Notes under the pieces: model-generated
Seen by the model: only the letters and a program-made list of their open reading frames with translations
Databases searched by the model: none
Told to the model about the DNA's origin: nothing
Made by a program: the position numbers and the translations under genes
Assembly (NCBI GenBank): GCA_009691855.1
Contig: SIAI01000021.1
Span: forward strand, 1-64,000
DNA length: 64,000 nucleotides
DNA from: Planctomycetota bacterium
Lineage (GTDB): Bacteria > Planctomycetota > UBA1135 > GCA-002686595
Direction: 5' to 3'
Shown here: piece after piece, positions 1 to 64,000 of the stretch
Numbering within the stretch: the first letter of the stretch is position 1
Layout: every line of letters starts with the position of its first letter

Positions 1-127
1 CTTCACCGACATGCTCGTCGCCCTACGACGCGAGACCTGGGCCGGACGACTTTCGCAGGACCCGCTCAATCACCGCACCCGCAGAAACCTCCGAGACCGC
101 CTCTGCGCAGCTCTACTGGCCGCCTAG
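1..127 (+). CDS. C-terminal fragment of an unidentified protein (possibly transposase)
   Basis: An open frame enters from the left edge (first full codon at position 2) and ends at TAG 125-127, giving about 41 residues. The peptide is rich in Arg and Leu, with a short LVALRRETWAGRLSQ stretch that resembles the basic C-terminal tails of some DDE transposases. That resemblance comes from memory only. The gene converges on the SCO-cytochrome gene that ends at 146. The fragment is too short for a family assignment, so the coding call rests on amphipathic composition and an uninterrupted frame. Confidence 0.3.
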   Translation, partial: FTDMLVALRRETWAGRLSQDPLNHRTRRNLRDRLCAALLAA

Positions 128-145
128 TGATGGCGAAACTCTAGG

Positions 146-1336
146 CTAGGAACGACGGCCGAGCAGGAGCGCGAAGAAGCCGAGCACGGCGCCGAGGCCG
201 GCGCAGAGCGCCAGGGAGCGCAGCGGGAGCTCGGCGCGCGCCGGCGTAGCCGCGGGCGCGCTCGGCGGCGCCTCGAAGGTCGCCTCCGCCTCGTGGGCGG
301 CGGACGGCGCCTCGAGCACGTCTCCCTCGAGCTTGCGGCAGCAGGGCGCGACCTCTTCCTCCTCGGCCGGCTCGTCCGCGAGCGCCCGCTGCGTCTGGGC
401 GGTGAAGCGCGCGCTTTCCGTCTCCAGGTACTCGATCAGGGCCGCGACCTCGGCCGGATTCAGGCGCATGTTCGGCATGGGCAGACCGCGGTAGGCGGCG
501 AAGAGCTCGACCGCGATCGGGTCCTTCTCGGCCAGCATCGCGTCCGGCTCGGCCAGCCAGCGCGCCAGCCAGGCGGGCTCGCGACGCTCGGTGACGCCCA
601 GGAGGTTCGGGCCCTGGTGCACGAGGCCGTCCTCCGCGCCGACCGCGTGACACACGGCGCAGCGCGTGCGGAACAGGCTCTCGCCGTTGCTCATCTCGCG
701 CAGCTTCGGAGCATCGGCGTAGCTGGGTCCGGGCGTGGGCGCGTTCTTCCAGCGCGAGAGCGAGCCCTCGAGCTGCGTGACCAGGAAGTACGGGTTCTCG
801 AAGGGCGAGCGCTTCATCCACTGCCCCGTCGCCTGGTTGCCGATCAGGAGGTTCAGGCTGTGGTCCTGCAGGCTGGTCTCGTCGGCGGCGATCATGCCGA
901 CCTTCTGGCGCAACAGACGGATGTCGGCCTTGTCGCCGGTCAGGAACAGCCAACCCGGGCCGGTCTGGAAGCGCTCGCTGTACTCCTTCAGCTTCTCGGG
1001 CGTGTCGCGCTCCGGGTCGATCGAGATCGAGTACATGAAGATGTCGCGACCGACGCGCTCACCCAGCAGGTCCTGCACCTCCACCAGCTTGGCTGTCTCG
1101 AGCGGGCAGGCGTCGGGACAGCTGGTGTAGATGAAGTTGAGTACGACGATCTTGTCCTTGATCAGGTCGTCGAAGAAGTGAACGGTCTTGCCCTCGTGCG
1201 TGGTCAGGGCCACGTTGGGGAAGTAGTCCGCACCCCAGCGCATGCCGCCGCTGGTGGGCAGCGGGTCGCCGTTGGGCGTGGGCGCGGGATCACCGGCGAG
1301 CAGCAGGGGGCCGAGGAGCAGGGCGAGCGCGAGCAT
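146..1336 (-). CDS. SCO1/SenC copper chaperone fused to cytochrome c, membrane anchored (module 1)
   Basis: A 396-residue exported protein. ATG 1336 was chosen because a hydrophobic signal segment (residues 1-14) follows it directly. The N-terminal half is a SCO1/SenC thioredoxin-like domain with the copper-binding CPDAC motif (Cys73, Cys77) and a distal His near residue 159 in DHSL. A cytochrome c domain follows, with CAVCH at 226-230 and a likely Met ligand in the LPMPNM region. An acidic linker holds a Cys-Cys pair (PCCRK), and the last about 23 residues form a transmembrane helix ending in GRRS. SCO proteins load copper into cytochrome oxidase CuA or act as thiol reductases; the fused haem suggests electron transfer. 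The gene lies 75 nt downstream of a multicopper oxidase gene and is presumably co-transcribed with it. Copper delivery to that oxidase is inference. Confidence 0.88.
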   Translation of the reverse strand: MLALALLLGPLLLAGDPAPTPNGDPLPTSGGMRWGADYFPNVALTTHEGKTVHFFDDLIKDKIVVLNFIYTSCPDACPLETAKLVEVQDLLGERVGRDIFMYSISIDPERDTPEKLKEYSERFQTGPGWLFLTGDKADIRLLRQKVGMIAADETSLQDHSLNLLIGNQATGQWMKRSPFENPYFLVTQLEGSLSRWKNAPTPGPSYADAPKLREMSNGESLFRTRCAVCHAVGAEDGLVHQGPNLLGVTERREPAWLARWLAEPDAMLAEKDPIAVELFAAYRGLPMPNMRLNPAEVAALIEYLETESARFTAQTQRALADEPAEEEEVAPCCRKLEGDVLEAPSAAHEAEATFEAPPSAPAATPARAELPLRSLALCAGLGAVLGFFALLLGRRS

Positions 1337-1362
1337 GATCTGTCCGTCCGTTCGGTGAGGCG

Positions 1363-1392
1363 GGGAGGGCGGCGGGAACACACCGCCCTCCC
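1363..1392 (-). other. Intercistronic GC-rich stem-loop (module 1)
   Basis: A perfect 10-bp inverted repeat (GGGAGGGCGG at 1363-1372, CCGCCCTCCC at 1383-1392) with a 10-nt loop lies between the multicopper oxidase stop and the SCO start. No U-tract follows, so it is more likely an mRNA-processing or stability element, or a partial attenuator, than a full terminator. Stem-loops occupy the same place in modules 2 and 3. Confidence 0.6.
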
Positions 1393-1411
1393 ACGCGGTC
1401 GCGAGGCTCGC

Positions 1412-4273
<2,862 letters not shown>

Positions 4274-4705
4274 CTGGGGACCTGTTTCTTGGGGGAAGAC
4301 CAGGTGATCCGCCGACGATCTCAGGCGTCTCGAAGGGCTTCGGGACGTGGGAACCGAGACGAGGACGCTGCGCGCCTACTGGGGGAAGCACGCGTTGACC
4401 ACCCGGGGTGATATTCTTCACGAGTGGAAGGATCGCGCAACGCAGATTGTCTATTATTTCAGAATCGAAATATCTTCTGCTTCGGCCTTTTTTGCCATCC
4501 TGCCCAGTGTGTGTACTGAAGTGCATACAAGGTTAGGCACGCTCGAGTACATGAACACTCCTACTAGCAGGGTCCCACGTCCTTCCGGGAAGCCGGAGTA
4601 GCCCCGTCGCAGGGCAGGCGACCTGCGCCGAGGCATGGAGCGCTACGGAAAGCCAGCGGAGGTGGCCCTCCTGGCTACTGAGCACGACCCGACGAGCGTG
4701 CTGGT
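4274..4705 (-). promoter_or_regulatory. Leader/promoter region of module 1, conserved with module 2
   Basis: This gene-free stretch between SCO-2 and the module 1 oxidase start contains blocks shared with the region upstream of the module 2 oxidase (8739-8938). The clearest is GGGAACCGAGACGAGGACG (plus strand) at 4349-4367, matching 8811-8829 at nearly the same distance from the start codon. An AT-richer part near 4455-4490 shares GAAGA-N-ATTTC (minus strand). No confident -35/-10 pair could be fixed. The conservation implies that the promoter and 5' leader were duplicated together with the coding module and remain functional. Confidence 0.5.
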
Positions 4706-5902
4706 CTAGGAGCGGCGCCCGATCCGTAGCGCGAAGAGGCCGAGCATTGCGCCCAGGCCGGCGCATAGCACCAGGGGACGCATCGGCAGCTCGGCGCGCA
4801 GGACTGAGGGCGTGGCCGCTGTCGGCGGCGCTTCGAACGTCGCCTCGGGATCCTTCTGAACGGCGGGGGAAGCCTCGATCACGGCCTCCTCGAGCTTGCG
4901 ACAGCAGGGCGCGACTTCTTCCTCGGCCGGCGCCTCCTCGACCACGGGCGGCGCCAGGGCACCCAAGCGCGCGCTCTCCTCGGCCAGGTACTCGAGCAGC
5001 GCGTCGACCTCGATCCCGTTCAGGCGCATGTTCGGCATGGGCAGGTCGCGATAGGCCGCGCGCAGCTCGAGCGCGATCGGATCGCCCTCGGCCAGCATCA
5101 CGTCCGGCTCCGCCAGCCAGCGCGCGAGCCAGGCCGGCTCGCGGCGCGCGGAGACGCCCATCAGGTTCGGACCCTGGCGCAGCAGGCCGTCCTCGGCGCC
5201 GATCGCATGGCACACCGCGCAGCGGGTGCGGAACAGGTTCTCGCCGCGCGAGATCTCGCGCAGGTCGGGCGCATCGGCGTAGTCGTTGCCCGGGGCGGGG
5301 GCGACCTTCCAGCTCGTGAGCCAACTGCCGATCTGCGAGCTCAGGAAGTACGGGTTCTCGAAGGGCGAGCGCTTCATCCACTGCCCGGTGGCCTGGTTGC
5401 CGATCATCAGGCTCAAGCTGTGGTCGGAGAGGCTCGTCTCGTCGCGCGCGAGCATGCCGAGCTTCTCGCGCACGAGCTTGATGTCGGCCGCCGCGCCGGT
5501 CAGGAACAGCCAGCCCGGGCCGGTCTGGAAGCGCTCGCTGTACTCGCGCAGCTTCTCCGGCGTGTCGCGCTCGGGATCGATCGAGATCGAGTACATGAAC
5601 ACGTCCTTGCCGACGCGCTCGCGGAGCAGATCCTGCACCTCGACCAGCTTGGCCGTCTCCAGCGGACAGGCGTCGGGGCAAGAGGTGTAGATGAAGTTGA
5701 TCACGACGACCTTGTCCTTCAACAAGTCGTCGAAGAAGCGCACGGTCTTGCCCTCGTGGGTGACCAACGGGACGTTGGGGAAGTAGTCTGCGCCCCAGGG
5801 GGAACCGCCGCTCGGCGGAACGGGGTCACCGCTCGCGAGCGCTGGCACGCTCGACAGGCAGAGCACCAGAGCACCACGCAGGGAATCGAGGGAAAGCTTC
5901 AT
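4706..5902 (-). CDS. SCO1/SenC copper chaperone fused to cytochrome c, membrane anchored (module 2)
   Basis: A 398-residue paralogue of the module 1 fusion. ATG 5902 gives MKLSLDSLRG followed by a hydrophobic signal segment. It has the SCO CPDAC motif, DHSL with the distal His, CAVCH in the cytochrome c domain, the Cys-Cys pair in APCCRKLE and a C-terminal membrane helix ending in GRRS. All key residues are retained, so it is not a decayed copy. It follows the module 2 oxidase gene by 76 nt, the spacer being filled by a stem-loop. As in the other copies, a role in maturing or serving as redox partner of the adjacent oxidase is inferred from gene order. Confidence 0.88.
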   Translation of the reverse strand: MKLSLDSLRGALVLCLSSVPALASGDPVPPSGGSPWGADYFPNVPLVTHEGKTVRFFDDLLKDKVVVINFIYTSCPDACPLETAKLVEVQDLLRERVGKDVFMYSISIDPERDTPEKLREYSERFQTGPGWLFLTGAAADIKLVREKLGMLARDETSLSDHSLSLMIGNQATGQWMKRSPFENPYFLSSQIGSWLTSWKVAPAPGNDYADAPDLREISRGENLFRTRCAVCHAIGAEDGLLRQGPNLMGVSARREPAWLARWLAEPDVMLAEGDPIALELRAAYRDLPMPNMRLNGIEVDALLEYLAEESARLGALAPPVVEEAPAEEEVAPCCRKLEEAVIEASPAVQKDPEATFEAPPTAATPSVLRAELPMRPLVLCAGLGAMLGLFALRIGRRS

Positions 5903-5932
5903 TGGATGGGGAGTTGCTCGGGGAACCCACCG

Positions 5933-5962
5933 GGAGGGCAGCGGCAGCTGCCACTGCCCTCC
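5933..5962 (-). other. Intercistronic long stem-loop (module 2)
   Basis: GGAGGGCAG (5933-5941) pairs with CTGCCCTCC (5954-5962). Inside it GGCAG (5943-5947) pairs with CTGCC (5948-5952), so the whole 30 nt is a near-perfect palindrome with one C/A mismatch. It lies in the oxidase-SCO spacer, as in module 1, and has no U-tract. Confidence 0.6.
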
Positions 5963-5978
5963 TCGGTTGGGCTCGTCC

Positions 5979-8738
<2,760 letters not shown>

Positions 8739-9157
8739 CGGGGGACCTGTTCTTGGGGAGCCAGGCGATCCGCCGACGTCACGGGCGTGCCGAAGTGCTT
8801 TCGGAACGTTGGGAACCGAGACGAGGACGTTGCGCGCCTTTGGGGAGCGCGCGATGACCACCCGGGTCCAATTCTTGCACGAATCCTAGGAACGCGCAAG
8901 TTGGAATCGTCCATTTGTCAGAAGTGAAATGTCTTCATAGTCGCAATAATTTGCGTGTTTATCCAATGCCTGGACAAAGTCGCATATAGGTATTTATGAG
9001 CGGGCCGCTTCGGAGCCTCGTAGGCGCCGGGTCGCCGCTCGGCGCCTTCGCACTCACTCGCCCTTGGGCCGGGCTCCCATGCGAACCGCCTCGCCAACCG
9101 CGACAGGCGGGTCTCCGGGTCCTGGTAGGACGATGGACGGCCTCGGACGCAGCTCTT
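8739..9157 (-). promoter_or_regulatory. Leader/promoter region of module 2 and thrS 3' flank
   Basis: No credible gene is present. The half next to the oxidase start carries the leader blocks shared with module 1 (for example 8811-8829). The part at 8900-8995 is AT-rich compared with its surroundings and is the likely promoter zone for the module 2 oxidase. The thrS stop at 9158 borders it. I see no convincing rho-independent terminator for thrS here. Confidence 0.45.
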
Positions 9158-10918
9158 CTACAGCGTCAGGCTGCGCGTCGCCTGAAGCGCGCGCGCGCGT
9201 TCGCGGAACTGCTCGAAGGGCAGGTTCTCCTGCTGCTCGCGCTCGCGCTGCCGCACGGTGACGTGGCGCTCGGCCACCTCGCGATCGCCGGCGATCAGCA
9301 GGAACGGCACCTTGTCCTGGGTCGCTTCCTTGATCTTCTTGTTCATGTGCCCGCTGTCGTCCATGCACGCGACGCGCAGGCCGTCGCTGGAGAGCGCGTT
9401 GGCAAGCTCGCGGCAGTAGTCCGCGTGCGACTCGCGGATCGGGATCAGCACGACCTGCGTGGGCGCCAGCCAGAACGGGAAGCGACCGCCGTAGTGCTCG
9501 ATCAAGACGCCGGCGAAGCGCTCCAGCGAGCCGTAGATCGCGCGGTGCACCATGATCGGACGCTTCTTGGTGCCGTCCTTGTCGGTGAAGGTCAGGTCGA
9601 AGCGCTCGGGCAGGTTGAAGTCGCACTGCACGGTCGAGGTCTGCCACTCGCGCCCGAGGGCGTCCTTCATCTTGAAGTCGATCTTCGGGCCGTAGAACGC
9701 GCCTCCGCCCTCGTCGAGCTCGAGCGCGATCCCGGCCTGCACCGCGCCCTCGCGCAGGGCCGCGATCGCGCGCGTCCAGATCTCTTCGTCGCCGATGGCC
9801 TTGGCCGGACGGGTGGCCAGGTAGGCGGTGAACTGGAAGCCGAAGGCGGTCAGCAGCGTGCGCACGAGCTCGAGCACACCGGCGATCTCGCGCGGCAGTT
9901 GCTCGGGCGTGCAGAAGATGTGGCTGTCGTCCTGGGTGAAGCCGCGGACGCGCAGCATGCCGTGCAGCACGCCGGACCGCTCGTAGCGGTACACCGTGCC
10001 GAGCTCGGCCCAGCGCAAGGGCAACTCGCGGTAGCTGCGTCCGCGGTTCTTGTAGATCAGGATGTGCCCCGGGCAGTTCATGGGCTTCACCCGGTAGGGC
10101 ATCTCGTCGATCTTCATCGCCGCGTACATCATGTCGGCGTAGTTCTCGAGGTGCCCCGAGACCGCGAACAGCGTCTCGCGCGAGACGTGTGGCGTGTACA
10201 CCGGCATGTAGCCGCGCGTCTGGTGCAGATCCCACCAGAACTTCTCCATCTCGCGCCGCACCGCGCCCAGCTTCGGGTGCCAGAAGATGAAGCCGCTGCC
10301 GGCCTCCTGGTGGTGGCTGAAGAGGTCCAGCTCGGTGCCGAGGTGCCGGTGGTCGCGGCGTTCGACTTCCTCCAGCCACGCCAGGTGGCGCGCGAGGTCC
10401 TCCTTCGTCCAGAAGGCCGTGCCGTAGATGCGCTGCAGCATCGGGTTGGCCTCGTCGCCCATCCAGTAGGCGCCGGCCACGCGCTGCAGCTTGAAGGCGA
10501 AGGGCTGGTCGAAGCGGTCGATATGGGGCCCCTCGCACAGGTCTTCCCAGCCGCCGTGCGCATAGAAGGTGATCTTCTCGCCCGGCGGGATGCGCGCCAG
10601 CGTGTCGAGCTTGAAGGTCTGGTTGCGCTGCGCGAGCCGCGCGCGCGCTTCCTCGCGCGTGTACTCGCTGCGCACCATCGCGCCAGCCTTCTTGGCGAGG
10701 CGGCGCATCTCGTTCTCGAGGCGCTCGAGGTCGCGCTCCTCGAGCGGCTCCGGCAGCTCGATGTCGTAGTAGAAGCCGTGCTCGATGGCCGGCCCGTTGC
10801 CGAACTTGGCTCCGGGAAACAGCGCCTCGACGGCCGAGGCCATCAGGTGCGACACGGAGTGACGCAAGGTCGAGAGCGGGAACGGGGACTCGACCGGCGC
10901 GACGGACTCGGAGGCCAT
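9158..10918 (-). CDS. thrS: Threonine-tRNA ligase lacking the TGS domain
   Basis: A class II aminoacyl-tRNA synthetase of 586 residues, charging tRNA-Thr in the cytoplasm. It starts directly in the N2 editing domain (LRHSVSHLM, with two conserved His; GNGPAIEHGFYYD). The catalytic core shows the zinc Cys in MNCPGH, motif 2 around YRYERSGVLHGMLRVRG and the motif 3 region near the C-terminal part (FPFWLAP). The anticodon-binding domain completes the C-terminus. Typical bacterial ThrRS is about 640 residues, with an extra N-terminal TGS domain that is absent here: the in-frame sequence upstream of ATG 10918 is not TGS-like. The gene sits between oxidase modules 2 and 3 and reads in the same direction. 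No T-box leader was seen upstream. Confidence 0.95.
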   Translation of the reverse strand: MASESVAPVESPFPLSTLRHSVSHLMASAVEALFPGAKFGNGPAIEHGFYYDIELPEPLEERDLERLENEMRRLAKKAGAMVRSEYTREEARARLAQRNQTFKLDTLARIPPGEKITFYAHGGWEDLCEGPHIDRFDQPFAFKLQRVAGAYWMGDEANPMLQRIYGTAFWTKEDLARHLAWLEEVERRDHRHLGTELDLFSHHQEAGSGFIFWHPKLGAVRREMEKFWWDLHQTRGYMPVYTPHVSRETLFAVSGHLENYADMMYAAMKIDEMPYRVKPMNCPGHILIYKNRGRSYRELPLRWAELGTVYRYERSGVLHGMLRVRGFTQDDSHIFCTPEQLPREIAGVLELVRTLLTAFGFQFTAYLATRPAKAIGDEEIWTRAIAALREGAVQAGIALELDEGGGAFYGPKIDFKMKDALGREWQTSTVQCDFNLPERFDLTFTDKDGTKKRPIMVHRAIYGSLERFAGVLIEHYGGRFPFWLAPTQVVLIPIRESHADYCRELANALSSDGLRVACMDDSGHMNKKIKEATQDKVPFLLIAGDREVAERHVTVRQREREQQENLPFEQFRERARALQATRSLTL

Positions 10919-11070
10919 GGGCCCTCTTGCTTTCGGGGGAAGCCAGGCCTCGCTCACCGACCTGGTGGGAGAGGTCCGCTGCCGTCCCCTGGCTCGGGCA
11001 GCGAGCGAAGGAAGATAGCGACGGACCCGGCGCGACTCCATCGCGCGGCGGAGGGAGGCGCGGGTCCGGC

Positions 11071-12318
11071 TCAGGTTCGCAGCCGCGACCCCAGCAGAGT
11101 CGCGGCGCCCAGCAGCAGGCCGCATGCGATCGACAGGCGCGCGGCGAGCGAGAGCCGGAAGCCCGTGGGCTCGGCGTCGCCGGCCGCGACGACGGCGCGC
11201 GCATCCTCGGGCACCTGCGGCACGGACGCGGGAGCCGGGTCGAGTACGGACGGCGCCGGAGCCGTAGCGACATCGCCCTCCAGCACGCCCTGCTCGCGCT
11301 TCTGGCAGCAGGTCGGCGGGGCTTCGGAGCGGTTCGCGGCCACCTCCGCCAGCGCCGCCTCGAGATGCGCCACGCGCTCGTTCTCCTGCTCGACGAAGCC
11401 CAGGATCTCCTGGATCTCCTGCGGCGTGAGGCGCAGGTTCGGCATGGCCACGCGGTTGAAGGCCTCGAACTGCACCGTGGCGATGGGATCCCGCTCGGCC
11501 AGCATCACGTCGGGCTCGGACAGCCAGCGCTCGAGCCAGGCGCGCTCGCGACGCTCCATCACGCCGACGAGATTGGGGCCGACGCGCGCCAGGCCGTCGC
11601 CCGGGCCGATCACGTGGCAGGTCGCGCAGCGCAGACGGAAGAGGTTCTCGCCCGTGCTCAGGCTGCGCAGCGCGGGCGCGTCGGCGTAGTCGTTCTGCTG
11701 CCCGCGCGGCTGCTTCCAGTCGTGCATGCGTCCGCCGATGTCGGAAGCGAGGACCTGCGGCGTCTCGAAGGGCGAGCGTCGCAGCCACTGGCCCGTGCTC
11801 TGGTTGCCGATCACGAAGCTCAGGTTGTGGTCCTTGCTGCCCTGCTCGGCATCGGCCATGTAGACGCCGAGCTTCTTGCGCAGCAGGAGCACGTCCTCGG
11901 CGGCGCCGCGCAGGAACAGCCAGCCCGCGCGCGCGCCGAAGCGCTGCGCGTACTCGGCCAGGACCTCGGTCGTGTCGTGCTCGGGGTCGATCGAGATCGA
12001 GTAGAAGAAGACGTCGTTGCCGAGGCGCGCACCGAGGAGCTCCTGCACCTCGGCCAGCTTGGCCGTCTCCAGCGGACAGGAGTCGGGACAACGGGTGTAG
12101 ATGAAGTTGATCACCACCACCTTCCCGGCGACGAGGTCGGTGAAGAAGCGCACCTCGCGCCCCTCGTGCGTGACCAGCGGGACGTCGGGGAAGTAGTCGG
12201 CGCCCCAGGCCGAACCACCGCCCGCGCTCGGGTCCTGGAAGGCGCGTGGCTCGACGCTCAGCGCGGCGAGCAGGACACCGGCAGAGAAGACTCGCAGGCA
12301 AGCAGAGACAGGCAACAT
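11071..12318 (-). CDS. SCO1/SenC copper chaperone fused to cytochrome c, membrane anchored (module 3)
   Basis: A 415-residue member of the same fusion family, more diverged than copies 1 and 2. It has a signal peptide (MLPVSACLRVFSAGVLLAA), a SCO domain with CPDSC instead of CPDAC, a distal His in DHNLSF, a cytochrome c domain with CATCH, a linker with a Cys-Cys pair (TCCQKR) and a C-terminal membrane helix ending near SRLRT. It lies downstream of the module 3 oxidase. The spacer (191 nt) is longer than in the other modules and again contains a stem-loop. It is followed by thrS after 152 nt. Confidence 0.87.
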   Translation of the reverse strand: MLPVSACLRVFSAGVLLAALSVEPRAFQDPSAGGGSAWGADYFPDVPLVTHEGREVRFFTDLVAGKVVVINFIYTRCPDSCPLETAKLAEVQELLGARLGNDVFFYSISIDPEHDTTEVLAEYAQRFGARAGWLFLRGAAEDVLLLRKKLGVYMADAEQGSKDHNLSFVIGNQSTGQWLRRSPFETPQVLASDIGGRMHDWKQPRGQQNDYADAPALRSLSTGENLFRLRCATCHVIGPGDGLARVGPNLVGVMERRERAWLERWLSEPDVMLAERDPIATVQFEAFNRVAMPNLRLTPQEIQEILGFVEQENERVAHLEAALAEVAANRSEAPPTCCQKREQGVLEGDVATAPAPSVLDPAPASVPQVPEDARAVVAAGDAEPTGFRLSLAARLSIACGLLLGAATLLGSRLRT

Positions 12319-12468
12319 GGCGGAGCTCGATCGTGGGAGAGCGGGCGCGGTCCGAGGAAGCGGCCAGGTCCAAACCGCCTCCCCGGGACCGGCCCGAGAA
12401 ACGTTTCGTGCAGCGTGTGCGGAACTCCCGCCCTGGACCGCAGGCGGGCCGTGGGTCCGCCCGGGATG

Positions 12469-12496
12469 GCGCCGCGTCGCCCGATGGACGCGGCGC
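12469..12496 (-). other. Intercistronic stem-loop (module 3)
   Basis: A perfect 10-bp inverted repeat, GCGCCGCGTC (12469-12478) and GACGCGGCGC (12487-12496), with an 8-nt loop, starts 13 nt after the module 3 oxidase stop. It has no U-tract. Position and strength match the stem-loops of modules 1 and 2, though the stem sequence differs. Confidence 0.6.
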
Positions 12497-12509
12497 TCTC
12501 CCAGGCCCG

Positions 12510-15356
<2,847 letters not shown>

Positions 15357-16140
15357 CGGAGTCAGGAAAGGGGGCGGGGGGTTGCAGAGGGGGGGTGTCG
15401 CGGAGGCCGCGAGGCAACGAGCCGTTCCGCCGACGGCGGAGACAGGCGGGGCTGCCTGCTGCGAACGCGAGAAGCCCGGAGCTCGGTGGTCGGACGTCGG
15501 CCCTCATCGCCGTCCTCCCCCGCGCTCGCAGGATGGCGGGGACCGGAGCTCGGCCGAAGATCAAGACGGCGCGGGTGCGAACCCTGGGGCAGCGGCTGGA
15601 AGGCCTCCCCCTGCGAGTGCGCATTGCCGGGAGCCCGTGTCGGGCTGGATCCGGCCTGGCTTCGTTCGAAGCCCCTTCCGTACATTGGACCCCTCAGACG
15701 ATTTGCGGTCTCGAAGCGGCCCACCGGGCGACCAGGCGGCTTCCGGACCGTCCAGCTCGTCAGGTGCAATCGCTGGGGCCCAGCTTCCGCGTAATATTAG
15801 GATCTCGCTATACGGAGATCTGCTTATTCCTAGACCGCACCTGGACGTAGCCACCAGACGCTGGACTCGATTTCCCCCGCGAATCCAAAAAGCGGCGCCG
15901 GGACCCCCGATCGTCGTTCCCGCAGATCAGATCGCATGGGGTTGCGATCACGCGCATAGAACGCGCTTTTGGGGGAAGGTGGGGAAGGGGATCTGCGAGC
16001 GGGGTCCGAGGGGATCCCGGCTGCCGTTGGATTCGGTATCGGAGGGTTCTAGGGATTGCCCAAGCAGATTCGGGCCAATCCGGCCCTCGGAATTTCCGCA
16101 CCCGCTGATACCCGGCCCTGCCCAGTGCGGTCGAGCTGTC
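15357..16140. promoter_or_regulatory. Intergenic region between divergent genes
   Basis: This 784-nt stretch separates the module 3 oxidase (minus) from the secreted protein at 16141 (plus). Short open frames on both strands have no recognisable domains and no ribosome binding sites. The AT-rich segment 15788-15835 is the likely promoter zone; on the minus strand it includes GATCTC and GAGATC as an inverted pair around a short spacer, a possible operator. Nothing else was identified. Confidence 0.4.
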
Positions 16141-17628
16141 ATGAACACCCACCCCCCTTCGCGCCGGAGCGGGATCCGCGCCACGTTCTCGCTCACTCTC
16201 CTGGCCTTGTTCGTCGCGGCCTGCTGCTGGTGGGCCCAACGGCCCGCGCCGGCTTCCAGGTTTCCGCCCATGTCTCCGGTGGAGAGCGCCGCTCCCGATC
16301 CGCACGGGCCTCCACTGCGCTCCCCGCTCCTCGAGCGACGACCGGCGCAGGCCGCCGCGAGCGCTGTGACTTCCACCGCGGAGCCAGCCGGCGAAGCGGA
16401 CCTGCGCGCAGCCTTGCGCAGGCTCGCCCAGACCGACATGCGTGATTCATCGGCTCTCGAAGCGGCCCTGCGACCGCTGATCGTTCCGAGCGTGAATCTC
16501 TACGCGGTGCTCGGGCTCTTGAAGGGCGGCGGCCTCACGGATGGATCCCATCTCTCGTTGGAAGAGCTCGGCGCGCTGCGCGCGTTGACGCTGGGTGCGC
16601 TGCTCTACAACGCGCCCCCAGGCGCGACGACGACGCTGCCGGCCGTGGACCCGCCTCGCGACGGACAGGCCTTCGTGATGGCGCTCCTGCGCGGACTCCC
16701 GGACATGCTCCCGCCCGTGCAGGGGCTCCTGGCCGAGTTGCTCGGCGCGCAGCGCTTCCCCGACGGGCGCCCACTGCTGGATCTCGCCTACGCCGCCGAA
16801 CTCGAACGCCTGGCGCGCGAGTTCCCGGAGGCCGCGGCGCTGTACGAGGGCCTGCTCGCGCAGCTCATGGACCTCGACGACGCGCAGGCCGATGCCCTGC
16901 AGGCGCTGTACCTGAGCGACGACGCCAGCCCGACGCTGGTCGGTGCGGGCCTCGCGCGCTGGCTCGAGACGCACCCGGCGAGCGCCATGGCCTGGGCGGA
17001 GGAGCGCTACGACCGCGAGGACACCCCGGACCGGTTGCGCGACGCGATCGCCGCCGCCATTGCGCAGACCGCGCCCGTGACCGACGCCTCGCGTTTCCTG
17101 GGCGAGCGCGCGCGTGACACGCTGCTGGTCGAGTTCATGAACCTGGGCGAGCGCGACGGCGGAGCCGCGGCGCTCGAGCAGGACTACTGGAGCCTGCGCA
17201 TCCTGGGCGACGCCGACGCGAGGGCGCGCAGGATGCTCGTGAGCGGCATGAGCTCGGTGGAGACCGAAACCCTGCTCGCCCTCGCCGCCGACGATCCCTC
17301 GCCCGAGGTGCGCGCGCAGGCCTGGACGACGGCGCTGCTCGCCGACAGCTTCCAACCCAGCGCGGCGGCCCTCGAGCGGCTGCGCGATGGATACCGGAAC
17401 GAGGCCGACCCGCGCGCGGGGATTCCGGGCTATGGGGTCGTCTCCGCCGCCAAAAACTTCGCCCACCGAGCGAAGCTGGACCCGGCCCTGCGCGCGCTGG
17501 CGCTGGAACTCCTGCGCGAGGTCTACCTGGACCGCGCCCAGCCCGACAGCACGCGCGACAACGCCATCGAGGGCCTGCAGTTCTACCTACCGGCGCAAGA
17601 AATCGAGCAACTTCGGGCGCGCCGGTGA
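16141..17628 (+). CDS. Exported protein of unknown function, alpha-helical
   Basis: A 495-residue protein starting at ATG 16141. It has an N-terminal hydrophobic segment (TFSLTLLALFVAACCWW) that could be a signal peptide or anchor; the Ala-Ala-Cys-Cys suggests possible lipidation. The remainder is Ala/Leu/Glu-rich and appears all-helical, with repeated amphipathic helices of HEAT/TPR-like spacing (for example DDPSPEVRAQAWTTALL). I do not recognise a family. It is transcribed away from the oxidase modules and followed 60 nt later by a small secreted Cys-rich protein. The function is unknown; a solenoid scaffold is only a structural guess. Confidence 0.75.
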   Translation: MNTHPPSRRSGIRATFSLTLLALFVAACCWWAQRPAPASRFPPMSPVESAAPDPHGPPLRSPLLERRPAQAAASAVTSTAEPAGEADLRAALRRLAQTDMRDSSALEAALRPLIVPSVNLYAVLGLLKGGGLTDGSHLSLEELGALRALTLGALLYNAPPGATTTLPAVDPPRDGQAFVMALLRGLPDMLPPVQGLLAELLGAQRFPDGRPLLDLAYAAELERLAREFPEAAALYEGLLAQLMDLDDAQADALQALYLSDDASPTLVGAGLARWLETHPASAMAWAEERYDREDTPDRLRDAIAAAIAQTAPVTDASRFLGERARDTLLVEFMNLGERDGGAAALEQDYWSLRILGDADARARRMLVSGMSSVETETLLALAADDPSPEVRAQAWTTALLADSFQPSAAALERLRDGYRNEADPRAGIPGYGVVSAAKNFAHRAKLDPALRALALELLREVYLDRAQPDSTRDNAIEGLQFYLPAQEIEQLRARR

Positions 17629-17688
17629 GTCTGTGGGCTGGGGACGACTCGCGAGATTCCTTTCCGTGGCTCCAATCGAGGAGTTGTC

Positions 17689-18132
17689 ATGAAGAATCGG
17701 TCGATCGCAATCGTTGCGCTCTTGCTGACCACGACATCGACCACCGTCGCCGGTGCGATGCCGCAGGAATCAGGTACCTGTCCGAACAAGAAGGCGTCGC
17801 AGGTCGATTCCGAGACGAAACCGCAGGGCGGCTCGGAGCGCTGTGGTCTGGGCGTCAGCCTGTTCGGATGGGGCATTGGCCTGTTCGGGCCCAAGTGCCC
17901 CGACAAGAAGGCCACCTACCCCGCTCACCAGGTGTGCAAGGGGGAAGAGAACATGGGCACCCGGTGCGTCAAGCAAAGCGACCTGCGCGTGACCCTCGAA
18001 GAGTGCACGTGCTCTGTGGCTGGAATCCTGGGAACAGGTCTCGCACTGCCGAACTGCTCCTGCAGCGCCAGTGGTCAGGACGGCGGCACGGTCGAGGATT
18101 TCGAGACGCAGAACTGCACGCCGGACGTGTAG
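17689..18132 (+). CDS. Small secreted cysteine-rich protein
   Basis: A 147-residue protein with a clear signal peptide (MKNRSIAIVALLLTTTSTTVAGA) and a strong ribosome binding site, GAGGAG, just upstream of ATG 17689. The mature part has ten cysteines, including two CPxKK motifs (CPNKK and CPDKK) and paired CTCS/NCSCS near the end, suggesting a disulfide-rich or metal-binding extracellular protein. I know no family for it. It ends 6 nt before the murB stop on the opposite strand. Confidence 0.75.
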   Translation: MKNRSIAIVALLLTTTSTTVAGAMPQESGTCPNKKASQVDSETKPQGGSERCGLGVSLFGWGIGLFGPKCPDKKATYPAHQVCKGEENMGTRCVKQSDLRVTLEECTCSVAGILGTGLALPNCSCSASGQDGGTVEDFETQNCTPDV

Positions 18133-18138
18133 CAGCGG

Positions 18139-19110
18139 TCAGCTCGCCGACGCGTCCCAGACCTTGATCTCGTTCTCGAGCCTCAAGCCGAAGCGGTCCG
18201 CGACGCGCGCGCGCACGTCCTCGATCAAGTCGAGCACGTCGCGCGCGCTCGCGCGGCCGCGATTCACGATGAAGTTGCCGTGCTTCTCGCTGACCAGCGC
18301 GTCGCCGCGGCGCAGGCCCTTGGCCCCCGCCGCCTCGATCAGCTGGCCGGCGCCACGTCCGGCGGAGAGGTTCTTGTCCGGGTTCTTGAAGATGCAGCCG
18401 CAGGAGTGCTCGGTCACCGGCTGGGCCGCGCTCTTCTCGCGCAGATAGCCCTGCACGCGTTCCTTCACCGCCGCCCGTTCGTCGGCGCGGAAGCGCAGCA
18501 CCGCGCCTAGCACGACCGCCCCGCCGAGGTTCCCATCGCGATAGCGCGGCGCGCACTGCGCACGCTCCAGCTGCTGCAGCTCGCCGGCGCGCGTGAGCAC
18601 GCGCACGCTCTCGACCACGTCCCACAACTCGCCCCAGCGCCCGCCCGCGTTCATGGCCACCCCACCGCCCAGATGGCCGGGCACGCCGGCCAGGCCCTCG
18701 AACCCGCTCCAGCCCAGCTCGCGCGTGATGCGCACCAATCCGGGCAGCGAGCAACCGGCCCAGGCCACCAGGCGCGTGTCGGCGCCGCGCTCGAGCGGCG
18801 TGAGCGCGGGCAAGAGCGGCGCGTACTCGTCCGCGGCCCCGAGCTCGTCGTCCGGGCGCGGGCGGAACACGCGCCCCATGCGCTCGGTCGTGATCACCAC
18901 CCCCGGCAAAGTGCCGTCGCCGAGCAGCAGGTTCGCGCCCCCGCCGAGCACGCGCGGCTCGTAGCCGCGCTCGCGCGCCGCATGCCAGCCGGCCACGAAC
19001 TCGTCCGGGTGCGCCGGCTCGAGCAACCACTCGGCGCGCCCGCCGATGCGGATCGTCGTGCGACCGGAGAGCTCCGCCTCCGGCAGCGCCGCACAGGGCC
19101 AGGAGAGCAC
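18139..19110 (-). CDS. murB: UDP-N-acetylenolpyruvoylglucosamine reductase
   Basis: FAD-dependent MurB reduces UDP-GlcNAc-enolpyruvate to UDP-MurNAc in peptidoglycan precursor synthesis. The start is GTG 19110, 5 nt after the murC stop; no ATG is available near the conserved N-terminus (TTIRIGGRAEWL). Conserved parts are LGGGANLL (FAD binding), the GLAGVPGHLGGGVAMNAG loop, and SCGCIFKNP, where Cys stands at the proton-donor position that is Ser in many MurBs. Length is 323 residues, normal for a type II-like MurB. It is the last gene of the cell wall cluster. Confidence 0.95.
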   Translation of the reverse strand: MLSWPCAALPEAELSGRTTIRIGGRAEWLLEPAHPDEFVAGWHAARERGYEPRVLGGGANLLLGDGTLPGVVITTERMGRVFRPRPDDELGAADEYAPLLPALTPLERGADTRLVAWAGCSLPGLVRITRELGWSGFEGLAGVPGHLGGGVAMNAGGRWGELWDVVESVRVLTRAGELQQLERAQCAPRYRDGNLGGAVVLGAVLRFRADERAAVKERVQGYLREKSAAQPVTEHSCGCIFKNPDKNLSAGRGAGQLIEAAGAKGLRRGDALVSEKHGNFIVNRGRASARDVLDLIEDVRARVADRFGLRLENEIKVWDASAS

Positions 19111-19115
19111 GGCGG

Positions 19116-20597
19116 TCAGCGCGGCCGACGCGCGGCCAGACGGGCGAGCAGCTCGCCCTTGACGCGCTCGATGTCGCCCGCACCCAGCACGAAGGCCGCC
19201 GCCGCCGCCGGCAGGGCGTCGGCGAAACACAGCGCCGAGCTCGATGGATCCCCGCCCTCCTGGGCCGCGACGCCGCGCCGCTTCAGAGCCAGCACCAGTT
19301 CCGCCGCGCCCGCGCGCCAGTCGCCGTCCTGGTGCGCGCGCGCGCCGTAGACGTCGGCCACGACCACGTGGTCCGCCTGTCGCAGGGCCTCGGCGAAGTC
19401 CTCGAGAAAGCGCGCCGTGCGGCTGTGCTGGTGCGGTTGGAAGAGCACGTACAGCGGAACACGCGGGAAGGCGCGCCGCGCGGCTTCGAGCGTCACGCGC
19501 ACCTCGGTCGGGTGGTGCGCGTAGTCGTGCACGACGTGCACCTCGCCGACCGAGCCCCAGGGTTCGAAGCGCCGCTCGACGCCGGCGAAGCGCTCCACGC
19601 CCTGAGCCGCGGCCGCGACCAGCGAGCCGGGCTCGACCCGCGCGCGCCGCGCGCTGATGCCGATCGCCAACGCCAGCGCCAAGGCCGCGTTCTCGACGCT
19701 GAAGTGTCCGGGGATGGTGAGCTGAAACGGTGGCGTGGCCCAGCCTGGGCCCAGCAAGCGCGCGCGGAACGCGCCGCGCGTCTCGCCCAGGAGCTCGACC
19801 TCGAGCTCGCGCCCCATGCGCCACACGGTCGCGCGCGCGGCGTGCTCCACCTCGGCCGGCACGTCGCGTCCGAGCACCAGCAGGCCGTCGGCCGCCACGC
19901 GGTCGGCGAAGCGCGCGAAGGCCTCCTTGATGGCGCCGAAGGTGCCGTAGTAGTCGAGGTGGTCCTCCTCGACGTTGGTCACGATCGCGCCCTGTGGCGC
20001 GAGCTGCAGAAAGCTGCGGTCGTACTCGCAGGCCTCGACGCAGAACAGACCGCCCTTGTGGCCGGCCAGCGCGTTCGTGCGCAGGCGCCGGCAGGTGCCG
20101 CCGACGAGCGCGCCCGTCACCGGCGCGCGCAGGCGTCCGCCGATGCCCTCCAGCGCGTGCCACAGCATCCACGAGCTGCCGGTCTTGCCGTGCGTTCCCG
20201 AAACGGCCAGCGTGCGCCCGACAGGCGCGAGGCGGCCCACGGCCTCGGCGTACTTCCACACCGGGATGCCGCGCGCGCGCGCGGCCGCGACCTGCGGGTC
20301 GTCGATCCCGATCGCGGCTGAGCGCACCACCAGCTCGGCGTCCGCCGGCAGGTGCTCGCGCGTGGATTCGCCCAGCGTGATGGCGAGATCGAGCTCACCC
20401 AGCGCCGCCAGCATCGGCGAGCGCGCACGATCGTGGCCACTGACCTTGACCCCGCGCGCGGCCAGGATGCGGCCCAGGCCCGAGACCCCCGCGCCCCCGG
20501 CGCCGAGCAAGTGCACGCGCTTGGGGAAGCCGAGCTCGGGCAGGGAAGCCGCCACCGGCGGCACGAGGAGCGACGGAGCGTGGGTCGTGGAGAGCAT
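19116..20597 (-). CDS. murC: UDP-N-acetylmuramate-L-alanine ligase
   Basis: A Mur ligase of 493 residues, adding L-Ala to UDP-MurNAc with ATP in the cytoplasm. The N-terminal Rossmann part has LLGAGGAGVSGLG. The ATP loop SGTHGKTGSSW replaces the usual GTHGKTTT with a Gly-Ser pair. The central TNVEEDHLDYYG and C-terminal HDYAHHPTEV motifs are present. ATG 20597 lies 32 nt after murG, and the stop is 5 nt before the murB GTG. Confidence 0.96.
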   Translation of the reverse strand: MLSTTHAPSLLVPPVAASLPELGFPKRVHLLGAGGAGVSGLGRILAARGVKVSGHDRARSPMLAALGELDLAITLGESTREHLPADAELVVRSAAIGIDDPQVAAARARGIPVWKYAEAVGRLAPVGRTLAVSGTHGKTGSSWMLWHALEGIGGRLRAPVTGALVGGTCRRLRTNALAGHKGGLFCVEACEYDRSFLQLAPQGAIVTNVEEDHLDYYGTFGAIKEAFARFADRVAADGLLVLGRDVPAEVEHAARATVWRMGRELEVELLGETRGAFRARLLGPGWATPPFQLTIPGHFSVENAALALALAIGISARRARVEPGSLVAAAAQGVERFAGVERRFEPWGSVGEVHVVHDYAHHPTEVRVTLEAARRAFPRVPLYVLFQPHQHSRTARFLEDFAEALRQADHVVVADVYGARAHQDGDWRAGAAELVLALKRRGVAAQEGGDPSSSALCFADALPAAAAAFVLGAGDIERVKGELLARLAARRPR

Positions 20598-20629
20598 CGG
20601 GAGTTGGAGTGCCCGGCGCGCGCGGGCAG

Positions 20630-21856
20630 TCACGCTTTTGTGCGGAATCGAGAGGCGACAAGCAAGAGCTCGTCGGCGAGGCGCTGCACGCCGTCGCGCG
20701 GCATGCACGCGCGCAGCGCGCTGGCCATGCTCGCGCGCTCGCGCTCGCCGGCGGGTCCGGCGAGGCGCGCCAGCGTGCTCACGAAGGCGGCGTCGAGCCG
20801 CTCCTCGGGCACGATGCGCACGCCCGCGCCGAGCGCCAGCGCGTTCTTCTCCTGGTGCCGATCCTTGTGGTGCGGATAGGGCACGACCAGCGCCGGGCGC
20901 GCGCGCGCGGCGACCTCGGCCAGGGTCGAGGCTCCGCCGCGACACAGCACCAAGGTCGCCGCGTCGAGCGCGCTGGCCACGTCGTCGAGATATTCACAGG
21001 CGCGGTAGCGTCCGCCCGCCTGTTCGTCGGCGCCTTCGCACGCGCGTCCCGGTCCGGTCTGGTGCAGGACCTGCAGACCGGCGGCACCCAGGGCCGCCGC
21101 GTGCGTGCGCAGGAACCGATTCAAGCCCGCGGCGCCCTGGCTCCCGCCGAGCACGAGCACCAGCGGCAGCTCGGCGCGGAAGCCCAGCGCCACGCGCGCG
21201 GCGAAGATCTGTTCCGCGCTGGGCTCGGCGCGCAGAAAACTCGGCGCCAGCGGCGGCCCGAAGCACGCGTGCCGTCCGCTTCCAAAGAACAAGCGGTTCA
21301 GAACGCTCGCCCGACTCGGGCCTGACGAGCCGGTGCTTGTTCTTTCCTGACCAGGCCCGCCTCCGGCGGGCAAGCGGCTCAGAGTGGCGCCCGGCGTTGG
21401 CCAGGCGTGCACGACGCGCTCGGACAGCCCGCTCAACGCGCGCGTGGCCCTGCCGGAGACGGAGTTGATCTCCAGCAACACCACCGGGACGCCCAGCGAG
21501 CGCGCGGCCAGCACGGCCGGCAGCATGGTGTAGCCGCCCAGGGCCAGCAAGACGTCGCTCGCGTGGCGCTCCAGCGCGCGGCGCGCGCGGTTCATCTCGG
21601 GCGCCGTGCGCGCCAGGAGCCGCAGCCAGGAGGGCGCGCCGCTCTCCGCGGGCTCCAGGCTCAGCACGACGCGCTCGAGGGCCAACGGGCCGAGGCGCTC
21701 GCGCGCCCCGGACAGCACGCGCTCCTCCACCGCGCGCCCGGCCGAGAACCACAGCACGTCCTCGGGCACCGCGCCGCGCGCACGCAGGTGCTCCAGCAGG
21801 TGCAGACCGGGGACCACGTGGCCCCCGGTTCCGCCGCCGGCCAGAGCGAGGCGCAT
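20630..21856 (-). CDS. murG: Lipid II synthase MurG with an in-frame palindromic insertion
   Basis: UDP-GlcNAc:undecaprenyl-pyrophosphoryl-MurNAc-pentapeptide transferase, acting on the cytoplasmic face of the membrane. The N-terminal GGGTGGHVVPGL, central LVLGGSQGAAGLN, and C-terminal LCRGGASTLAEV and HHKDRHQEKNA motifs match GT28 MurG. Length is 408 residues against about 355-370 usual. About 27 residues near 162-190 (around GQERTSTGSSGPSRAS) interrupt the linker between the two domains, where family members are short, and are encoded by a palindromic DNA element. The reading frame is kept and the catalytic motifs are intact, so the protein should work. ATG 21856 follows the small membrane protein gene by 11 nt. 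Confidence 0.95.
   Translation of the reverse strand: MRLALAGGGTGGHVVPGLHLLEHLRARGAVPEDVLWFSAGRAVEERVLSGARERLGPLALERVVLSLEPAESGAPSWLRLLARTAPEMNRARRALERHASDVLLALGGYTMLPAVLAARSLGVPVVLLEINSVSGRATRALSGLSERVVHAWPTPGATLSRLPAGGGPGQERTSTGSSGPSRASVLNRLFFGSGRHACFGPPLAPSFLRAEPSAEQIFAARVALGFRAELPLVLVLGGSQGAAGLNRFLRTHAAALGAAGLQVLHQTGPGRACEGADEQAGGRYRACEYLDDVASALDAATLVLCRGGASTLAEVAARARPALVVPYPHHKDRHQEKNALALGAGVRIVPEERLDAAFVSTLARLAGPAGERERASMASALRACMPRDGVQRLADELLLVASRFRTKA
21284..21371. repeat. Palindromic element inserted inside murG
   Basis: An 11-bp perfect terminal inverted repeat (AAAGAACAAGC at 21284-21294, GCTTGTTCTTT at 21335-21345) encloses nested pairs: GCTCG 21305-21309 with CGAGC 21326-21330, and CCCGA/TCGGG at 21310-21320. 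It is followed by a second hairpin, GCCCGCC/GGCGGGC (21355-21371). The AT-rich arms contrast with the GC-rich surroundings. The element coincides with extra residues relative to MurG family length. No second copy was noticed in the window. Confidence 0.65.
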
Positions 21857-21867
21857 GGCAGCAGCTC

Positions 21868-22053
21868 TCAGCGCCGCGCGAGCTGCTCGGGCGCGCGCGG
21901 ATCGGCGCCGAGCTTGGCTGAGCGCGGGTCGGAGGCGCGGTTCGCGTACGGGCCGCGCCAGCCGGCCGCCACCGCGGACAGGCTGGTGGGCAGATCGATC
22001 CACAGCACCAGGGCACAGCCGGCGAGCAAGAAGAGCTTCGTCCCGCGCTTCAC
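21868..22053 (-). CDS. Small single-pass membrane protein within the wall cluster
   Basis: A 61-residue frame starting at GTG 22053, which overlaps the LysM gene stop by 3 nt (the GTGA junction common throughout this cluster). It begins MKRGTKLF and has one transmembrane segment (LFLLAGCALVLWIDLP) and a charged tail. It fills the space between the LysM gene and murG almost exactly, ending 11 nt before murG. It occupies a place where other clusters have short division genes, but shows no resemblance to FtsQ or FtsB that I can defend. Its function is unknown. Confidence 0.55.
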   Translation of the reverse strand: MKRGTKLFLLAGCALVLWIDLPTSLSAVAAGWRGPYANRASDPRSAKLGADPRAPEQLARR

Positions 22054-23033
22054 TTGACCTTGCCTCCGCGCGTGCTCCGCTCGGCCACGTCGACGCTGGC
22101 CACGCGCGTGTCGCCCTTCGGCGCCTGGGCGGCGACCTTGGGGCCGGCCTTCTTCGCGCCCGAGCCGCCCGCCGCGGGCGCGCCGCCCGGCAGCTTCAGC
22201 CTCTGCCCGAGCACGAGCTTGTCGGCCTTCACGCCGGGGTTGAGGTCGGCGATCTCCTTCCAGCGCTTGCCGTCGCCCAGCATGTGCTCGGCGATCTTCC
22301 ACAGGTTCTCACCCTTGCCGACCGTGTGCGTGCGCGCGCTGGCCGTCTTGGGCGCGGCGGACGGAGCGCTCTTGGTCGCGACCTTCGCGGACGAAGCCGG
22401 AGCGACCTTGGCCGCCTCGGTGCGCGGAGCCGCGGCGGTGAGCGCGGCCGCGCGGGCGGCGCCGGGCAGCTGGATCGTCTTGCCGGAGCGCAGCTTGGCC
22501 GGATCGAGGCCCGGGTTGACCTTGACGATCTCGTTCCAGCGCTTGGCCGAGCCCAGTTCCTTCTGCGCGATGTGGCTGAGCGTGTCGCCAGCGCGCACGA
22601 CGTAGGCGCGCGTCGTCGTCGACGACGCCGGCGCACTCGGCTGGAGCACCGGCTGCGTCTGGCCCACGACGGACTCGGGGGCTGGCTGTTCGCTCGGCGT
22701 CCCGCCCGTTCCCAGGCCGTTCGCGGTCTCGTTCTGGGCTTCCAGCGCCGCGCCCGCGCGCGGCGGCAACTCGACGCCGGCCTCGGCCGCGAGCTGCGCT
22801 GCGCGCGGATGGCGCACGAGCGGACCCGGCTGGCTCTGGGCCTGCAGCGCGAGGCGCCGCGCCGCGTCGTTCGCGGACGGCTGATCAAGCTGGGTCTGGG
22901 CCGCAGCGGCACTCGGGCCGGCGAGTTCCTGGGGCTTCTTCTTGTCCTTGCCGCCGTCCCACATCAGGACGGCCACGACAGTGACGACGAGGAAGATCAG
23001 AGCGACGATGCCGTAGCGTTCGATGGAGTGCAT
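22050..23033 (-). CDS. Membrane-anchored protein with two LysM domains
   Basis: A 327-residue protein from ATG 23033, whose first 37 nt overlap the end of ftsW. It has an N-terminal membrane helix (YGIVALIFLVVTVVAVLMW) and a long Ala/Gln/Pro-rich linker. Two LysM peptidoglycan-binding domains begin at YVVRAGDTLSHIAQKELG and HTVGKGENLWKIAEHMLG, each ending in the typical L-GQ/GK-L-LP pattern. A Lys/Ala-rich tail follows. It probably anchors the periplasmic face of the division or elongation machinery to peptidoglycan. LysM proteins are not part of the canonical cluster, so this is a lineage-specific member. Confidence 0.85.
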   Translation of the reverse strand: MHSIERYGIVALIFLVVTVVAVLMWDGGKDKKKPQELAGPSAAAAQTQLDQPSANDAARRLALQAQSQPGPLVRHPRAAQLAAEAGVELPPRAGAALEAQNETANGLGTGGTPSEQPAPESVVGQTQPVLQPSAPASSTTTRAYVVRAGDTLSHIAQKELGSAKRWNEIVKVNPGLDPAKLRSGKTIQLPGAARAAALTAAAPRTEAAKVAPASSAKVATKSAPSAAPKTASARTHTVGKGENLWKIAEHMLGDGKRWKEIADLNPGVKADKLVLGQRLKLPGGAPAAGGSGAKKAGPKVAAQAPKGDTRVASVDVAERSTRGGKVK

Positions 23034-24226
23034 GGATAGAGCTCCTCGTGGGTCTTGCGCGCGGCCCCCAGGGCCAGCCCCACGGCGAAAGAGGAAACGA
23101 TCAGAGAGGTACCGCCGTCGGACAGGAACGGCAGCGTCATGCCTTTGGGCGGCGCGAGACCGGCGACGACCTGCACGTGCACCATCGCTTGCAGCGCGAC
23201 GGAGAGCAAGAGGCCGAAGGTGGCCAGCGCCTCGTAGCGCTCGCGCAGAGACAGCACGAGGCGCAGCGCGAACCACAGGAACGCGAGCCAGCAGGCCAGC
23301 ACCAGCCAGGTGCCGAGCACGCCCAGTTCTTCGCCCACCAGCGCGAAGACGTAGTCGGATTCGAGATACGGCACACCGTCGTTGCGGAAGCCGCCGTGCG
23401 AGTAGCCGGCGCCGAACAGGTCGCCCGAAGCCAGTGCCTGCAGCGTGCCCGAGACCTGGCCGTTGTCCACCTGGCCGAACCACATCGAGATGCGGTTGCG
23501 CATGTAGGGCACGAACAGGCTCGCAGCCGAAATCACGCCGCCGCCGATGGCGACCAGCGAGGCGCCCACGGGCAGCATGCGCGCTCCGCCGACCCACATG
23601 GTCGAGAGCGCGCAGATCAAGAGCAGCATCGAGCCGCCGAGGTCGGTCTCGACCAGCACCAGGCCGAAGAACACCAGCGTCAGCGCAAGCATCGGCAGCA
23701 CGCCGCGGCGGATGTCGTGCACGCGCCGGCCGAGCTTCACGCAGCGGTCGGCGACCCACAGGACGACCACGATGCGCGCCAGCTCGGAGGGTTGGAAGGT
23801 GAGCCGCGCTCCCAGCGGCAGCTCGACCCAGCGGAAGGCGCCGTTGCGCGCCGCGCGGAAGGGCTCGATGAAGACGAGCACCAACAGGATCGCGGTCAAG
23901 AGCACCAGATGCGGCAGCAGGCGGCGCAGGCCGGCCGGCCCCAGACGGAAGGCCAGCAGCATCACGCCCACCGAGAGCAGACGCATGAGCGCCTGCCCGC
24001 GCACCTCGCCCCAGAACTCCGCGGGCGTGCGCGTGGTGGCGGCGAAGCTCGTCTGCATCAGGAAGCCGAGCAGCGACAGCGCCAGCACGACCACGAACAG
24101 GCGCGTGGCCGGGCGCATCGGGTCGTGGACCTCGGCCTTGCGCGCCAGGTTGTCGAGGAAGCCCATGATCGTGAGCTGCTCGCCCACCGGCTTCTGTTCC
24201 AGGACCATCGTCTTCGTGAGTGCCAT
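22997..24226 (-). CDS. ftsW: SEDS-family peptidoglycan polymerase FtsW
   Basis: A 409-residue polytopic membrane protein of the SEDS family, which polymerises lipid II into glycan with its partner class B PBP. Conserved features are FQPSELARI, the VETDLGGSMLL segment and the C-terminal PFLSDGGTSLIV (usually S-x-GGSS). ATG 24226 is 2 nt after mraY; a second in-frame ATG at about codon 21 is possible. Its position between mraY and murG, with ftsI in the same cluster, favours FtsW over RodA. Confidence 0.92.
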   Translation of the reverse strand: MALTKTMVLEQKPVGEQLTIMGFLDNLARKAEVHDPMRPATRLFVVVLALSLLGFLMQTSFAATTRTPAEFWGEVRGQALMRLLSVGVMLLAFRLGPAGLRRLLPHLVLLTAILLVLVFIEPFRAARNGAFRWVELPLGARLTFQPSELARIVVVLWVADRCVKLGRRVHDIRRGVLPMLALTLVFFGLVLVETDLGGSMLLLICALSTMWVGGARMLPVGASLVAIGGGVISAASLFVPYMRNRISMWFGQVDNGQVSGTLQALASGDLFGAGYSHGGFRNDGVPYLESDYVFALVGEELGVLGTWLVLACWLAFLWFALRLVLSLRERYEALATFGLLLSVALQAMVHVQVVAGLAPPKGMTLPFLSDGGTSLIVSSFAVGLALGAARKTHEELYPCTPSNATASSL

Positions 24227-24228
24227 GC

Positions 24229-25374
24229 TCAGCGCAACTTCAAGAGGGCCAGGCTCGCGGTCGCGCCACACGCCGCCACGATCCAGAAGCGCACCACGAC
24301 CTTGACCTCGTGCCAGCCCTGCTCGCGCGCCACGAACACGCCACCGTAGCGCTGCAGGCCGTGATGGATCGGCGCCATCGTGAACAGGCGCCGCTTGGTG
24401 CGCTTGTACCAGAAGGTCTGCAAGAAGCTCGTGCCGAGGTCGAGCACGAACACGCAGCCGGCCAGCGGCAAAACCAGCTCCTGCTTGGAGACCAGCGCCA
24501 GCCAGGCCAGCGCCCCGCCCAGCGGCAGCGAGCCGGAGTCGCCCATGAAAATCTGCGCCGGGTAGGCGTTGTACCAGAGGAAGCCGAGGGCCGCGCCGAT
24601 CAGCGCCGCGCCCACCACCGCCATCTCGGCCGCCTGCGGCACGTGCGGCAGGCCGAGGTACGCGGTCCAGTCCGCGCGGCCGGTGACGTAGCACAGCACC
24701 AACAGCGCCGCGGCGGTGATCACGGTGCAGCCGGCCGCCAGCCCGTCCATGCCATCCACGATGTTGACCGCGTTGGCCGCGCCCGCGATCACGAACCACT
24801 CGAAGGCCACGAACACGACCAGGCCCAGCACGCCCCAGGTGGAGAGCGCCAGCGCGGGTCCCTTCAAGAACGGCGCGTAGAGGTCGAGCAGCGAGGCGCG
24901 CGCGGTGGTCTTGGCGTACCAGCAGAGGATCAGCAGCACGGACAGCGCCACCGCCGACAGCCCCAGCATCTTGGCGCGCGACGACAGGCCCTTGCAGCCG
25001 GGGATGACGAGTTTGCGGTAGTCGTCGACGAAGCCCACCGCGGCCATGCCCGAGACCAGCAGGATCGCCAGCACGACCTCGAGGTTGTCGAGCCGCGCCC
25101 ACAGCACGACCGAGACGAGCAGCGCGGCCACCAGGAAGCTGCCGCCCATGGTCGGGGTCTGGCCCTTCCCGGCCTTCTGCGCCAGCTTCACCAGCTCCTC
25201 GTGCGGCGCCTTGGAGACGTCCTCGCGCACGCGGTTCTTCGTGAGCCAGACGATGACGTGCTTGCCCCACCACAGCGCGAGCAGGAAGGCCGTCAGCGCC
25301 GCCATGGCCATACGGAACGAGATGTAGCCGAAGAGGCGCAGGTCCGCCCGGTCGTGGAGCAAGGCGTACAGCAC
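24229..25374 (-). CDS. mraY: Phospho-MurNAc-pentapeptide translocase
   Basis: A 381-residue membrane enzyme that makes lipid I from UDP-MurNAc-pentapeptide and undecaprenyl phosphate. Motifs are KGQTPTMGG, VDDYRKL, NAVNIVDGMDGLAAG and FMGDSGSLPLGG, the Asp-rich and Mg-binding sequences of MraY. The start is GTG 25374, 1 nt after the murF stop. About ten membrane segments are present and the length is usual for the family. Confidence 0.96.
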   Translation of the reverse strand: MLYALLHDRADLRLFGYISFRMAMAALTAFLLALWWGKHVIVWLTKNRVREDVSKAPHEELVKLAQKAGKGQTPTMGGSFLVAALLVSVVLWARLDNLEVVLAILLVSGMAAVGFVDDYRKLVIPGCKGLSSRAKMLGLSAVALSVLLILCWYAKTTARASLLDLYAPFLKGPALALSTWGVLGLVVFVAFEWFVIAGAANAVNIVDGMDGLAAGCTVITAAALLVLCYVTGRADWTAYLGLPHVPQAAEMAVVGAALIGAALGFLWYNAYPAQIFMGDSGSLPLGGALAWLALVSKQELVLPLAGCVFVLDLGTSFLQTFWYKRTKRRLFTMAPIHHGLQRYGGVFVAREQGWHEVKVVVRFWIVAACGATASLALLKLR

Positions 25375-26778
25375 GCTAGGTAGTGGCTCGCGTCCGTCCG
25401 AAGCGTTGTTCGAGCGCCTGCACGACGCGCTCGAGCGCCATGCCGCGACTGCCCTTGACCAGCACGACGTCGCCCTCGTGCACCAGCTCGCTCACGCCGC
25501 GCGCGGCTTCCTCGGTGGTGGCGAAGTGCACCAGGGCGCTCGCGCCCAGGCCGCCCTCGAGCGCGCCCGAGGCCGCGGCCTTGACGTACGTACCGACCAG
25601 CACGATCGCGTCCACGCCCGCGCGCGCCGCCTCGCGGCCGATCTCGTGGTGCAGCTCGGCCGAGAGCTCGCCCAGCTCGAGCATGTCGCCCATCACCAGC
25701 ACGCGCCGACGATAGCCGTGCAAGCCGGCCAGCACGCGCACCGCGGCGCGCAGCGCTTGCGGGTTGGCGTTGTAGCAGTCGTCGAACAGCGTCACGCCGG
25801 CGAGCTCGATGCGCTCCATGCGCGAACGCTCGGGCGCCAGCGCGGAGAGGCCCGGCAGCAGTCCGGCCAGCTCGAAGCCCAGACCCTGGGCTGCGGCCAG
25901 CGCGGCCAGCAGGTTCTCGACGTTGTGCGTGCCCAAGAGCGGCGAGGTCACCTCGCGCCCGTCGAGCTTGAAGGTCGTGCCACCGGAGTGAAAGAACAGC
26001 TCGCGCGCGTCCAGCTCGCCGCGCTCGGCGCCGCTGCCCTCGACGCTGAAGCTCACCACGCGCGCGCCGGTACGCGCGGCCAGCGCGCCGAAGTGACGCG
26101 AGCCGCGGTTGAGCACGCACAGGCCGTCGTTGGGCAGCGCTTCGGGCAGCGCACCCTTCTCCACGGACACGCCCTCCAGCGAACCCAGTCCGGCCAGGTG
26201 CGCGGCGCCGACGTTGGTGACGATGCCGATCTCCGGACGCGCGATGCGACACAGGGCCGCGATCTCGCCCGGATGGTTGGTGCCGAGCTCGGCCACGATC
26301 ACGCGCGCCTCGCAGCCGGCCGAGAGCAGCGTGTGCGGCACGCCGATGTCGTTGTTGAACGAGCTGGGCGAGGCCACGACCGACACGTGCGGCGCGAGCA
26401 ACGCGCGCAGGATGTTCTTGGTGGTGGTCTTGCCACACGAACCGGTGACGCCGATCACGGTGGCGTCGAGCGTCGAGCGGTACCAGGCGCCCAGATCCCC
26501 CAGCGCCCGGCGCGGATCGTCGTGCAGCAAGAGCGGCACGCCGGTCGGCAGACCCGCGGGCACCTCGCGCCCGGCCAGGAGCAACGCCGCGGCCCCGCCG
26601 GCGCGAGCCTTGTCGGCGAAGCGATTGCCGTCGAAGTTGGGGCCCGCGAGCGCCAGGAACAGCTCGCCCGCGCGCAGCGTGCGCGTGTCGGTCGAGACGC
26701 CGCACAGGGGCAGGTCGGGATCGCCGGCGACGAGCTGGGCGCCCGTCGCATCGACGACCTCGCCGAGCGTGAAGCGCC

Positions 26779-28265
<1,487 letters not shown>

Positions 28266-28269
<4 letters not shown>

Positions 28270-30572
28270 CGTGCCCCCCCGCGCGGCGCGACGTCGGCCA
28301 GGCTGAGGGCGCCGAAACCGGGCGCGATTTCCAGCTCGGGCGCGCTGCCGTTGTGCGTCAGACCTAGGGCCTCGGCCAGCACGCGCTGCGCGGCCGGACC
28401 AGCCACGCGGCTGCCGTAGCGTTCCTTGCCACGCGGCTCGTCGACGACCACCAGGACCATGAGTTCTCGTTCGCTGTTCGGCGCGCGTCCAAAGACGCAG
28501 ATCGAGCAGGTGTAGCAACGCGCGTGCGGCTTTTCGAGGGAGTCGAGCGCGTCGAGGCGCGCCTTCGTCGCCGGCAAGCCCTCGCGCTCCCAGCGCGCGC
28601 GCGCGCCCATCTCGACGTGCACGCACAGCTCGCTCGGCACTTTCTGCGCCGTGCCGGTCTTGGTGCCGAGGTCGAAGCTGGCCTCGTCGGGCGCCTGGCC
28701 CAGGGCCGCGCTCAAGCTGTCGACGAAGGCCGCGCGCACCTCGCGTCCGGTGCCCTCGTGCGCGCCCAGGCGCATCATGTCGCGCACCGTCTCGCAGGTG
28801 CGCGCGCTGAAGATGCGCGTGGGTTCGACCTCCGGCACGCGCAGCTGCTGCGCGCCCTGCTCCACCTGGCTCAGCAGGCTCGAGGGCCTGTATTCCCCGC
28901 CACGCAGGACCGAGGCCAGGGCCTCGGCGTGGCGCCACAGGGTGGTCGAGAGCTCGTGTCCGAACCCGAGCGAGGCGTGGGTGTAGGCGTAGGACCAGGG
29001 TGTGGGAGGCAGGTTCCCCGCCCGCTCGGGTCCGAGTCCTGAATGGGGCGGCCGGCCATAGCCCAGGCGCTCCAGGTACGAGTGGAAGCGCACGTCGTCC
29101 ACGCGCAGCGCGATCTGCGCCAGGGCGGCGTTGACCGAGTAGGCGAAGAAGCGCGCGGCCGTGTCGGTCCCGGTGAGCGCGCCCTCGGCCTCGCGAATGA
29201 CGCGCCCGCTGGCGTGGCCGTCCGGGTAGCGCACGCGGTATTCGCCCTGGCCCACGTCGAAGCGCGTCTCGGGCGTGACCACGCCCTCCTCCAGAGCCAC
29301 GGCCATGGTCACGATCTTGAAGGTCGAGCCGGTGGTGAACACGTGGTAGACGGGCGCGAAGGGCTGGAGCGGATAGGCCTCGGCCGAGTCGAGGGCCAGG
29401 ATCGCCCCGCTGTGCACGTCGAGCACGATGCCCATGACCACCGCGGCTTGGTGCGTGGCCAGCGTGTCCTGCAGCTGAGCGCCCAGGAAGCGCTGCAGCG
29501 ACAGGTCGAGGGTCGTGCGCACCACGGGCGGCTGGCTGGCCGAGGTGTAGCCGAGGTAGCCGTTGGCGCGCGCGCCGCGCACCGGACGGTCGTCGATCCA
29601 GCGGTATTCCTCGGGCCGGCGCTCGAGCACGGCGTAACGCGGGTCGCAGAGCAGCCGATCGCACAGCTGCTCCAGCCCCGCGCGCGGCGCGGACTTGGGA
29701 TCCGTCGGCTGCAGGTAGCCCCAGTTGCCGAAGAGCTCGTGTTCGCCCGCCGGATAGACGCGGTCGCGGGCGTAGGCCACGCGCATCTGCCAGCTGGCCA
29801 CGCCCTGAGCCTCGAGTTCCTGGCGCAGCGGCAGCACCAGATCGGGCGCGATGCCGCGCAGGGGACGCGCGAAGGCCGTGGGCAGCAGCGCCCTCCACAC
29901 CTCGTCGCGATGCGTGCGCGCCTGACCCTCCGGGACCAGCGCCGAATCGAGCGGACCGCCACTGCAGCAGGCGTAGAGCCCGTCGGCGATGCGTCGCGCC
30001 CAGCGCCAGGCCTGGGTCACGCCGTGCGCGTGGCGCTGCTCCTCGCCCAGCAGGACCTCCGGTTGCCACACGAGGCGGTAGCCTGCTTGCCCGGGTTCGA
30101 GGCGCAGGCCGCCCAGGGGCCCGCGCTCGGTGCCCGCGCCGCTGTCGATCCAGTCGTGCAGGCGCTGGGTCTGCAGCGGGCTGAGCTTCCAGGCCTCGAC
30201 GCGGATCTCGCCCGCCGCGTCCATGTCGGGCAGCAGCGCGTGCAGCAACTGGTCCGCGCTGGAGGTCCCGCCCAGCACGCGCGCCAGTGCCTCGGCGATG
30301 CGCCGCGGCGTGTGCGCCTGCCACAGGCTGCGCGGCGAGAGCTCGAGGTCGAAGCGCGGCACGAAGCGCGCGATCGCTTGACCGTCCTGGGCCGCGATGG
30401 AATAGGCCGGCAGCTCGCCGCGCTCGGCGCGCACGCGCAGCGGTTGCTCGGCATCGCCGCAGGCCAGACGCACGACCCACACGGCGACGGCCAACACCAC
30501 CGCGCCGACGACCACGAAGGCGCTCATCGGGCGCAGGCCGGAGGCCGATTGCAGGGACTCGTGCGGACTCAC
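28266..30572 (-). CDS. ftsI: Class B penicillin-binding protein FtsI
   Basis: A division transpeptidase of 768 residues from GTG 30572, which overlaps the ftsL-like stop (GTGA); ATG 30527 (MSAFVVV) is an alternative. It has an N-terminal membrane helix, a long dimerisation/pedestal region and a C-terminal transpeptidase domain with STFK (~414), SVN (~477) and KTGTAQK (~637). Between KTG and the following strand (SICVFGRAP) lies an extra loop of about 45 residues, ending in a Cys-containing CYTCSIC sequence, that is not usual for FtsI. The cysteines could bind metal or form a disulfide. It is the partner of FtsW in the same cluster. Confidence 0.92.
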
Positions 30573-30805
30573 GGGGCGACCCTCCGCTCTCTCACGCGCG
30601 CGGAAGTCGCGCCCAGAAGCTGCCATTCGCGGCACTGGTTGGCGGTGCGGGTCAGCTCGTTGCGTCGCGCCTGGGCCTCGCACCAGCGCTCGAGGCGGTC
30701 GAGCTCGTTGCCGCGCGCACGGTTCGCGCTCGACAGGGCGGCCGTGAACATGCCACCGAAAAGCAGCGCCGCACACAGGATCCAGCCGACGTGCGCCCGC
30801 TTCAC
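30569..30805 (-). CDS. ftsL: FtsL-like small division protein
   Basis: A 78-residue bitopic protein from GTG 30805, overlapping the rsmH stop (GTGA) and the ftsI start. It has a short basic N-terminus (MKRAHVGW), one membrane helix (ILCAALLFGGMFTAALS) and a charged segment with heptad-like spacing that could form a coiled coil. Sequence similarity to known FtsL is weak, as is normal for this family. The call rests on topology and on the rsmH-ftsL-ftsI gene order. Confidence 0.65.
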   Translation of the reverse strand: MKRAHVGWILCAALLFGGMFTAALSSANRARGNELDRLERWCEAQARRNELTRTANQCREWQLLGATSARVRERRVAP

Positions 30806-31770
30806 GCGCACCCCTCCGCGGGATCGTCGGCGAAGGCCTCGCCGCGCGGCGCGGCAGGCAGGCGCTGGCGTACCGCACAGCGCAGTAGAGCAGAGCGCGC
30901 CCGGGGATTGGCACGGCGCTCGGCCGCCCCGGGTCCGCAGGGCTTTTTGTTGGCCAGCCGCCAGCAACCTTCCCGGGCGCGCTCCTGAAGCACCTTGCGG
31001 ACGAAACCGTCCTCCAAGGAGTGAAAGGTGATCACCACCGCCCGTCCGCCGTCGGCCAGGGCGCGCTCGGCCACGCGCAGCCCATGGCGCAGCTCCTCGC
31101 CCTCTTCGTTGACCGCCCGGCGCAGCGCCTGGAAGCAGCGCGTGGCGGGGTGGATCCGCCCGCGCCCGCCGGCGCACTCCGCGATCAGGTCGGCCAGCGG
31201 CAGGGTGCGCGCGAAGGGCGCGCGGGCGCGAGCGGCGACGACGGCGCGCGCGATCGCGCGCGAGTTGCGCTCGTCGCCCTCGTAGAAGAAGAGGTCGGCC
31301 AGGTCCTCCTCGTCCCAGTGATTGACGATGTCGGCCGCGGTGCGCGCGCGCGTCGGATCCATGCGCATGTCGAGCGGCCCGTCGGCCTGCAAGCTGAAGC
31401 CGCGCTCGGGATGGTCGAAGTGCAGCGAGTTCACGCCCAGGTCGAGCAGGAAGCCGACCACGGGCGCGACGCCCTCGGCCACCAGACGCGGATAGAGCTG
31501 CGACACGCGCGCCTGGCACAGCACCACGCGCGAGCCGAAGTCGGAGAGCGACCGACGCGCGTAGGCCAGGACCTCCGGATCCTGGTCAGCGCCGAACAGC
31601 TTCACCCGGGGGAAGTGCTCGAGCACGGCGCGCGCGTGCCCGCCGGAGCCCACCGTGCCGTCGACGATCCAGCCCTCGAGCTCCTCGGCCGTGCCGGAAC
31701 CGCGGAAGGCTTCCAGGACCTCTCCGAGCAGGACCGGAACGTGTACCCGCGCGTTGGGATCGTTCGGCAT
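30802..31770 (-). CDS. rsmH: 16S rRNA (cytosine-1402-N4)-methyltransferase
   Basis: RsmH (MraW) methylates C1402 of 16S rRNA using S-adenosylmethionine. Motifs are VHVPVLLGEVLE, the SAM loop DGTVGSGGHA, FLLDLGVNSLHFD, RGFSLQADGPLDMRMD and the C-terminal FHSLEDGFVRK. ATG 31770 is preferred because an AGGGGGGAG ribosome binding site precedes it. An earlier ATG at 31791, 3 nt after mraZ, would add seven residues. Length is 322 residues. The gene lies between mraZ and ftsL as in classical clusters. Confidence 0.95.
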   Translation of the reverse strand: MPNDPNARVHVPVLLGEVLEAFRGSGTAEELEGWIVDGTVGSGGHARAVLEHFPRVKLFGADQDPEVLAYARRSLSDFGSRVVLCQARVSQLYPRLVAEGVAPVVGFLLDLGVNSLHFDHPERGFSLQADGPLDMRMDPTRARTAADIVNHWDEEDLADLFFYEGDERNSRAIARAVVAARARAPFARTLPLADLIAECAGGRGRIHPATRCFQALRRAVNEEGEELRHGLRVAERALADGGRAVVITFHSLEDGFVRKVLQERAREGCWRLANKKPCGPGAAERRANPRARSALLRCAVRQRLPAAPRGEAFADDPAEGCA

Positions 31771-31794
31771 GCTCCCCCCTGTGGCGATCATGGG

Positions 31795-32259
31795 CTAACC
31801 CCCGCCCCCCGGTCCGCCGCCCCCGACCAGGACCACGTCCAGGTCGTCGAAGTGGTCGTCGTTCTCGGACTCGAACTTGTCCCAGCGCGCGCGGTCCCAG
31901 ACCTCGGCCCGGTCGGCGACGCCGACCATGACCACTTCCTTGTCGATGCCCGCGTACTTGCGCAGCTTCTCGGGCAGGAGCACGCGCCCCGAGCTGTCCA
32001 GCGGCGTCGGATGCACGTTGGAGAAGAACAGGCGCTGCATGGTGCGCAGGCGCTCGCCCCCGAAGGGCTGGGTCTGCATGCGCTCGAGGACCTTGGCGTA
32101 GCCCTGCTCGGAGAACAGGAAGAGGCACCCCTCGAAACCCCGGGTCAGGATCGCGACCTGTTGACCAGCGGCGTCCCGCGCGAGCTGGTCCTGGAAGCGC
32201 TTCGGCACGAAGACCCGATTTTTCGGGTCTAGCGTGTGGATGGAGTCACCGCTGAACAC
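31795..32259 (-). CDS. mraZ: Transcriptional regulator MraZ
   Basis: A 154-residue AbrB-like DNA-binding protein that controls its own cluster. It has two tandem SpoVT/AbrB repeats: MFSGDSIHTLDPKNRVFVPK at the start and DSSGRVLLPEKLRKYAG in the middle, each with the D-x-x-x-R motif. The tail is Asp- and Gly-rich (ending in GGGGPGGGG) and longer than usual. It is the first gene of the wall and division cluster, with MraZ-type boxes upstream. Confidence 0.95.
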   Translation of the reverse strand: MFSGDSIHTLDPKNRVFVPKRFQDQLARDAAGQQVAILTRGFEGCLFLFSEQGYAKVLERMQTQPFGGERLRTMQRLFFSNVHPTPLDSSGRVLLPEKLRKYAGIDKEVVMVGVADRAEVWDRARWDKFESENDDHFDDLDVVLVGGGGPGGGG

Positions 32260-32292
32260 CGTCCAGGTCCCCGTTCCTTCCCGTCGCCTCAG

Positions 32293-32341
32293 TTACCTTG
32301 GATGCCACTTGGTGCCACTTGACTGATCGCGCGTGAGTATA
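32293..32341 (-). promoter_or_regulatory. mraZ promoter and MraZ-box operator
   Basis: On the minus strand the region reads AAGTGG-N4-AAGTGG-N5-AAGGTA (32320 down to 32293), a tandem array with about 10-nt spacing like the MraZ boxes known upstream of mraZ in other bacteria. Just upstream is a -10-like TATACT (32341-32336); no good -35 was found. The boxes would lie in the early transcribed region, fitting autoregulation by MraZ. The rest of 32260-32532 shows no gene. Confidence 0.6.
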
Positions 32342-32532
32342 GATGCCGCCGCGATCGAGGCGACCACGAAGTGGAGAAAACTTAAAAAAGAACGCGCGGA
32401 GCGCGGGCGGAGCTCGAGCCCGAAAGCGTGAAAAACGCCGAGGAATCCAGCGCTCGCGTCCGGATCAAGGCCGACTCGTCACGACGCAGCGCGACTCGTC
32501 ACGCGCTCCCGCAGGACGCGCGTCGGGGTCCG

Positions 32533-33126
32533 CTACGAGGCGGACTCGCGCGATCCGGCTTCCGCCACCTGGGTGCCACCGCTCTTGGTGGCGGCGGGCG
32601 CGGGCGCGGTGCTCAGAGACTCGACCCCGGCGCCCTCGAATACCTTGGCGAGCTCGGCCTTGAGGGCCAGCGCGCGCTCGGTATCGAGCTCGAACACCTG
32701 CACCTCGAACTCTTCCTGGCGGCGCGGCCGGCGCACGCAAAGGGTCTCGCCATCGGGGTTGCGGCGGACCCCTACCAGCTTCAGGCGTTTCTTGCGCAAG
32801 AGCAGTAGCGACAAGAGGTAACGGAGCTCCTGCAGGCGCACCTCACGGCGCCCTTCCAGGCTCAGGAAGAGCTCCTCGATAGCCTCGAAGTCGACCGCGA
32901 AACGGGCCTTCTTGTCGTGGGCGTGGCGCGTGCGCCAGAACACCAGCTGCCCGCCGCTGGCCGCGGCCGCCGGCTCCGGCCCTTGGAAGCAACGCGGGCA
33001 GTGGTCCTCGCGCCGCAAGCGATCCGCATCGAAGAACAGCAGCGAGAAAATCGGCTGGCCCTCCTCGAAGGGCTGCTCGCAACGCGCGCAGCGTTCCTCG
33101 CGGTGGTGGATGCGCCAGTCGCTCAT
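32533..33126 (-). CDS. Zinc-ribbon protein of unknown function
   Basis: A 197-residue cytoplasmic protein with an N-terminal CARC (about residues 13-16) and CPRC (about 43-46), the two Cys knuckles of a zinc ribbon, followed by an Arg-rich basic region (RRPRRQEEFEVQVFELD) and an Ala/Glu-rich tail. I recall similar uncharacterised proteins in planctomycetes but cannot name a family. It lies directly upstream of the mraZ promoter and 25 nt after pit, reading in the same direction. Regulatory or RNA-binding roles are possible but unsupported. Confidence 0.7.
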   Translation of the reverse strand: MSDWRIHHREERCARCEQPFEEGQPIFSLLFFDADRLRREDHCPRCFQGPEPAAAASGGQLVFWRTRHAHDKKARFAVDFEAIEELFLSLEGRREVRLQELRYLLSLLLLRKKRLKLVGVRRNPDGETLCVRRPRRQEEFEVQVFELDTERALALKAELAKVFEGAGVESLSTAPAPAATKSGGTQVAEAGSRESAS

Positions 33127-33151
33127 CGGCAGGGCCAGTATAGAGGCAGGA

Positions 33152-34174
33152 TCAGAGGAAGAGCTTCACGATCCAGTAGCACAGCGCCGCCACCGCGGCC
33201 GAGGCCGGGATGGTCAGGACCCAGGCCCAGAGGATGCGCGCGGCGATGCCCCACTTGATCCCGCGCAGGCTGGTCGTGGCCCCGACCCCGATGATCGAGC
33301 CGGTGATGGTGTGCGTGGTCGATACCGGGATCCCCGAGAAGGTGGCCAGGAAGAGCGTCAGGGCTCCGCCCGACTCGGCGCAGAAGCCGCCCACGGGCTT
33401 CAGCTTGGTGATCTTCATGCCCATCGTGCGCACGATGCGCCAGCCGCCCATGGCCGTGCCTAGGGCCATCGCCAGGTGGCACGAGAGGATGATCCACAGC
33501 GTGTGCGGATCGGTGAGCGAGAGCTTGGTCTCGGGGCTCACGTATCCGGACGCCACCAGCAGGGCCACGATGATGCCCATGGTCTTCTGCGCGTCGTTGC
33601 CACCGTGCCCGAGGGAGTAGAGCGCGGCCGAGAACAGCTGTCCGCGCCGGAAGGTGCGGTCCACCGCCGCGGGACGCCAGTGGCGGAAGAGCCAGAACAC
33701 GCTCAGCATGAGGACGAAGCCGGCCGCCATGCCCAGCAGCGGCGCGACCGGGATGTAGATCATCGTCTGCTGGATCTTCTCCCAGCGCAGCGCCTCCGTG
33801 CCACCAAAGGCGATGCCAGCGCCAGCCAGCCCGCCGATCAGGGCGTGCGAGGAGCTGGTCGGCAGCCCCCACCACCAGGTGAGCAGGTCCCACACGATCG
33901 CGCCCAGGAGACCGCTGAAGACGACCCACACGAAGGCCGGCTCGGCCGGCGTGACCTTGACGATCTTGGAGATCGTGTCGGCCACCTTGGGCGCGAACAC
34001 GAACATGGCCACGAAGTTGAAGAAGGCGGCCCAGGCAACGGCCATGCGCGGGGTGAGCACGCGCGTCGAGACCACCGTGGCGATGGAGTTGGCCGCGTCG
34101 TGGAAGCCGTTGATCACGTCGAACGCCAGCGCGACGCCGGTGACGACGATCACCAGGAGGAGTCCGTGTTCCAT
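33152..34174 (-). CDS. pit: PiT-family inorganic phosphate transporter
   Basis: A 340-residue inner membrane protein. The two signature repeats of the PiT family are visible: GFHDAANSIATVV near the N-terminus and LGHGGNDAQKTMGI in the second half, plus PTSSSHALIGG and PVSTTHTITG. About ten membrane segments are present. It imports phosphate with a cation gradient. ATG 34174 starts 10 nt after a DUF47 gene, the usual partner pairing. Confidence 0.93.
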   Translation of the reverse strand: MEHGLLLVIVVTGVALAFDVINGFHDAANSIATVVSTRVLTPRMAVAWAAFFNFVAMFVFAPKVADTISKIVKVTPAEPAFVWVVFSGLLGAIVWDLLTWWWGLPTSSSHALIGGLAGAGIAFGGTEALRWEKIQQTMIYIPVAPLLGMAAGFVLMLSVFWLFRHWRPAAVDRTFRRGQLFSAALYSLGHGGNDAQKTMGIIVALLVASGYVSPETKLSLTDPHTLWIILSCHLAMALGTAMGGWRIVRTMGMKITKLKPVGGFCAESGGALTLFLATFSGIPVSTTHTITGSIIGVGATTSLRGIKWGIAARILWAWVLTIPASAAVAALCYWIVKLFL

Positions 34175-34184
34175 GGAGGGCGGG

Positions 34185-34811
34185 CTAGACGCTCTCGAGG
34201 ACGATGCCTTCGATGATGTTGGCCACGTCTTCGCAGGCGTCGGTGGCACTCTCGACGCCCTCGAAGATGTCGCGCCACTTGATGACGGCGATGGCGTCTT
34301 TTTCCTCTTTGAAGAGCCGCGCCACGGCGTCGGCGTGGATCGCGTCGGCATCGGTCTCGCAGCGCTTGATCTGGACGCAGTTCTTCAGGATCGCCGAGCC
34401 GTCACCCATGTTGCGCAGGCCACCGACGACCTGCGCCACCAGCTCGGTCGCGCGCACCAGCACATCGGCCGTGTCGCGCAGGTTCTTCGGCAGTCCGTGG
34501 GCCTCGTACAGGTGGATCTTGCGCGCCGTGCCGTCGATCAGGTCGCACACGTCGTCGAGCGCGGTGATCAGATCGTGGATGTCGTTGCGATCGAAGGGCG
34601 TGATGAACGTCTTGTGCAGCTGCTCCAGGCACTGGCGCACGTTCTCGTCCGCCAGGTGCTCGAGCTCCTTGATGCGCTTGACGGCCAGCACCAGGCGCCC
34701 CTCGTCGCGCGTCAGCGCCTGGAACTCCTGGGCGCACTCGGCGGTGAGCTTGGCGTGGTTCTCGAAGTAGCCGTAGAAGTGGACCGTGCGCGGCAGCAAT
34801 CGCTTCAGCAT
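34185..34811 (-). CDS. DUF47 (PhoU-like) phosphate transport accessory protein
   Basis: A 208-residue helical protein starting MLKRLLPRTVHFYGYFENHA. The region KRIKELEHLADE and the FITPFDRNDIHDLITALDDVCDLID segment are characteristic of DUF47 (PhoU-related) proteins that regulate Pit transporters. It is expected to be cytoplasmic and membrane-associated. It sits immediately upstream of pit with a 10-nt gap, so co-expression is very likely. Confidence 0.93.
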   Translation of the reverse strand: MLKRLLPRTVHFYGYFENHAKLTAECAQEFQALTRDEGRLVLAVKRIKELEHLADENVRQCLEQLHKTFITPFDRNDIHDLITALDDVCDLIDGTARKIHLYEAHGLPKNLRDTADVLVRATELVAQVVGGLRNMGDGSAILKNCVQIKRCETDADAIHADAVARLFKEEKDAIAVIKWRDIFEGVESATDACEDVANIIEGIVLESV

Positions 34812-34824
34812 GGGAGTCTCGCTG

Positions 34825-35076
34825 TCAGGGGTGTTCTCGAGGAGGGGAGCGGCGCCAGCGGTTGGCCTTGCGCCGCACCAGTCTGGCCCCGACCCGCGCG
34901 CGACGCAGCCACAGCCGCGCCCACAGGAATTCGGTGGCCAGCACGGTCAGCGCGAAGAAGATCAGCGGCAGTCCGGGTCCCGGCAGCACCAGCAGCAGGA
35001 TCCCGAACGAGAGCAACGTCCCGCCCACCACCAGGACGGCGATGCGCTTCGCGCCGCGGTAGGTGACTCGCAGCAT
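34825..35076 (-). CDS. PGPGW-type small membrane protein
   Basis: An 83-residue protein with two hydrophobic segments joined by LPGPGLPLIFFAL, the PGPGW-like motif of a family of small putative transmembrane proteins. The C-terminal end is strongly basic (WLRRARVGARLVRRKANRWRR). Its function is unknown. It lies 13 nt upstream of the DUF47 gene and 24 nt after a glycosyltransferase gene. Confidence 0.8.
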   Translation of the reverse strand: MLRVTYRGAKRIAVLVVGGTLLSFGILLLVLPGPGLPLIFFALTVLATEFLWARLWLRRARVGARLVRRKANRWRRSPPREHP

Positions 35077-35100
35077 CGCGTTCGGTGTGGAGGATGGAGC

Positions 35101-36348
35101 TCAAGCGGAGCCGGTGTAGAGCCGCTCGAGCCGCTCGACGACTTCCTCGAGCGTCGGGACACGGGGGCGATTCTGGGCCAGACGATCGTAGAGTTCGGCG
35201 TCGAGCGCAAGCGTGCGCATGGCTCCCGCCAAGGCGAGCGCGTCGCCGCGCGGGAAAGTCAGGCCCGTGACGCCGTGCTCCACGGCCTCGGCCATCCCCC
35301 CCAGGGCAGTGACGACGACGGGGATGCCGTGCCGGTGAGCTTCGTGGATCGTGATCGGCATGTTCTCGTACCAGACCGAGGGCACCACGACCAGGTCCAG
35401 CTGCGCGAGCACCTCGTCCACGCGTTCCGGCGCGAAGGGCCCATGGAAGGCGACCGGCAGGCCGCTCGCCGCGCGCCGCAGGCCTGCGGCGTAGTCGGGA
35501 AACCAGTCCAGGTGTCCGTGGATCGAGAGCTCGAGCGGCTCGCCGCGCAGGTGCTGGAAGGCGTCCACCAGGACATGCACACCCTTGGAGAAGTAGATCC
35601 CGCCGATGTAGCCCACGCGCAGCGCCCGGCTGGGATCGCGGCGGCGCGGCGCGAAGCGCGGCCCAGGGTAGCCGGCGCGCAGCACCTCGCAGTCCGCCGC
35701 GCGCAGCCAGCCCGCAGCCTCGAAGGTCTGCGCCAGGAAGCGCGAAGGCGCGATCACGACGTGCGCGCGAGACAGGTCGGCGCGGTGGCGTTCGAAGCGC
35801 GCGCGCGCGGCCTGGGCCCAGATCTCTTCGGGCTCCAGCTCGGGCCAGCGTTCGCGCCACACGGGGTGGCGCCGCAGGCAGGCCGTGCAGCGCCCGTGGA
35901 GCGCTTCGGTGCACAGCTCGCCGTCGGGGCGCAGCAGCGTGCTCACGTCGCACAGCAGGTGGTAGTCGTGCAGCGTGACCAGCACGCGCGCCCCGCTCTC
36001 GCGCGCCGCGGCGATGCAACGCGAGCCCCAGATGGCCAGGTGGTGGAAGTGCACCGCGTCCGGACGCAGCTCGGCGAGCTGCCGCCTGAACACGGCCAGC
36101 GAGCGCTCCTCCTCGAAGCTCTCGCGCACGTCGGCGTACTCGCGCTGGTGCACGATCTCGAGCGTGCGCACGCCGTCGAGGACGCCCTCGCGGCGCTCGC
36201 CGTCGCGCGCGGCGAGGTCGCGCTCGGTGAACAGCACGGTGACTTCGTGCCCGCGCCGCGCCAGCTCGCGCGCGGTCTGGTGCGCGTGGATCTCCGCGCC
36301 GCCGGTGTGGCGCGGCAGGTAGTCGTGCAACGCCACCAGGATCTTCAC
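35101..36348 (-). CDS. GT4-type glycosyltransferase
   Basis: A GT-B fold glycosyltransferase of 415 residues starting at GTG 36348, which overlaps the preceding gene stop (GTGA). The N-terminal KILVALHDYLPRHTGGAEIHA and the C-terminal VVPSVWYENMPITIHEAHRHG (donor nucleotide-sugar binding, with the family's E-x7-E-like region) are typical of GT4. A CTACLRRHP stretch in the middle holds two cysteines also found in sister proteins. It is the third of three overlapping glycosyltransferase genes, so it probably builds a cell-surface polysaccharide. Donor and acceptor are unknown. Confidence 0.88.
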   Translation of the reverse strand: MKILVALHDYLPRHTGGAEIHAHQTARELARRGHEVTVLFTERDLAARDGERREGVLDGVRTLEIVHQREYADVRESFEEERSLAVFRRQLAELRPDAVHFHHLAIWGSRCIAAARESGARVLVTLHDYHLLCDVSTLLRPDGELCTEALHGRCTACLRRHPVWRERWPELEPEEIWAQAARARFERHRADLSRAHVVIAPSRFLAQTFEAAGWLRAADCEVLRAGYPGPRFAPRRRDPSRALRVGYIGGIYFSKGVHVLVDAFQHLRGEPLELSIHGHLDWFPDYAAGLRRAASGLPVAFHGPFAPERVDEVLAQLDLVVVPSVWYENMPITIHEAHRHGIPVVVTALGGMAEAVEHGVTGLTFPRGDALALAGAMRTLALDAELYDRLAQNRPRVPTLEEVVERLERLYTGSA

Positions 36349-37745
36349 TCGAAGCCGAGCTCCTTCCCGCTGCACTGCTGCAGCGCGCGCGCCCAGGCGT
36401 CCTCGCCGGCCTGCCAGATGCGCTCGCGCTCGGACACCACGCGCGCGTCCGGCGCGCCGGCGCGACGCGCGTCCGCGTACAGCGCGACGAGCGCCGCGAC
36501 CTGCGCCGCGCCGCTGGGCGTGAAGTGCTGCGGCTCCGGCAGGCTCGTGCGCAAGCGCGCCAGCAAGCCGGGCTCGTCCAGCAGGCGCTGCAACACGCGC
36601 GCGAGGTCGCGCTCGTCGCCCTGGGCGTAGAACAGCGCGCCCTGCTCTTCCGCCAGGCGCTCGGCGTAGGCGCCGCTCTGCGGCAGCACCAGTGGCAGTC
36701 CGAGGGCCACGGCCTCGTCCAACACCAGGCCAAAGGACTCGTGCGCCAGCGTGCCGCTGACGAAGGCGTGCACGGCGCTGACCGGATGCGCGTCGAGCGC
36801 GCCGGCGTCGTAGGGCCCGTGGAAGCGCACGTCGAGGCCCTGGGCGAGCTCGCGCAGCTCGCCCGCGAACACCGCATCGGGCTCGCCGCCGGCGATGTGC
36901 AGCTCGACGCGCCGCGGCTCGCGCAAGCTCCGCACGGCGCGCAACACGCGGTCGGCGCCTTTCAGGCGATACAGGTGCCCCCACATCCCGAGCACGAGCT
37001 TGTCGGCTGGCGCGAGGGCCAGCGGGCTCCGTCGGCGCAGCGCGAGCGCGCGGCCGTTGGGCACGACGGCGAGCTTCAAACGCTCCGCGGCGAGCCCCAG
37101 GTAGCGCGTGACGGCCTCGCCATGGGCGCGCGTGGGCGTGACCACCGCGCGCGCCAGCTCCAGCTCGCGCGCCAGATCCGCCGAGCGCTCGAGCAGCGCG
37201 ATGCCCTGGCTCTCGAAGGAGCTCCACGGCGTGCGCGGCGGCACCTGAGCTGCACACTTGATGCACGGCGCGGGCGCCAGCTTCACCGTGCAGAACTCGC
37301 CCGACTCCGGGCGCACGCGGAAGGTCACCAGGCACGTCGTCCACAGGTCGTGCAGCGTGACCACGGCGGGGACGCCCTCCAGCGCCGAGCGGTGCACGAG
37401 GTCGCGCGACAGGCGGATCCAGTGGTGCACGTGCACCACATCGGGCTTCTCCTCGCGCAGGATGTCGCGGAAGGCGAGCGAGGCGCGCGCCGAGGCGCTC
37501 TTCTGCCAGTGGTCGAAGTACAGGTCCGCGCGGTGGATCTTATGCACGCGGATCGCGGGCCGCCCCGCGCCCACCTCGTCGAACTCCAGGCTGCGCCGGA
37601 AGCCCTGCTCGTGGCGCAGCGTGCCGGCCACGACCACGACCTCATGCCCCGCGGCGACCAGGCCGTGGGCCAGCTCGCGCACGGCGCTCTCCGTGCCGCC
37701 CACGAGCTCGGGCGGATAGCCGTGCAGCGCCAGCAGGACCTTCAT
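36345..37745 (-). CDS. GT4-type glycosyltransferase
   Basis: A GT-B fold glycosyltransferase of 466 residues. ATG 37745 overlaps the upstream gene stop (ATGA). The N-terminus KVLLALHGYPPELVGGTESAV is the typical glycine loop. The C-terminal half has ESFGLVLDEAVALGLPLVLP, the donor-binding E-x7-E motif. A CIKCAA motif sits in the first domain. A C-terminal extension of about 60 residues (to KELGFE) follows the catalytic part. It is the middle gene of the overlapping three-gene glycosyltransferase operon. Confidence 0.88.
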   Translation of the reverse strand: MKVLLALHGYPPELVGGTESAVRELAHGLVAAGHEVVVVAGTLRHEQGFRRSLEFDEVGAGRPAIRVHKIHRADLYFDHWQKSASARASLAFRDILREEKPDVVHVHHWIRLSRDLVHRSALEGVPAVVTLHDLWTTCLVTFRVRPESGEFCTVKLAPAPCIKCAAQVPPRTPWSSFESQGIALLERSADLARELELARAVVTPTRAHGEAVTRYLGLAAERLKLAVVPNGRALALRRRSPLALAPADKLVLGMWGHLYRLKGADRVLRAVRSLREPRRVELHIAGGEPDAVFAGELRELAQGLDVRFHGPYDAGALDAHPVSAVHAFVSGTLAHESFGLVLDEAVALGLPLVLPQSGAYAERLAEEQGALFYAQGDERDLARVLQRLLDEPGLLARLRTSLPEPQHFTPSGAAQVAALVALYADARRAGAPDARVVSERERIWQAGEDAWARALQQCSGKELGFE

Positions 37746-39136
37746 CGCGCCCTCCGCGCCGCCAGCGCCGCCGCGTAGCGCTGTTCGAGCTCCTCCGCGC
37801 TGACGCGCATGTCCTTCGACGGCGCACCGCGCGCCAGGCGTGTGAGCTCGCCCGGAGCGCGCAGGATGCGCGTCAGGTGCGCGGCGAGGTCGGCTGCGTC
37901 CCCCACGCGGAAGCGCCAGCCATCGCGGCCATCCTCGACCAGCTCGGCCATGCCGCCGAGGTCCGAGACCAGCACCGCCGTCCCCGCCGCGCGCGCTTCG
38001 TGGATCGCGAAGGGTGAGTTCTCGAACCACACGCTGGGCACCACCAGGAGATCGGTCGCGGCCAGGACCGCGGGCACGCGCTCGCGCGTCAGCGCGCCGG
38101 CGAGGCGCGCGCCGAGCGGCGCGGCCGCGTGCTCGAGGCGCGCGATGTACTCGCTCGTGGGTTCCTTCGGGCCGTGCAGGGTGAGCGTGGCGCGCGCGCG
38201 CAGCTCGGCCGGCACCCGCGCGAAGGCTTCCAGAAGCAGGTGCGGAGCCTTGTGCTGCGCCAGGGTGCCGAGGAAGGCGATGCGCACGCGCTCGGCGGGC
38301 ACGCGGCGCAGGTCGGCGAAGGGTTCGAGCTCCATGCCGTAGGCCAGGAGCTCGACGCGCTCGCTCGGCAAGCCCCAGGCGAGGAATTGCTCGCGCAGGA
38401 AGCGGCTAGGGGCGAAGAAGCGCTCCACGCACGGCAACAGGCGCGCACGCAGGGCTGCATCGCGTTCCTTGGCGCGCGCGGCGAACTCCTGCGCCAGCGC
38501 GGGCTCGGGTTCGCTGGCGCGCGTCGTGGCATGCGGGCGCAGGCGCTCGCCAACGCGGCGCGCCACACGCGACAGATCGAGCCCGCCGAGGCGCTTCACC
38601 CCGGCCACCACGCGCGCCGTGCGCCGCTCCAGGTCCGACTGCGCGAACTTGAACTGCGCCAGGCACGTGCCGCAGCGCGAAAAGTCGATCGTGTCGCAAC
38701 GCCCGCCGTCGGCGTGCAGGCGCTGGCCGAAGCGCGCGCACTGCAACCAGAAGTCGTGCAGCGTGAAGAACACCGGGATCCCGCGCCGGTGCGCCTCCTC
38801 CACGCAACCCACCGACAGGTACAGGAGGTGCATCACGTGCACGACTTCGGGGCGGAACTCGTCGAGCACGCGCGCGAAGGCCGCGGCGGCCGGCGGATAG
38901 TCCCAGGTCTCCTGGAAGTCGGCGTAGAAGAGGTTGTTGACCAGCTCGTCCACGCGGATGCCCTGCCACTCGCGCCGCGTGAGCGTCAGGTGCGGCCGGC
39001 CGATGTCCTTCTCGGTGGCGAACACGCGGAGCTCGTGGCCGCGCTCGACCAGGCGCCGCGCCAGAGCGCCGGTGTAGACCTCGGTCCCGGCCGGGTGGGC
39101 CGGAAGGAAGTCGTGCACCAAGAGGAGGATGCGCAT
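37742..39136 (-). CDS. GT4-type glycosyltransferase
   Basis: A GT-B fold glycosyltransferase of 464 residues, first of three overlapping genes. ATG 39136 gives MRILLLVHDFLPAHPAGTEV. The donor-binding side has VVPSVWFENSPFAIHEARAAG. Between the two domains there is an insertion with paired cysteines (CGTCLAQF) and a charged helical stretch, making it longer than average. It shares the HxGGTE/PAGTE-type start with its neighbours and probably evolved by duplication. The polysaccharide product is unknown. Confidence 0.88.
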   Translation of the reverse strand: MRILLLVHDFLPAHPAGTEVYTGALARRLVERGHELRVFATEKDIGRPHLTLTRREWQGIRVDELVNNLFYADFQETWDYPPAAAAFARVLDEFRPEVVHVMHLLYLSVGCVEEAHRRGIPVFFTLHDFWLQCARFGQRLHADGGRCDTIDFSRCGTCLAQFKFAQSDLERRTARVVAGVKRLGGLDLSRVARRVGERLRPHATTRASEPEPALAQEFAARAKERDAALRARLLPCVERFFAPSRFLREQFLAWGLPSERVELLAYGMELEPFADLRRVPAERVRIAFLGTLAQHKAPHLLLEAFARVPAELRARATLTLHGPKEPTSEYIARLEHAAAPLGARLAGALTRERVPAVLAATDLLVVPSVWFENSPFAIHEARAAGTAVLVSDLGGMAELVEDGRDGWRFRVGDAADLAAHLTRILRAPGELTRLARGAPSKDMRVSAEELEQRYAAALAARRAR

Positions 39137-39255
39137 GGGGAGGTGCAGCCTAGTGTCCTGCGTGCGGAGCTCGCCAACACCTTCCACCGACTGCGTCGAA
39201 GCGCCGGGCTCCGCGCGCGGACGCGCCGCGCGCCGAACGACGCATCGACCGCTCG

Positions 39256-42200
39256 TCAGTTCTCGAAGCCCAGGTTGTCGATGGCCGTCGTCCCGAACAG
39301 GGAGATCGAGATCTGGACCACGCGCGTGGGCTGGTACCCGGTCGCCTCCGCACCCAGCGCCGGGGCCTGGAAGCCGGGCTGTGGCGAGAGCGTCGTCAGG
39401 TCGAGCGTGCGCCAGCCCGGTGGACCGTCGAGCAGGACGTCCTCGGTCCAGCCGGGCGGGATGGTGTAGTCGCGCGCACGGCCCATGTCGTCCACCAGGC
39501 GCACGTGCGCGCCGCCGCCCGGCAGATCGTCGCGATCCACGTCCACCAGGTCGATGGAGAGCGGCGTCGTCGGGCGCAGGAAGTGGAGCTCGATGCGCCC
39601 ACCGTCCTGGTCGTCGTTGGGGTGATCGAAGATGCCCGGGACGCTCTGGGACGGATCCAGCGAGTTCTGCAGAATGAGCACGTTGCCGAGGCCGACGAGG
39701 AGATCGCGGTCCTGGCTCGTCTCGTTGGGACCGTCGAGCGTCGAGTCGAAGATGGCGGGCCCGAGGTTGGCTCCGCTGCCCGTGATCTCGAGCACGCGCC
39801 CGAAGCGCGGTGGGCGGGAGAGGTCCTGGCCGTCGACGAGCGGGGTCAAGCGGTCATCGATCGTCTCGAAGTCTATCCGCGCGCGGCCGCGCAGCCGGAG
39901 CCACCAACCGACACCCGCGCCCGGCAGCACCCGGTCCGAGCCCGGCGCGCCGACGAACAGGTCCGGCACTCCGTCGAGGTCGAGGTCGCCGAGCCCCGCC
40001 AGCCCGAGGCCGAAGCCGTCCCGAGCGGCGAGCGCGTCCGTGAAGCCGCCGCGCAGCGCGCCGATCTCACGCTGGCCTCGCACACGGCCGCTGCGGTCCA
40101 GCGCGAGCACCCACGCGGCGCCGCGGCCCTCGCCGTCCGCGCCGGGCGCGCCGACGACGAGCTCGCCCACGCCGTCGGCGTCGAGGTCGCCGATGTAGGC
40201 GAGCGCAGCGCCGAAGCGGTCGCCGGCCGCGAGACGCCCGTCGAAGCCGCCCTGGTCGCGGTCGATGACCCGGCTCGCGCGCCGCACGCCGAGCGGTCCT
40301 AGGAACAGGAGGTAGGCGCGCCCCGCGTCCTGGAAGAGCCCCGAGTCGGCGCCGGGCGCGCCGACGGCGAGCTCGCCCACGCCATCATGGTCGAGGTCGG
40401 GCAGCGCGGCCAGCGCGCTGCCGAAGCGCTCGCCGGGCGCGAGGCCCGGCACGTCGAACCTGCGTCCGTCGCGCACGGAGCCATCCGCCTCGAGGAACAA
40501 GATCCAGACGGCGCCCGCCTCAGTACCCAACGCGTCGTCGCCGCTCGCGCCGACGGCGAGGTCGGGCACGCCGTTCCCATCCAGATCGTCGAGCGCGGCC
40601 AGCGCGCAGCCGAAGCGGTCGCCGTCCGCGAGCGGCGCGGTGAAGCCTCCGCGCCCGCGACCGAGGTCCAGCGCCACGAGCGGCGCGCTGTGGGAGTCGA
40701 GGTGCACGACGCGCACCGTGCCCTCGAGGTGCCCCGGATCGTCCGGAGCGCCGACAGCGAGGTCCGGCGATCCGTCACCGTCGAGGTCGCCGAGCCCGGC
40801 GGTCGCCGCGCCAAAGGAACGCGGCCCGTCCAGCGTCGCCTCGGGCGCGAGGCCGCCACTCGGCCCGAGCTCGGCACACAGGACCTGCCCCCGGCCGGGC
40901 GAGCCCACCGCCAGGCGCAGAGGACGCGCCCCCTCGCTCGGCGCGATGCGCGCGGCGGAACGCGCGAAGCCGTCGAACGCCTGCACCCCGCCGCACCGCG
41001 GAGCGAGCGAGACGTGCGCGCGCACGCGGTGATCGCTCCGCAAGAAGCACACCCACAGATTCCCGCGGTTCGTGCAGCCGTCGATGTCGTCTAGGGTCGC
41101 ACCCACGGCCAGGTCCAGCAGGCCATCGCCGTCGAGGTCGCCCAGCCCGGCCAGGGATTGGCCGAAGTGGTCGCGCGCTTCGAGCGCGTCGGTGAAGCCG
41201 CCCGAGCTCTCGCTGACGAGGACGGCGCTCTTGATGGAGCCCGTCGCCCCCATGAGCGCCGTCCAGAACGCACCCTGGTCGATCGCCTCGGCGGCGTAGT
41301 TCGGATCCCCGATCAGGAGGTCGGGCACGCCGTCGCCGTCCATGTCGCCGGCCGCCGACAGGCTGCTGCCGATGAGCGAGCTCGAGCTGAAGGAGAAGCC
41401 GTGGAGCTTGGTCGCCGCGCGGAAGGAGTGATCCGCCCGCAGGCGCAGGACCCAGATGGCGCCGTTCGGGGACTCGAGGTCGCCGATGGCGAGGTCGCGT
41501 CCACCGTCCGCATCCAGGTCGCCGACCACCGCCACCGCCGCGCCGAAGCTGACGAAGGGTTGCAGCACGACGCCGCCGTCGCCGCCGAAGGACTGGCCGA
41601 TCTTCTGGTAGGAGCGGACTGTACCGTCGGGCGCGAGCATGAGCAGGAACACGGCGCCGAACGCGTCCGCGTTCGTCGCGCCCACGGCGAGGTCCGGGGT
41701 GCCGTCCCCGTTCCAGTCACCCAGCCCGGCGAGCGACACGCCGAAGACACCTCCGACCTCCGGACCGAGCCCCCCCAGCCCCGGCCCGAGCGCGCGCGTC
41801 TCGCGCACGGACCCGTCGTGGCGCAGGAACAGGATCCAGGCGCGCCCGCGATTCGCGGCCCCCTGCAGCGGCTCGCCGACGACGAGCTCGGTCGTGCCGT
41901 CGCCGTCCAGGTCGCCGAGCGCGGCGAGGCTGCTCCCGAAGCTGTCGCCGGGGCCGAGATCGCCGGTGAACCCGCCCTCACCCTCACCGATCCTTCGCCT
42001 AACGCGCGCCGTGCCGTCGGAGTTCATGAACAGGATCCAGACGTGGCCGGATTGCCCCCTGCCGTTGTCAGGGCCGGAGGCACCGACAGCGAGATCGACG
42101 ACGCCGTCGCCGTCCAGATCGCCGAGCGTCGCCACGGTTCCGAACCGGTCCCCGTTCTCGGCCCCGAGCTCGGGCTCGAGGCGCTGCGTCGCACGCACCA

Positions 42201-42285
42201 CGCCGCCCGCGGAACCCGGCTGGAAATCATCCCTCTGGACGCCACCTTGGAGCCAAGCGCAGGAAAGCAACAGGGTCGAGAGCAC
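39256..42285 (-). CDS. Secreted FG-GAP repeat protein with C-terminal choice-of-anchor-like domain
   Basis: A 1009-residue exported protein from GTG 42285, with GGAGGG upstream and a short signal (MLSTLLLSCAWLQGG). Eleven clear FG-GAP units (pattern FG-x-LA-LGDLDGDG-x-DL-VGAP) and one degenerate unit lie in tandem, probably forming one or two calcium-binding seven-bladed propellers. The last ~210 residues (from about FETIDDRLTPLVDG) are a separate beta-sandwich ending in TTAIDNLGFEN, like choice-of-anchor or carbohydrate-binding modules. It is likely an extracellular adhesion or matrix protein. It lies among glycosyltransferase genes in the same orientation. Confidence 0.88.
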   Translation of the reverse strand: MLSTLLLSCAWLQGGVQRDDFQPGSAGGVVRATQRLEPELGAENGDRFGTVATLGDLDGDGVVDLAVGASGPDNGRGQSGHVWILFMNSDGTARVRRRIGEGEGGFTGDLGPGDSFGSSLAALGDLDGDGTTELVVGEPLQGAANRGRAWILFLRHDGSVRETRALGPGLGGLGPEVGGVFGVSLAGLGDWNGDGTPDLAVGATNADAFGAVFLLMLAPDGTVRSYQKIGQSFGGDGGVVLQPFVSFGAAVAVVGDLDADGGRDLAIGDLESPNGAIWVLRLRADHSFRAATKLHGFSFSSSSLIGSSLSAAGDMDGDGVPDLLIGDPNYAAEAIDQGAFWTALMGATGSIKSAVLVSESSGGFTDALEARDHFGQSLAGLGDLDGDGLLDLAVGATLDDIDGCTNRGNLWVCFLRSDHRVRAHVSLAPRCGGVQAFDGFARSAARIAPSEGARPLRLAVGSPGRGQVLCAELGPSGGLAPEATLDGPRSFGAATAGLGDLDGDGSPDLAVGAPDDPGHLEGTVRVVHLDSHSAPLVALDLGRGRGGFTAPLADGDRFGCALAALDDLDGNGVPDLAVGASGDDALGTEAGAVWILFLEADGSVRDGRRFDVPGLAPGERFGSALAALPDLDHDGVGELAVGAPGADSGLFQDAGRAYLLFLGPLGVRRASRVIDRDQGGFDGRLAAGDRFGAALAYIGDLDADGVGELVVGAPGADGEGRGAAWVLALDRSGRVRGQREIGALRGGFTDALAARDGFGLGLAGLGDLDLDGVPDLFVGAPGSDRVLPGAGVGWWLRLRGRARIDFETIDDRLTPLVDGQDLSRPPRFGRVLEITGSGANLGPAIFDSTLDGPNETSQDRDLLVGLGNVLILQNSLDPSQSVPGIFDHPNDDQDGGRIELHFLRPTTPLSIDLVDVDRDDLPGGGAHVRLVDDMGRARDYTIPPGWTEDVLLDGPPGWRTLDLTTLSPQPGFQAPALGAEATGYQPTRVVQISISLFGTTAIDNLGFEN

Positions 42286-42368
42286 GGAACCCTCCGTCGA
42301 AGAAGAGCGGTCTCTGCGGACCGCCGCACTGTACTGCGCCGCGCGCGTCGGTGTGGGTCCAAGCCAAA

Positions 42369-43433
42369 TCAAGCCGCGAAAGGGCGCACGAGCCGCCACC
42401 ATCCCCGCAGCAGGAGGTCGAGGCCGCGCGCGAGCGCGCGCCCGGGCGCGCTCGCGACGACCGCCGGCGAGAGCACGAGCGGCCCGCCGACGAGCAGCTC
42501 GCGATCCGCGCGTCGGCGCTGCCTCTGCACCGCCGCGCGCGCGCCAACGAGCCGCGGGAGCATCCGCAGGAACGCCAGGCGCCCTGCGAGCTGTGCGCCG
42601 AGCTCGCCGTTCTTGAGCGCGAAGACGACCCACACGCACTCGTACAGCGCGAAGGCCGGCAGGATCAGCAGCAGCGTGCGCAGGTGGTAGCACTTGGCCA
42701 GGATCCAGCGCCGGTTGCGGGCGTGCAGGAACACGCGCTTCGCCGGGTAGCCGCCGCCGCGAAACGAGAGCCCGGCCGTGCCGCCGCGGTGGCGCACGAG
42801 CGCGTCCTCGACCGACAGCAGGCGCTCGCCGGCGAGCTTGAGGCGCAGCGCGAGGTCCAGGTCCTCGGCCAGGTAGAAGAGCTCCTCGTCGTAGCCGCCG
42901 CGCGACAGGACCACGTCGCGGTCGAGCAGCACACAGATCGCCACCAGCGCGTCGGCCTCGACCACGCCCGTGCCCTCAGCCTCGGCGAGCGGCGCGTAGA
43001 AGTTGCGCAGCGCGATCAAGCCCAGATAGTGGAAGCCGCCACCGTCGTAGTGCACGCGCGTGGGCTCGTCGTAGAGCACGCTGCGCGCCTGCGCGAGGCA
43101 CGCCCCGGGGTCGGCCTCCAGCGCCGCGCGCAGCTTCGAGAGCACGCCCGGCTCGAGCACCGCGTCGTTGTCCACCGCCAGCACCCAGCGGTGCCGCGCC
43201 GCGCGCATGCCCGCGTTGCGCGCCGCGCAGGGGCCGCGGTTCTTGGCCAGCACCAGCACCTCGACCCCCGGGAAGCGCGCGCGCACCAGGGCCACGCTGC
43301 CGTCCGTGGAAGCATCGTCCACCACCAGCACCTCGTCCGCGCCCTGGGTCAGCAGCGCGCCCAGGCAATTCTCGAGGTAACGCTCGCCGTTGTAGTTGCA
43401 GACGACGACGCTGACGGCGGGAAGACGCGGCAC
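42369..43433 (-). CDS. GT2-family glycosyltransferase
   Basis: A GT-A fold glycosyltransferase of 354 residues. VSVVVCNYNGERYLENCL, VVDDASTDGS and AVDNDAVLEPG contain the nucleotide-sugar binding and DxD-like acidic residues. The YLAEDLDLALRLKLAG region holds the catalytic ED motif. A possible membrane-associated helix (LRTLLLILPAFALYECVWVVF) follows the catalytic domain, suggesting action at the membrane on a lipid-linked acceptor. It lies 83 nt upstream of the FG-GAP gene and diverges from coxC. Confidence 0.88.
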   Translation of the reverse strand: MPRLPAVSVVVCNYNGERYLENCLGALLTQGADEVLVVDDASTDGSVALVRARFPGVEVLVLAKNRGPCAARNAGMRAARHRWVLAVDNDAVLEPGVLSKLRAALEADPGACLAQARSVLYDEPTRVHYDGGGFHYLGLIALRNFYAPLAEAEGTGVVEADALVAICVLLDRDVVLSRGGYDEELFYLAEDLDLALRLKLAGERLLSVEDALVRHRGGTAGLSFRGGGYPAKRVFLHARNRRWILAKCYHLRTLLLILPAFALYECVWVVFALKNGELGAQLAGRLAFLRMLPRLVGARAAVQRQRRRADRELLVGGPLVLSPAVVASAPGRALARGLDLLLRGWWRLVRPFAA

Positions 43434-43502
43434 GCGGGGCGGAGCTTAGCTACGGCGGCGCGCGGATCCACCCTCGGGGTGGGAGCCCGATCACGCGCGT
43501 CC

Positions 43503-44120
43503 TTGTTGCAGCTCGAGCAAGCGCTCGAACACCCGGCTCACCCCGTCCTCCGGCGCGCCCGCGCTGGAGTCGGCTGGCGCAAGCTGATGATGTGGCTGTT
43601 CCTGGTCACGGACGCGCTCCTGTTCGCGGGCTTCCTGGGCGGCTACGCCTTCTGCCGACTGGCCAGCGACAAGCCCTGGCCCGACCGCACGCAGGTCTTC
43701 GATCTGACGTTCATCACGCTCATGACCTTCGCGCTGATCACCAGCTCGACGACCATGGCGAGCGCGGTGCTGGCGGCGCGCAACGGACGCCTGCAGGCCG
43801 CGCGCGGGTTCCTGCTGGTCACCGCGCTGATCGGCCTCGGCTTCCTGGGCATGCAGGCGGTCGAGTGGTCGCACTTCATCCACGCCGGCGCGCGGATGGA
43901 CTCGAACCCCTGGGGCGTGCCGGGCTTCTCGAGCTACTTCTTCCTGATCACCGGCTTCCACGGCACGCACGTCTTGATCGGCGTCGTGGTGCTGCTCCTG
44001 ACCACGCTGCGCTCGCTGCAGCGTTCCAACGCCGACGAGCTGGTCGAGGTCGTCGGCCTGTACTGGCACTTCGTCGATCTGGTGTGGGTGTTCGTCTTCG
44101 GCTGCTACTACCTCGTCTAG
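43503..44120 (+). CDS. coxC: Cytochrome c oxidase subunit III (orphan copy)
   Basis: A membrane protein of haem-copper oxidase subunit III type, with KLMMWLFLVTDALLFAGFLGG, WSHFIHAG, FFLITGFHGTHVLIGV and GLYWHFVDLVWVFVF, the conserved His and Trp signatures. The start is uncertain: TTG 43503 gives 205 residues, a normal short subunit III with an N-terminal tail, while ATG 43587 would begin inside the first helix (177 residues). Subunit IV follows, but no subunit I or II gene is nearby. Function must rely on subunits encoded elsewhere. Confidence 0.88.
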   Translation: MLQLEQALEHPAHPVLRRARAGVGWRKLMMWLFLVTDALLFAGFLGGYAFCRLASDKPWPDRTQVFDLTFITLMTFALITSSTTMASAVLAARNGRLQAARGFLLVTALIGLGFLGMQAVEWSHFIHAGARMDSNPWGVPGFSSYFFLITGFHGTHVLIGVVVLLLTTLRSLQRSNADELVEVVGLYWHFVDLVWVFVFGCYYLV

Positions 44121-44128
44121 GCCAACCC

Positions 44129-44392
44129 ATGAGCTCCCAAAGCGGCGTCTCCAGCTACCGCACCTACTGGATCGGCTGGCTCGTGCTCCTGATCCTGACC
44201 GTGGGCATGGTCTTCTCCGGCGCCAAGCCCGTGCTGGTCGGCGGCATGCTGGCCAAGGCCAGCATCATCACGCTGCTCTACATGCACCTCATGCACGAGC
44301 GCCGACGCCTGGTATGGACGATCCTGCTCGGGATCTTCCTGACCTCGGCCGTGCTGGTCGTGCTGAGCGTGCCGGACGGGATGGCGATGTAG
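44129..44392 (+). CDS. coxD: Cytochrome c oxidase subunit IV-like protein
   Basis: An 87-residue protein with three membrane segments. TYWIGWLVLLILTVGMVF, the ASIITLLYMHLMHERRRL segment and VWTILLGIFLTSAVLVVL match the prokaryotic cytochrome c oxidase subunit IV family. ATG 44129 is 8 nt after coxC. It stabilises haem-copper oxidases in other bacteria. The stop codon is followed directly by ATG of the next small gene. Confidence 0.85.
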   Translation: MSSQSGVSSYRTYWIGWLVLLILTVGMVFSGAKPVLVGGMLAKASIITLLYMHLMHERRRLVWTILLGIFLTSAVLVVLSVPDGMAM

Positions 44393-44623
44393 ATGCGCTG
44401 GCTGCGCGTGTTCGCCGTCGCGGGAGCGCTGTGGAGCGTCTCCGCCCCGCTCGCGGCCCAGGCCTGCTGACCGCGCTTCGGGGAGACCCCCGAAACGGCC
44501 CGCCTGGCAGGCGGGTTCCAGGACGGAACCCTGGTGCTGTTGATCGTTCAGTGGGCGCTGCTGGGCGGCGCGGCGTGGTGGTTCGTGCGCCGCGCGCGGG
44601 TAGGCGGCGAGCCGTTGGAGTAG
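44393..44623 (+). CDS. Small membrane protein with an in-frame TGA (candidate selenoprotein or broken gene)
   Basis: ATG 44393 follows the coxD stop without a gap. A signal-peptide-like segment (MRWLRVFAVAGALWSVSAPL) leads to AQAC, then TGA (44468-44470), then PRFGETPE, a membrane helix (GTLVLLIVQWALLGGAAWWF) and basic VRRAR, ending at TAG 44621-44623. The coding pattern continues in frame through the TGA (76 codons). Small proteins with a signal peptide, a C-x-x-C motif and one helix are known near oxidase genes. Here the position after Cys is TGA and the second Cys of such a motif would be Arg. A stem-loop starts 6 nt after the TGA. Selenocysteine, readthrough or a nonsense mutation (for example from TGG) remain possible. 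Confidence 0.4.
44477..44515 (+). other. Tandem stem-loops just downstream of the in-frame TGA
   Basis: TTCGGGG (44477-44483) pairs with CCCCGAA (44488-44494) around the loop AGAC, and a second stem, CCCGCCT/AGGCGGG, lies at 44499-44515. The first stem begins 6 nt after the TGA, near the place where bacterial SECIS hairpins occur. The apical loop lacks the classical GGU, so the assignment is weak. No U-tract is present, which argues against a terminator. Confidence 0.35.
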
Positions 44624-44682
44624 ACGCCGGAGCCGAGGCTTCAACCGAGACGCCGCGCGCAGACTCGCTGAATCAACCGGGC

Positions 44683-45996
44683 TCAGTACCCGCGCTTCTT
44701 GCGGAACTCCTCGAGCGCCGGATCGATCGGCGCGGTCTTCTTCGGCAAAGGCGGAGTCGGCGCGGGGCCACCGAGCGGCGCCGAGGAGATCGGGCTGGAG
44801 CTCGGTCCCGAACGTGAGGGCATCGGGCCGCTGGGATTCGGCTGGTGGCTCGGGGCCGAGCCCATCGACGGGGCCTCGTGGGCCGGACCGGCGCTCTCGC
44901 CGAGCTCGCCGAGCTGCGCGGGGTCGAGCTTGATCCCGGCGTGGTTGAACTGCTGCAGCAGCGTCTCCTTCTCGACCGCCTTGAGGTAGGCCTCGGCCGG
45001 ATCGACCAGACCCTTCTGCACGAGCTCGAGCAGCGAGTCGTTCAAGAGGCGCATGCCGATCTTGCCGCCCATCTGCATCTGCGACATCAGCTGGTGCGTC
45101 TTGCCCTCGCGGATCAGCGCCGCCACGGCCTTGGTGCCGATCAGGATCTCGAGCGCGGCCACGCGGCCCTTGGGCTTCTTCTTGAGCAGCGTCTGCGCCA
45201 CCACGCCCTTGAGCGACGAGGCCAGCATGGTCTTGATCTGGTCCTGACGGTCGGCCGGGAACTGATCGACGATGCGGTCGACCGTGCTCATGGCCGTGGT
45301 CGTGTGCAGGGTGCCGAACACGAGGTGACCCGTCTCGGCCGTCTCGATGGCGATGGCGATCGTCTCGAGGTCGCGCATCTCGCCCACCATCACGATGTCC
45401 GGATCCTCGCGCAGCGCGGCGCGCAGCGCGCGCTTGAAGCTCTCGGTGTGGCGCCCGACCTCGCGCTGGTGCACCAGGCACTTCTGCGTCTGGTGCACGA
45501 ACTCGATCGGGTCCTCGATGGTGATGATGTGGTCCGAGCGCGTCTTGTTGATGTGGTCGATCATCGCCGCCAGCGTGGTCGACTTGCCGCTGCCGGTCGG
45601 ACCGGTGACCAGCACCAGGCCCTTCGACAGGTGGCACATGTCCTTGACCGCCTTGGGCAGGCCGAGCTGCTCGAAGGTACTCACCTGGCTCGGGATCTGG
45701 CGGAAGACGGCGCCCGGGCCGCGGTGGTCCATGAACAGGTTGCAGCGGAAGCGCGCCTTGCCGGGCAGCTCGTAGGCGAAGTCGGTGTCGTGCTCGCGCT
45801 CGAACTGCTGCTGGTTGTGCTCGGGCGTGATCTCGAACAGCATCTGCTGCATCTCCTCGGCCTCGAAGGCCTGCACGCCGTTCACCGCGACCATGTCCCC
45901 GTGGAGGCGGAAGTAGGGCGGCAGTCCGGTGGTCAGGTGCAGGTCGGAGCCCTGGATGTCCACCATCTTCGAGAAGAACGCGTCGAGCTTGGCCAT
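44683..45996 (-). CDS. pilT: PilT-type retraction/twitching ATPase with a Pro-rich tail
   Basis: A hexameric secretion-family ATPase of 437 residues from ATG 45996. Motifs are Walker A GPTGSGKST (~130), Asp box TIEDPIEFVHQ, Walker B DIVMVGEMRD and His box GHLVFGTLHTTTA. PilT powers retraction of type IV pili. After the ATPase core the last about 75 residues are Pro/Ser/Gly-rich (around QPNPSGPMPSRSGPSS) and end in EEFRKKRGY, longer than typical PilT (about 345-370 residues). No other pilus gene is adjacent. Confidence 0.92.
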   Translation of the reverse strand: MAKLDAFFSKMVDIQGSDLHLTTGLPPYFRLHGDMVAVNGVQAFEAEEMQQMLFEITPEHNQQQFEREHDTDFAYELPGKARFRCNLFMDHRGPGAVFRQIPSQVSTFEQLGLPKAVKDMCHLSKGLVLVTGPTGSGKSTTLAAMIDHINKTRSDHIITIEDPIEFVHQTQKCLVHQREVGRHTESFKRALRAALREDPDIVMVGEMRDLETIAIAIETAETGHLVFGTLHTTTAMSTVDRIVDQFPADRQDQIKTMLASSLKGVVAQTLLKKKPKGRVAALEILIGTKAVAALIREGKTHQLMSQMQMGGKIGMRLLNDSLLELVQKGLVDPAEAYLKAVEKETLLQQFNHAGIKLDPAQLGELGESAGPAHEAPSMGSAPSHQPNPSGPMPSRSGPSSSPISSAPLGGPAPTPPLPKKTAPIDPALEEFRKKRGY

Positions 45997-46075
45997 CGCT
46001 GTCTCGTGAGTCTCGGGTCGAGGTTCGGGATGGCAGCTTTCGGCCAAACGCGCCCACGCCTGTAGGCTGGTCGGG

Positions 46076-47329
46076 ATGGCGCTCTTCTTGGCCCTGCTCG
46101 CCGCTGGATCGGCCCTGTTCCAGGACGCCGTCGAGCTCGGTCCGGGCGCGCTCGCGGCGGCCGAGGCGCGCCTCGGCTGGCGCACGCTCTTCGACGGCCA
46201 TTCCCTCGCCGGCTGGCACGCCTTCGGAAAGCCCGGCGCGGCGGCGGAGGGCTGGAGCGTGGTCGACGGCGCGCTGCACCACGCGGCCGCGGCCGGCGGC
46301 GGCGACCTGGTGAGCGACGAGCGCTTCAGCGACTTCGAGCTCGAGTTCGAGTGGCAGGTCGCCGCGGGCGGCAACAGCGGCGTGAAGTACCGCTTCGCCG
46401 ACGAGCGCCGCCTCGGGCGCGTGCTCGGGCCGGAGTACCAGCTGCTCGACGACGCCGTGCATCCCGACGCGCAGAAGCCCGAGACCTCCGCGGCGTCCCT
46501 GTACGCGCTCTATCCCCCGCTCGAGAAACAGCTGCGCCCCGCCGGCGAGTGGAACCGCGCGCGCATCGTCTCGCGCGCCAACCACCTCGAGCACTGGCTC
46601 GAGGGCCGACGCGTGCTCACGGCCGAGGTCGGCAGCGCCGACTGGGAGGCGCGCCGCGCGGCGAGCAAGTTCGCGGCCGACGAATTCTTCGCGCGCGTGC
46701 AGCCCAGCCCCTTCGCGCTGCAGGACCACGGCGACGCCGTGTGGTTCCGCAACCTGCGCGCGCGCGACCCCGCCCTCCCTCCCGAAGCGACGCGCGCCCT
46801 GTTCGACGGCCAGACGCTCGCCGGCTGGACGCTCACCGGCAAGGGCGAGGTCGGACTCGAGAACGGCGAGCTCGTCGGCAAGGGCGGCGACGGCAAGGGC
46901 TTCCTCGTGTACGAGCGCCCGCTCGCCGACTTCGTGCTCGAGCTCGAGCTCAAGAACGACGCCCCCGCCAACTCCGGCATCCAGATCCGCAGCCGCCTCG
47001 AGAACGGGCTCGTCTTCGGCTACCAGATCGAGGTCGATCCCTCGCCGCGCGCCTGGTCCGGCGGGCTGTACGAGGAGGGCGGCGCGTGGATCCAGTCGCT
47101 CGAGCACGACGAGTTCGCGCGCGGCGCGTTCCATCCCGGCGAGTGGAACCACTACCGCATCGAGTGCTGCGGCCCGCTGATCCGCGCCGCCGTCAACGGC
47201 ATCCCGACCTGCGATTTTCGCGAGGCCAAGGTGCGCAGCGGCGTCCTCGCGCTGCAGCTCCACGACCCCGCGACGCGCATGCGCTGGCGCAACCTGCGCC
47301 TCTGGGAGCTGACAGCGCCGAAGCGCTAG
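46076..47329 (+). CDS. Secreted protein with two DUF1080 (3-keto-disaccharide hydrolase-type) domains
   Basis: A 417-residue protein with a signal segment (MALFLALLAAGSALFQ) and two tandem DUF1080 units. The first starts near TLFDGHSLAGWHAFG and contains GGNSGVKYRF and GPEYQLLDD; the second starts near ALFDGQTLAGWTLTG and contains PANSGIQIRSR and GYQIEVD. DUF1080 is a concanavalin-like fold acting on or binding polysaccharides and is abundant in planctomycetes. It diverges from pilT by 79 nt. Its stop overlaps the converging methyltransferase stop at a shared CTAG. Confidence 0.88.
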   Translation: MALFLALLAAGSALFQDAVELGPGALAAAEARLGWRTLFDGHSLAGWHAFGKPGAAAEGWSVVDGALHHAAAAGGGDLVSDERFSDFELEFEWQVAAGGNSGVKYRFADERRLGRVLGPEYQLLDDAVHPDAQKPETSAASLYALYPPLEKQLRPAGEWNRARIVSRANHLEHWLEGRRVLTAEVGSADWEARRAASKFAADEFFARVQPSPFALQDHGDAVWFRNLRARDPALPPEATRALFDGQTLAGWTLTGKGEVGLENGELVGKGGDGKGFLVYERPLADFVLELELKNDAPANSGIQIRSRLENGLVFGYQIEVDPSPRAWSGGLYEEGGAWIQSLEHDEFARGAFHPGEWNHYRIECCGPLIRAAVNGIPTCDFREAKVRSGVLALQLHDPATRMRWRNLRLWELTAPKR

Positions 47330-48015
47330 CGCGTCAGCTCGATCAAGAACACCTCGCGCGTGCGGAGGTCGCCGGCGCGGTCGAGGCTCGGGTCGAGCAC
47401 GCGCACGACCTCGTTGGTGGCGCGGAAGCCCAGGCGCGCGAGTTCGTCGAGGCAGCCCTGCAGGTAGGCGCGCGCCGGATCGGCCAACAAGATGGCGCCG
47501 CCGGGAGCGACGTGCGCGGCCAGCGCGCGCGCGACCGGCGCGGGGTGGCCGGCCTCGTAGAGGATGTCGCTGCCGACGACGTAGTCGAAGCGCCGCGCGA
47601 GGTCGGCGCTGCGCCAGTCGAGCTCCAGGTATTCGAGCGCGTGGGCTGCGAGCTCGTTGAGCGCCAGGTTGCGCGCCAGGAACGCCGGCACGTCCGGGTG
47701 CAGGTCGGTGGCGGTGACGCGCGCGCCCAGCTTCACGGCCACCAGCGCGGGCAGCGCGAGGCCGCAGCCGAGCTCGAGCACGCTGCGCCCCGCGAGCGCG
47801 CTCCCGCGGCGCGCCAGCTCCTCGGCCAGCGCGCGCGCGGCCGGCCACACCACGCCGAAGTATGGGCACAGGTCGCGCTCGAGCTCGTCCTCGCGCAGCT
47901 CGGCGCGCGCGAGCAGCGCGTTCATGGCCGCATCCAGATCGGCCAGGGTCACGAACGACAGCGCGATGTCGCCGAAGCGCTCGCGCACCTCCTTCAGCGC
48001 ATAGGGCAGGCTCAA
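47326..48015 (-). CDS. SAM-dependent methyltransferase (protein/lysine methyltransferase-like)
   Basis: A class I methyltransferase of 229 residues with motif I LELGCGLALPAL, an acidic post-I region (TATDLHPD) and GSDILYEAGHP, resembling the METTL/nicotinamide N-methyltransferase-like group. The TTG start at 48015 overlaps the stop of the upstream monooxygenase gene (TTGA), suggesting translational coupling; no ATG precedes the conserved part in the space available. The substrate is unknown. Confidence 0.8.
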   Translation of the reverse strand: MSLPYALKEVRERFGDIALSFVTLADLDAAMNALLARAELREDELERDLCPYFGVVWPAARALAEELARRGSALAGRSVLELGCGLALPALVAVKLGARVTATDLHPDVPAFLARNLALNELAAHALEYLELDWRSADLARRFDYVVGSDILYEAGHPAPVARALAAHVAPGGAILLADPARAYLQGCLDELARLGFRATNEVVRVLDPSLDRAGDLRTREVFLIELTR

Positions 48016-48356
48016 CTGCGCGCCACCAGGCTGCGCGTCCGCTCGACGCGCGCCACGCGCAGCTCGAAGGCCGCGTACCACTCGCGCCGGCCGCGCGCCT
48101 GGGCCACGAGGTGCTCGGCGTGCGCCTGCCAGGCGGCGATCACGGCCTCGTCGCGCCAGTAGGAGACGGTGATGCCGAGGCCGCTAGCGTCGCGCACGGA
48201 CTCGACGCCGAGGTACCCGGGCTGGGCGCGCGCGAGTTCGAGCATGCGCTCGGCCATCGCGCCATATGCGTTCTCGCAGCTGGTGCGCAGCGAGCTGAAG
48301 ATCACCGCGTAGTAGGGCGGCGCGGGCAAGGCCGTGGCGAGACCGGAGTCGCTCAT
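48012..48356 (-). CDS. Antibiotic biosynthesis monooxygenase (ABM) domain protein
   Basis: A 114-residue ferredoxin-like dimeric domain. YYAVIFSSLRTS, RMLELARAQPGYLGVESV, GITVSYWRDEAVIAAWQAH and GRREWYAAFELRVARVER show the family pattern with the W-x-D-E-A motif. Such enzymes oxidise small quinoid substrates or act in stress responses. ATG 48356. The downstream methyltransferase starts within its stop codon. Confidence 0.85.
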   Translation of the reverse strand: MSDSGLATALPAPPYYAVIFSSLRTSCENAYGAMAERMLELARAQPGYLGVESVRDASGLGITVSYWRDEAVIAAWQAHAEHLVAQARGRREWYAAFELRVARVERTRSLVARS

Positions 48357-48537
48357 GGCGCGGATCCTGCTCGATTCGGCGCCCGGCACCAAGCCCGCGT
48401 GGCTGTCGGCGCACATTCCGGCGGCGCCGGAACCCGCGCGGAGGCCCGGCGCGGGATTTCGAGCGCGACCTGCGTCCTTCTCGCCCCGCACGCGTCTCCA
48501 GGGGTGCCCAATCGACCAGCAACGAGGAACCACGACC

Positions 48538-48987
48538 ATGAACACCGCCCCCACCGCCACGCGTCTCGCCAGCCACGTCTCCATCGACACCGCCGACCTG
48601 GCGCGCTCCGCCGCCTTCTACCGCGCCCTGTTCGGGGTCGAGCCGGTGCTGGAAAAACCCGACTACGTGCGCTTCTGGCCGGCCGAGCTCGGCCTGGTGC
48701 TGGCCCTGAACGCGTGCCCGCCCCGCGCGGCCGGCACAGGAGCGCTGCAACACCTCGGCATCCTGTTTCCCGACGCGGCGGCCCTGCGCACGGCGCGCGA
48801 GCGTCTGGCCAAGGCCGGCTTCACGAGCAGCGGCACGGAGCACACCGTGTGCTGCTACGCCGAGCTCTACCAGTTCTGGGCCACCGACCCGAGCGGCGTG
48901 CGCTGGGAGCTCTTCCTGGCCCACGCGGAAGTCGTCGAGCCCGCGCCGACACCGAGCGCGTGCTGCGCCCCGAGCTGCTGCTCGTAA
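48538..48987 (+). CDS. ArsI/CadI-like VOC-family metalloenzyme
   Basis: A 149-residue vicinal-oxygen-chelate protein. HVSIDTADLARSAAFYRALFG, LQHLGIL, TVCCYAELYQFWATDPSGVRWE and a C-terminal Cys-rich tail (SACCAPSCCS) match the ArsI/CadI group, whose members cleave carbon-arsenic bonds of organoarsenicals or are cadmium-induced. The Cys pair in TVCCYA is the metalloid-binding element in that family. The next gene, a Cys-tailed ECF sigma factor, starts 1 nt after its stop, so the pair is co-transcribed. Confidence 0.85.
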   Translation: MNTAPTATRLASHVSIDTADLARSAAFYRALFGVEPVLEKPDYVRFWPAELGLVLALNACPPRAAGTGALQHLGILFPDAAALRTARERLAKAGFTSSGTEHTVCCYAELYQFWATDPSGVRWELFLAHAEVVEPAPTPSACCAPSCCS

Positions 48988-48988
48988 C

Positions 48989-49570
48989 ATGCAAGCCATG
49001 AGCCCGTCGAGCGAACTCGAGCACCTGTGGCGCGAGTCCAGCGCGCGCCTGCGCGCCTGGTTCGAGCGCCACGCGAACGCCGCCGACGCCGAGGACCTCG
49101 TGCAGGAGACCTTCATCCGCGTCCACGCGCGCCTCGACACGCTCCTGGACGCGGTCAGCGTGCGCGCCTGGATCGGCACGATCGCACGCAACGTGCTCGT
49201 CGACCACCGGCGCCGCCGCGCGACGCGCGGCGCCGACGTCGCCGTGCTCGACGAGCCGCCGCAGCCCGAGCCGGACGAGGAGAACCTCGACCGCACCGTG
49301 GCCGGCTGGCTCGAGGACCACCTGCGCGAGCTCGAGCCCGCCGACGCCGAGGCCCTGCGCGTGGTGGACCTCGAGGGCCGCACGCACAAGGACCTGGCCG
49401 AACGCGCGGGCCTCTCGCTCTCCGGCGCCAAGTCGCGCGTGCAGCGCGCCCGCAGCAAGCTGCGCCAACGCCTCGAGGACTGCTGTGCCTTCGCCTTCGA
49501 CGCGCGCGGCGGGATCCTCTCGGCCGAGAAGCGCCGCCGCGAGTGCTGCGAGGACGAGGGCTGCGGGTGA
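48989..49570 (+). CDS. ECF sigma factor with a cysteine-rich C-terminal tail (CorE/SigZ-like)
   Basis: A 193-residue sigma-70 family factor. Region 2 has ADAEDLVQETFIRVH and WIGTIARNVLVDHRRRR. Region 4 has the DLEGRTHKDLAERAGLS helix-turn-helix. After region 4 a tail of about 30 residues carries LEDCCAF, RECCEDEGCG, so five cysteines, resembling metal-sensing tails of CorE or the tail of SigZ. No anti-sigma gene follows, consistent with a sigma factor that senses its own signal. Together with the adjoining ArsI/CadI-like enzyme this suggests metal or metalloid control. Confidence 0.88.
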   Translation: MQAMSPSSELEHLWRESSARLRAWFERHANAADAEDLVQETFIRVHARLDTLLDAVSVRAWIGTIARNVLVDHRRRRATRGADVAVLDEPPQPEPDEENLDRTVAGWLEDHLRELEPADAEALRVVDLEGRTHKDLAERAGLSLSGAKSRVQRARSKLRQRLEDCCAFAFDARGGILSAEKRRRECCEDEGCG

Positions 49571-49848
49571 GGGGCGTGGCACAGGCGGTGCCGAACTCGC
49601 CGCGTTCCTGTGGCAGCTCTGACGTGCGAGTCTTGGCGTTCGACGCGAGGGACGCGAGCGTTGCAGATCGGGTTTGAGTTGCGCGAGAAGAGTGCGCAGG
49701 CCTCGCGCAGATCGCTGACTCGCTAGGATCGGGTCGCTCTTCCCGCGCAGGCCCGATGAACGCTAGAACACCCCGCTCCAGCCTCTACCCCTTCCGCCAT
49801 CCGGACGAACTGCGAGGACACGCTGGACGGCGCGGAAGGCGGATCGCG

Positions 49849-50970
49849 ATGAATCCGAGTCGGGACAAGGAGCGCCGGAACGACTCCAGGCCCGCGTCGA
49901 TTGCTGGTGCAGGAAAGGCCCTCGGCGTCTTCCTGATCAGCCTCCTTGGAGCCAGCCATGCGCATGCATGGCAGAAGACGGGCAAGGTGGTCCGGTGCAC
50001 CCTCGAGTCCGAGGCCCTTGCGGACAACACCCTGGACCTGCCGGGGTTCGGAAGCCTCGAGGTGTATCTACCGCCCTCGTATGAGACCGATTCGAGCCGG
50101 AGGTATCCCGTGCTCTACTTGCTGCACGGGATCGGCGGAACCTCGCACGACTGGACCGAACAGGGGCCCACGATCCAGAGGGTCATGGACGAACTGGTCG
50201 AGCAGGGACGCATCGGCGAGTTCCTCGTCGTGATGCCCACCGCGCGGACCCCTTTCGGCGGCAGCTTCTACGTGAACTCGCCGGTCAATGGCCGCTGGGA
50301 CGACTTCTTCGCGGGGGATCTCGTGCCGTTCATCGATGGAGAGTTCCGGACGCGCGCCGAGCGAGAGTCCAGAGCCATCGCCGGGCACTCGATGGGCGGC
50401 TACGGAGCCTTGCGATTGACCATGGAGCATCCGGAACTCTTCGCCGACGTCCTGGCGCTGTCTCCGGCATGTCTCGACGTGAGCGACGACCTCGGCCCAT
50501 CCAATCCGACCTGGGCCAGGATGAGCGAGTATCGGGACATGCCCGCTCTGGTGGATCAGGTCCGCAACGGGAACGTCTATCCCATGTCGCTCCTGGCCGT
50601 GGCGGCGGCCTTCTCGCCCGACGTCGGTGCAAGCCCCTTCCCCGTGAAGCTGCCCTACCGCGTGACGAAGGCAGGCGTCGAGCCTGTCGAAGACGTGCTC
50701 GCACTCTGGAAGCGGTTCGCCATCGCCCCTGCCGCCCGGACCCGCCCGGGGGCCTTCAAGAACCTCCGCTTGCTCTATCTGGACTACGGATACCGAGACG
50801 AGTACCCCCACATCCCCTCCGGCGTCGAAGCCCTGCACGGCGTCCTCGCGAGCCAGGCCATTCCACACGTTCTCGAGGCCTATGCCGGAACGCACAACGA
50901 CGTGCTCTGGAAGCGTCTGTCGGAGCGTGTGCTGCCTCTGCTCGGTGCCACGCTGGCTCCCGGAAGGTAG
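49849..50970 (+). CDS. Secreted esterase D-like alpha/beta hydrolase
   Basis: A 373-residue exported hydrolase. ATG 49849 precedes a signal segment (GKALGVFLISLLGASHAHA); an in-frame ATG at 49756 would add 31 residues before it. The esterase-D/feruloyl esterase pattern is clear: YPVLYLLHGIGGTSHDWTEQ, the nucleophile elbow GHSMGGYGALRL (Ser), and C-terminal YAGTHNDVLWK (His). The 49571-49848 stretch upstream shows no gene or clear promoter. Confidence 0.86.
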   Translation: MNPSRDKERRNDSRPASIAGAGKALGVFLISLLGASHAHAWQKTGKVVRCTLESEALADNTLDLPGFGSLEVYLPPSYETDSSRRYPVLYLLHGIGGTSHDWTEQGPTIQRVMDELVEQGRIGEFLVVMPTARTPFGGSFYVNSPVNGRWDDFFAGDLVPFIDGEFRTRAERESRAIAGHSMGGYGALRLTMEHPELFADVLALSPACLDVSDDLGPSNPTWARMSEYRDMPALVDQVRNGNVYPMSLLAVAAAFSPDVGASPFPVKLPYRVTKAGVEPVEDVLALWKRFAIAPAARTRPGAFKNLRLLYLDYGYRDEYPHIPSGVEALHGVLASQAIPHVLEAYAGTHNDVLWKRLSERVLPLLGATLAPGR

Positions 50971-51026
50971 CTGAACAGCACGACCAGCCGCCGCGGCGAG
51001 CACGCGCGCTATCCTCGCGCGCCCCG

Positions 51027-51866
51027 ATGCCGGTTCTGCTGTCCCTGTGCGCCGCGTTCGCCTATGGCGCGGGCGATTTCTTCGGCGGCTTGAGCGCGCG
51101 GCGTGCGTCGGCGCTGGCGACGGCGTTCCTGGTGCAGTTCGTGGGCTTCGCGGGCTTGCTCGTGCTGCTGCCGTTCACGGTCGAGCACGCGCCCGACGCC
51201 ACGACGCTCGGCTGGGGCGCGTGCGCTGGGCTGTGCGGCGGCCTCGCGGCGCTCACGCTGTATCCGGCGCTGGCACTGGGCAACGCCAGCGAGGTCGCGC
51301 CGCTCTCGGCGGTGATCGGCACGGCGCTGCCCGTCCTGTTTGGCATCTCGCAAGGCGAGCGCCCGAGCACCAGCGCCTGGGCCGGGATCGCGCTGGCGGT
51401 GGCGACGATCGTCTTGGTCTCGGCCGACGGCCGCGCGAGCACGAGCGATCCCGCGCGCCGGCGCCGAGCGCTCGTTCTCGCCGCGGCCTCGGGCGTGTTC
51501 ATCGGCGTATTCCTGATCGCCTTCGAGCGCGCCGGGACGGGTCAGGGCATCCTGCCGCTCTTCATCGCGCGCGCAAGCTCGGTGCCGCTGTTCGCGCTGG
51601 TGCTGTTCGCGCGCGAGCGGCGCCTGTGGCCGAAGGGCGTCTCGCCCGCCACCGCGATCACCGCGGGCGTGTTCGACATCGGCGCGAACGGCTGCTTCCT
51701 CTACGCGCTGGCCAGCGCGCCGCTCTCGATCGTGGCCACACTCTCGAATCTATATCCGGCCTTCACCGTGCTCCTTGGTGTGCTCGTGCTGCGCGACCGG
51801 CCTCGGCCGGTGCAGAAGCTCGGCCTGGGCCTCGCGCTCGCCGCGATCGTCTTGATCACGCGATGA
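51027..51866 (+). CDS. EamA/DMT-superfamily transporter
   Basis: A 279-residue inner membrane protein with ten predicted helices in two EamA repeats (SLCAAFAYGAGDFFGG; AITAGVFDIGANGCFLYALA). PLSIVATLSNLYPAFTVLLGVLVLRDRP is the conserved closing element of the family. It probably exports or imports a small metabolite; the substrate cannot be assigned. ATG 51027. Its stop overlaps the next start (ATGA). Confidence 0.85.
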   Translation: MPVLLSLCAAFAYGAGDFFGGLSARRASALATAFLVQFVGFAGLLVLLPFTVEHAPDATTLGWGACAGLCGGLAALTLYPALALGNASEVAPLSAVIGTALPVLFGISQGERPSTSAWAGIALAVATIVLVSADGRASTSDPARRRRALVLAAASGVFIGVFLIAFERAGTGQGILPLFIARASSVPLFALVLFARERRLWPKGVSPATAITAGVFDIGANGCFLYALASAPLSIVATLSNLYPAFTVLLGVLVLRDRPRPVQKLGLGLALAAIVLITR

Positions 51867-52387
51867 AGTTGCTCGCCCTCGTCGTCGGCGGCCTGCTGTT
51901 CGTCGCCGGGCTCCTGTACCTCGTGGGCTCGTTCGTGCCGCGCGAGCACCGCGCCGCGTGCCGCTCGACGTTCGCGGCCAGCCCGGAGACGCTCTTCGCG
52001 CTGCTCGCCGACGTCGAGGGCAGCGTCGCCTGGCGTCATGAGCTCAAGTCCGTGCGCGTGCTCGAGCCCCTCGACGGCAAGCCCAGTTTCGTCGAGGAGA
52101 GCAGCCAGGGCTCCGTGCGCTACGTCATCGAGTGCGACGAACCGCCGCACACGCGCGTGCTGCGCATCGCCGACGACGAACTCCCCTACGGTGGCACGTG
52201 GACCTTCGAGCTCAGCCCGAGCGCGAACGGCACCACGCTCACCCTCACCGAGGACGGCTTCGTGAAGCCGCCGATCTTCCGCGCGCTGGCGCACTTCGTC
52301 TTCGGGTACCACTCGACGATGGAGGGGTACCTCTCGAACGTCGCCAAGAAGCTGGGCGAGCGCGTGACGGTCGAGCGCGGGCAGTGA
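51863..52387 (+). CDS. SRPBCC-fold protein with an N-terminal membrane helix
   Basis: A 174-residue protein with an N-terminal anchor (LLALVVGGLLFVAGLLYLVGS) and a START/Bet v1-like SRPBCC domain: RSTFAASPETLFALLADVEG at the beginning and TTLTLTEDGFVK in the late strands. SRPBCC domains bind hydrophobic ligands in a deep cavity. It overlaps the EamA gene by 4 nt and may serve the same substrate. The 184 nt after it hold nothing recognisable. Confidence 0.8.
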   Translation: MKLLALVVGGLLFVAGLLYLVGSFVPREHRAACRSTFAASPETLFALLADVEGSVAWRHELKSVRVLEPLDGKPSFVEESSQGSVRYVIECDEPPHTRVLRIADDELPYGGTWTFELSPSANGTTLTLTEDGFVKPPIFRALAHFVFGYHSTMEGYLSNVAKKLGERVTVERGQ

Positions 52388-52571
52388 TCTGCGCCCTTCA
52401 GTCCTCGAGCATCAAGTTGTCGAGCACAACCACCGGTCATAGGCCGGCGATGAGTTCGTTCAGATCCTACGGAATGTAGCCCGCGCGCGTGGCCATGGAA
52501 CGCGTCTCGGCCGTGTGCCTGGGCGAGGAACCGCCGAACAAGACGCGCAAACGCATCCTCGCGGCGCGTGC

Positions 52572-53786
52572 TCAGCGCGAGCAGGCCTGGAACTGGAACC
52601 AGTCGCCGCCGAGCGGAATCCGCTCGCTCACACGTCCGAAGGGCGAGGTCTCGGCGTCTGGGCGGTGCGCGAAACCGTAGTGGACGGTGCCGTCGGACAT
52701 CCAGACCTTCTCGAACGTCTGGAAGTACGAGCCGCCTTGCGCATCGCGCCGGAGTTCGATCTCCCAAGGCCCGATGCTCCGCAGGCCGTCGCCCGGCGCG
52801 GCGATGCAGGCCTCGAACTCGCCGCGGTAGAGCGCGAACGCCGCGCGCCGTGGGAGGTCGAAAGCGACCAGAGCACTCGCGACGAGCGCCAGGACGCCGG
52901 CGAGGCATGCGTACCAGAGGGTCCGCGCCGCCCGCGGAAGCTCGCGGATCAGGAGCTCGAGCGCGAGGTGCAGGCCACCGAGCAGCGCCAGCCCGGCGAG
53001 CACCAGCACGTGGGCCGGCGGGATGCCGTCCAGTCCGAGCGCGGTCGCGCAGAGGGACACGGCGAGGAGCACCGAGCTCGCGCGCAGCAGCCAGAGCGCG
53101 GCGCGCCTACGCGCAGGCAACGGCGCCGGATCGAGCCCCGCCGGCAGCTCGCGCAGCAAGAAGCGCGAGGCGAAGAACAACCCGACGAACCAGGGCGCGC
53201 TCTGGAGCCACACCCAGACGAGCTGCCCCGGCTGAGCGAACAGCGTGCGCGAGGAGACCACGGCGCCGAAGGCGCAGAACAGGGTCGCCGCCGCGAACCA
53301 GGCGTCGGCCGCCGCTCGCGGGTGGAACGCGGCGCGCGTCGGGCGCGGGCGACGCCGCGCCAGCGCCGTGCGCGCGATCACGTAGGCCCAGGCCAGCGAG
53401 ACCAGCGCGAGCGCCAGCGCGAAGACCATCCCGCCGTCGCCGCTCTCGAGGCGTCCCGGACACAGGCTCTCGAAGCCGAGCCCGCCGGCCCACACGGCGC
53501 TGAACGCGGACCAGCCGACCGCCGCGACGCGTGGCTCGCCCTCTTCCGGCGCGCTCGGCGCGAGGGCGAGCGAAGCGACCCCGGCGAGCACGAGCCCGAA
53601 GACGCCCAGCGAGGCGAGCAGGACGAGCCCGAGGATCCACTCCGTCCCGCACCAGCCAAGCGGCGCGCACGCGCACAGGAGCACGGTGAGCACGAGGACC
53701 CTGCGCACGTCGCCGCCGATGCCGGAGCGCAGCGTGTCCAGGAGCGCGCTGCCGCCGCCCCGCTTCCGCTCCCCGCTGACGCGCAC
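52572..53786 (-). CDS. Polytopic membrane protein of unknown function
   Basis: A 404-residue protein from GTG 53786, with about nine hydrophobic helices (for example VLVLTVLLCACAPLGW and LVLAGLALLGGLHLALELLI), an Arg-rich loop in the middle and a hydrophilic C-terminal domain of about 110 residues ending in GDWFQFQACSR. I do not recognise the family. It lies 11 nt after fabH in the same direction, so it may belong to the same transcript. Confidence 0.65.
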   Translation of the reverse strand: MRVSGERKRGGGSALLDTLRSGIGGDVRRVLVLTVLLCACAPLGWCGTEWILGLVLLASLGVFGLVLAGVASLALAPSAPEEGEPRVAAVGWSAFSAVWAGGLGFESLCPGRLESGDGGMVFALALALVSLAWAYVIARTALARRRPRPTRAAFHPRAAADAWFAAATLFCAFGAVVSSRTLFAQPGQLVWVWLQSAPWFVGLFFASRFLLRELPAGLDPAPLPARRRAALWLLRASSVLLAVSLCATALGLDGIPPAHVLVLAGLALLGGLHLALELLIRELPRAARTLWYACLAGVLALVASALVAFDLPRRAAFALYRGEFEACIAAPGDGLRSIGPWEIELRRDAQGGSYFQTFEKVWMSDGTVHYGFAHRPDAETSPFGRVSERIPLGGDWFQFQACSR

Positions 53787-53797
53787 GGAGCGCGATC

Positions 53798-54820
53798 CTA
53801 CCACCGATACAGCGCCGCGCCCCAGGTGATGCCGCTGCCGAACGAGCAGGACAACACCAGCATCCCCGGCTTCAGCACGCCCTCGCGCACGGCCTCCGAG
53901 AGCCCGAGCGGGATCGTGGCCGCGGTGGTGTTGCCGAAGCGCTCGATGGTGCTGAATACCCGTTCGCGCGGCACGCCCATCACGTCGGCGTAGTCGTGGT
54001 TGATGCGCAGGTTGGACTGGTGGATCACGAACAGGTCCACGTCGCGCACCTGGAAGCCGTGGGCGGCGAGCGCGGCGCGCGAGACCTCGGGCATGCGCTG
54101 CATGCAGATGTCGTAGAGCTCGCGGCCCTTCATCTGCGGGTGCGACTCGCTCGCGTGGACGAGCTCGGGCGTCACGAACTTGCGGTTCATCGTGCCGGGG
54201 TGCTGCCACAAGAGGTGGCCGAGCAACGCGCCGTCAGAATGCAGGTGCGTGGAGTACAGGAACGATTCCTTCGAGCGCGTCGAGGTGTCCGCGACCTCGG
54301 CCGCGGAGAGCACCACCGCGCCCGCGCCGTCGCCGAACAGCACGGTCACGTTGCGCCCGCGCGGGGTCATGTCGAGCAGCTTCGACTGCAGCTCGGCCCC
54401 CACCAGCAGCACGTGCTTGTGTACGCCGGCGCGGATGTAGAGGTCGGCGATCTCGAGCCCGTACAGGAAGCCCGAGCACTGCGCGCGCACGTCGAAGGCC
54501 GGGATGCCGGGCAGGTCGAGCTTCTCCTGCAGGAAGCAGGCGGTCGCCGGCGCAGCCGCGTCGGGCGAGAGCGTGGCCACCACGATCAGATCGAGCGCGT
54601 CCTTGGGAAGCTGGGCGTGCTCGAGCGCGCGCAACGAGGCTTGCAGCGCGAGGTCGGAGGTCGCCAGGCGCGGATCGCGGTCGGCCCAGTAGCGCTGGCG
54701 GATGCCGGTACGGCGCGTGATCGCCTCGGCCGAGATCTCCATCGGCCCCTCGAGGTCCTCGTTGCGCACGAGGTGCGGCGGGACGTAGCCACCGACGCCG
54801 GCGATGCGGGAGCGCAGCAT
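53798..54820 (-). CDS. fabH: 3-oxoacyl-ACP synthase III (KASIII)
   Basis: A 340-residue thiolase-fold enzyme. The catalytic Cys lies in RAQCSGFLYGLEIA, the His in FVIHQSNLRI and the Asn in RFGNTTAATIPLGLS. It also has GDGAGAVVL and the C-terminal SFGSGITWGAALYRW. FabH condenses acyl-CoA with malonyl-ACP to start fatty acid synthesis. The insertion around HLLWQHPGTMNRKF and the solitary location (no fab neighbours) leave open a specialised KASIII-like role. ATG 54820. Confidence 0.9.
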   Translation of the reverse strand: MLRSRIAGVGGYVPPHLVRNEDLEGPMEISAEAITRRTGIRQRYWADRDPRLATSDLALQASLRALEHAQLPKDALDLIVVATLSPDAAAPATACFLQEKLDLPGIPAFDVRAQCSGFLYGLEIADLYIRAGVHKHVLLVGAELQSKLLDMTPRGRNVTVLFGDGAGAVVLSAAEVADTSTRSKESFLYSTHLHSDGALLGHLLWQHPGTMNRKFVTPELVHASESHPQMKGRELYDICMQRMPEVSRAALAAHGFQVRDVDLFVIHQSNLRINHDYADVMGVPRERVFSTIERFGNTTAATIPLGLSEAVREGVLKPGMLVLSCSFGSGITWGAALYRW

Positions 54821-54935
54821 GGAATTCGTTGCCGGGGCAGCCCTGGAGGCACTCGCGAGCGCGGCCGCCGCGCACCGGTCGTCGTGGAAGATACCCGACG
54901 CAGCACGGCGGGGCGCGCTCTCGCCGCGCCGAGCC

Positions 54936-56603
54936 TCACCCGAGGGGGAGCTGAAAATCCGGCGCCGTCACCGGCGCGCGGTGCTTCAGGCAGTAGGGCA
55001 CGTTCCACAGGACGCTCAGCGCGGCCTTGGCGAGGATCCACGGCGCGCCGGGCGTGGCACGGATCGATTTCCCGATGCCGATCGTGCCGGTCGCGTCGGT
55101 GGCGGCGCCGGCGGCCTCGCTGTGGTCGCCGCGCAAGAGCACCTTCGAGACCACCAGGAACGGCATGCGCAGCAGGTCCTCGAGCGGCGCGTACTTCAGC
55201 ATCGACAGCCAGGCGTTGCGCGCGTGGTAGTAGAGGCTGCGCTTGCCCATCTGGATCCCGAAGGGCGTCATGTGGTGGATCTCGATCGCGGGGTCCTGCA
55301 GCACGCGGTAGCCGAGGTTCAAGAGTCGGCAGGTGAGATCGCGCTCGTTGCCGTAGATGAACAGACGCTCGTCGTAGTAGCCGGCCTTCGCCAAGGCCTC
55401 GCGACGCGCGAGCGAGCCGCAGCCGCGGAAGGTGCTCATGTAGCGCCGGCCCTTGGCCTTGGAGGCGGCGATGTACTCGCTCGGCATGCCCGGCTCGATC
55501 GTCTCGGTCGAGATCACGGCGGTGGTGGCGGGCTCGCCCACGAGCCGGCGCGTGGCGCTCTCGAGCCAGTCGCTCGGCAGCACCACGTCATCGTCCAGTA
55601 TCGCCACGAGCTCCTTTGTCGCGCTGGCGAAGCCCACGTTGAAGGTCTCGCAGGCGCCGTAGTTCGAGTGCGGCATGACGATCAGGCGCACCTCGGGGAA
55701 CTCGGCCGCGATCATGGCCGCGGTGCCGTCCTTGCTGGCGTTGTCCACCACCACGATCTCGGCGAAGGGCAGCGACTGGGCGCGGATCGAGCGCAGATTG
55801 TCGCGCACCACGTCCTTCTTGTTCCAGGTCGAGATCACGGCCGCGGCCTCGGGAAGCCCGAGCGCGGCGGCGCTGGAGCGCTCGGCGCCCTGCACGCGCG
55901 CCAGGAGGGTGCCGAGCTCGCGCTCGAAGGCCGAGAGCTCATCGCTCATCAGGTCCACGAAGCCCTCGGCGTAGAGCACGGCTGCGTCCTCGATGTTCAC
56001 CGTGCGCGCGCGGTCCACGGCCGCGCCCTTGGCGACCAGGTCCATGTACGCCATCTGGCTCGCGAAGCAGCGCACCGCCGCCTCCTTGCGCGCGAACACG
56101 GGCGTGGTGTCGTACAGCACCGAGGCCACGACCTGCGCGTTCACGCCGTAGAGGTGCACGCGCCGCCGCGGACCGCGCGAAAGAGCGGCGATGAAGGCGC
56201 GCGCGGTGGCGCGGTGGTCGGGGTGCTGCTCGGAGGGCGCGGGACCGTAGACGAGCTCGGGCTGGAACTCCTCGAGCTCCTTGGCGATGCGCGCGGCGAG
56301 ATCGAGCGCCGTGCCCAGCGCTCCGTCGCCGTACTCCAGGAAGCGGTAGTCGTCGAAGCCGAGCTCGCGCCCGGCCGCCAGCGACTCGCGCCGGCGCGTC
56401 TCGACGATCTTCGCATCCCGCTGGCCCGGATCCCCCGCCGCGCCGTCGGTCAGGATCACGATGCGCACGGTGGCCCCCAGGCGCGCGTGCCAGGCCAGCA
56501 TGCCGCCACAGCCGAAGACCTCGTCGTCGGGATGCGGCGCGACGACCAGCACGCGCTTCGGGAGCTCCTGGGGCGGAGCGAGGGGCGGGTAGAGAGCCTT
56601 CAA
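54936..56603 (-). CDS. PIG-L deacetylase fused to a GT2 glycosyltransferase
   Basis: A 555-residue two-domain protein. The N-terminal LmbE/PIG-L domain has VVAPHPDDEVFGCGG (zinc-binding HPDDE) and PSEQHPDHRATAR (the second zinc His). From about residue 260 a GT2 domain begins (AAVISTWNKKD; EIVVVDNASKDGT; AILDDDVVLPSDW; YGNERDLTCRL). The start is uncertain: TTG 56603 matches the beginning of the conserved sequence, but in-frame upstream codons could extend it. One polypeptide would deacetylate N-acetylated sugars and transfer a sugar, a neat pairing for glycan or glycolipid assembly. Substrates are unknown. Confidence 0.82.
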   Translation of the reverse strand: MKALYPPLAPPQELPKRVLVVAPHPDDEVFGCGGMLAWHARLGATVRIVILTDGAAGDPGQRDAKIVETRRRESLAAGRELGFDDYRFLEYGDGALGTALDLAARIAKELEEFQPELVYGPAPSEQHPDHRATARAFIAALSRGPRRRVHLYGVNAQVVASVLYDTTPVFARKEAAVRCFASQMAYMDLVAKGAAVDRARTVNIEDAAVLYAEGFVDLMSDELSAFERELGTLLARVQGAERSSAAALGLPEAAAVISTWNKKDVVRDNLRSIRAQSLPFAEIVVVDNASKDGTAAMIAAEFPEVRLIVMPHSNYGACETFNVGFASATKELVAILDDDVVLPSDWLESATRRLVGEPATTAVISTETIEPGMPSEYIAASKAKGRRYMSTFRGCGSLARREALAKAGYYDERLFIYGNERDLTCRLLNLGYRVLQDPAIEIHHMTPFGIQMGKRSLYYHARNAWLSMLKYAPLEDLLRMPFLVVSKVLLRGDHSEAAGAATDATGTIGIGKSIRATPGAPWILAKAALSVLWNVPYCLKHRAPVTAPDFQLPLG

Positions 56604-56856
56604 GGTCGGGGGTCGAGGGGAGGATACCCCCTCCACGGGTCGGAGTCCTCGCCACGCGCCGCCGGAACAGCGCGCGCGTGCGACCGAGACCGCAAAGGGG
56701 CGCAGGATTTTCGTCCTCTCCGGGCGCTTCTTGCATGCGCCTCCTCTCATGGCGGAAGGAAGCGCACGCAGGTTGGGACTCACAAGGCCGCTCGCGGGTG
56801 GCGACGCGCGGACCGAGCGGGGCTGGGTTGAGCGTGATCGTGCTCGTCCCGCTTCC

Positions 56857-57474
56857 ATGAGGACTCCGGCCATGCCCCCCTCCATCGGCCACCGCGCGCT
56901 CGCCCTCGCTCTGCTCGCCGCGCCGCTCGCCGCCCAGGGGTTTCAGCCCGTGCTGCGCACGCTCTACCCGCTGGGGTCCTCCGCTGTCGCGGACATCCGC
57001 CACGGCGTCGTGGACAGCCACGGCAACTGGATGGCGATCGTGTCCGAGATGACGCTGGCCCAGGCGCTGGTGCTGAACGGGACGGTGCTCGTCGAGAGCG
57101 GGGACGTCGTTTCGGGCTTGCCAGGTGCGGTCCTGGGGGTCGTCGAAGTGGTGCTCAGCGGCGCGACGATCGAGCTCACTCTCGACGGGCCCGTCGCGCC
57201 TGGAGCGCTGGGCAGCGTGCAGTTCTCGCGGGGCGCGGCTGGGCCGGGCGACTGCGGCATCGCCACGCCCTTCGGCGAGCTGCTGATCGATCCGCGGCGT
57301 CGCGTGGGCGCGCGGAACGTCGGGAGCTTCGCCAGCGCGCCGATCATCGCCGCACTCGCCCTGCCGGCCGATCCGGCGCTGGTCGACCTCGAGCTGTTCG
57401 CCCAGGGCGCCTTCGTCGCGCCGAGCGGGATCACGCTCACGAATGGCCTGCGGCTCGTGATCGGCGCGCCCTGA
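56857..57474 (+). CDS. Secreted protein, short paralogue of the next gene
   Basis: A 205-residue exported protein. ATG 56857 or 56872 precedes a signal peptide (ALALALLAAPLAAQG). The mature start QPVLRTLYPLG and the 100-residue C-terminal domain (TPFGELLIDP, VDLELFAQGAF, ITLTNGLRLVIGAP) match the N- and C-terminal parts of the protein at 57735-59318, but the about 330 residues between them are missing. The C-terminal domain recurs in secreted planctomycete proteins as I recall them; its role, perhaps surface attachment, is unknown. Confidence 0.78.
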   Translation: MRTPAMPPSIGHRALALALLAAPLAAQGFQPVLRTLYPLGSSAVADIRHGVVDSHGNWMAIVSEMTLAQALVLNGTVLVESGDVVSGLPGAVLGVVEVVLSGATIELTLDGPVAPGALGSVQFSRGAAGPGDCGIATPFGELLIDPRRRVGARNVGSFASAPIIAALALPADPALVDLELFAQGAFVAPSGITLTNGLRLVIGAP

Positions 57475-57505
57475 CCGACTTCTCCTCTTCGGACTTTGCC
57501 GTAGC

Positions 57506-57539
57506 GGCGCGCGGAACTTGCCTCCGCGCGCCTTTTTTT
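57506..57539 (+). terminator. Rho-independent terminator
   Basis: A perfect 10-bp stem, GGCGCGCGGA (57506-57515) and TCCGCGCGCC (57523-57532), with loop ACTTGCC is followed by seven T (57533-57539). It closes the 56857-57474 transcript 31 nt after its stop. Confidence 0.92.
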
Positions 57540-57734
57540 AGCCAGCGCTGCGGCAAGAACGCACAACTTCGCGACGCTTCCTCTCCTGCGGTAGTGCTGG
57601 TCATGGACGCGGACCTTCGAGAGTAGGCTTTGGGAGGAACGCGGCAGCCCCTTCGCGGTGTCCACTGGGTAGACGCGCGCGCCGGATCCGATTCCGCCGC
57701 TCGCACGCACCCAACCTCTGCCCCTCGCACAGCC

Positions 57735-59318
57735 ATGAACACTCGCTTCCTCGCCCTGAGCCTTCTGTCCCTCTCCTCACTGCTCCCTGCGCAGCAAGTC
57801 CAGCCCGTGTTGCGCGTGAACGACCTGATCGGCGGTGAGCCGGTCAAGGGTCTCCTGCGTGCCGTGGTCGCCGACGACGGCGTGTGGCAGGCCGTGGTGC
57901 TCAAGAACATCCCCACGCACTTCGAGAATGCCGAGCTCCTGCGCGACGGCGTGCCGGTCGCCGCCGAGGGCGACCTGCTCGCGAACGGCGAGCACCTGTC
58001 GGCGATCTATGCGCTCGAGGGCGGTGGTGACAACGTGTGCCTGCTGGCCTACCTCGAGTCCTTCGGCGGCGTCACCTTCAGCGGCAGCGCCCTGGTGCGC
58101 GGCGACCGCGTCGTGCTGGAAGGCGGCCAGCCGCCGGCAGTCGTCGGTCTGCCGGCGAGCACGGTGTGCAACAAGATCGAGACCCTGGCGGCGAACGAGA
58201 ACGACAGCGCGCTGGTCAGCGCGCGCCTGAACGGCAACCCCGCGGATCGCGCGCTGATCCTCTTCCGCTTCGACGCCAGCGGTGCTTCCGTGGTGCGCCA
58301 GCTGCTGCTGCGCGTGGGCGACGTGCTCGCCGATGGCGCGGTGGTCGCTGACTTCGCGCGCGCCGCACTGAACGAGAACGGCGACTGGCTCGTGCGCCTG
58401 ACGACCACCACCGGCCAGGATCGCCTGCTGGGCGGCACGCGCGAGTACCTGCGCAGCGGCGCGCCCTCGCCGATCCCCGGCCGCAGCGTGGCCCAGATCC
58501 TGCGCACCTACGCGCTCAACGACCTGGGCGGCTTCGCGACCGCGGCCCTCTTGAGCGGCGACCCGGCCACGGACGCCGTGCTGCTGGTGAACGGCGCGAT
58601 CGCGGCACAGGAGGGCGACGCGCTGCCGCCCGCGCAGCCGACCGTCGCCGGCGGGATCCTGAGCGCCATCGGCCAGGCGCTGCTGACGAACTCGGGCAAC
58701 GTGTACTGGCAGGGGCTCGTCGGCCCCGGCAACCAGAGTCGCGGCTCGTTCCTGCGCGACGGCGCGCTCATCCTGCAGGCGCAGGTCTCGCAGGTCGGGG
58801 GCGAGCTCGTCACCGGCTTCGCCGACGTGAAGGACAACTTCGACGTCAGCCCGAGCGGGCGCTTCTGGATCGGGCGCATCGAGCTCCAGATCAGCGGCGA
58901 CGCCTACGTCCTGGCCGACTTCGGCGCGGCCGTGCCGCTCTCCGGCTGCGTGCCGAACCCGGCCACGCTGCGCGTGACCGGCGGCCTGGCGCTGGTCGGT
59001 CACACGGTGGACCTGGCGCTGGACGGGCCGCTGGAGCTCGGCGCGAGCGCGCTGGTGCACCTGTCGCTCGGCGCGGCGCGGCCGGGTCAAGCCTGCGGCC
59101 TGCCCACGCCCTTCGGTGAGCTCTTGATCTCGCCCGCGCAGCACGTGGGCGCGATCGCGGCCGGCAGCTTCGCCGGCGTGCCGCTGCCGACGCAGCTCGC
59201 GATCCCGAGCAGCGCCGCGCTGGTCGACCTCGAGCTCTTCGCCCAGGCCGCCTTCGCGCAGCCCACGCGCGGGCTCGTGCTCAGCAACGCCATCGCCTTC
59301 GAGATCGGCGCCCCGTGA
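57735..59318 (+). CDS. Secreted repeat protein with a shared C-terminal domain
   Basis: A 527-residue exported protein from ATG 57735 with a signal peptide (FLALSLLSLSSLLPAQQ). The body holds beta-rich segments with a repeating pattern (for example LNENGDWLVRLTT and ALNDLGGFATAALL), like the choice-of-anchor/DUF7453-style repeat proteins. The last 100 residues (GLPTPFGELLISP, VDLELFAQAAFAQ, LVLSNAIAFEIGAP) equal the C-terminal domain of the preceding gene. The two genes are tandem paralogues separated by a terminator. The function is unknown; an extracellular structural role is likely. Confidence 0.8.
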   Translation: MNTRFLALSLLSLSSLLPAQQVQPVLRVNDLIGGEPVKGLLRAVVADDGVWQAVVLKNIPTHFENAELLRDGVPVAAEGDLLANGEHLSAIYALEGGGDNVCLLAYLESFGGVTFSGSALVRGDRVVLEGGQPPAVVGLPASTVCNKIETLAANENDSALVSARLNGNPADRALILFRFDASGASVVRQLLLRVGDVLADGAVVADFARAALNENGDWLVRLTTTTGQDRLLGGTREYLRSGAPSPIPGRSVAQILRTYALNDLGGFATAALLSGDPATDAVLLVNGAIAAQEGDALPPAQPTVAGGILSAIGQALLTNSGNVYWQGLVGPGNQSRGSFLRDGALILQAQVSQVGGELVTGFADVKDNFDVSPSGRFWIGRIELQISGDAYVLADFGAAVPLSGCVPNPATLRVTGGLALVGHTVDLALDGPLELGASALVHLSLGAARPGQACGLPTPFGELLISPAQHVGAIAAGSFAGVPLPTQLAIPSSAALVDLELFAQAAFAQPTRGLVLSNAIAFEIGAP

Positions 59319-59319
59319 G

Positions 59320-60558
59320 TCAGACGAGCCGCGCGTAGAGCTCGTCGAGCTCGCGCGCGGCATCCGCCGCCGAGCGCGAGCGCGCGGGCAAGGCCCGCCG
59401 CTCGCGCTCGAGCGTTTCGGGGGCGGACAGCACGCTCGCCAGCGCGCGCGTCCAGGCCGCCGCGTCCTCCGCGGCGAGCACGCGGCCCGCGGCACCGACA
59501 CGCTCCTGCGGCGCGCCGCGATCGCTGACCCACACCGGCAGACCCAGGGCCATGAGTTCGTCCGGCACGAGCCCGTAGCTCTCCCAGGCGCGCGAGGGAA
59601 AGGCGCCGAGGTGCAGGCCGCCGAGCGCGGCGAGACGCGCGGGGAGTTCGGCGAGCGTGTAGTTGCCGGCGAAGACGAGCTTCACGCCCTGCGCCTCGCG
59701 CGCCAGCTCCTGGTCGTAGCCGGGCACGACCTCGTCGCCCAGCAGCACGAGCTCGACGCGCGCGCGCTCGGCCGCCGGCAATCCCGCCGCGCCGCGCACC
59801 AGCTCGCACACGCCCTTCACGTCCGAGCGGTGCCCGAGGAACAGGACGCGCAGCGGTCCAAGACCGTCCCAGCCCGCCTGCACCACGCGCGGCAGCGGCT
59901 CGGAGAGCCCGTGGGCGACGACGTGCAGCTTCGCGGGCGCGAGCGTGACGTGCGCGCCCACGCGCGCCGCCTGGGCGCGACTGGGCACGACCAGCGCCGC
60001 GGCCGCGGCGAGCTCGGCCGCGACCCACGCACTGCGCTGCTCGAAGCCGTCCAGCAAGCGCTCGTGACTCCAGCCCGTGCCCGGCGCCACGCAGCGCGCG
60101 CAGCTGTCGAACACCCCGCGCGGTGGACAGGCGAGCGCCGGATCGGGCGGCAGGCGGAAGAAGCGCGGGCAGGTCACGAACAGGTCGTGCAGCGTGACCA
60201 CCACCGGCACACCGAGCTTGCGCGCGCAGTCGCGCACGAGCTCCGCGTGCAGCGTGGACCAGTGGTGCACGTGCACGAGCTCGGCCCCGCGCACGAGTTC
60301 GAGCAGCAGCGAACGCAGCCGCGGCCGGGCGAGCTCGAGGTCGTAGTACTCGTCCGCCTTGCGCGGCAGGAAGGCGACCGTGAGGCCGCCCACCTCGGCG
60401 CGCTCGACGTCGTTTCCCGCGTGCGCCCGATCCGTGCCGGCCACGACGCGCACGCGATGGCCGAGCGCGACGAGCTCGCGCCCCTGCGCGCGCACGACCG
60501 ACTCGGTGCCGCCCTCGAAGTGGGGCGCGAACTGCGGCGCGAGCAGGGCGATCTCCAT
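59320..60558 (-). CDS. GT4-type glycosyltransferase
   Basis: A GT-B glycosyltransferase of 412 residues from ATG 60558. The N-terminal MEIALLAPQFAPHFEGGTES, VTLHDLFVTCPRFF and CARCVAP resemble the GT4 enzymes at 35101-39136, including the Cys pair. The donor side has AWESYGLVPDELMALGLPVWV. It converges on the secreted repeat protein with a single nucleotide between stops. It probably acts on surface polysaccharide like the other GT4 genes of the window. Confidence 0.87.
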   Translation of the reverse strand: MEIALLAPQFAPHFEGGTESVVRAQGRELVALGHRVRVVAGTDRAHAGNDVERAEVGGLTVAFLPRKADEYYDLELARPRLRSLLLELVRGAELVHVHHWSTLHAELVRDCARKLGVPVVVTLHDLFVTCPRFFRLPPDPALACPPRGVFDSCARCVAPGTGWSHERLLDGFEQRSAWVAAELAAAAALVVPSRAQAARVGAHVTLAPAKLHVVAHGLSEPLPRVVQAGWDGLGPLRVLFLGHRSDVKGVCELVRGAAGLPAAERARVELVLLGDEVVPGYDQELAREAQGVKLVFAGNYTLAELPARLAALGGLHLGAFPSRAWESYGLVPDELMALGLPVWVSDRGAPQERVGAAGRVLAAEDAAAWTRALASVLSAPETLERERRALPARSRSAADAARELDELYARLV

Positions 60559-60603
60559 TCGGCACGCGAGACTAGGCCCTCATGCGCACCGGATCCAGCA
60601 CGC

Positions 60604-62700
60604 TCAGCGCGCGGGTGGCGCGAGGTACACGTTCAGCTCCGTCTCGGAGTCGTCGTACGACCCGTCGGCTGCGACCATGCCGTCGTCGATCCGCCAGTCG
60701 CGATAGCGCAGGGTGATGAGCTGCGGACGCACCTTTGCACCGAGGCACAGGCGACCATCCGAGTGCGTGGATCCTGCGGGAACATCGTCGAGGAAGACCG
60801 CCACGCCCTCCAGCGCTTGGTAGTCGTGCCCGACCACGGAGAGAAACTTGCCCCAGCCGCGCTCCACGTCGAACTCGATGCGGATGTCGCCGTCGCCGCC
60901 ATCTGGATCCCAGCGCCCGCACGCCGCCTGGCGACCGGGCGCGATGCACGTCCAGAAGAAGGGCACGTTGCGCGGATGAACTCTGGCAACGGGCAGCCCA
61001 GGCACGTGGAAGTCGTCGGCCTCGAAGAGAGAGCCGTCGCGGGTCGTGAGTTCTGCCTCGAAAGCCAAGAGCTCCTCACCGCTCTCGGCCGAGTGCGGCG
61101 ACAGGAACACGGAGCTGACGGGCGCGTCGTCGTCGATCGTGAAGTCGAGCAGCTGTTCGTCCAGGTGGCCTCCCAGGGTGAGGCGCTCGGGCCCTCGGTA
61201 CGAGTAGGGCGGATCGAGCTGGAGCGAGATCCGGTAGTCACCGGCTTCTTCGAGCGCGAGGTACTCGGCAGCCCAGCGGCCCTCCTTGCGCGTCCACTCG
61301 AGCGAGCTGTCGGCCCCGTCGCCGTGGTCCAGTCGGCTGACGTTCACGGTCCCGGCGTGGGGCTGGTTGCGCACGCTCGTGACGCGAACGCGGTAGTACG
61401 AGTCCGCGGAACTCGTCGTGGCACCGACAGCAGTAGGGTCGGGCGGCCACGTCACGGTCACGGACCGAGTCACGACCTCGCCCACGCGCGTGGTCACCGG
61501 CCAGCGCCCGATGGGTTGGCCGTCGAATGCCGCCTCGAGCCAGCACTCGCCGGGTTGGAGGATCAAGAACGGAGGCTTGTAGCGCGAGGGCTTTCCGACC
61601 TACACCGCCTTCCATCCGTGGCCATCTGAGGCGCGCGGCGACAGAGTCCAGATGACGTCGCCTGCCTCGTCGTGCCGGAGGTCCCGATCCGCGTTCACCT
61701 CGAGCGCGAGGTAGCCGCACGGCTGGAAGGTGAAGGACAGCCACTCGGCTTCCGCTCCGCGGCCCGGCGCGAGCTGCGCGAAGGCGCAGGAGAATCCCTG
61801 CGGATCGAGCAGCAGGAGCTCGCCCTCGCTCGCTCGGCCCTGGTGCTCGCTCTGGAAGCGCACCAGATCCGGTGGGCCGCACTGCACGAGGGACGAACCG
61901 AAGGGTTCGAGTGGAAGCGCGGCGCGAGACTCGCTTCCATCCTCCATCTGCCGCCAGGCGAGTCCCGCGCACGGCCGATCGAGGTGCAGGAAGAACGCCG
62001 GGCCGACGCGCGCGGGCACGAGCACCTGCGCGGCGCGCTGCGGATCCCAGCTCATCTCGAAGGGCCAGTTCATCACGCTCACCCGCAGCACACCGCGCGA
62101 GTACCTCGCGCGCGTGACGAACGCGCCGTGCGCGTCGGACTCCAACTTCTCGTCTCCGAGTGAGAAGCGGAGGTACGGCACGCGCTCACCCGTCAGCTCG
62201 TCCACGACTTCGCCACGCACGACGTCGGTCGGCAGCGCATGCGCGACGAACACGAGCTCCTCGCGCGGCACTCCGTCGAGTTCGTGCACGCTGGAGTCGA
62301 GCTCGAAGCCCGAGGGCATCTCGAAGTGCAGCTCGGCGCCCTCGGGCAGCGCCTCGTCGAACGCAAAGCGCCCGGCCTCGTCGGTGTGCGTGCGCGCGAG
62401 CGTGCGCTGCACGAACTCGAGGTCCACCGTGCAGCCCTCGACGCCCGCCCCGCCCTCGGCCGCGACGACGCGGCCGCGCAGGGTCGTGGGCGCGGCGAGC
62501 ACGGCGCTCACCTGCTCGCGTGCGCGCGCCAGGTCCTCTGCCGCAGGCGCGCACAGCCTCGAGGCCTCTCCCGCCGAGGGCTCGGGAGCGTTCGAAGTCG
62601 CCGCCGCGGGCGGCACGCATGCGCGCGCGCTCGCGCGCCACCAGACGACACCCGCGTCCAGGGCGAGCGCGACCGCGAGTCCGGCGAGTCTCGCTCTCAC
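60604..62700 (-). pseudogene. Secreted carboxypeptidase-regulatory-like domain protein split by an in-frame TAG
   Basis: Reading from GTG 62700, a membrane/signal helix (LAGLAVALALDAGVVWW) leads into carboxypeptidase regulatory-like beta domains (GRVVAAEGGAGVEGCTVDLE; RGEVVDELTGERVPYLRF). The frame stops at TAG 61602-61600 after HGWKAV, and the same frame continues without any shift (VGKPSRYKPPFLILQPGE) to the stop at 60604. The downstream part alone would have to start at TTG 61566. Domain continuity across the TAG suggests one ancestral protein of about 698 residues. Options are a nonsense mutation, readthrough, two separate proteins, or a sequencing error. Confidence 0.65.
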
Positions 62701-62711
62701 ACGCCCAGCGC

Positions 62712-63167
62712 CTACGCGTCCGCCGAGCGCCAGACGCGCCAGGCGCTCCAGGCGACCGCTCCGAGCAGCAGCGCCGCGCCCACGGGCACGAGCACGATCG
62801 CGCGGCCGGGATCGCCCGCGGAGATCGAGATGCCGCCCAGCAGAAAGCCGCCCGGCAGGAGCAGCGTCGCGCCGAGCAGCGCCGCCGAGGCCAGGCGCAC
62901 GCCGCCGGCCGTGCCCAGCTTCGTTCCGCGCAAGGTCGCCGCGAAACCGAGGTGCACCAGGCCGAGCAGCGTTCCGTGCGTGTGCGCCAGGCGCCACAGC
63001 AGGCGGCGCGTGTCGTTCTCGACGTCGAGGTACCAGCGCAGCTTGAAGCCGTGGAAGGCCTCCAGCACGATCCCGAGCGTCAGGAACACGAGCAGCGCGC
63101 ACCAGCCCCACAGGAGGTGCCGGCGGTAGAGCGCCTCGGCGCGCGCGTCGGTCGATTCGGCGTTCAT
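62712..63167 (-). CDS. Four-helix membrane protein associated with multiheme cytochrome
   Basis: A 151-residue protein from ATG 63167, overlapping the stop of the multiheme cytochrome gene (ATGA). It has four hydrophobic helices (WCALLVFLTLGIVLEAF; GTLLGLVHLGFAATL; LASAALLGATLLLPGGFL; AIVLVPVGAALLLGAVAW) and a conserved-looking segment, NDTRRLLWRLAHTHGTLLG, with several His. I recall similar small proteins next to multiheme cytochromes in planctomycetes but cannot name the family. It may be a membrane partner in electron transfer. Confidence 0.7.
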   Translation of the reverse strand: MNAESTDARAEALYRRHLLWGWCALLVFLTLGIVLEAFHGFKLRWYLDVENDTRRLLWRLAHTHGTLLGLVHLGFAATLRGTKLGTAGGVRLASAALLGATLLLPGGFLLGGISISAGDPGRAIVLVPVGAALLLGAVAWSAWRVWRSADA

Positions 63168-64000
63168 TCCTGCAGCACCATGTCGGAGTTGTCGCGCTGC
63201 TGCAACAGGCGCTGCACCTCGTCCTCGCGCCACACGCCGCCCGCGTCGAGCAAGAGCGCCGCCCGCGCCGGCTCGTCCGCCGCGCGCGCACTCTGCCAGC
63301 GCTGGAGCAGCTCCGAGGTCACGCCCAGGCGTTCCTCGTTCGCGGCCAGGTGGTCGTAGCTCACGCCGGCGAACTCGGGTGCGCTGCGCGCCGAGCGCCC
63401 GGCGATGAAGCGCACCACGTGATAGGGGTCGTTCATGAGCAGCGTGAGGTAGGGCAAGCGCCAGTCGCGGCCCGCGGCGGCCAGCGCCGGCTCCCAGCCG
63501 AAGCTCCAGGCCATCAGCGCGCGCTGGCCGGCGTCGCCCTGGGTCGCCCACAGCACCGAGGCGGCGAGCTCGCGCTGCGCGGGCTCGAGCGGCGGCTCGG
63601 GTGTGCCGTACCACTCGGCGAGCCAGTGCGCGCTCCACGCCAGACTCTGGTCCAGGTGGCACTGGTTGCAGGCGTTCGGGCGGCCGGTGGCGAGGCTGGC
63701 TTGCACCGTGGGCGGCTCGACGTCGTGGCTACGGATGCCGCCCATCAGACCGTAGCTGGTGTAGGGCATGTGGCAGTCGAGGCAGCGGCTGCCGCTCGAA
63801 TCGGCGCCGTGGTGGCTGTGGGCGGTGAGCGCGCTCGGCGCCGCGAACTGCTGGTGGCACTGCGTGCAGGCGCGGTCGCCGTCCATGCCCGGCGCGAGCA
63901 GGTCGTTGCGCCACTCGTCGCGCGGACGCGGATCGTCGCTGGCCTGGTGCAGGCGGTGACAGGCGAGGCACGACATGGCGCCGGCCTGGAAGCAGGGCGT
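63164..64000 (-). CDS. Multiheme c-type cytochrome (N-terminus outside the window)
   Basis: The frame runs off the right edge: upstream of the first internal ATG the codons continue in frame as PCFQAGAMSCLACH, so the N-terminus is beyond 64000. Four haem c motifs are visible: CLACH, CTQCH, CLDCH and CNQCH, with extra His (SHHG, SHD) that could be distal ligands. The C-terminal about 150 residues are helical, in the style of HEAT or TPR (WATQGDAGQRALMAWSFGW; DPYHVVRFIAGRSARS). It is likely a periplasmic electron-transfer protein. Its stop overlaps the start of the four-helix membrane protein. Confidence 0.88.
   Translation of the reverse strand, partial: TPCFQAGAMSCLACHRLHQASDDPRPRDEWRNDLLAPGMDGDRACTQCHQQFAAPSALTAHSHHGADSSGSRCLDCHMPYTSYGLMGGIRSHDVEPPTVQASLATGRPNACNQCHLDQSLAWSAHWLAEWYGTPEPPLEPAQRELAASVLWATQGDAGQRALMAWSFGWEPALAAAGRDWRLPYLTLLMNDPYHVVRFIAGRSARSAPEFAGVSYDHLAANEERLGVTSELLQRWQSARAADEPARAALLLDAGGVWREDEVQRLLQQRDNSDMVLQE

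What the first reader, a model, noticed from the sequence alone, without database searches (positions are those of the whole stretch)
21284..21371. In-frame palindromic element inside murG
An AT-rich 11-bp perfect inverted repeat encloses nested hairpins within a coding region. The protein is about 27 residues longer than family members exactly there, in the linker between the two MurG domains. This resembles protein-coding palindromic elements such as those known from Rickettsia, which insert in frame into essential genes. I know of none described in this lineage.
Basis: partly seen in the sequence, partly recalled or inferred. Interest (0 to 1): 0.7.

Follow-up and report, generated by a model that had tools for sequence, protein, structure and literature searches.

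The report
RNA-guided jumping-element remnant inside murG
A short piece of selfish DNA, a stripped-down relative of RNA-guided IS110 jumping genes that normally lands on gene stop codons, sits in frame inside the essential cell-wall gene murG and adds 33 amino acids without breaking the reading frame.

Summary
The palindrome is real, multicopy and mobile-looking, but it is best explained as something other than a Rickettsia-type element.

The element is window 21279-21379, minus strand: 99 bp net plus a repeated 2-bp AG. It adds 33 residues to MurG at a loop where 29 family relatives have none. About 60 copies of its right end and about 50 of its left end lie elsewhere in the genome, in ~80-, ~100- and ~300-bp forms.

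Its ends match both ends of an IS110-family insertion sequence found in another family of the order (no shuffle in 5000 reached the scores). In seven IS110s, two stretches of the non-coding left end, placed like bridge-RNA guides, match each element's own target and own right end. The guide of this genome's IS110 reads CTCTG-AG, the sequence at the murG site.

Most copies with unique flanks sit exactly on TGA stop codons (13 of about 22); the sister-species orthologues examined end at the same position. In murG the motif falls in another phase, so the insert is read through.

So it is a non-autonomous IS110 derivative (MITE-like), probably mobilised in trans. I found no described IS110 MITE in the papers searched. 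The mechanism is inferred, not bench-tested.

The parts
20630..21856 (-). murG coding sequence (ATG at 21856; 408 aa)
   Evidence: Pfam PF03033 + PF04101; best PDB match E. coli MurG 1f0k, E=1.9e-36; only full-length hit in the genome
21279..21379 (-). MITE-like element including both AG core copies (net insertion 99 bp, 21281-21379; encodes MurG residues 160-192 SRLPAGGGPGQERTSTGSSGPSRASVLNRLFFG)
   Evidence: boundaries from about 48 aligned copies; insert absent in 29 relatives
21380..21384 (-). left target CTCTG, next to the core
   Evidence: consensus YYCTG-AG at other insertions; equals the guide CTCTG-AG in the IS110 left end
21378..21379 (-). AG core, left copy
   Evidence: tandem junction TTTGGA-AG-CCGC fixes the core
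21279..21280 (-). AG core, right copy
21338..21381 (-). left end (LE) homologous to the LE of the IS110 in G153 (L150), counted from the TGA that spans the junction
   Evidence: local alignment score 29, maximum of 5000 shuffles 16; blastn 28/33 E=1e-4 for another copy
21355..21371 (-). LE hairpin GCCCGCC-GGA-GGCGGGC
21278..21300 (-). right end (RE) TGAACCGCTTGTTCTTTGGAAGC, identical over 23 bp to the RE of the IS110 at G000:C73
   Evidence: zero mismatches; 61 genome hits of the RE pattern against 1 control hit
21335..21345 (-). subterminal inverted-repeat arm (AAAGAACAAGC on the minus strand)
21284..21294 (-). subterminal inverted-repeat arm (GCTTGTTCTTT on the minus strand)
   Evidence: the L150 IS has the corresponding pair AAAGAACAGC / GCTGTTCTTT in its LE and RE (sequence)

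Best explanation
The palindrome is a non-autonomous, MITE-like derivative of an IS110-family insertion sequence: the outer ~45 bp of the left end and ~24 bp of the right end joined by a short core. A DEDD recombinase with a bridge RNA made by a full IS110 acts on it in trans. The RNA's donor guide (TTTGGA-AG) recognises the element's right end and its target guide (CTCTG-AG) selects YYCTG-AG sites. The element inserts there with the AG core at both ends. In this genome such sites often span TGA stop codons, where insertion restores the stop and leaves the protein unchanged. In murG the motif falls in the phase CTG|AGC within a tolerant inter-domain loop, and the 99-bp net insertion reads through as 33 codons. 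Shown: repeat family, boundaries, end homology, guide matches, stop-codon sites, absence in relatives. Inferred: that the RNA is transcribed, mobilisation in trans, and that MurG with the insert works.
For: Multicopy family. MurG insert absent from 29 relatives. Boundaries and 2-bp AG core, with tandem copies showing the RE-AG-LE junction expected of IS110 circles. IS110 recombinase by Pfam PF01548 + PF02371 with an RE identical to the element's over 23 bp. A full IS110 in G153, 83% identical in protein, has the element's LE and RE. LTG/LT 47 of 49 and LDG/LD 54 of 56 matches across seven IS110s, with 2 and 4 of 5040 permutations as good. 13 insertions exactly at TGA stops with intact domains in rpoN, smc and others. 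The sister-species orthologues examined end at the same position. A 22-bp donor works for IS621 with bridge RNA in trans (PMC11208160), and a mini-IS with 29-bp LE and 16-bp RE moves for ISEc21 (PMC11187229).
Against: The only IS110 of this type in the genome appears frameshifted near the C-terminus, so present activity is doubtful. Its own left flank is a copy of the element, not a YYCTG-AG site. The predicted bridge-RNA fold is no better than shuffles (z 0.18), and I could not identify the right-side guides. The sister species G001 carries related short elements, but no IS110 with a matching guide was found in its 77%-complete assembly.
Confidence: 0.82

Rival explanations
1. A Rickettsia-type protein-coding palindromic element: a selfish repeat whose strategy is to insert in frame into proteins.
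For: Palindromic, ~100 bp, in frame in an essential gene, open frame of 33 codons.
Against: Of about 22 copies with unique left flanks only murG is clearly in frame inside a gene; 13 sit on stop codons. Copy lengths vary in all three residue classes modulo 3. Ends and target are those of an IS110.
Confidence: 0.07
2. A REP-like chromosomal repeat that is only the target of an IS110, as QMITE2 is a target of IS1111 in Coxiella (PMC5896051), and not derived from it.
For: IS110/IS1111 elements are known to insert into REP-type palindromes (PMC5896051; PMC1525189). The C73 IS lies directly behind a copy.
Against: Copies do not flank a split element. Both ends of the repeat match both ends of the IS in L150, in a genome where no other copies were found. 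The donor guide matches the repeat's right end.
Confidence: 0.07
3. An ordinary lineage-specific protein loop or an assembly artefact.
For: The loop length varies among relatives (several are clearly longer, L040-L042). The genome is a fragmented draft with repeats at contig ends.
Against: The DNA is 89-100% identical to some 20 other loci in unrelated contexts. The two halves of murG align as complementary parts of one protein and keep one frame, with murC/murB-like and ftsW/mraY-like reading frames next to it.
Confidence: 0.03

Closest known systems
IS110 family (IS110 group; IS621 as the studied member) with bridge RNA
   Same: DEDD recombinase with Transposase_20 domain, long non-coding LE, short RE, 2-bp core at both junctions, guide-like stretches in LE matching target and donor
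   Different: The murG element has no recombinase and no bridge RNA; core is AG rather than CT; sites are often stop codons
Bacterial MITEs (e.g. QMITE1/QMITE2, Correia elements)
   Same: Short, multicopy, non-coding, sharing ends with an autonomous insertion sequence, several size classes
   Different: No true terminal inverted repeats (the arms are subterminal); the parent is an IS110, for which I found no described MITE in the papers searched
Rickettsia palindromic elements (RPE)
   Same: Palindromic and inserted in frame in an essential gene
   Different: Only one clear in-frame internal copy; the usual site is a stop codon; the parent IS is identified
REP/BIME repeats
   Same: Palindromic, 3' of genes, mosaic with other repeats
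   Different: Larger, with IS110 ends and a defined AG-core junction; link to a RAYT transposase not tested

Membership tests
MITE / non-autonomous IS derivative | Shares both ends with an autonomous element | tested here: met
   LE and RE match the IS110 in L150; RE identical to the C73 IS over 23 bp
MITE / non-autonomous IS derivative | Multicopy, short, no transposase | tested here: met
   about 60 right ends; 80, 100 and 300 bp classes
MITE / non-autonomous IS derivative | Terminal inverted repeats | tested here: not met
   arms are subterminal, hence 'MITE-like' rather than a classical MITE; IS110 group elements have only short subterminal repeats (PMC11208160)
MITE / non-autonomous IS derivative | Mobilised in trans by the parent recombinase | not testable with these tools
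   needs a recombination assay
IS110 family (parent) | DEDD_Tnp_IS110 and Transposase_20 domains | tested here: met
IS110 family (parent) | Guide-like stretches in LE matching own target and own RE | tested here: met
   left guides only
IS110 family (parent) | Expressed, folded bridge RNA with right-side guides | tested here: inconclusive
   fold z-score 0.18; RTG and RDG not identified; expression untested
Rickettsia palindromic element | Frequent in-frame insertion within ORFs | tested here: not met
   one clear case among about 22 unique-flank copies
REP sequence of a RAYT system | Associated Y1 (RAYT) transposase | not tested
   no search for PF01797 was run

The most novel reading that the evidence does not exclude
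A bridge-RNA-guided IS110 lineage and its miniature derivatives have adopted stop codons as landing sites (guide CUCUG-AG), restoring the TGA on insertion so that host proteins stay unchanged. The murG insertion is the informative slip, in which the same guide hit a sense-phase match and produced a viable in-frame protein.
Probability: 0.55. Interest if true: 0.75.

Novelty: new variant of a known kind. Interest (0 to 1): 0.62.

Why it matters
If right, it adds non-autonomous elements to the bridge-RNA systems and shows natural donors as short as 70-100 bp. It also shows RNA-guided targeting of gene ends as a low-harm niche: insertion sites are predicted by a readable guide and can be checked gene by gene. 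It explains an in-frame coding repeat in an essential gene by a guide matching in another reading phase rather than by a protein-invading strategy.

Tried and rejected
I first took CTCTGAGCC in the C73 IS110 as its left end. Alignment with the G001 and G153 elements showed it is the target guide inside the left end. A pattern scan of genome contigs gave four single matches in unrelated taxa, treated as chance. Rfam found nothing in the window. Sister-species murG is missing from its assembly, so presence there could not be tested. RNA fold energy gave no support either way. Structure prediction was not used.

Full report
Observation. The inverted repeat AAAGAACAAGC / GCTTGTTCTTT is at 21284-21294 and 21335-21345, inside murG on the minus strand. 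The arm occurs 33 times in the 4.28-Mb genome and its reversed control never. A 101-bp query finds about 21 near-complete copies and about 25 partial ones.

The insert in MurG. An alignment with 29 MurG proteins of the family shows that the window protein has 33 extra residues (160-192) between HAWP..ATL and ..GRH..GPPLAP; no relative has them, though the loop length varies. The match to E. coli MurG (1f0k) is in two stretches that leave query residues 155-230, which hold the insert, unaligned. Both Pfam domains are present and no second full-length murG was found in the genome. In the DNA the net insertion is 99 bp, 21281-21379.

Family anatomy. Comparing copies gives fixed boundaries: target ..CTG, then AG, then the left end CCGCTTGCCCGCC...GTCAGGAAAGAAC, a variable middle, then the right end TGAAC..CTTGTTCTTTGGA, then AG again. 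Tandem copies show TTTGGA-AG-CCGC, which identifies AG as the core. Size classes are about 80, 100 and 300 bp. Pattern scans found 61 right ends (1 control hit) and 49 left ends (0 control hits). The murG copy is 100% identical over 99 bases to one at C65, so the insertion is probably recent. Among 61 genomes searched, full copies are confined to this one; a 65-70 bp form with the same ends occurs in the one other species of the genus searched.

Where copies lie. Of about 22 copies with a unique left flank, 13 have the TG|A of a stop codon exactly at the junction, in the orientation of the gene. The genes include rpoN, smc, a trmB-like methyltransferase, a glutaredoxin, a beta-lactamase-fold protein and an alginate-export-like protein. 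The four orthologues found in sister genome G001 (rpoN and the L121, L108 and L117 genes) stop at the same position without the element. In a rough count of CTGAG sites in the window, 6 of 53 were stop codons, or 6 of 27 outside called genes, so the preference looks stronger than mere avoidance of genes. That count rests on a crude gene caller. In murG the same motif is in another phase (ACT CTG AGC), so the insert is translated.

The parent. A recombinase at C73 has the IS110 domains and ends in the element's 23-bp right end; it seems frameshifted near its C-terminus and lies directly behind a copy of the element. A homologue in G153, another family of the order, is 83% identical in protein. 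Its left end aligns with the murG element over 45 bp (score 29, maximum of 5000 shuffles 16) and its right end over the last 14 bp (score 14, maximum 13). That IS also sits on the TGA stop of a 349-codon open frame. No other copy was found in G153.

Guides. Downstream of a GCCCGT-like anchor in the left end, each of seven IS110s carries a stretch equal or nearly equal to its own left target plus core; a second stretch matches its own right end plus core (47/49 and 54/56 matches; 2 and 4 of 5040 permutations as good). For the element of this genome the target used is the murG site, because the IS itself sits behind a copy. This is the layout described for bridge RNAs (PMC11208160). The predicted fold of the left end is not better than shuffles, and I did not identify the right-side guides.

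Mechanism. The best-supported account is a non-autonomous IS110 derivative moved in trans by the recombinase-bridge RNA complex into YYCTG-AG sites. Precedents for minimal donors exist (PMC11208160; PMC11187229). Mobilisation, RNA expression and the function of the longer MurG remain inferred.

Novelty. MITEs, bridge RNAs and in-frame palindromic elements are each known. MITEs of IS110 origin and stop-codon-directed insertion were not found in the openly licensed papers searched, which is not proof of absence.

Noticed in passing
L010-L036, just left of many copies (e.g. L126:203-326): A second palindromic repeat (GAGCAAGAATC...GTTGCTCACAC) often follows stop codons and carries the element at its end; a third (GGCTGTCGGAAAATCCC...) does likewise. 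Intergenic regions are mosaics of several such repeats.
   Followed up: no
L115, L122, L124 (G000:C50 ~35.5 kb, C69 ~15.4 kb and ~51 kb): A related element (CTGARCTTCTATTCG...) shares the right end TTTGGAAGC or a close variant but has another left end and also tends to follow stop codons; it also occurs nested in the ~300-bp form.
   Followed up: partly
L138 and L151 (G001, G028): Relatives of the IS110 are inserted in what looks like the AAAAAAG slippery site of IS3-type transposase genes, with guides TAAAA-AA and AAAAA-AA to match.
   Followed up: partly
L141 (G001:C530): Another IS110 relative sits at the TAG stop of a 363-codon open frame, with guide TAGCT-AG.
   Followed up: partly
G000:C17:65678-65705: A further left end of the element lies just outside the window near the contig end.
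   Followed up: no
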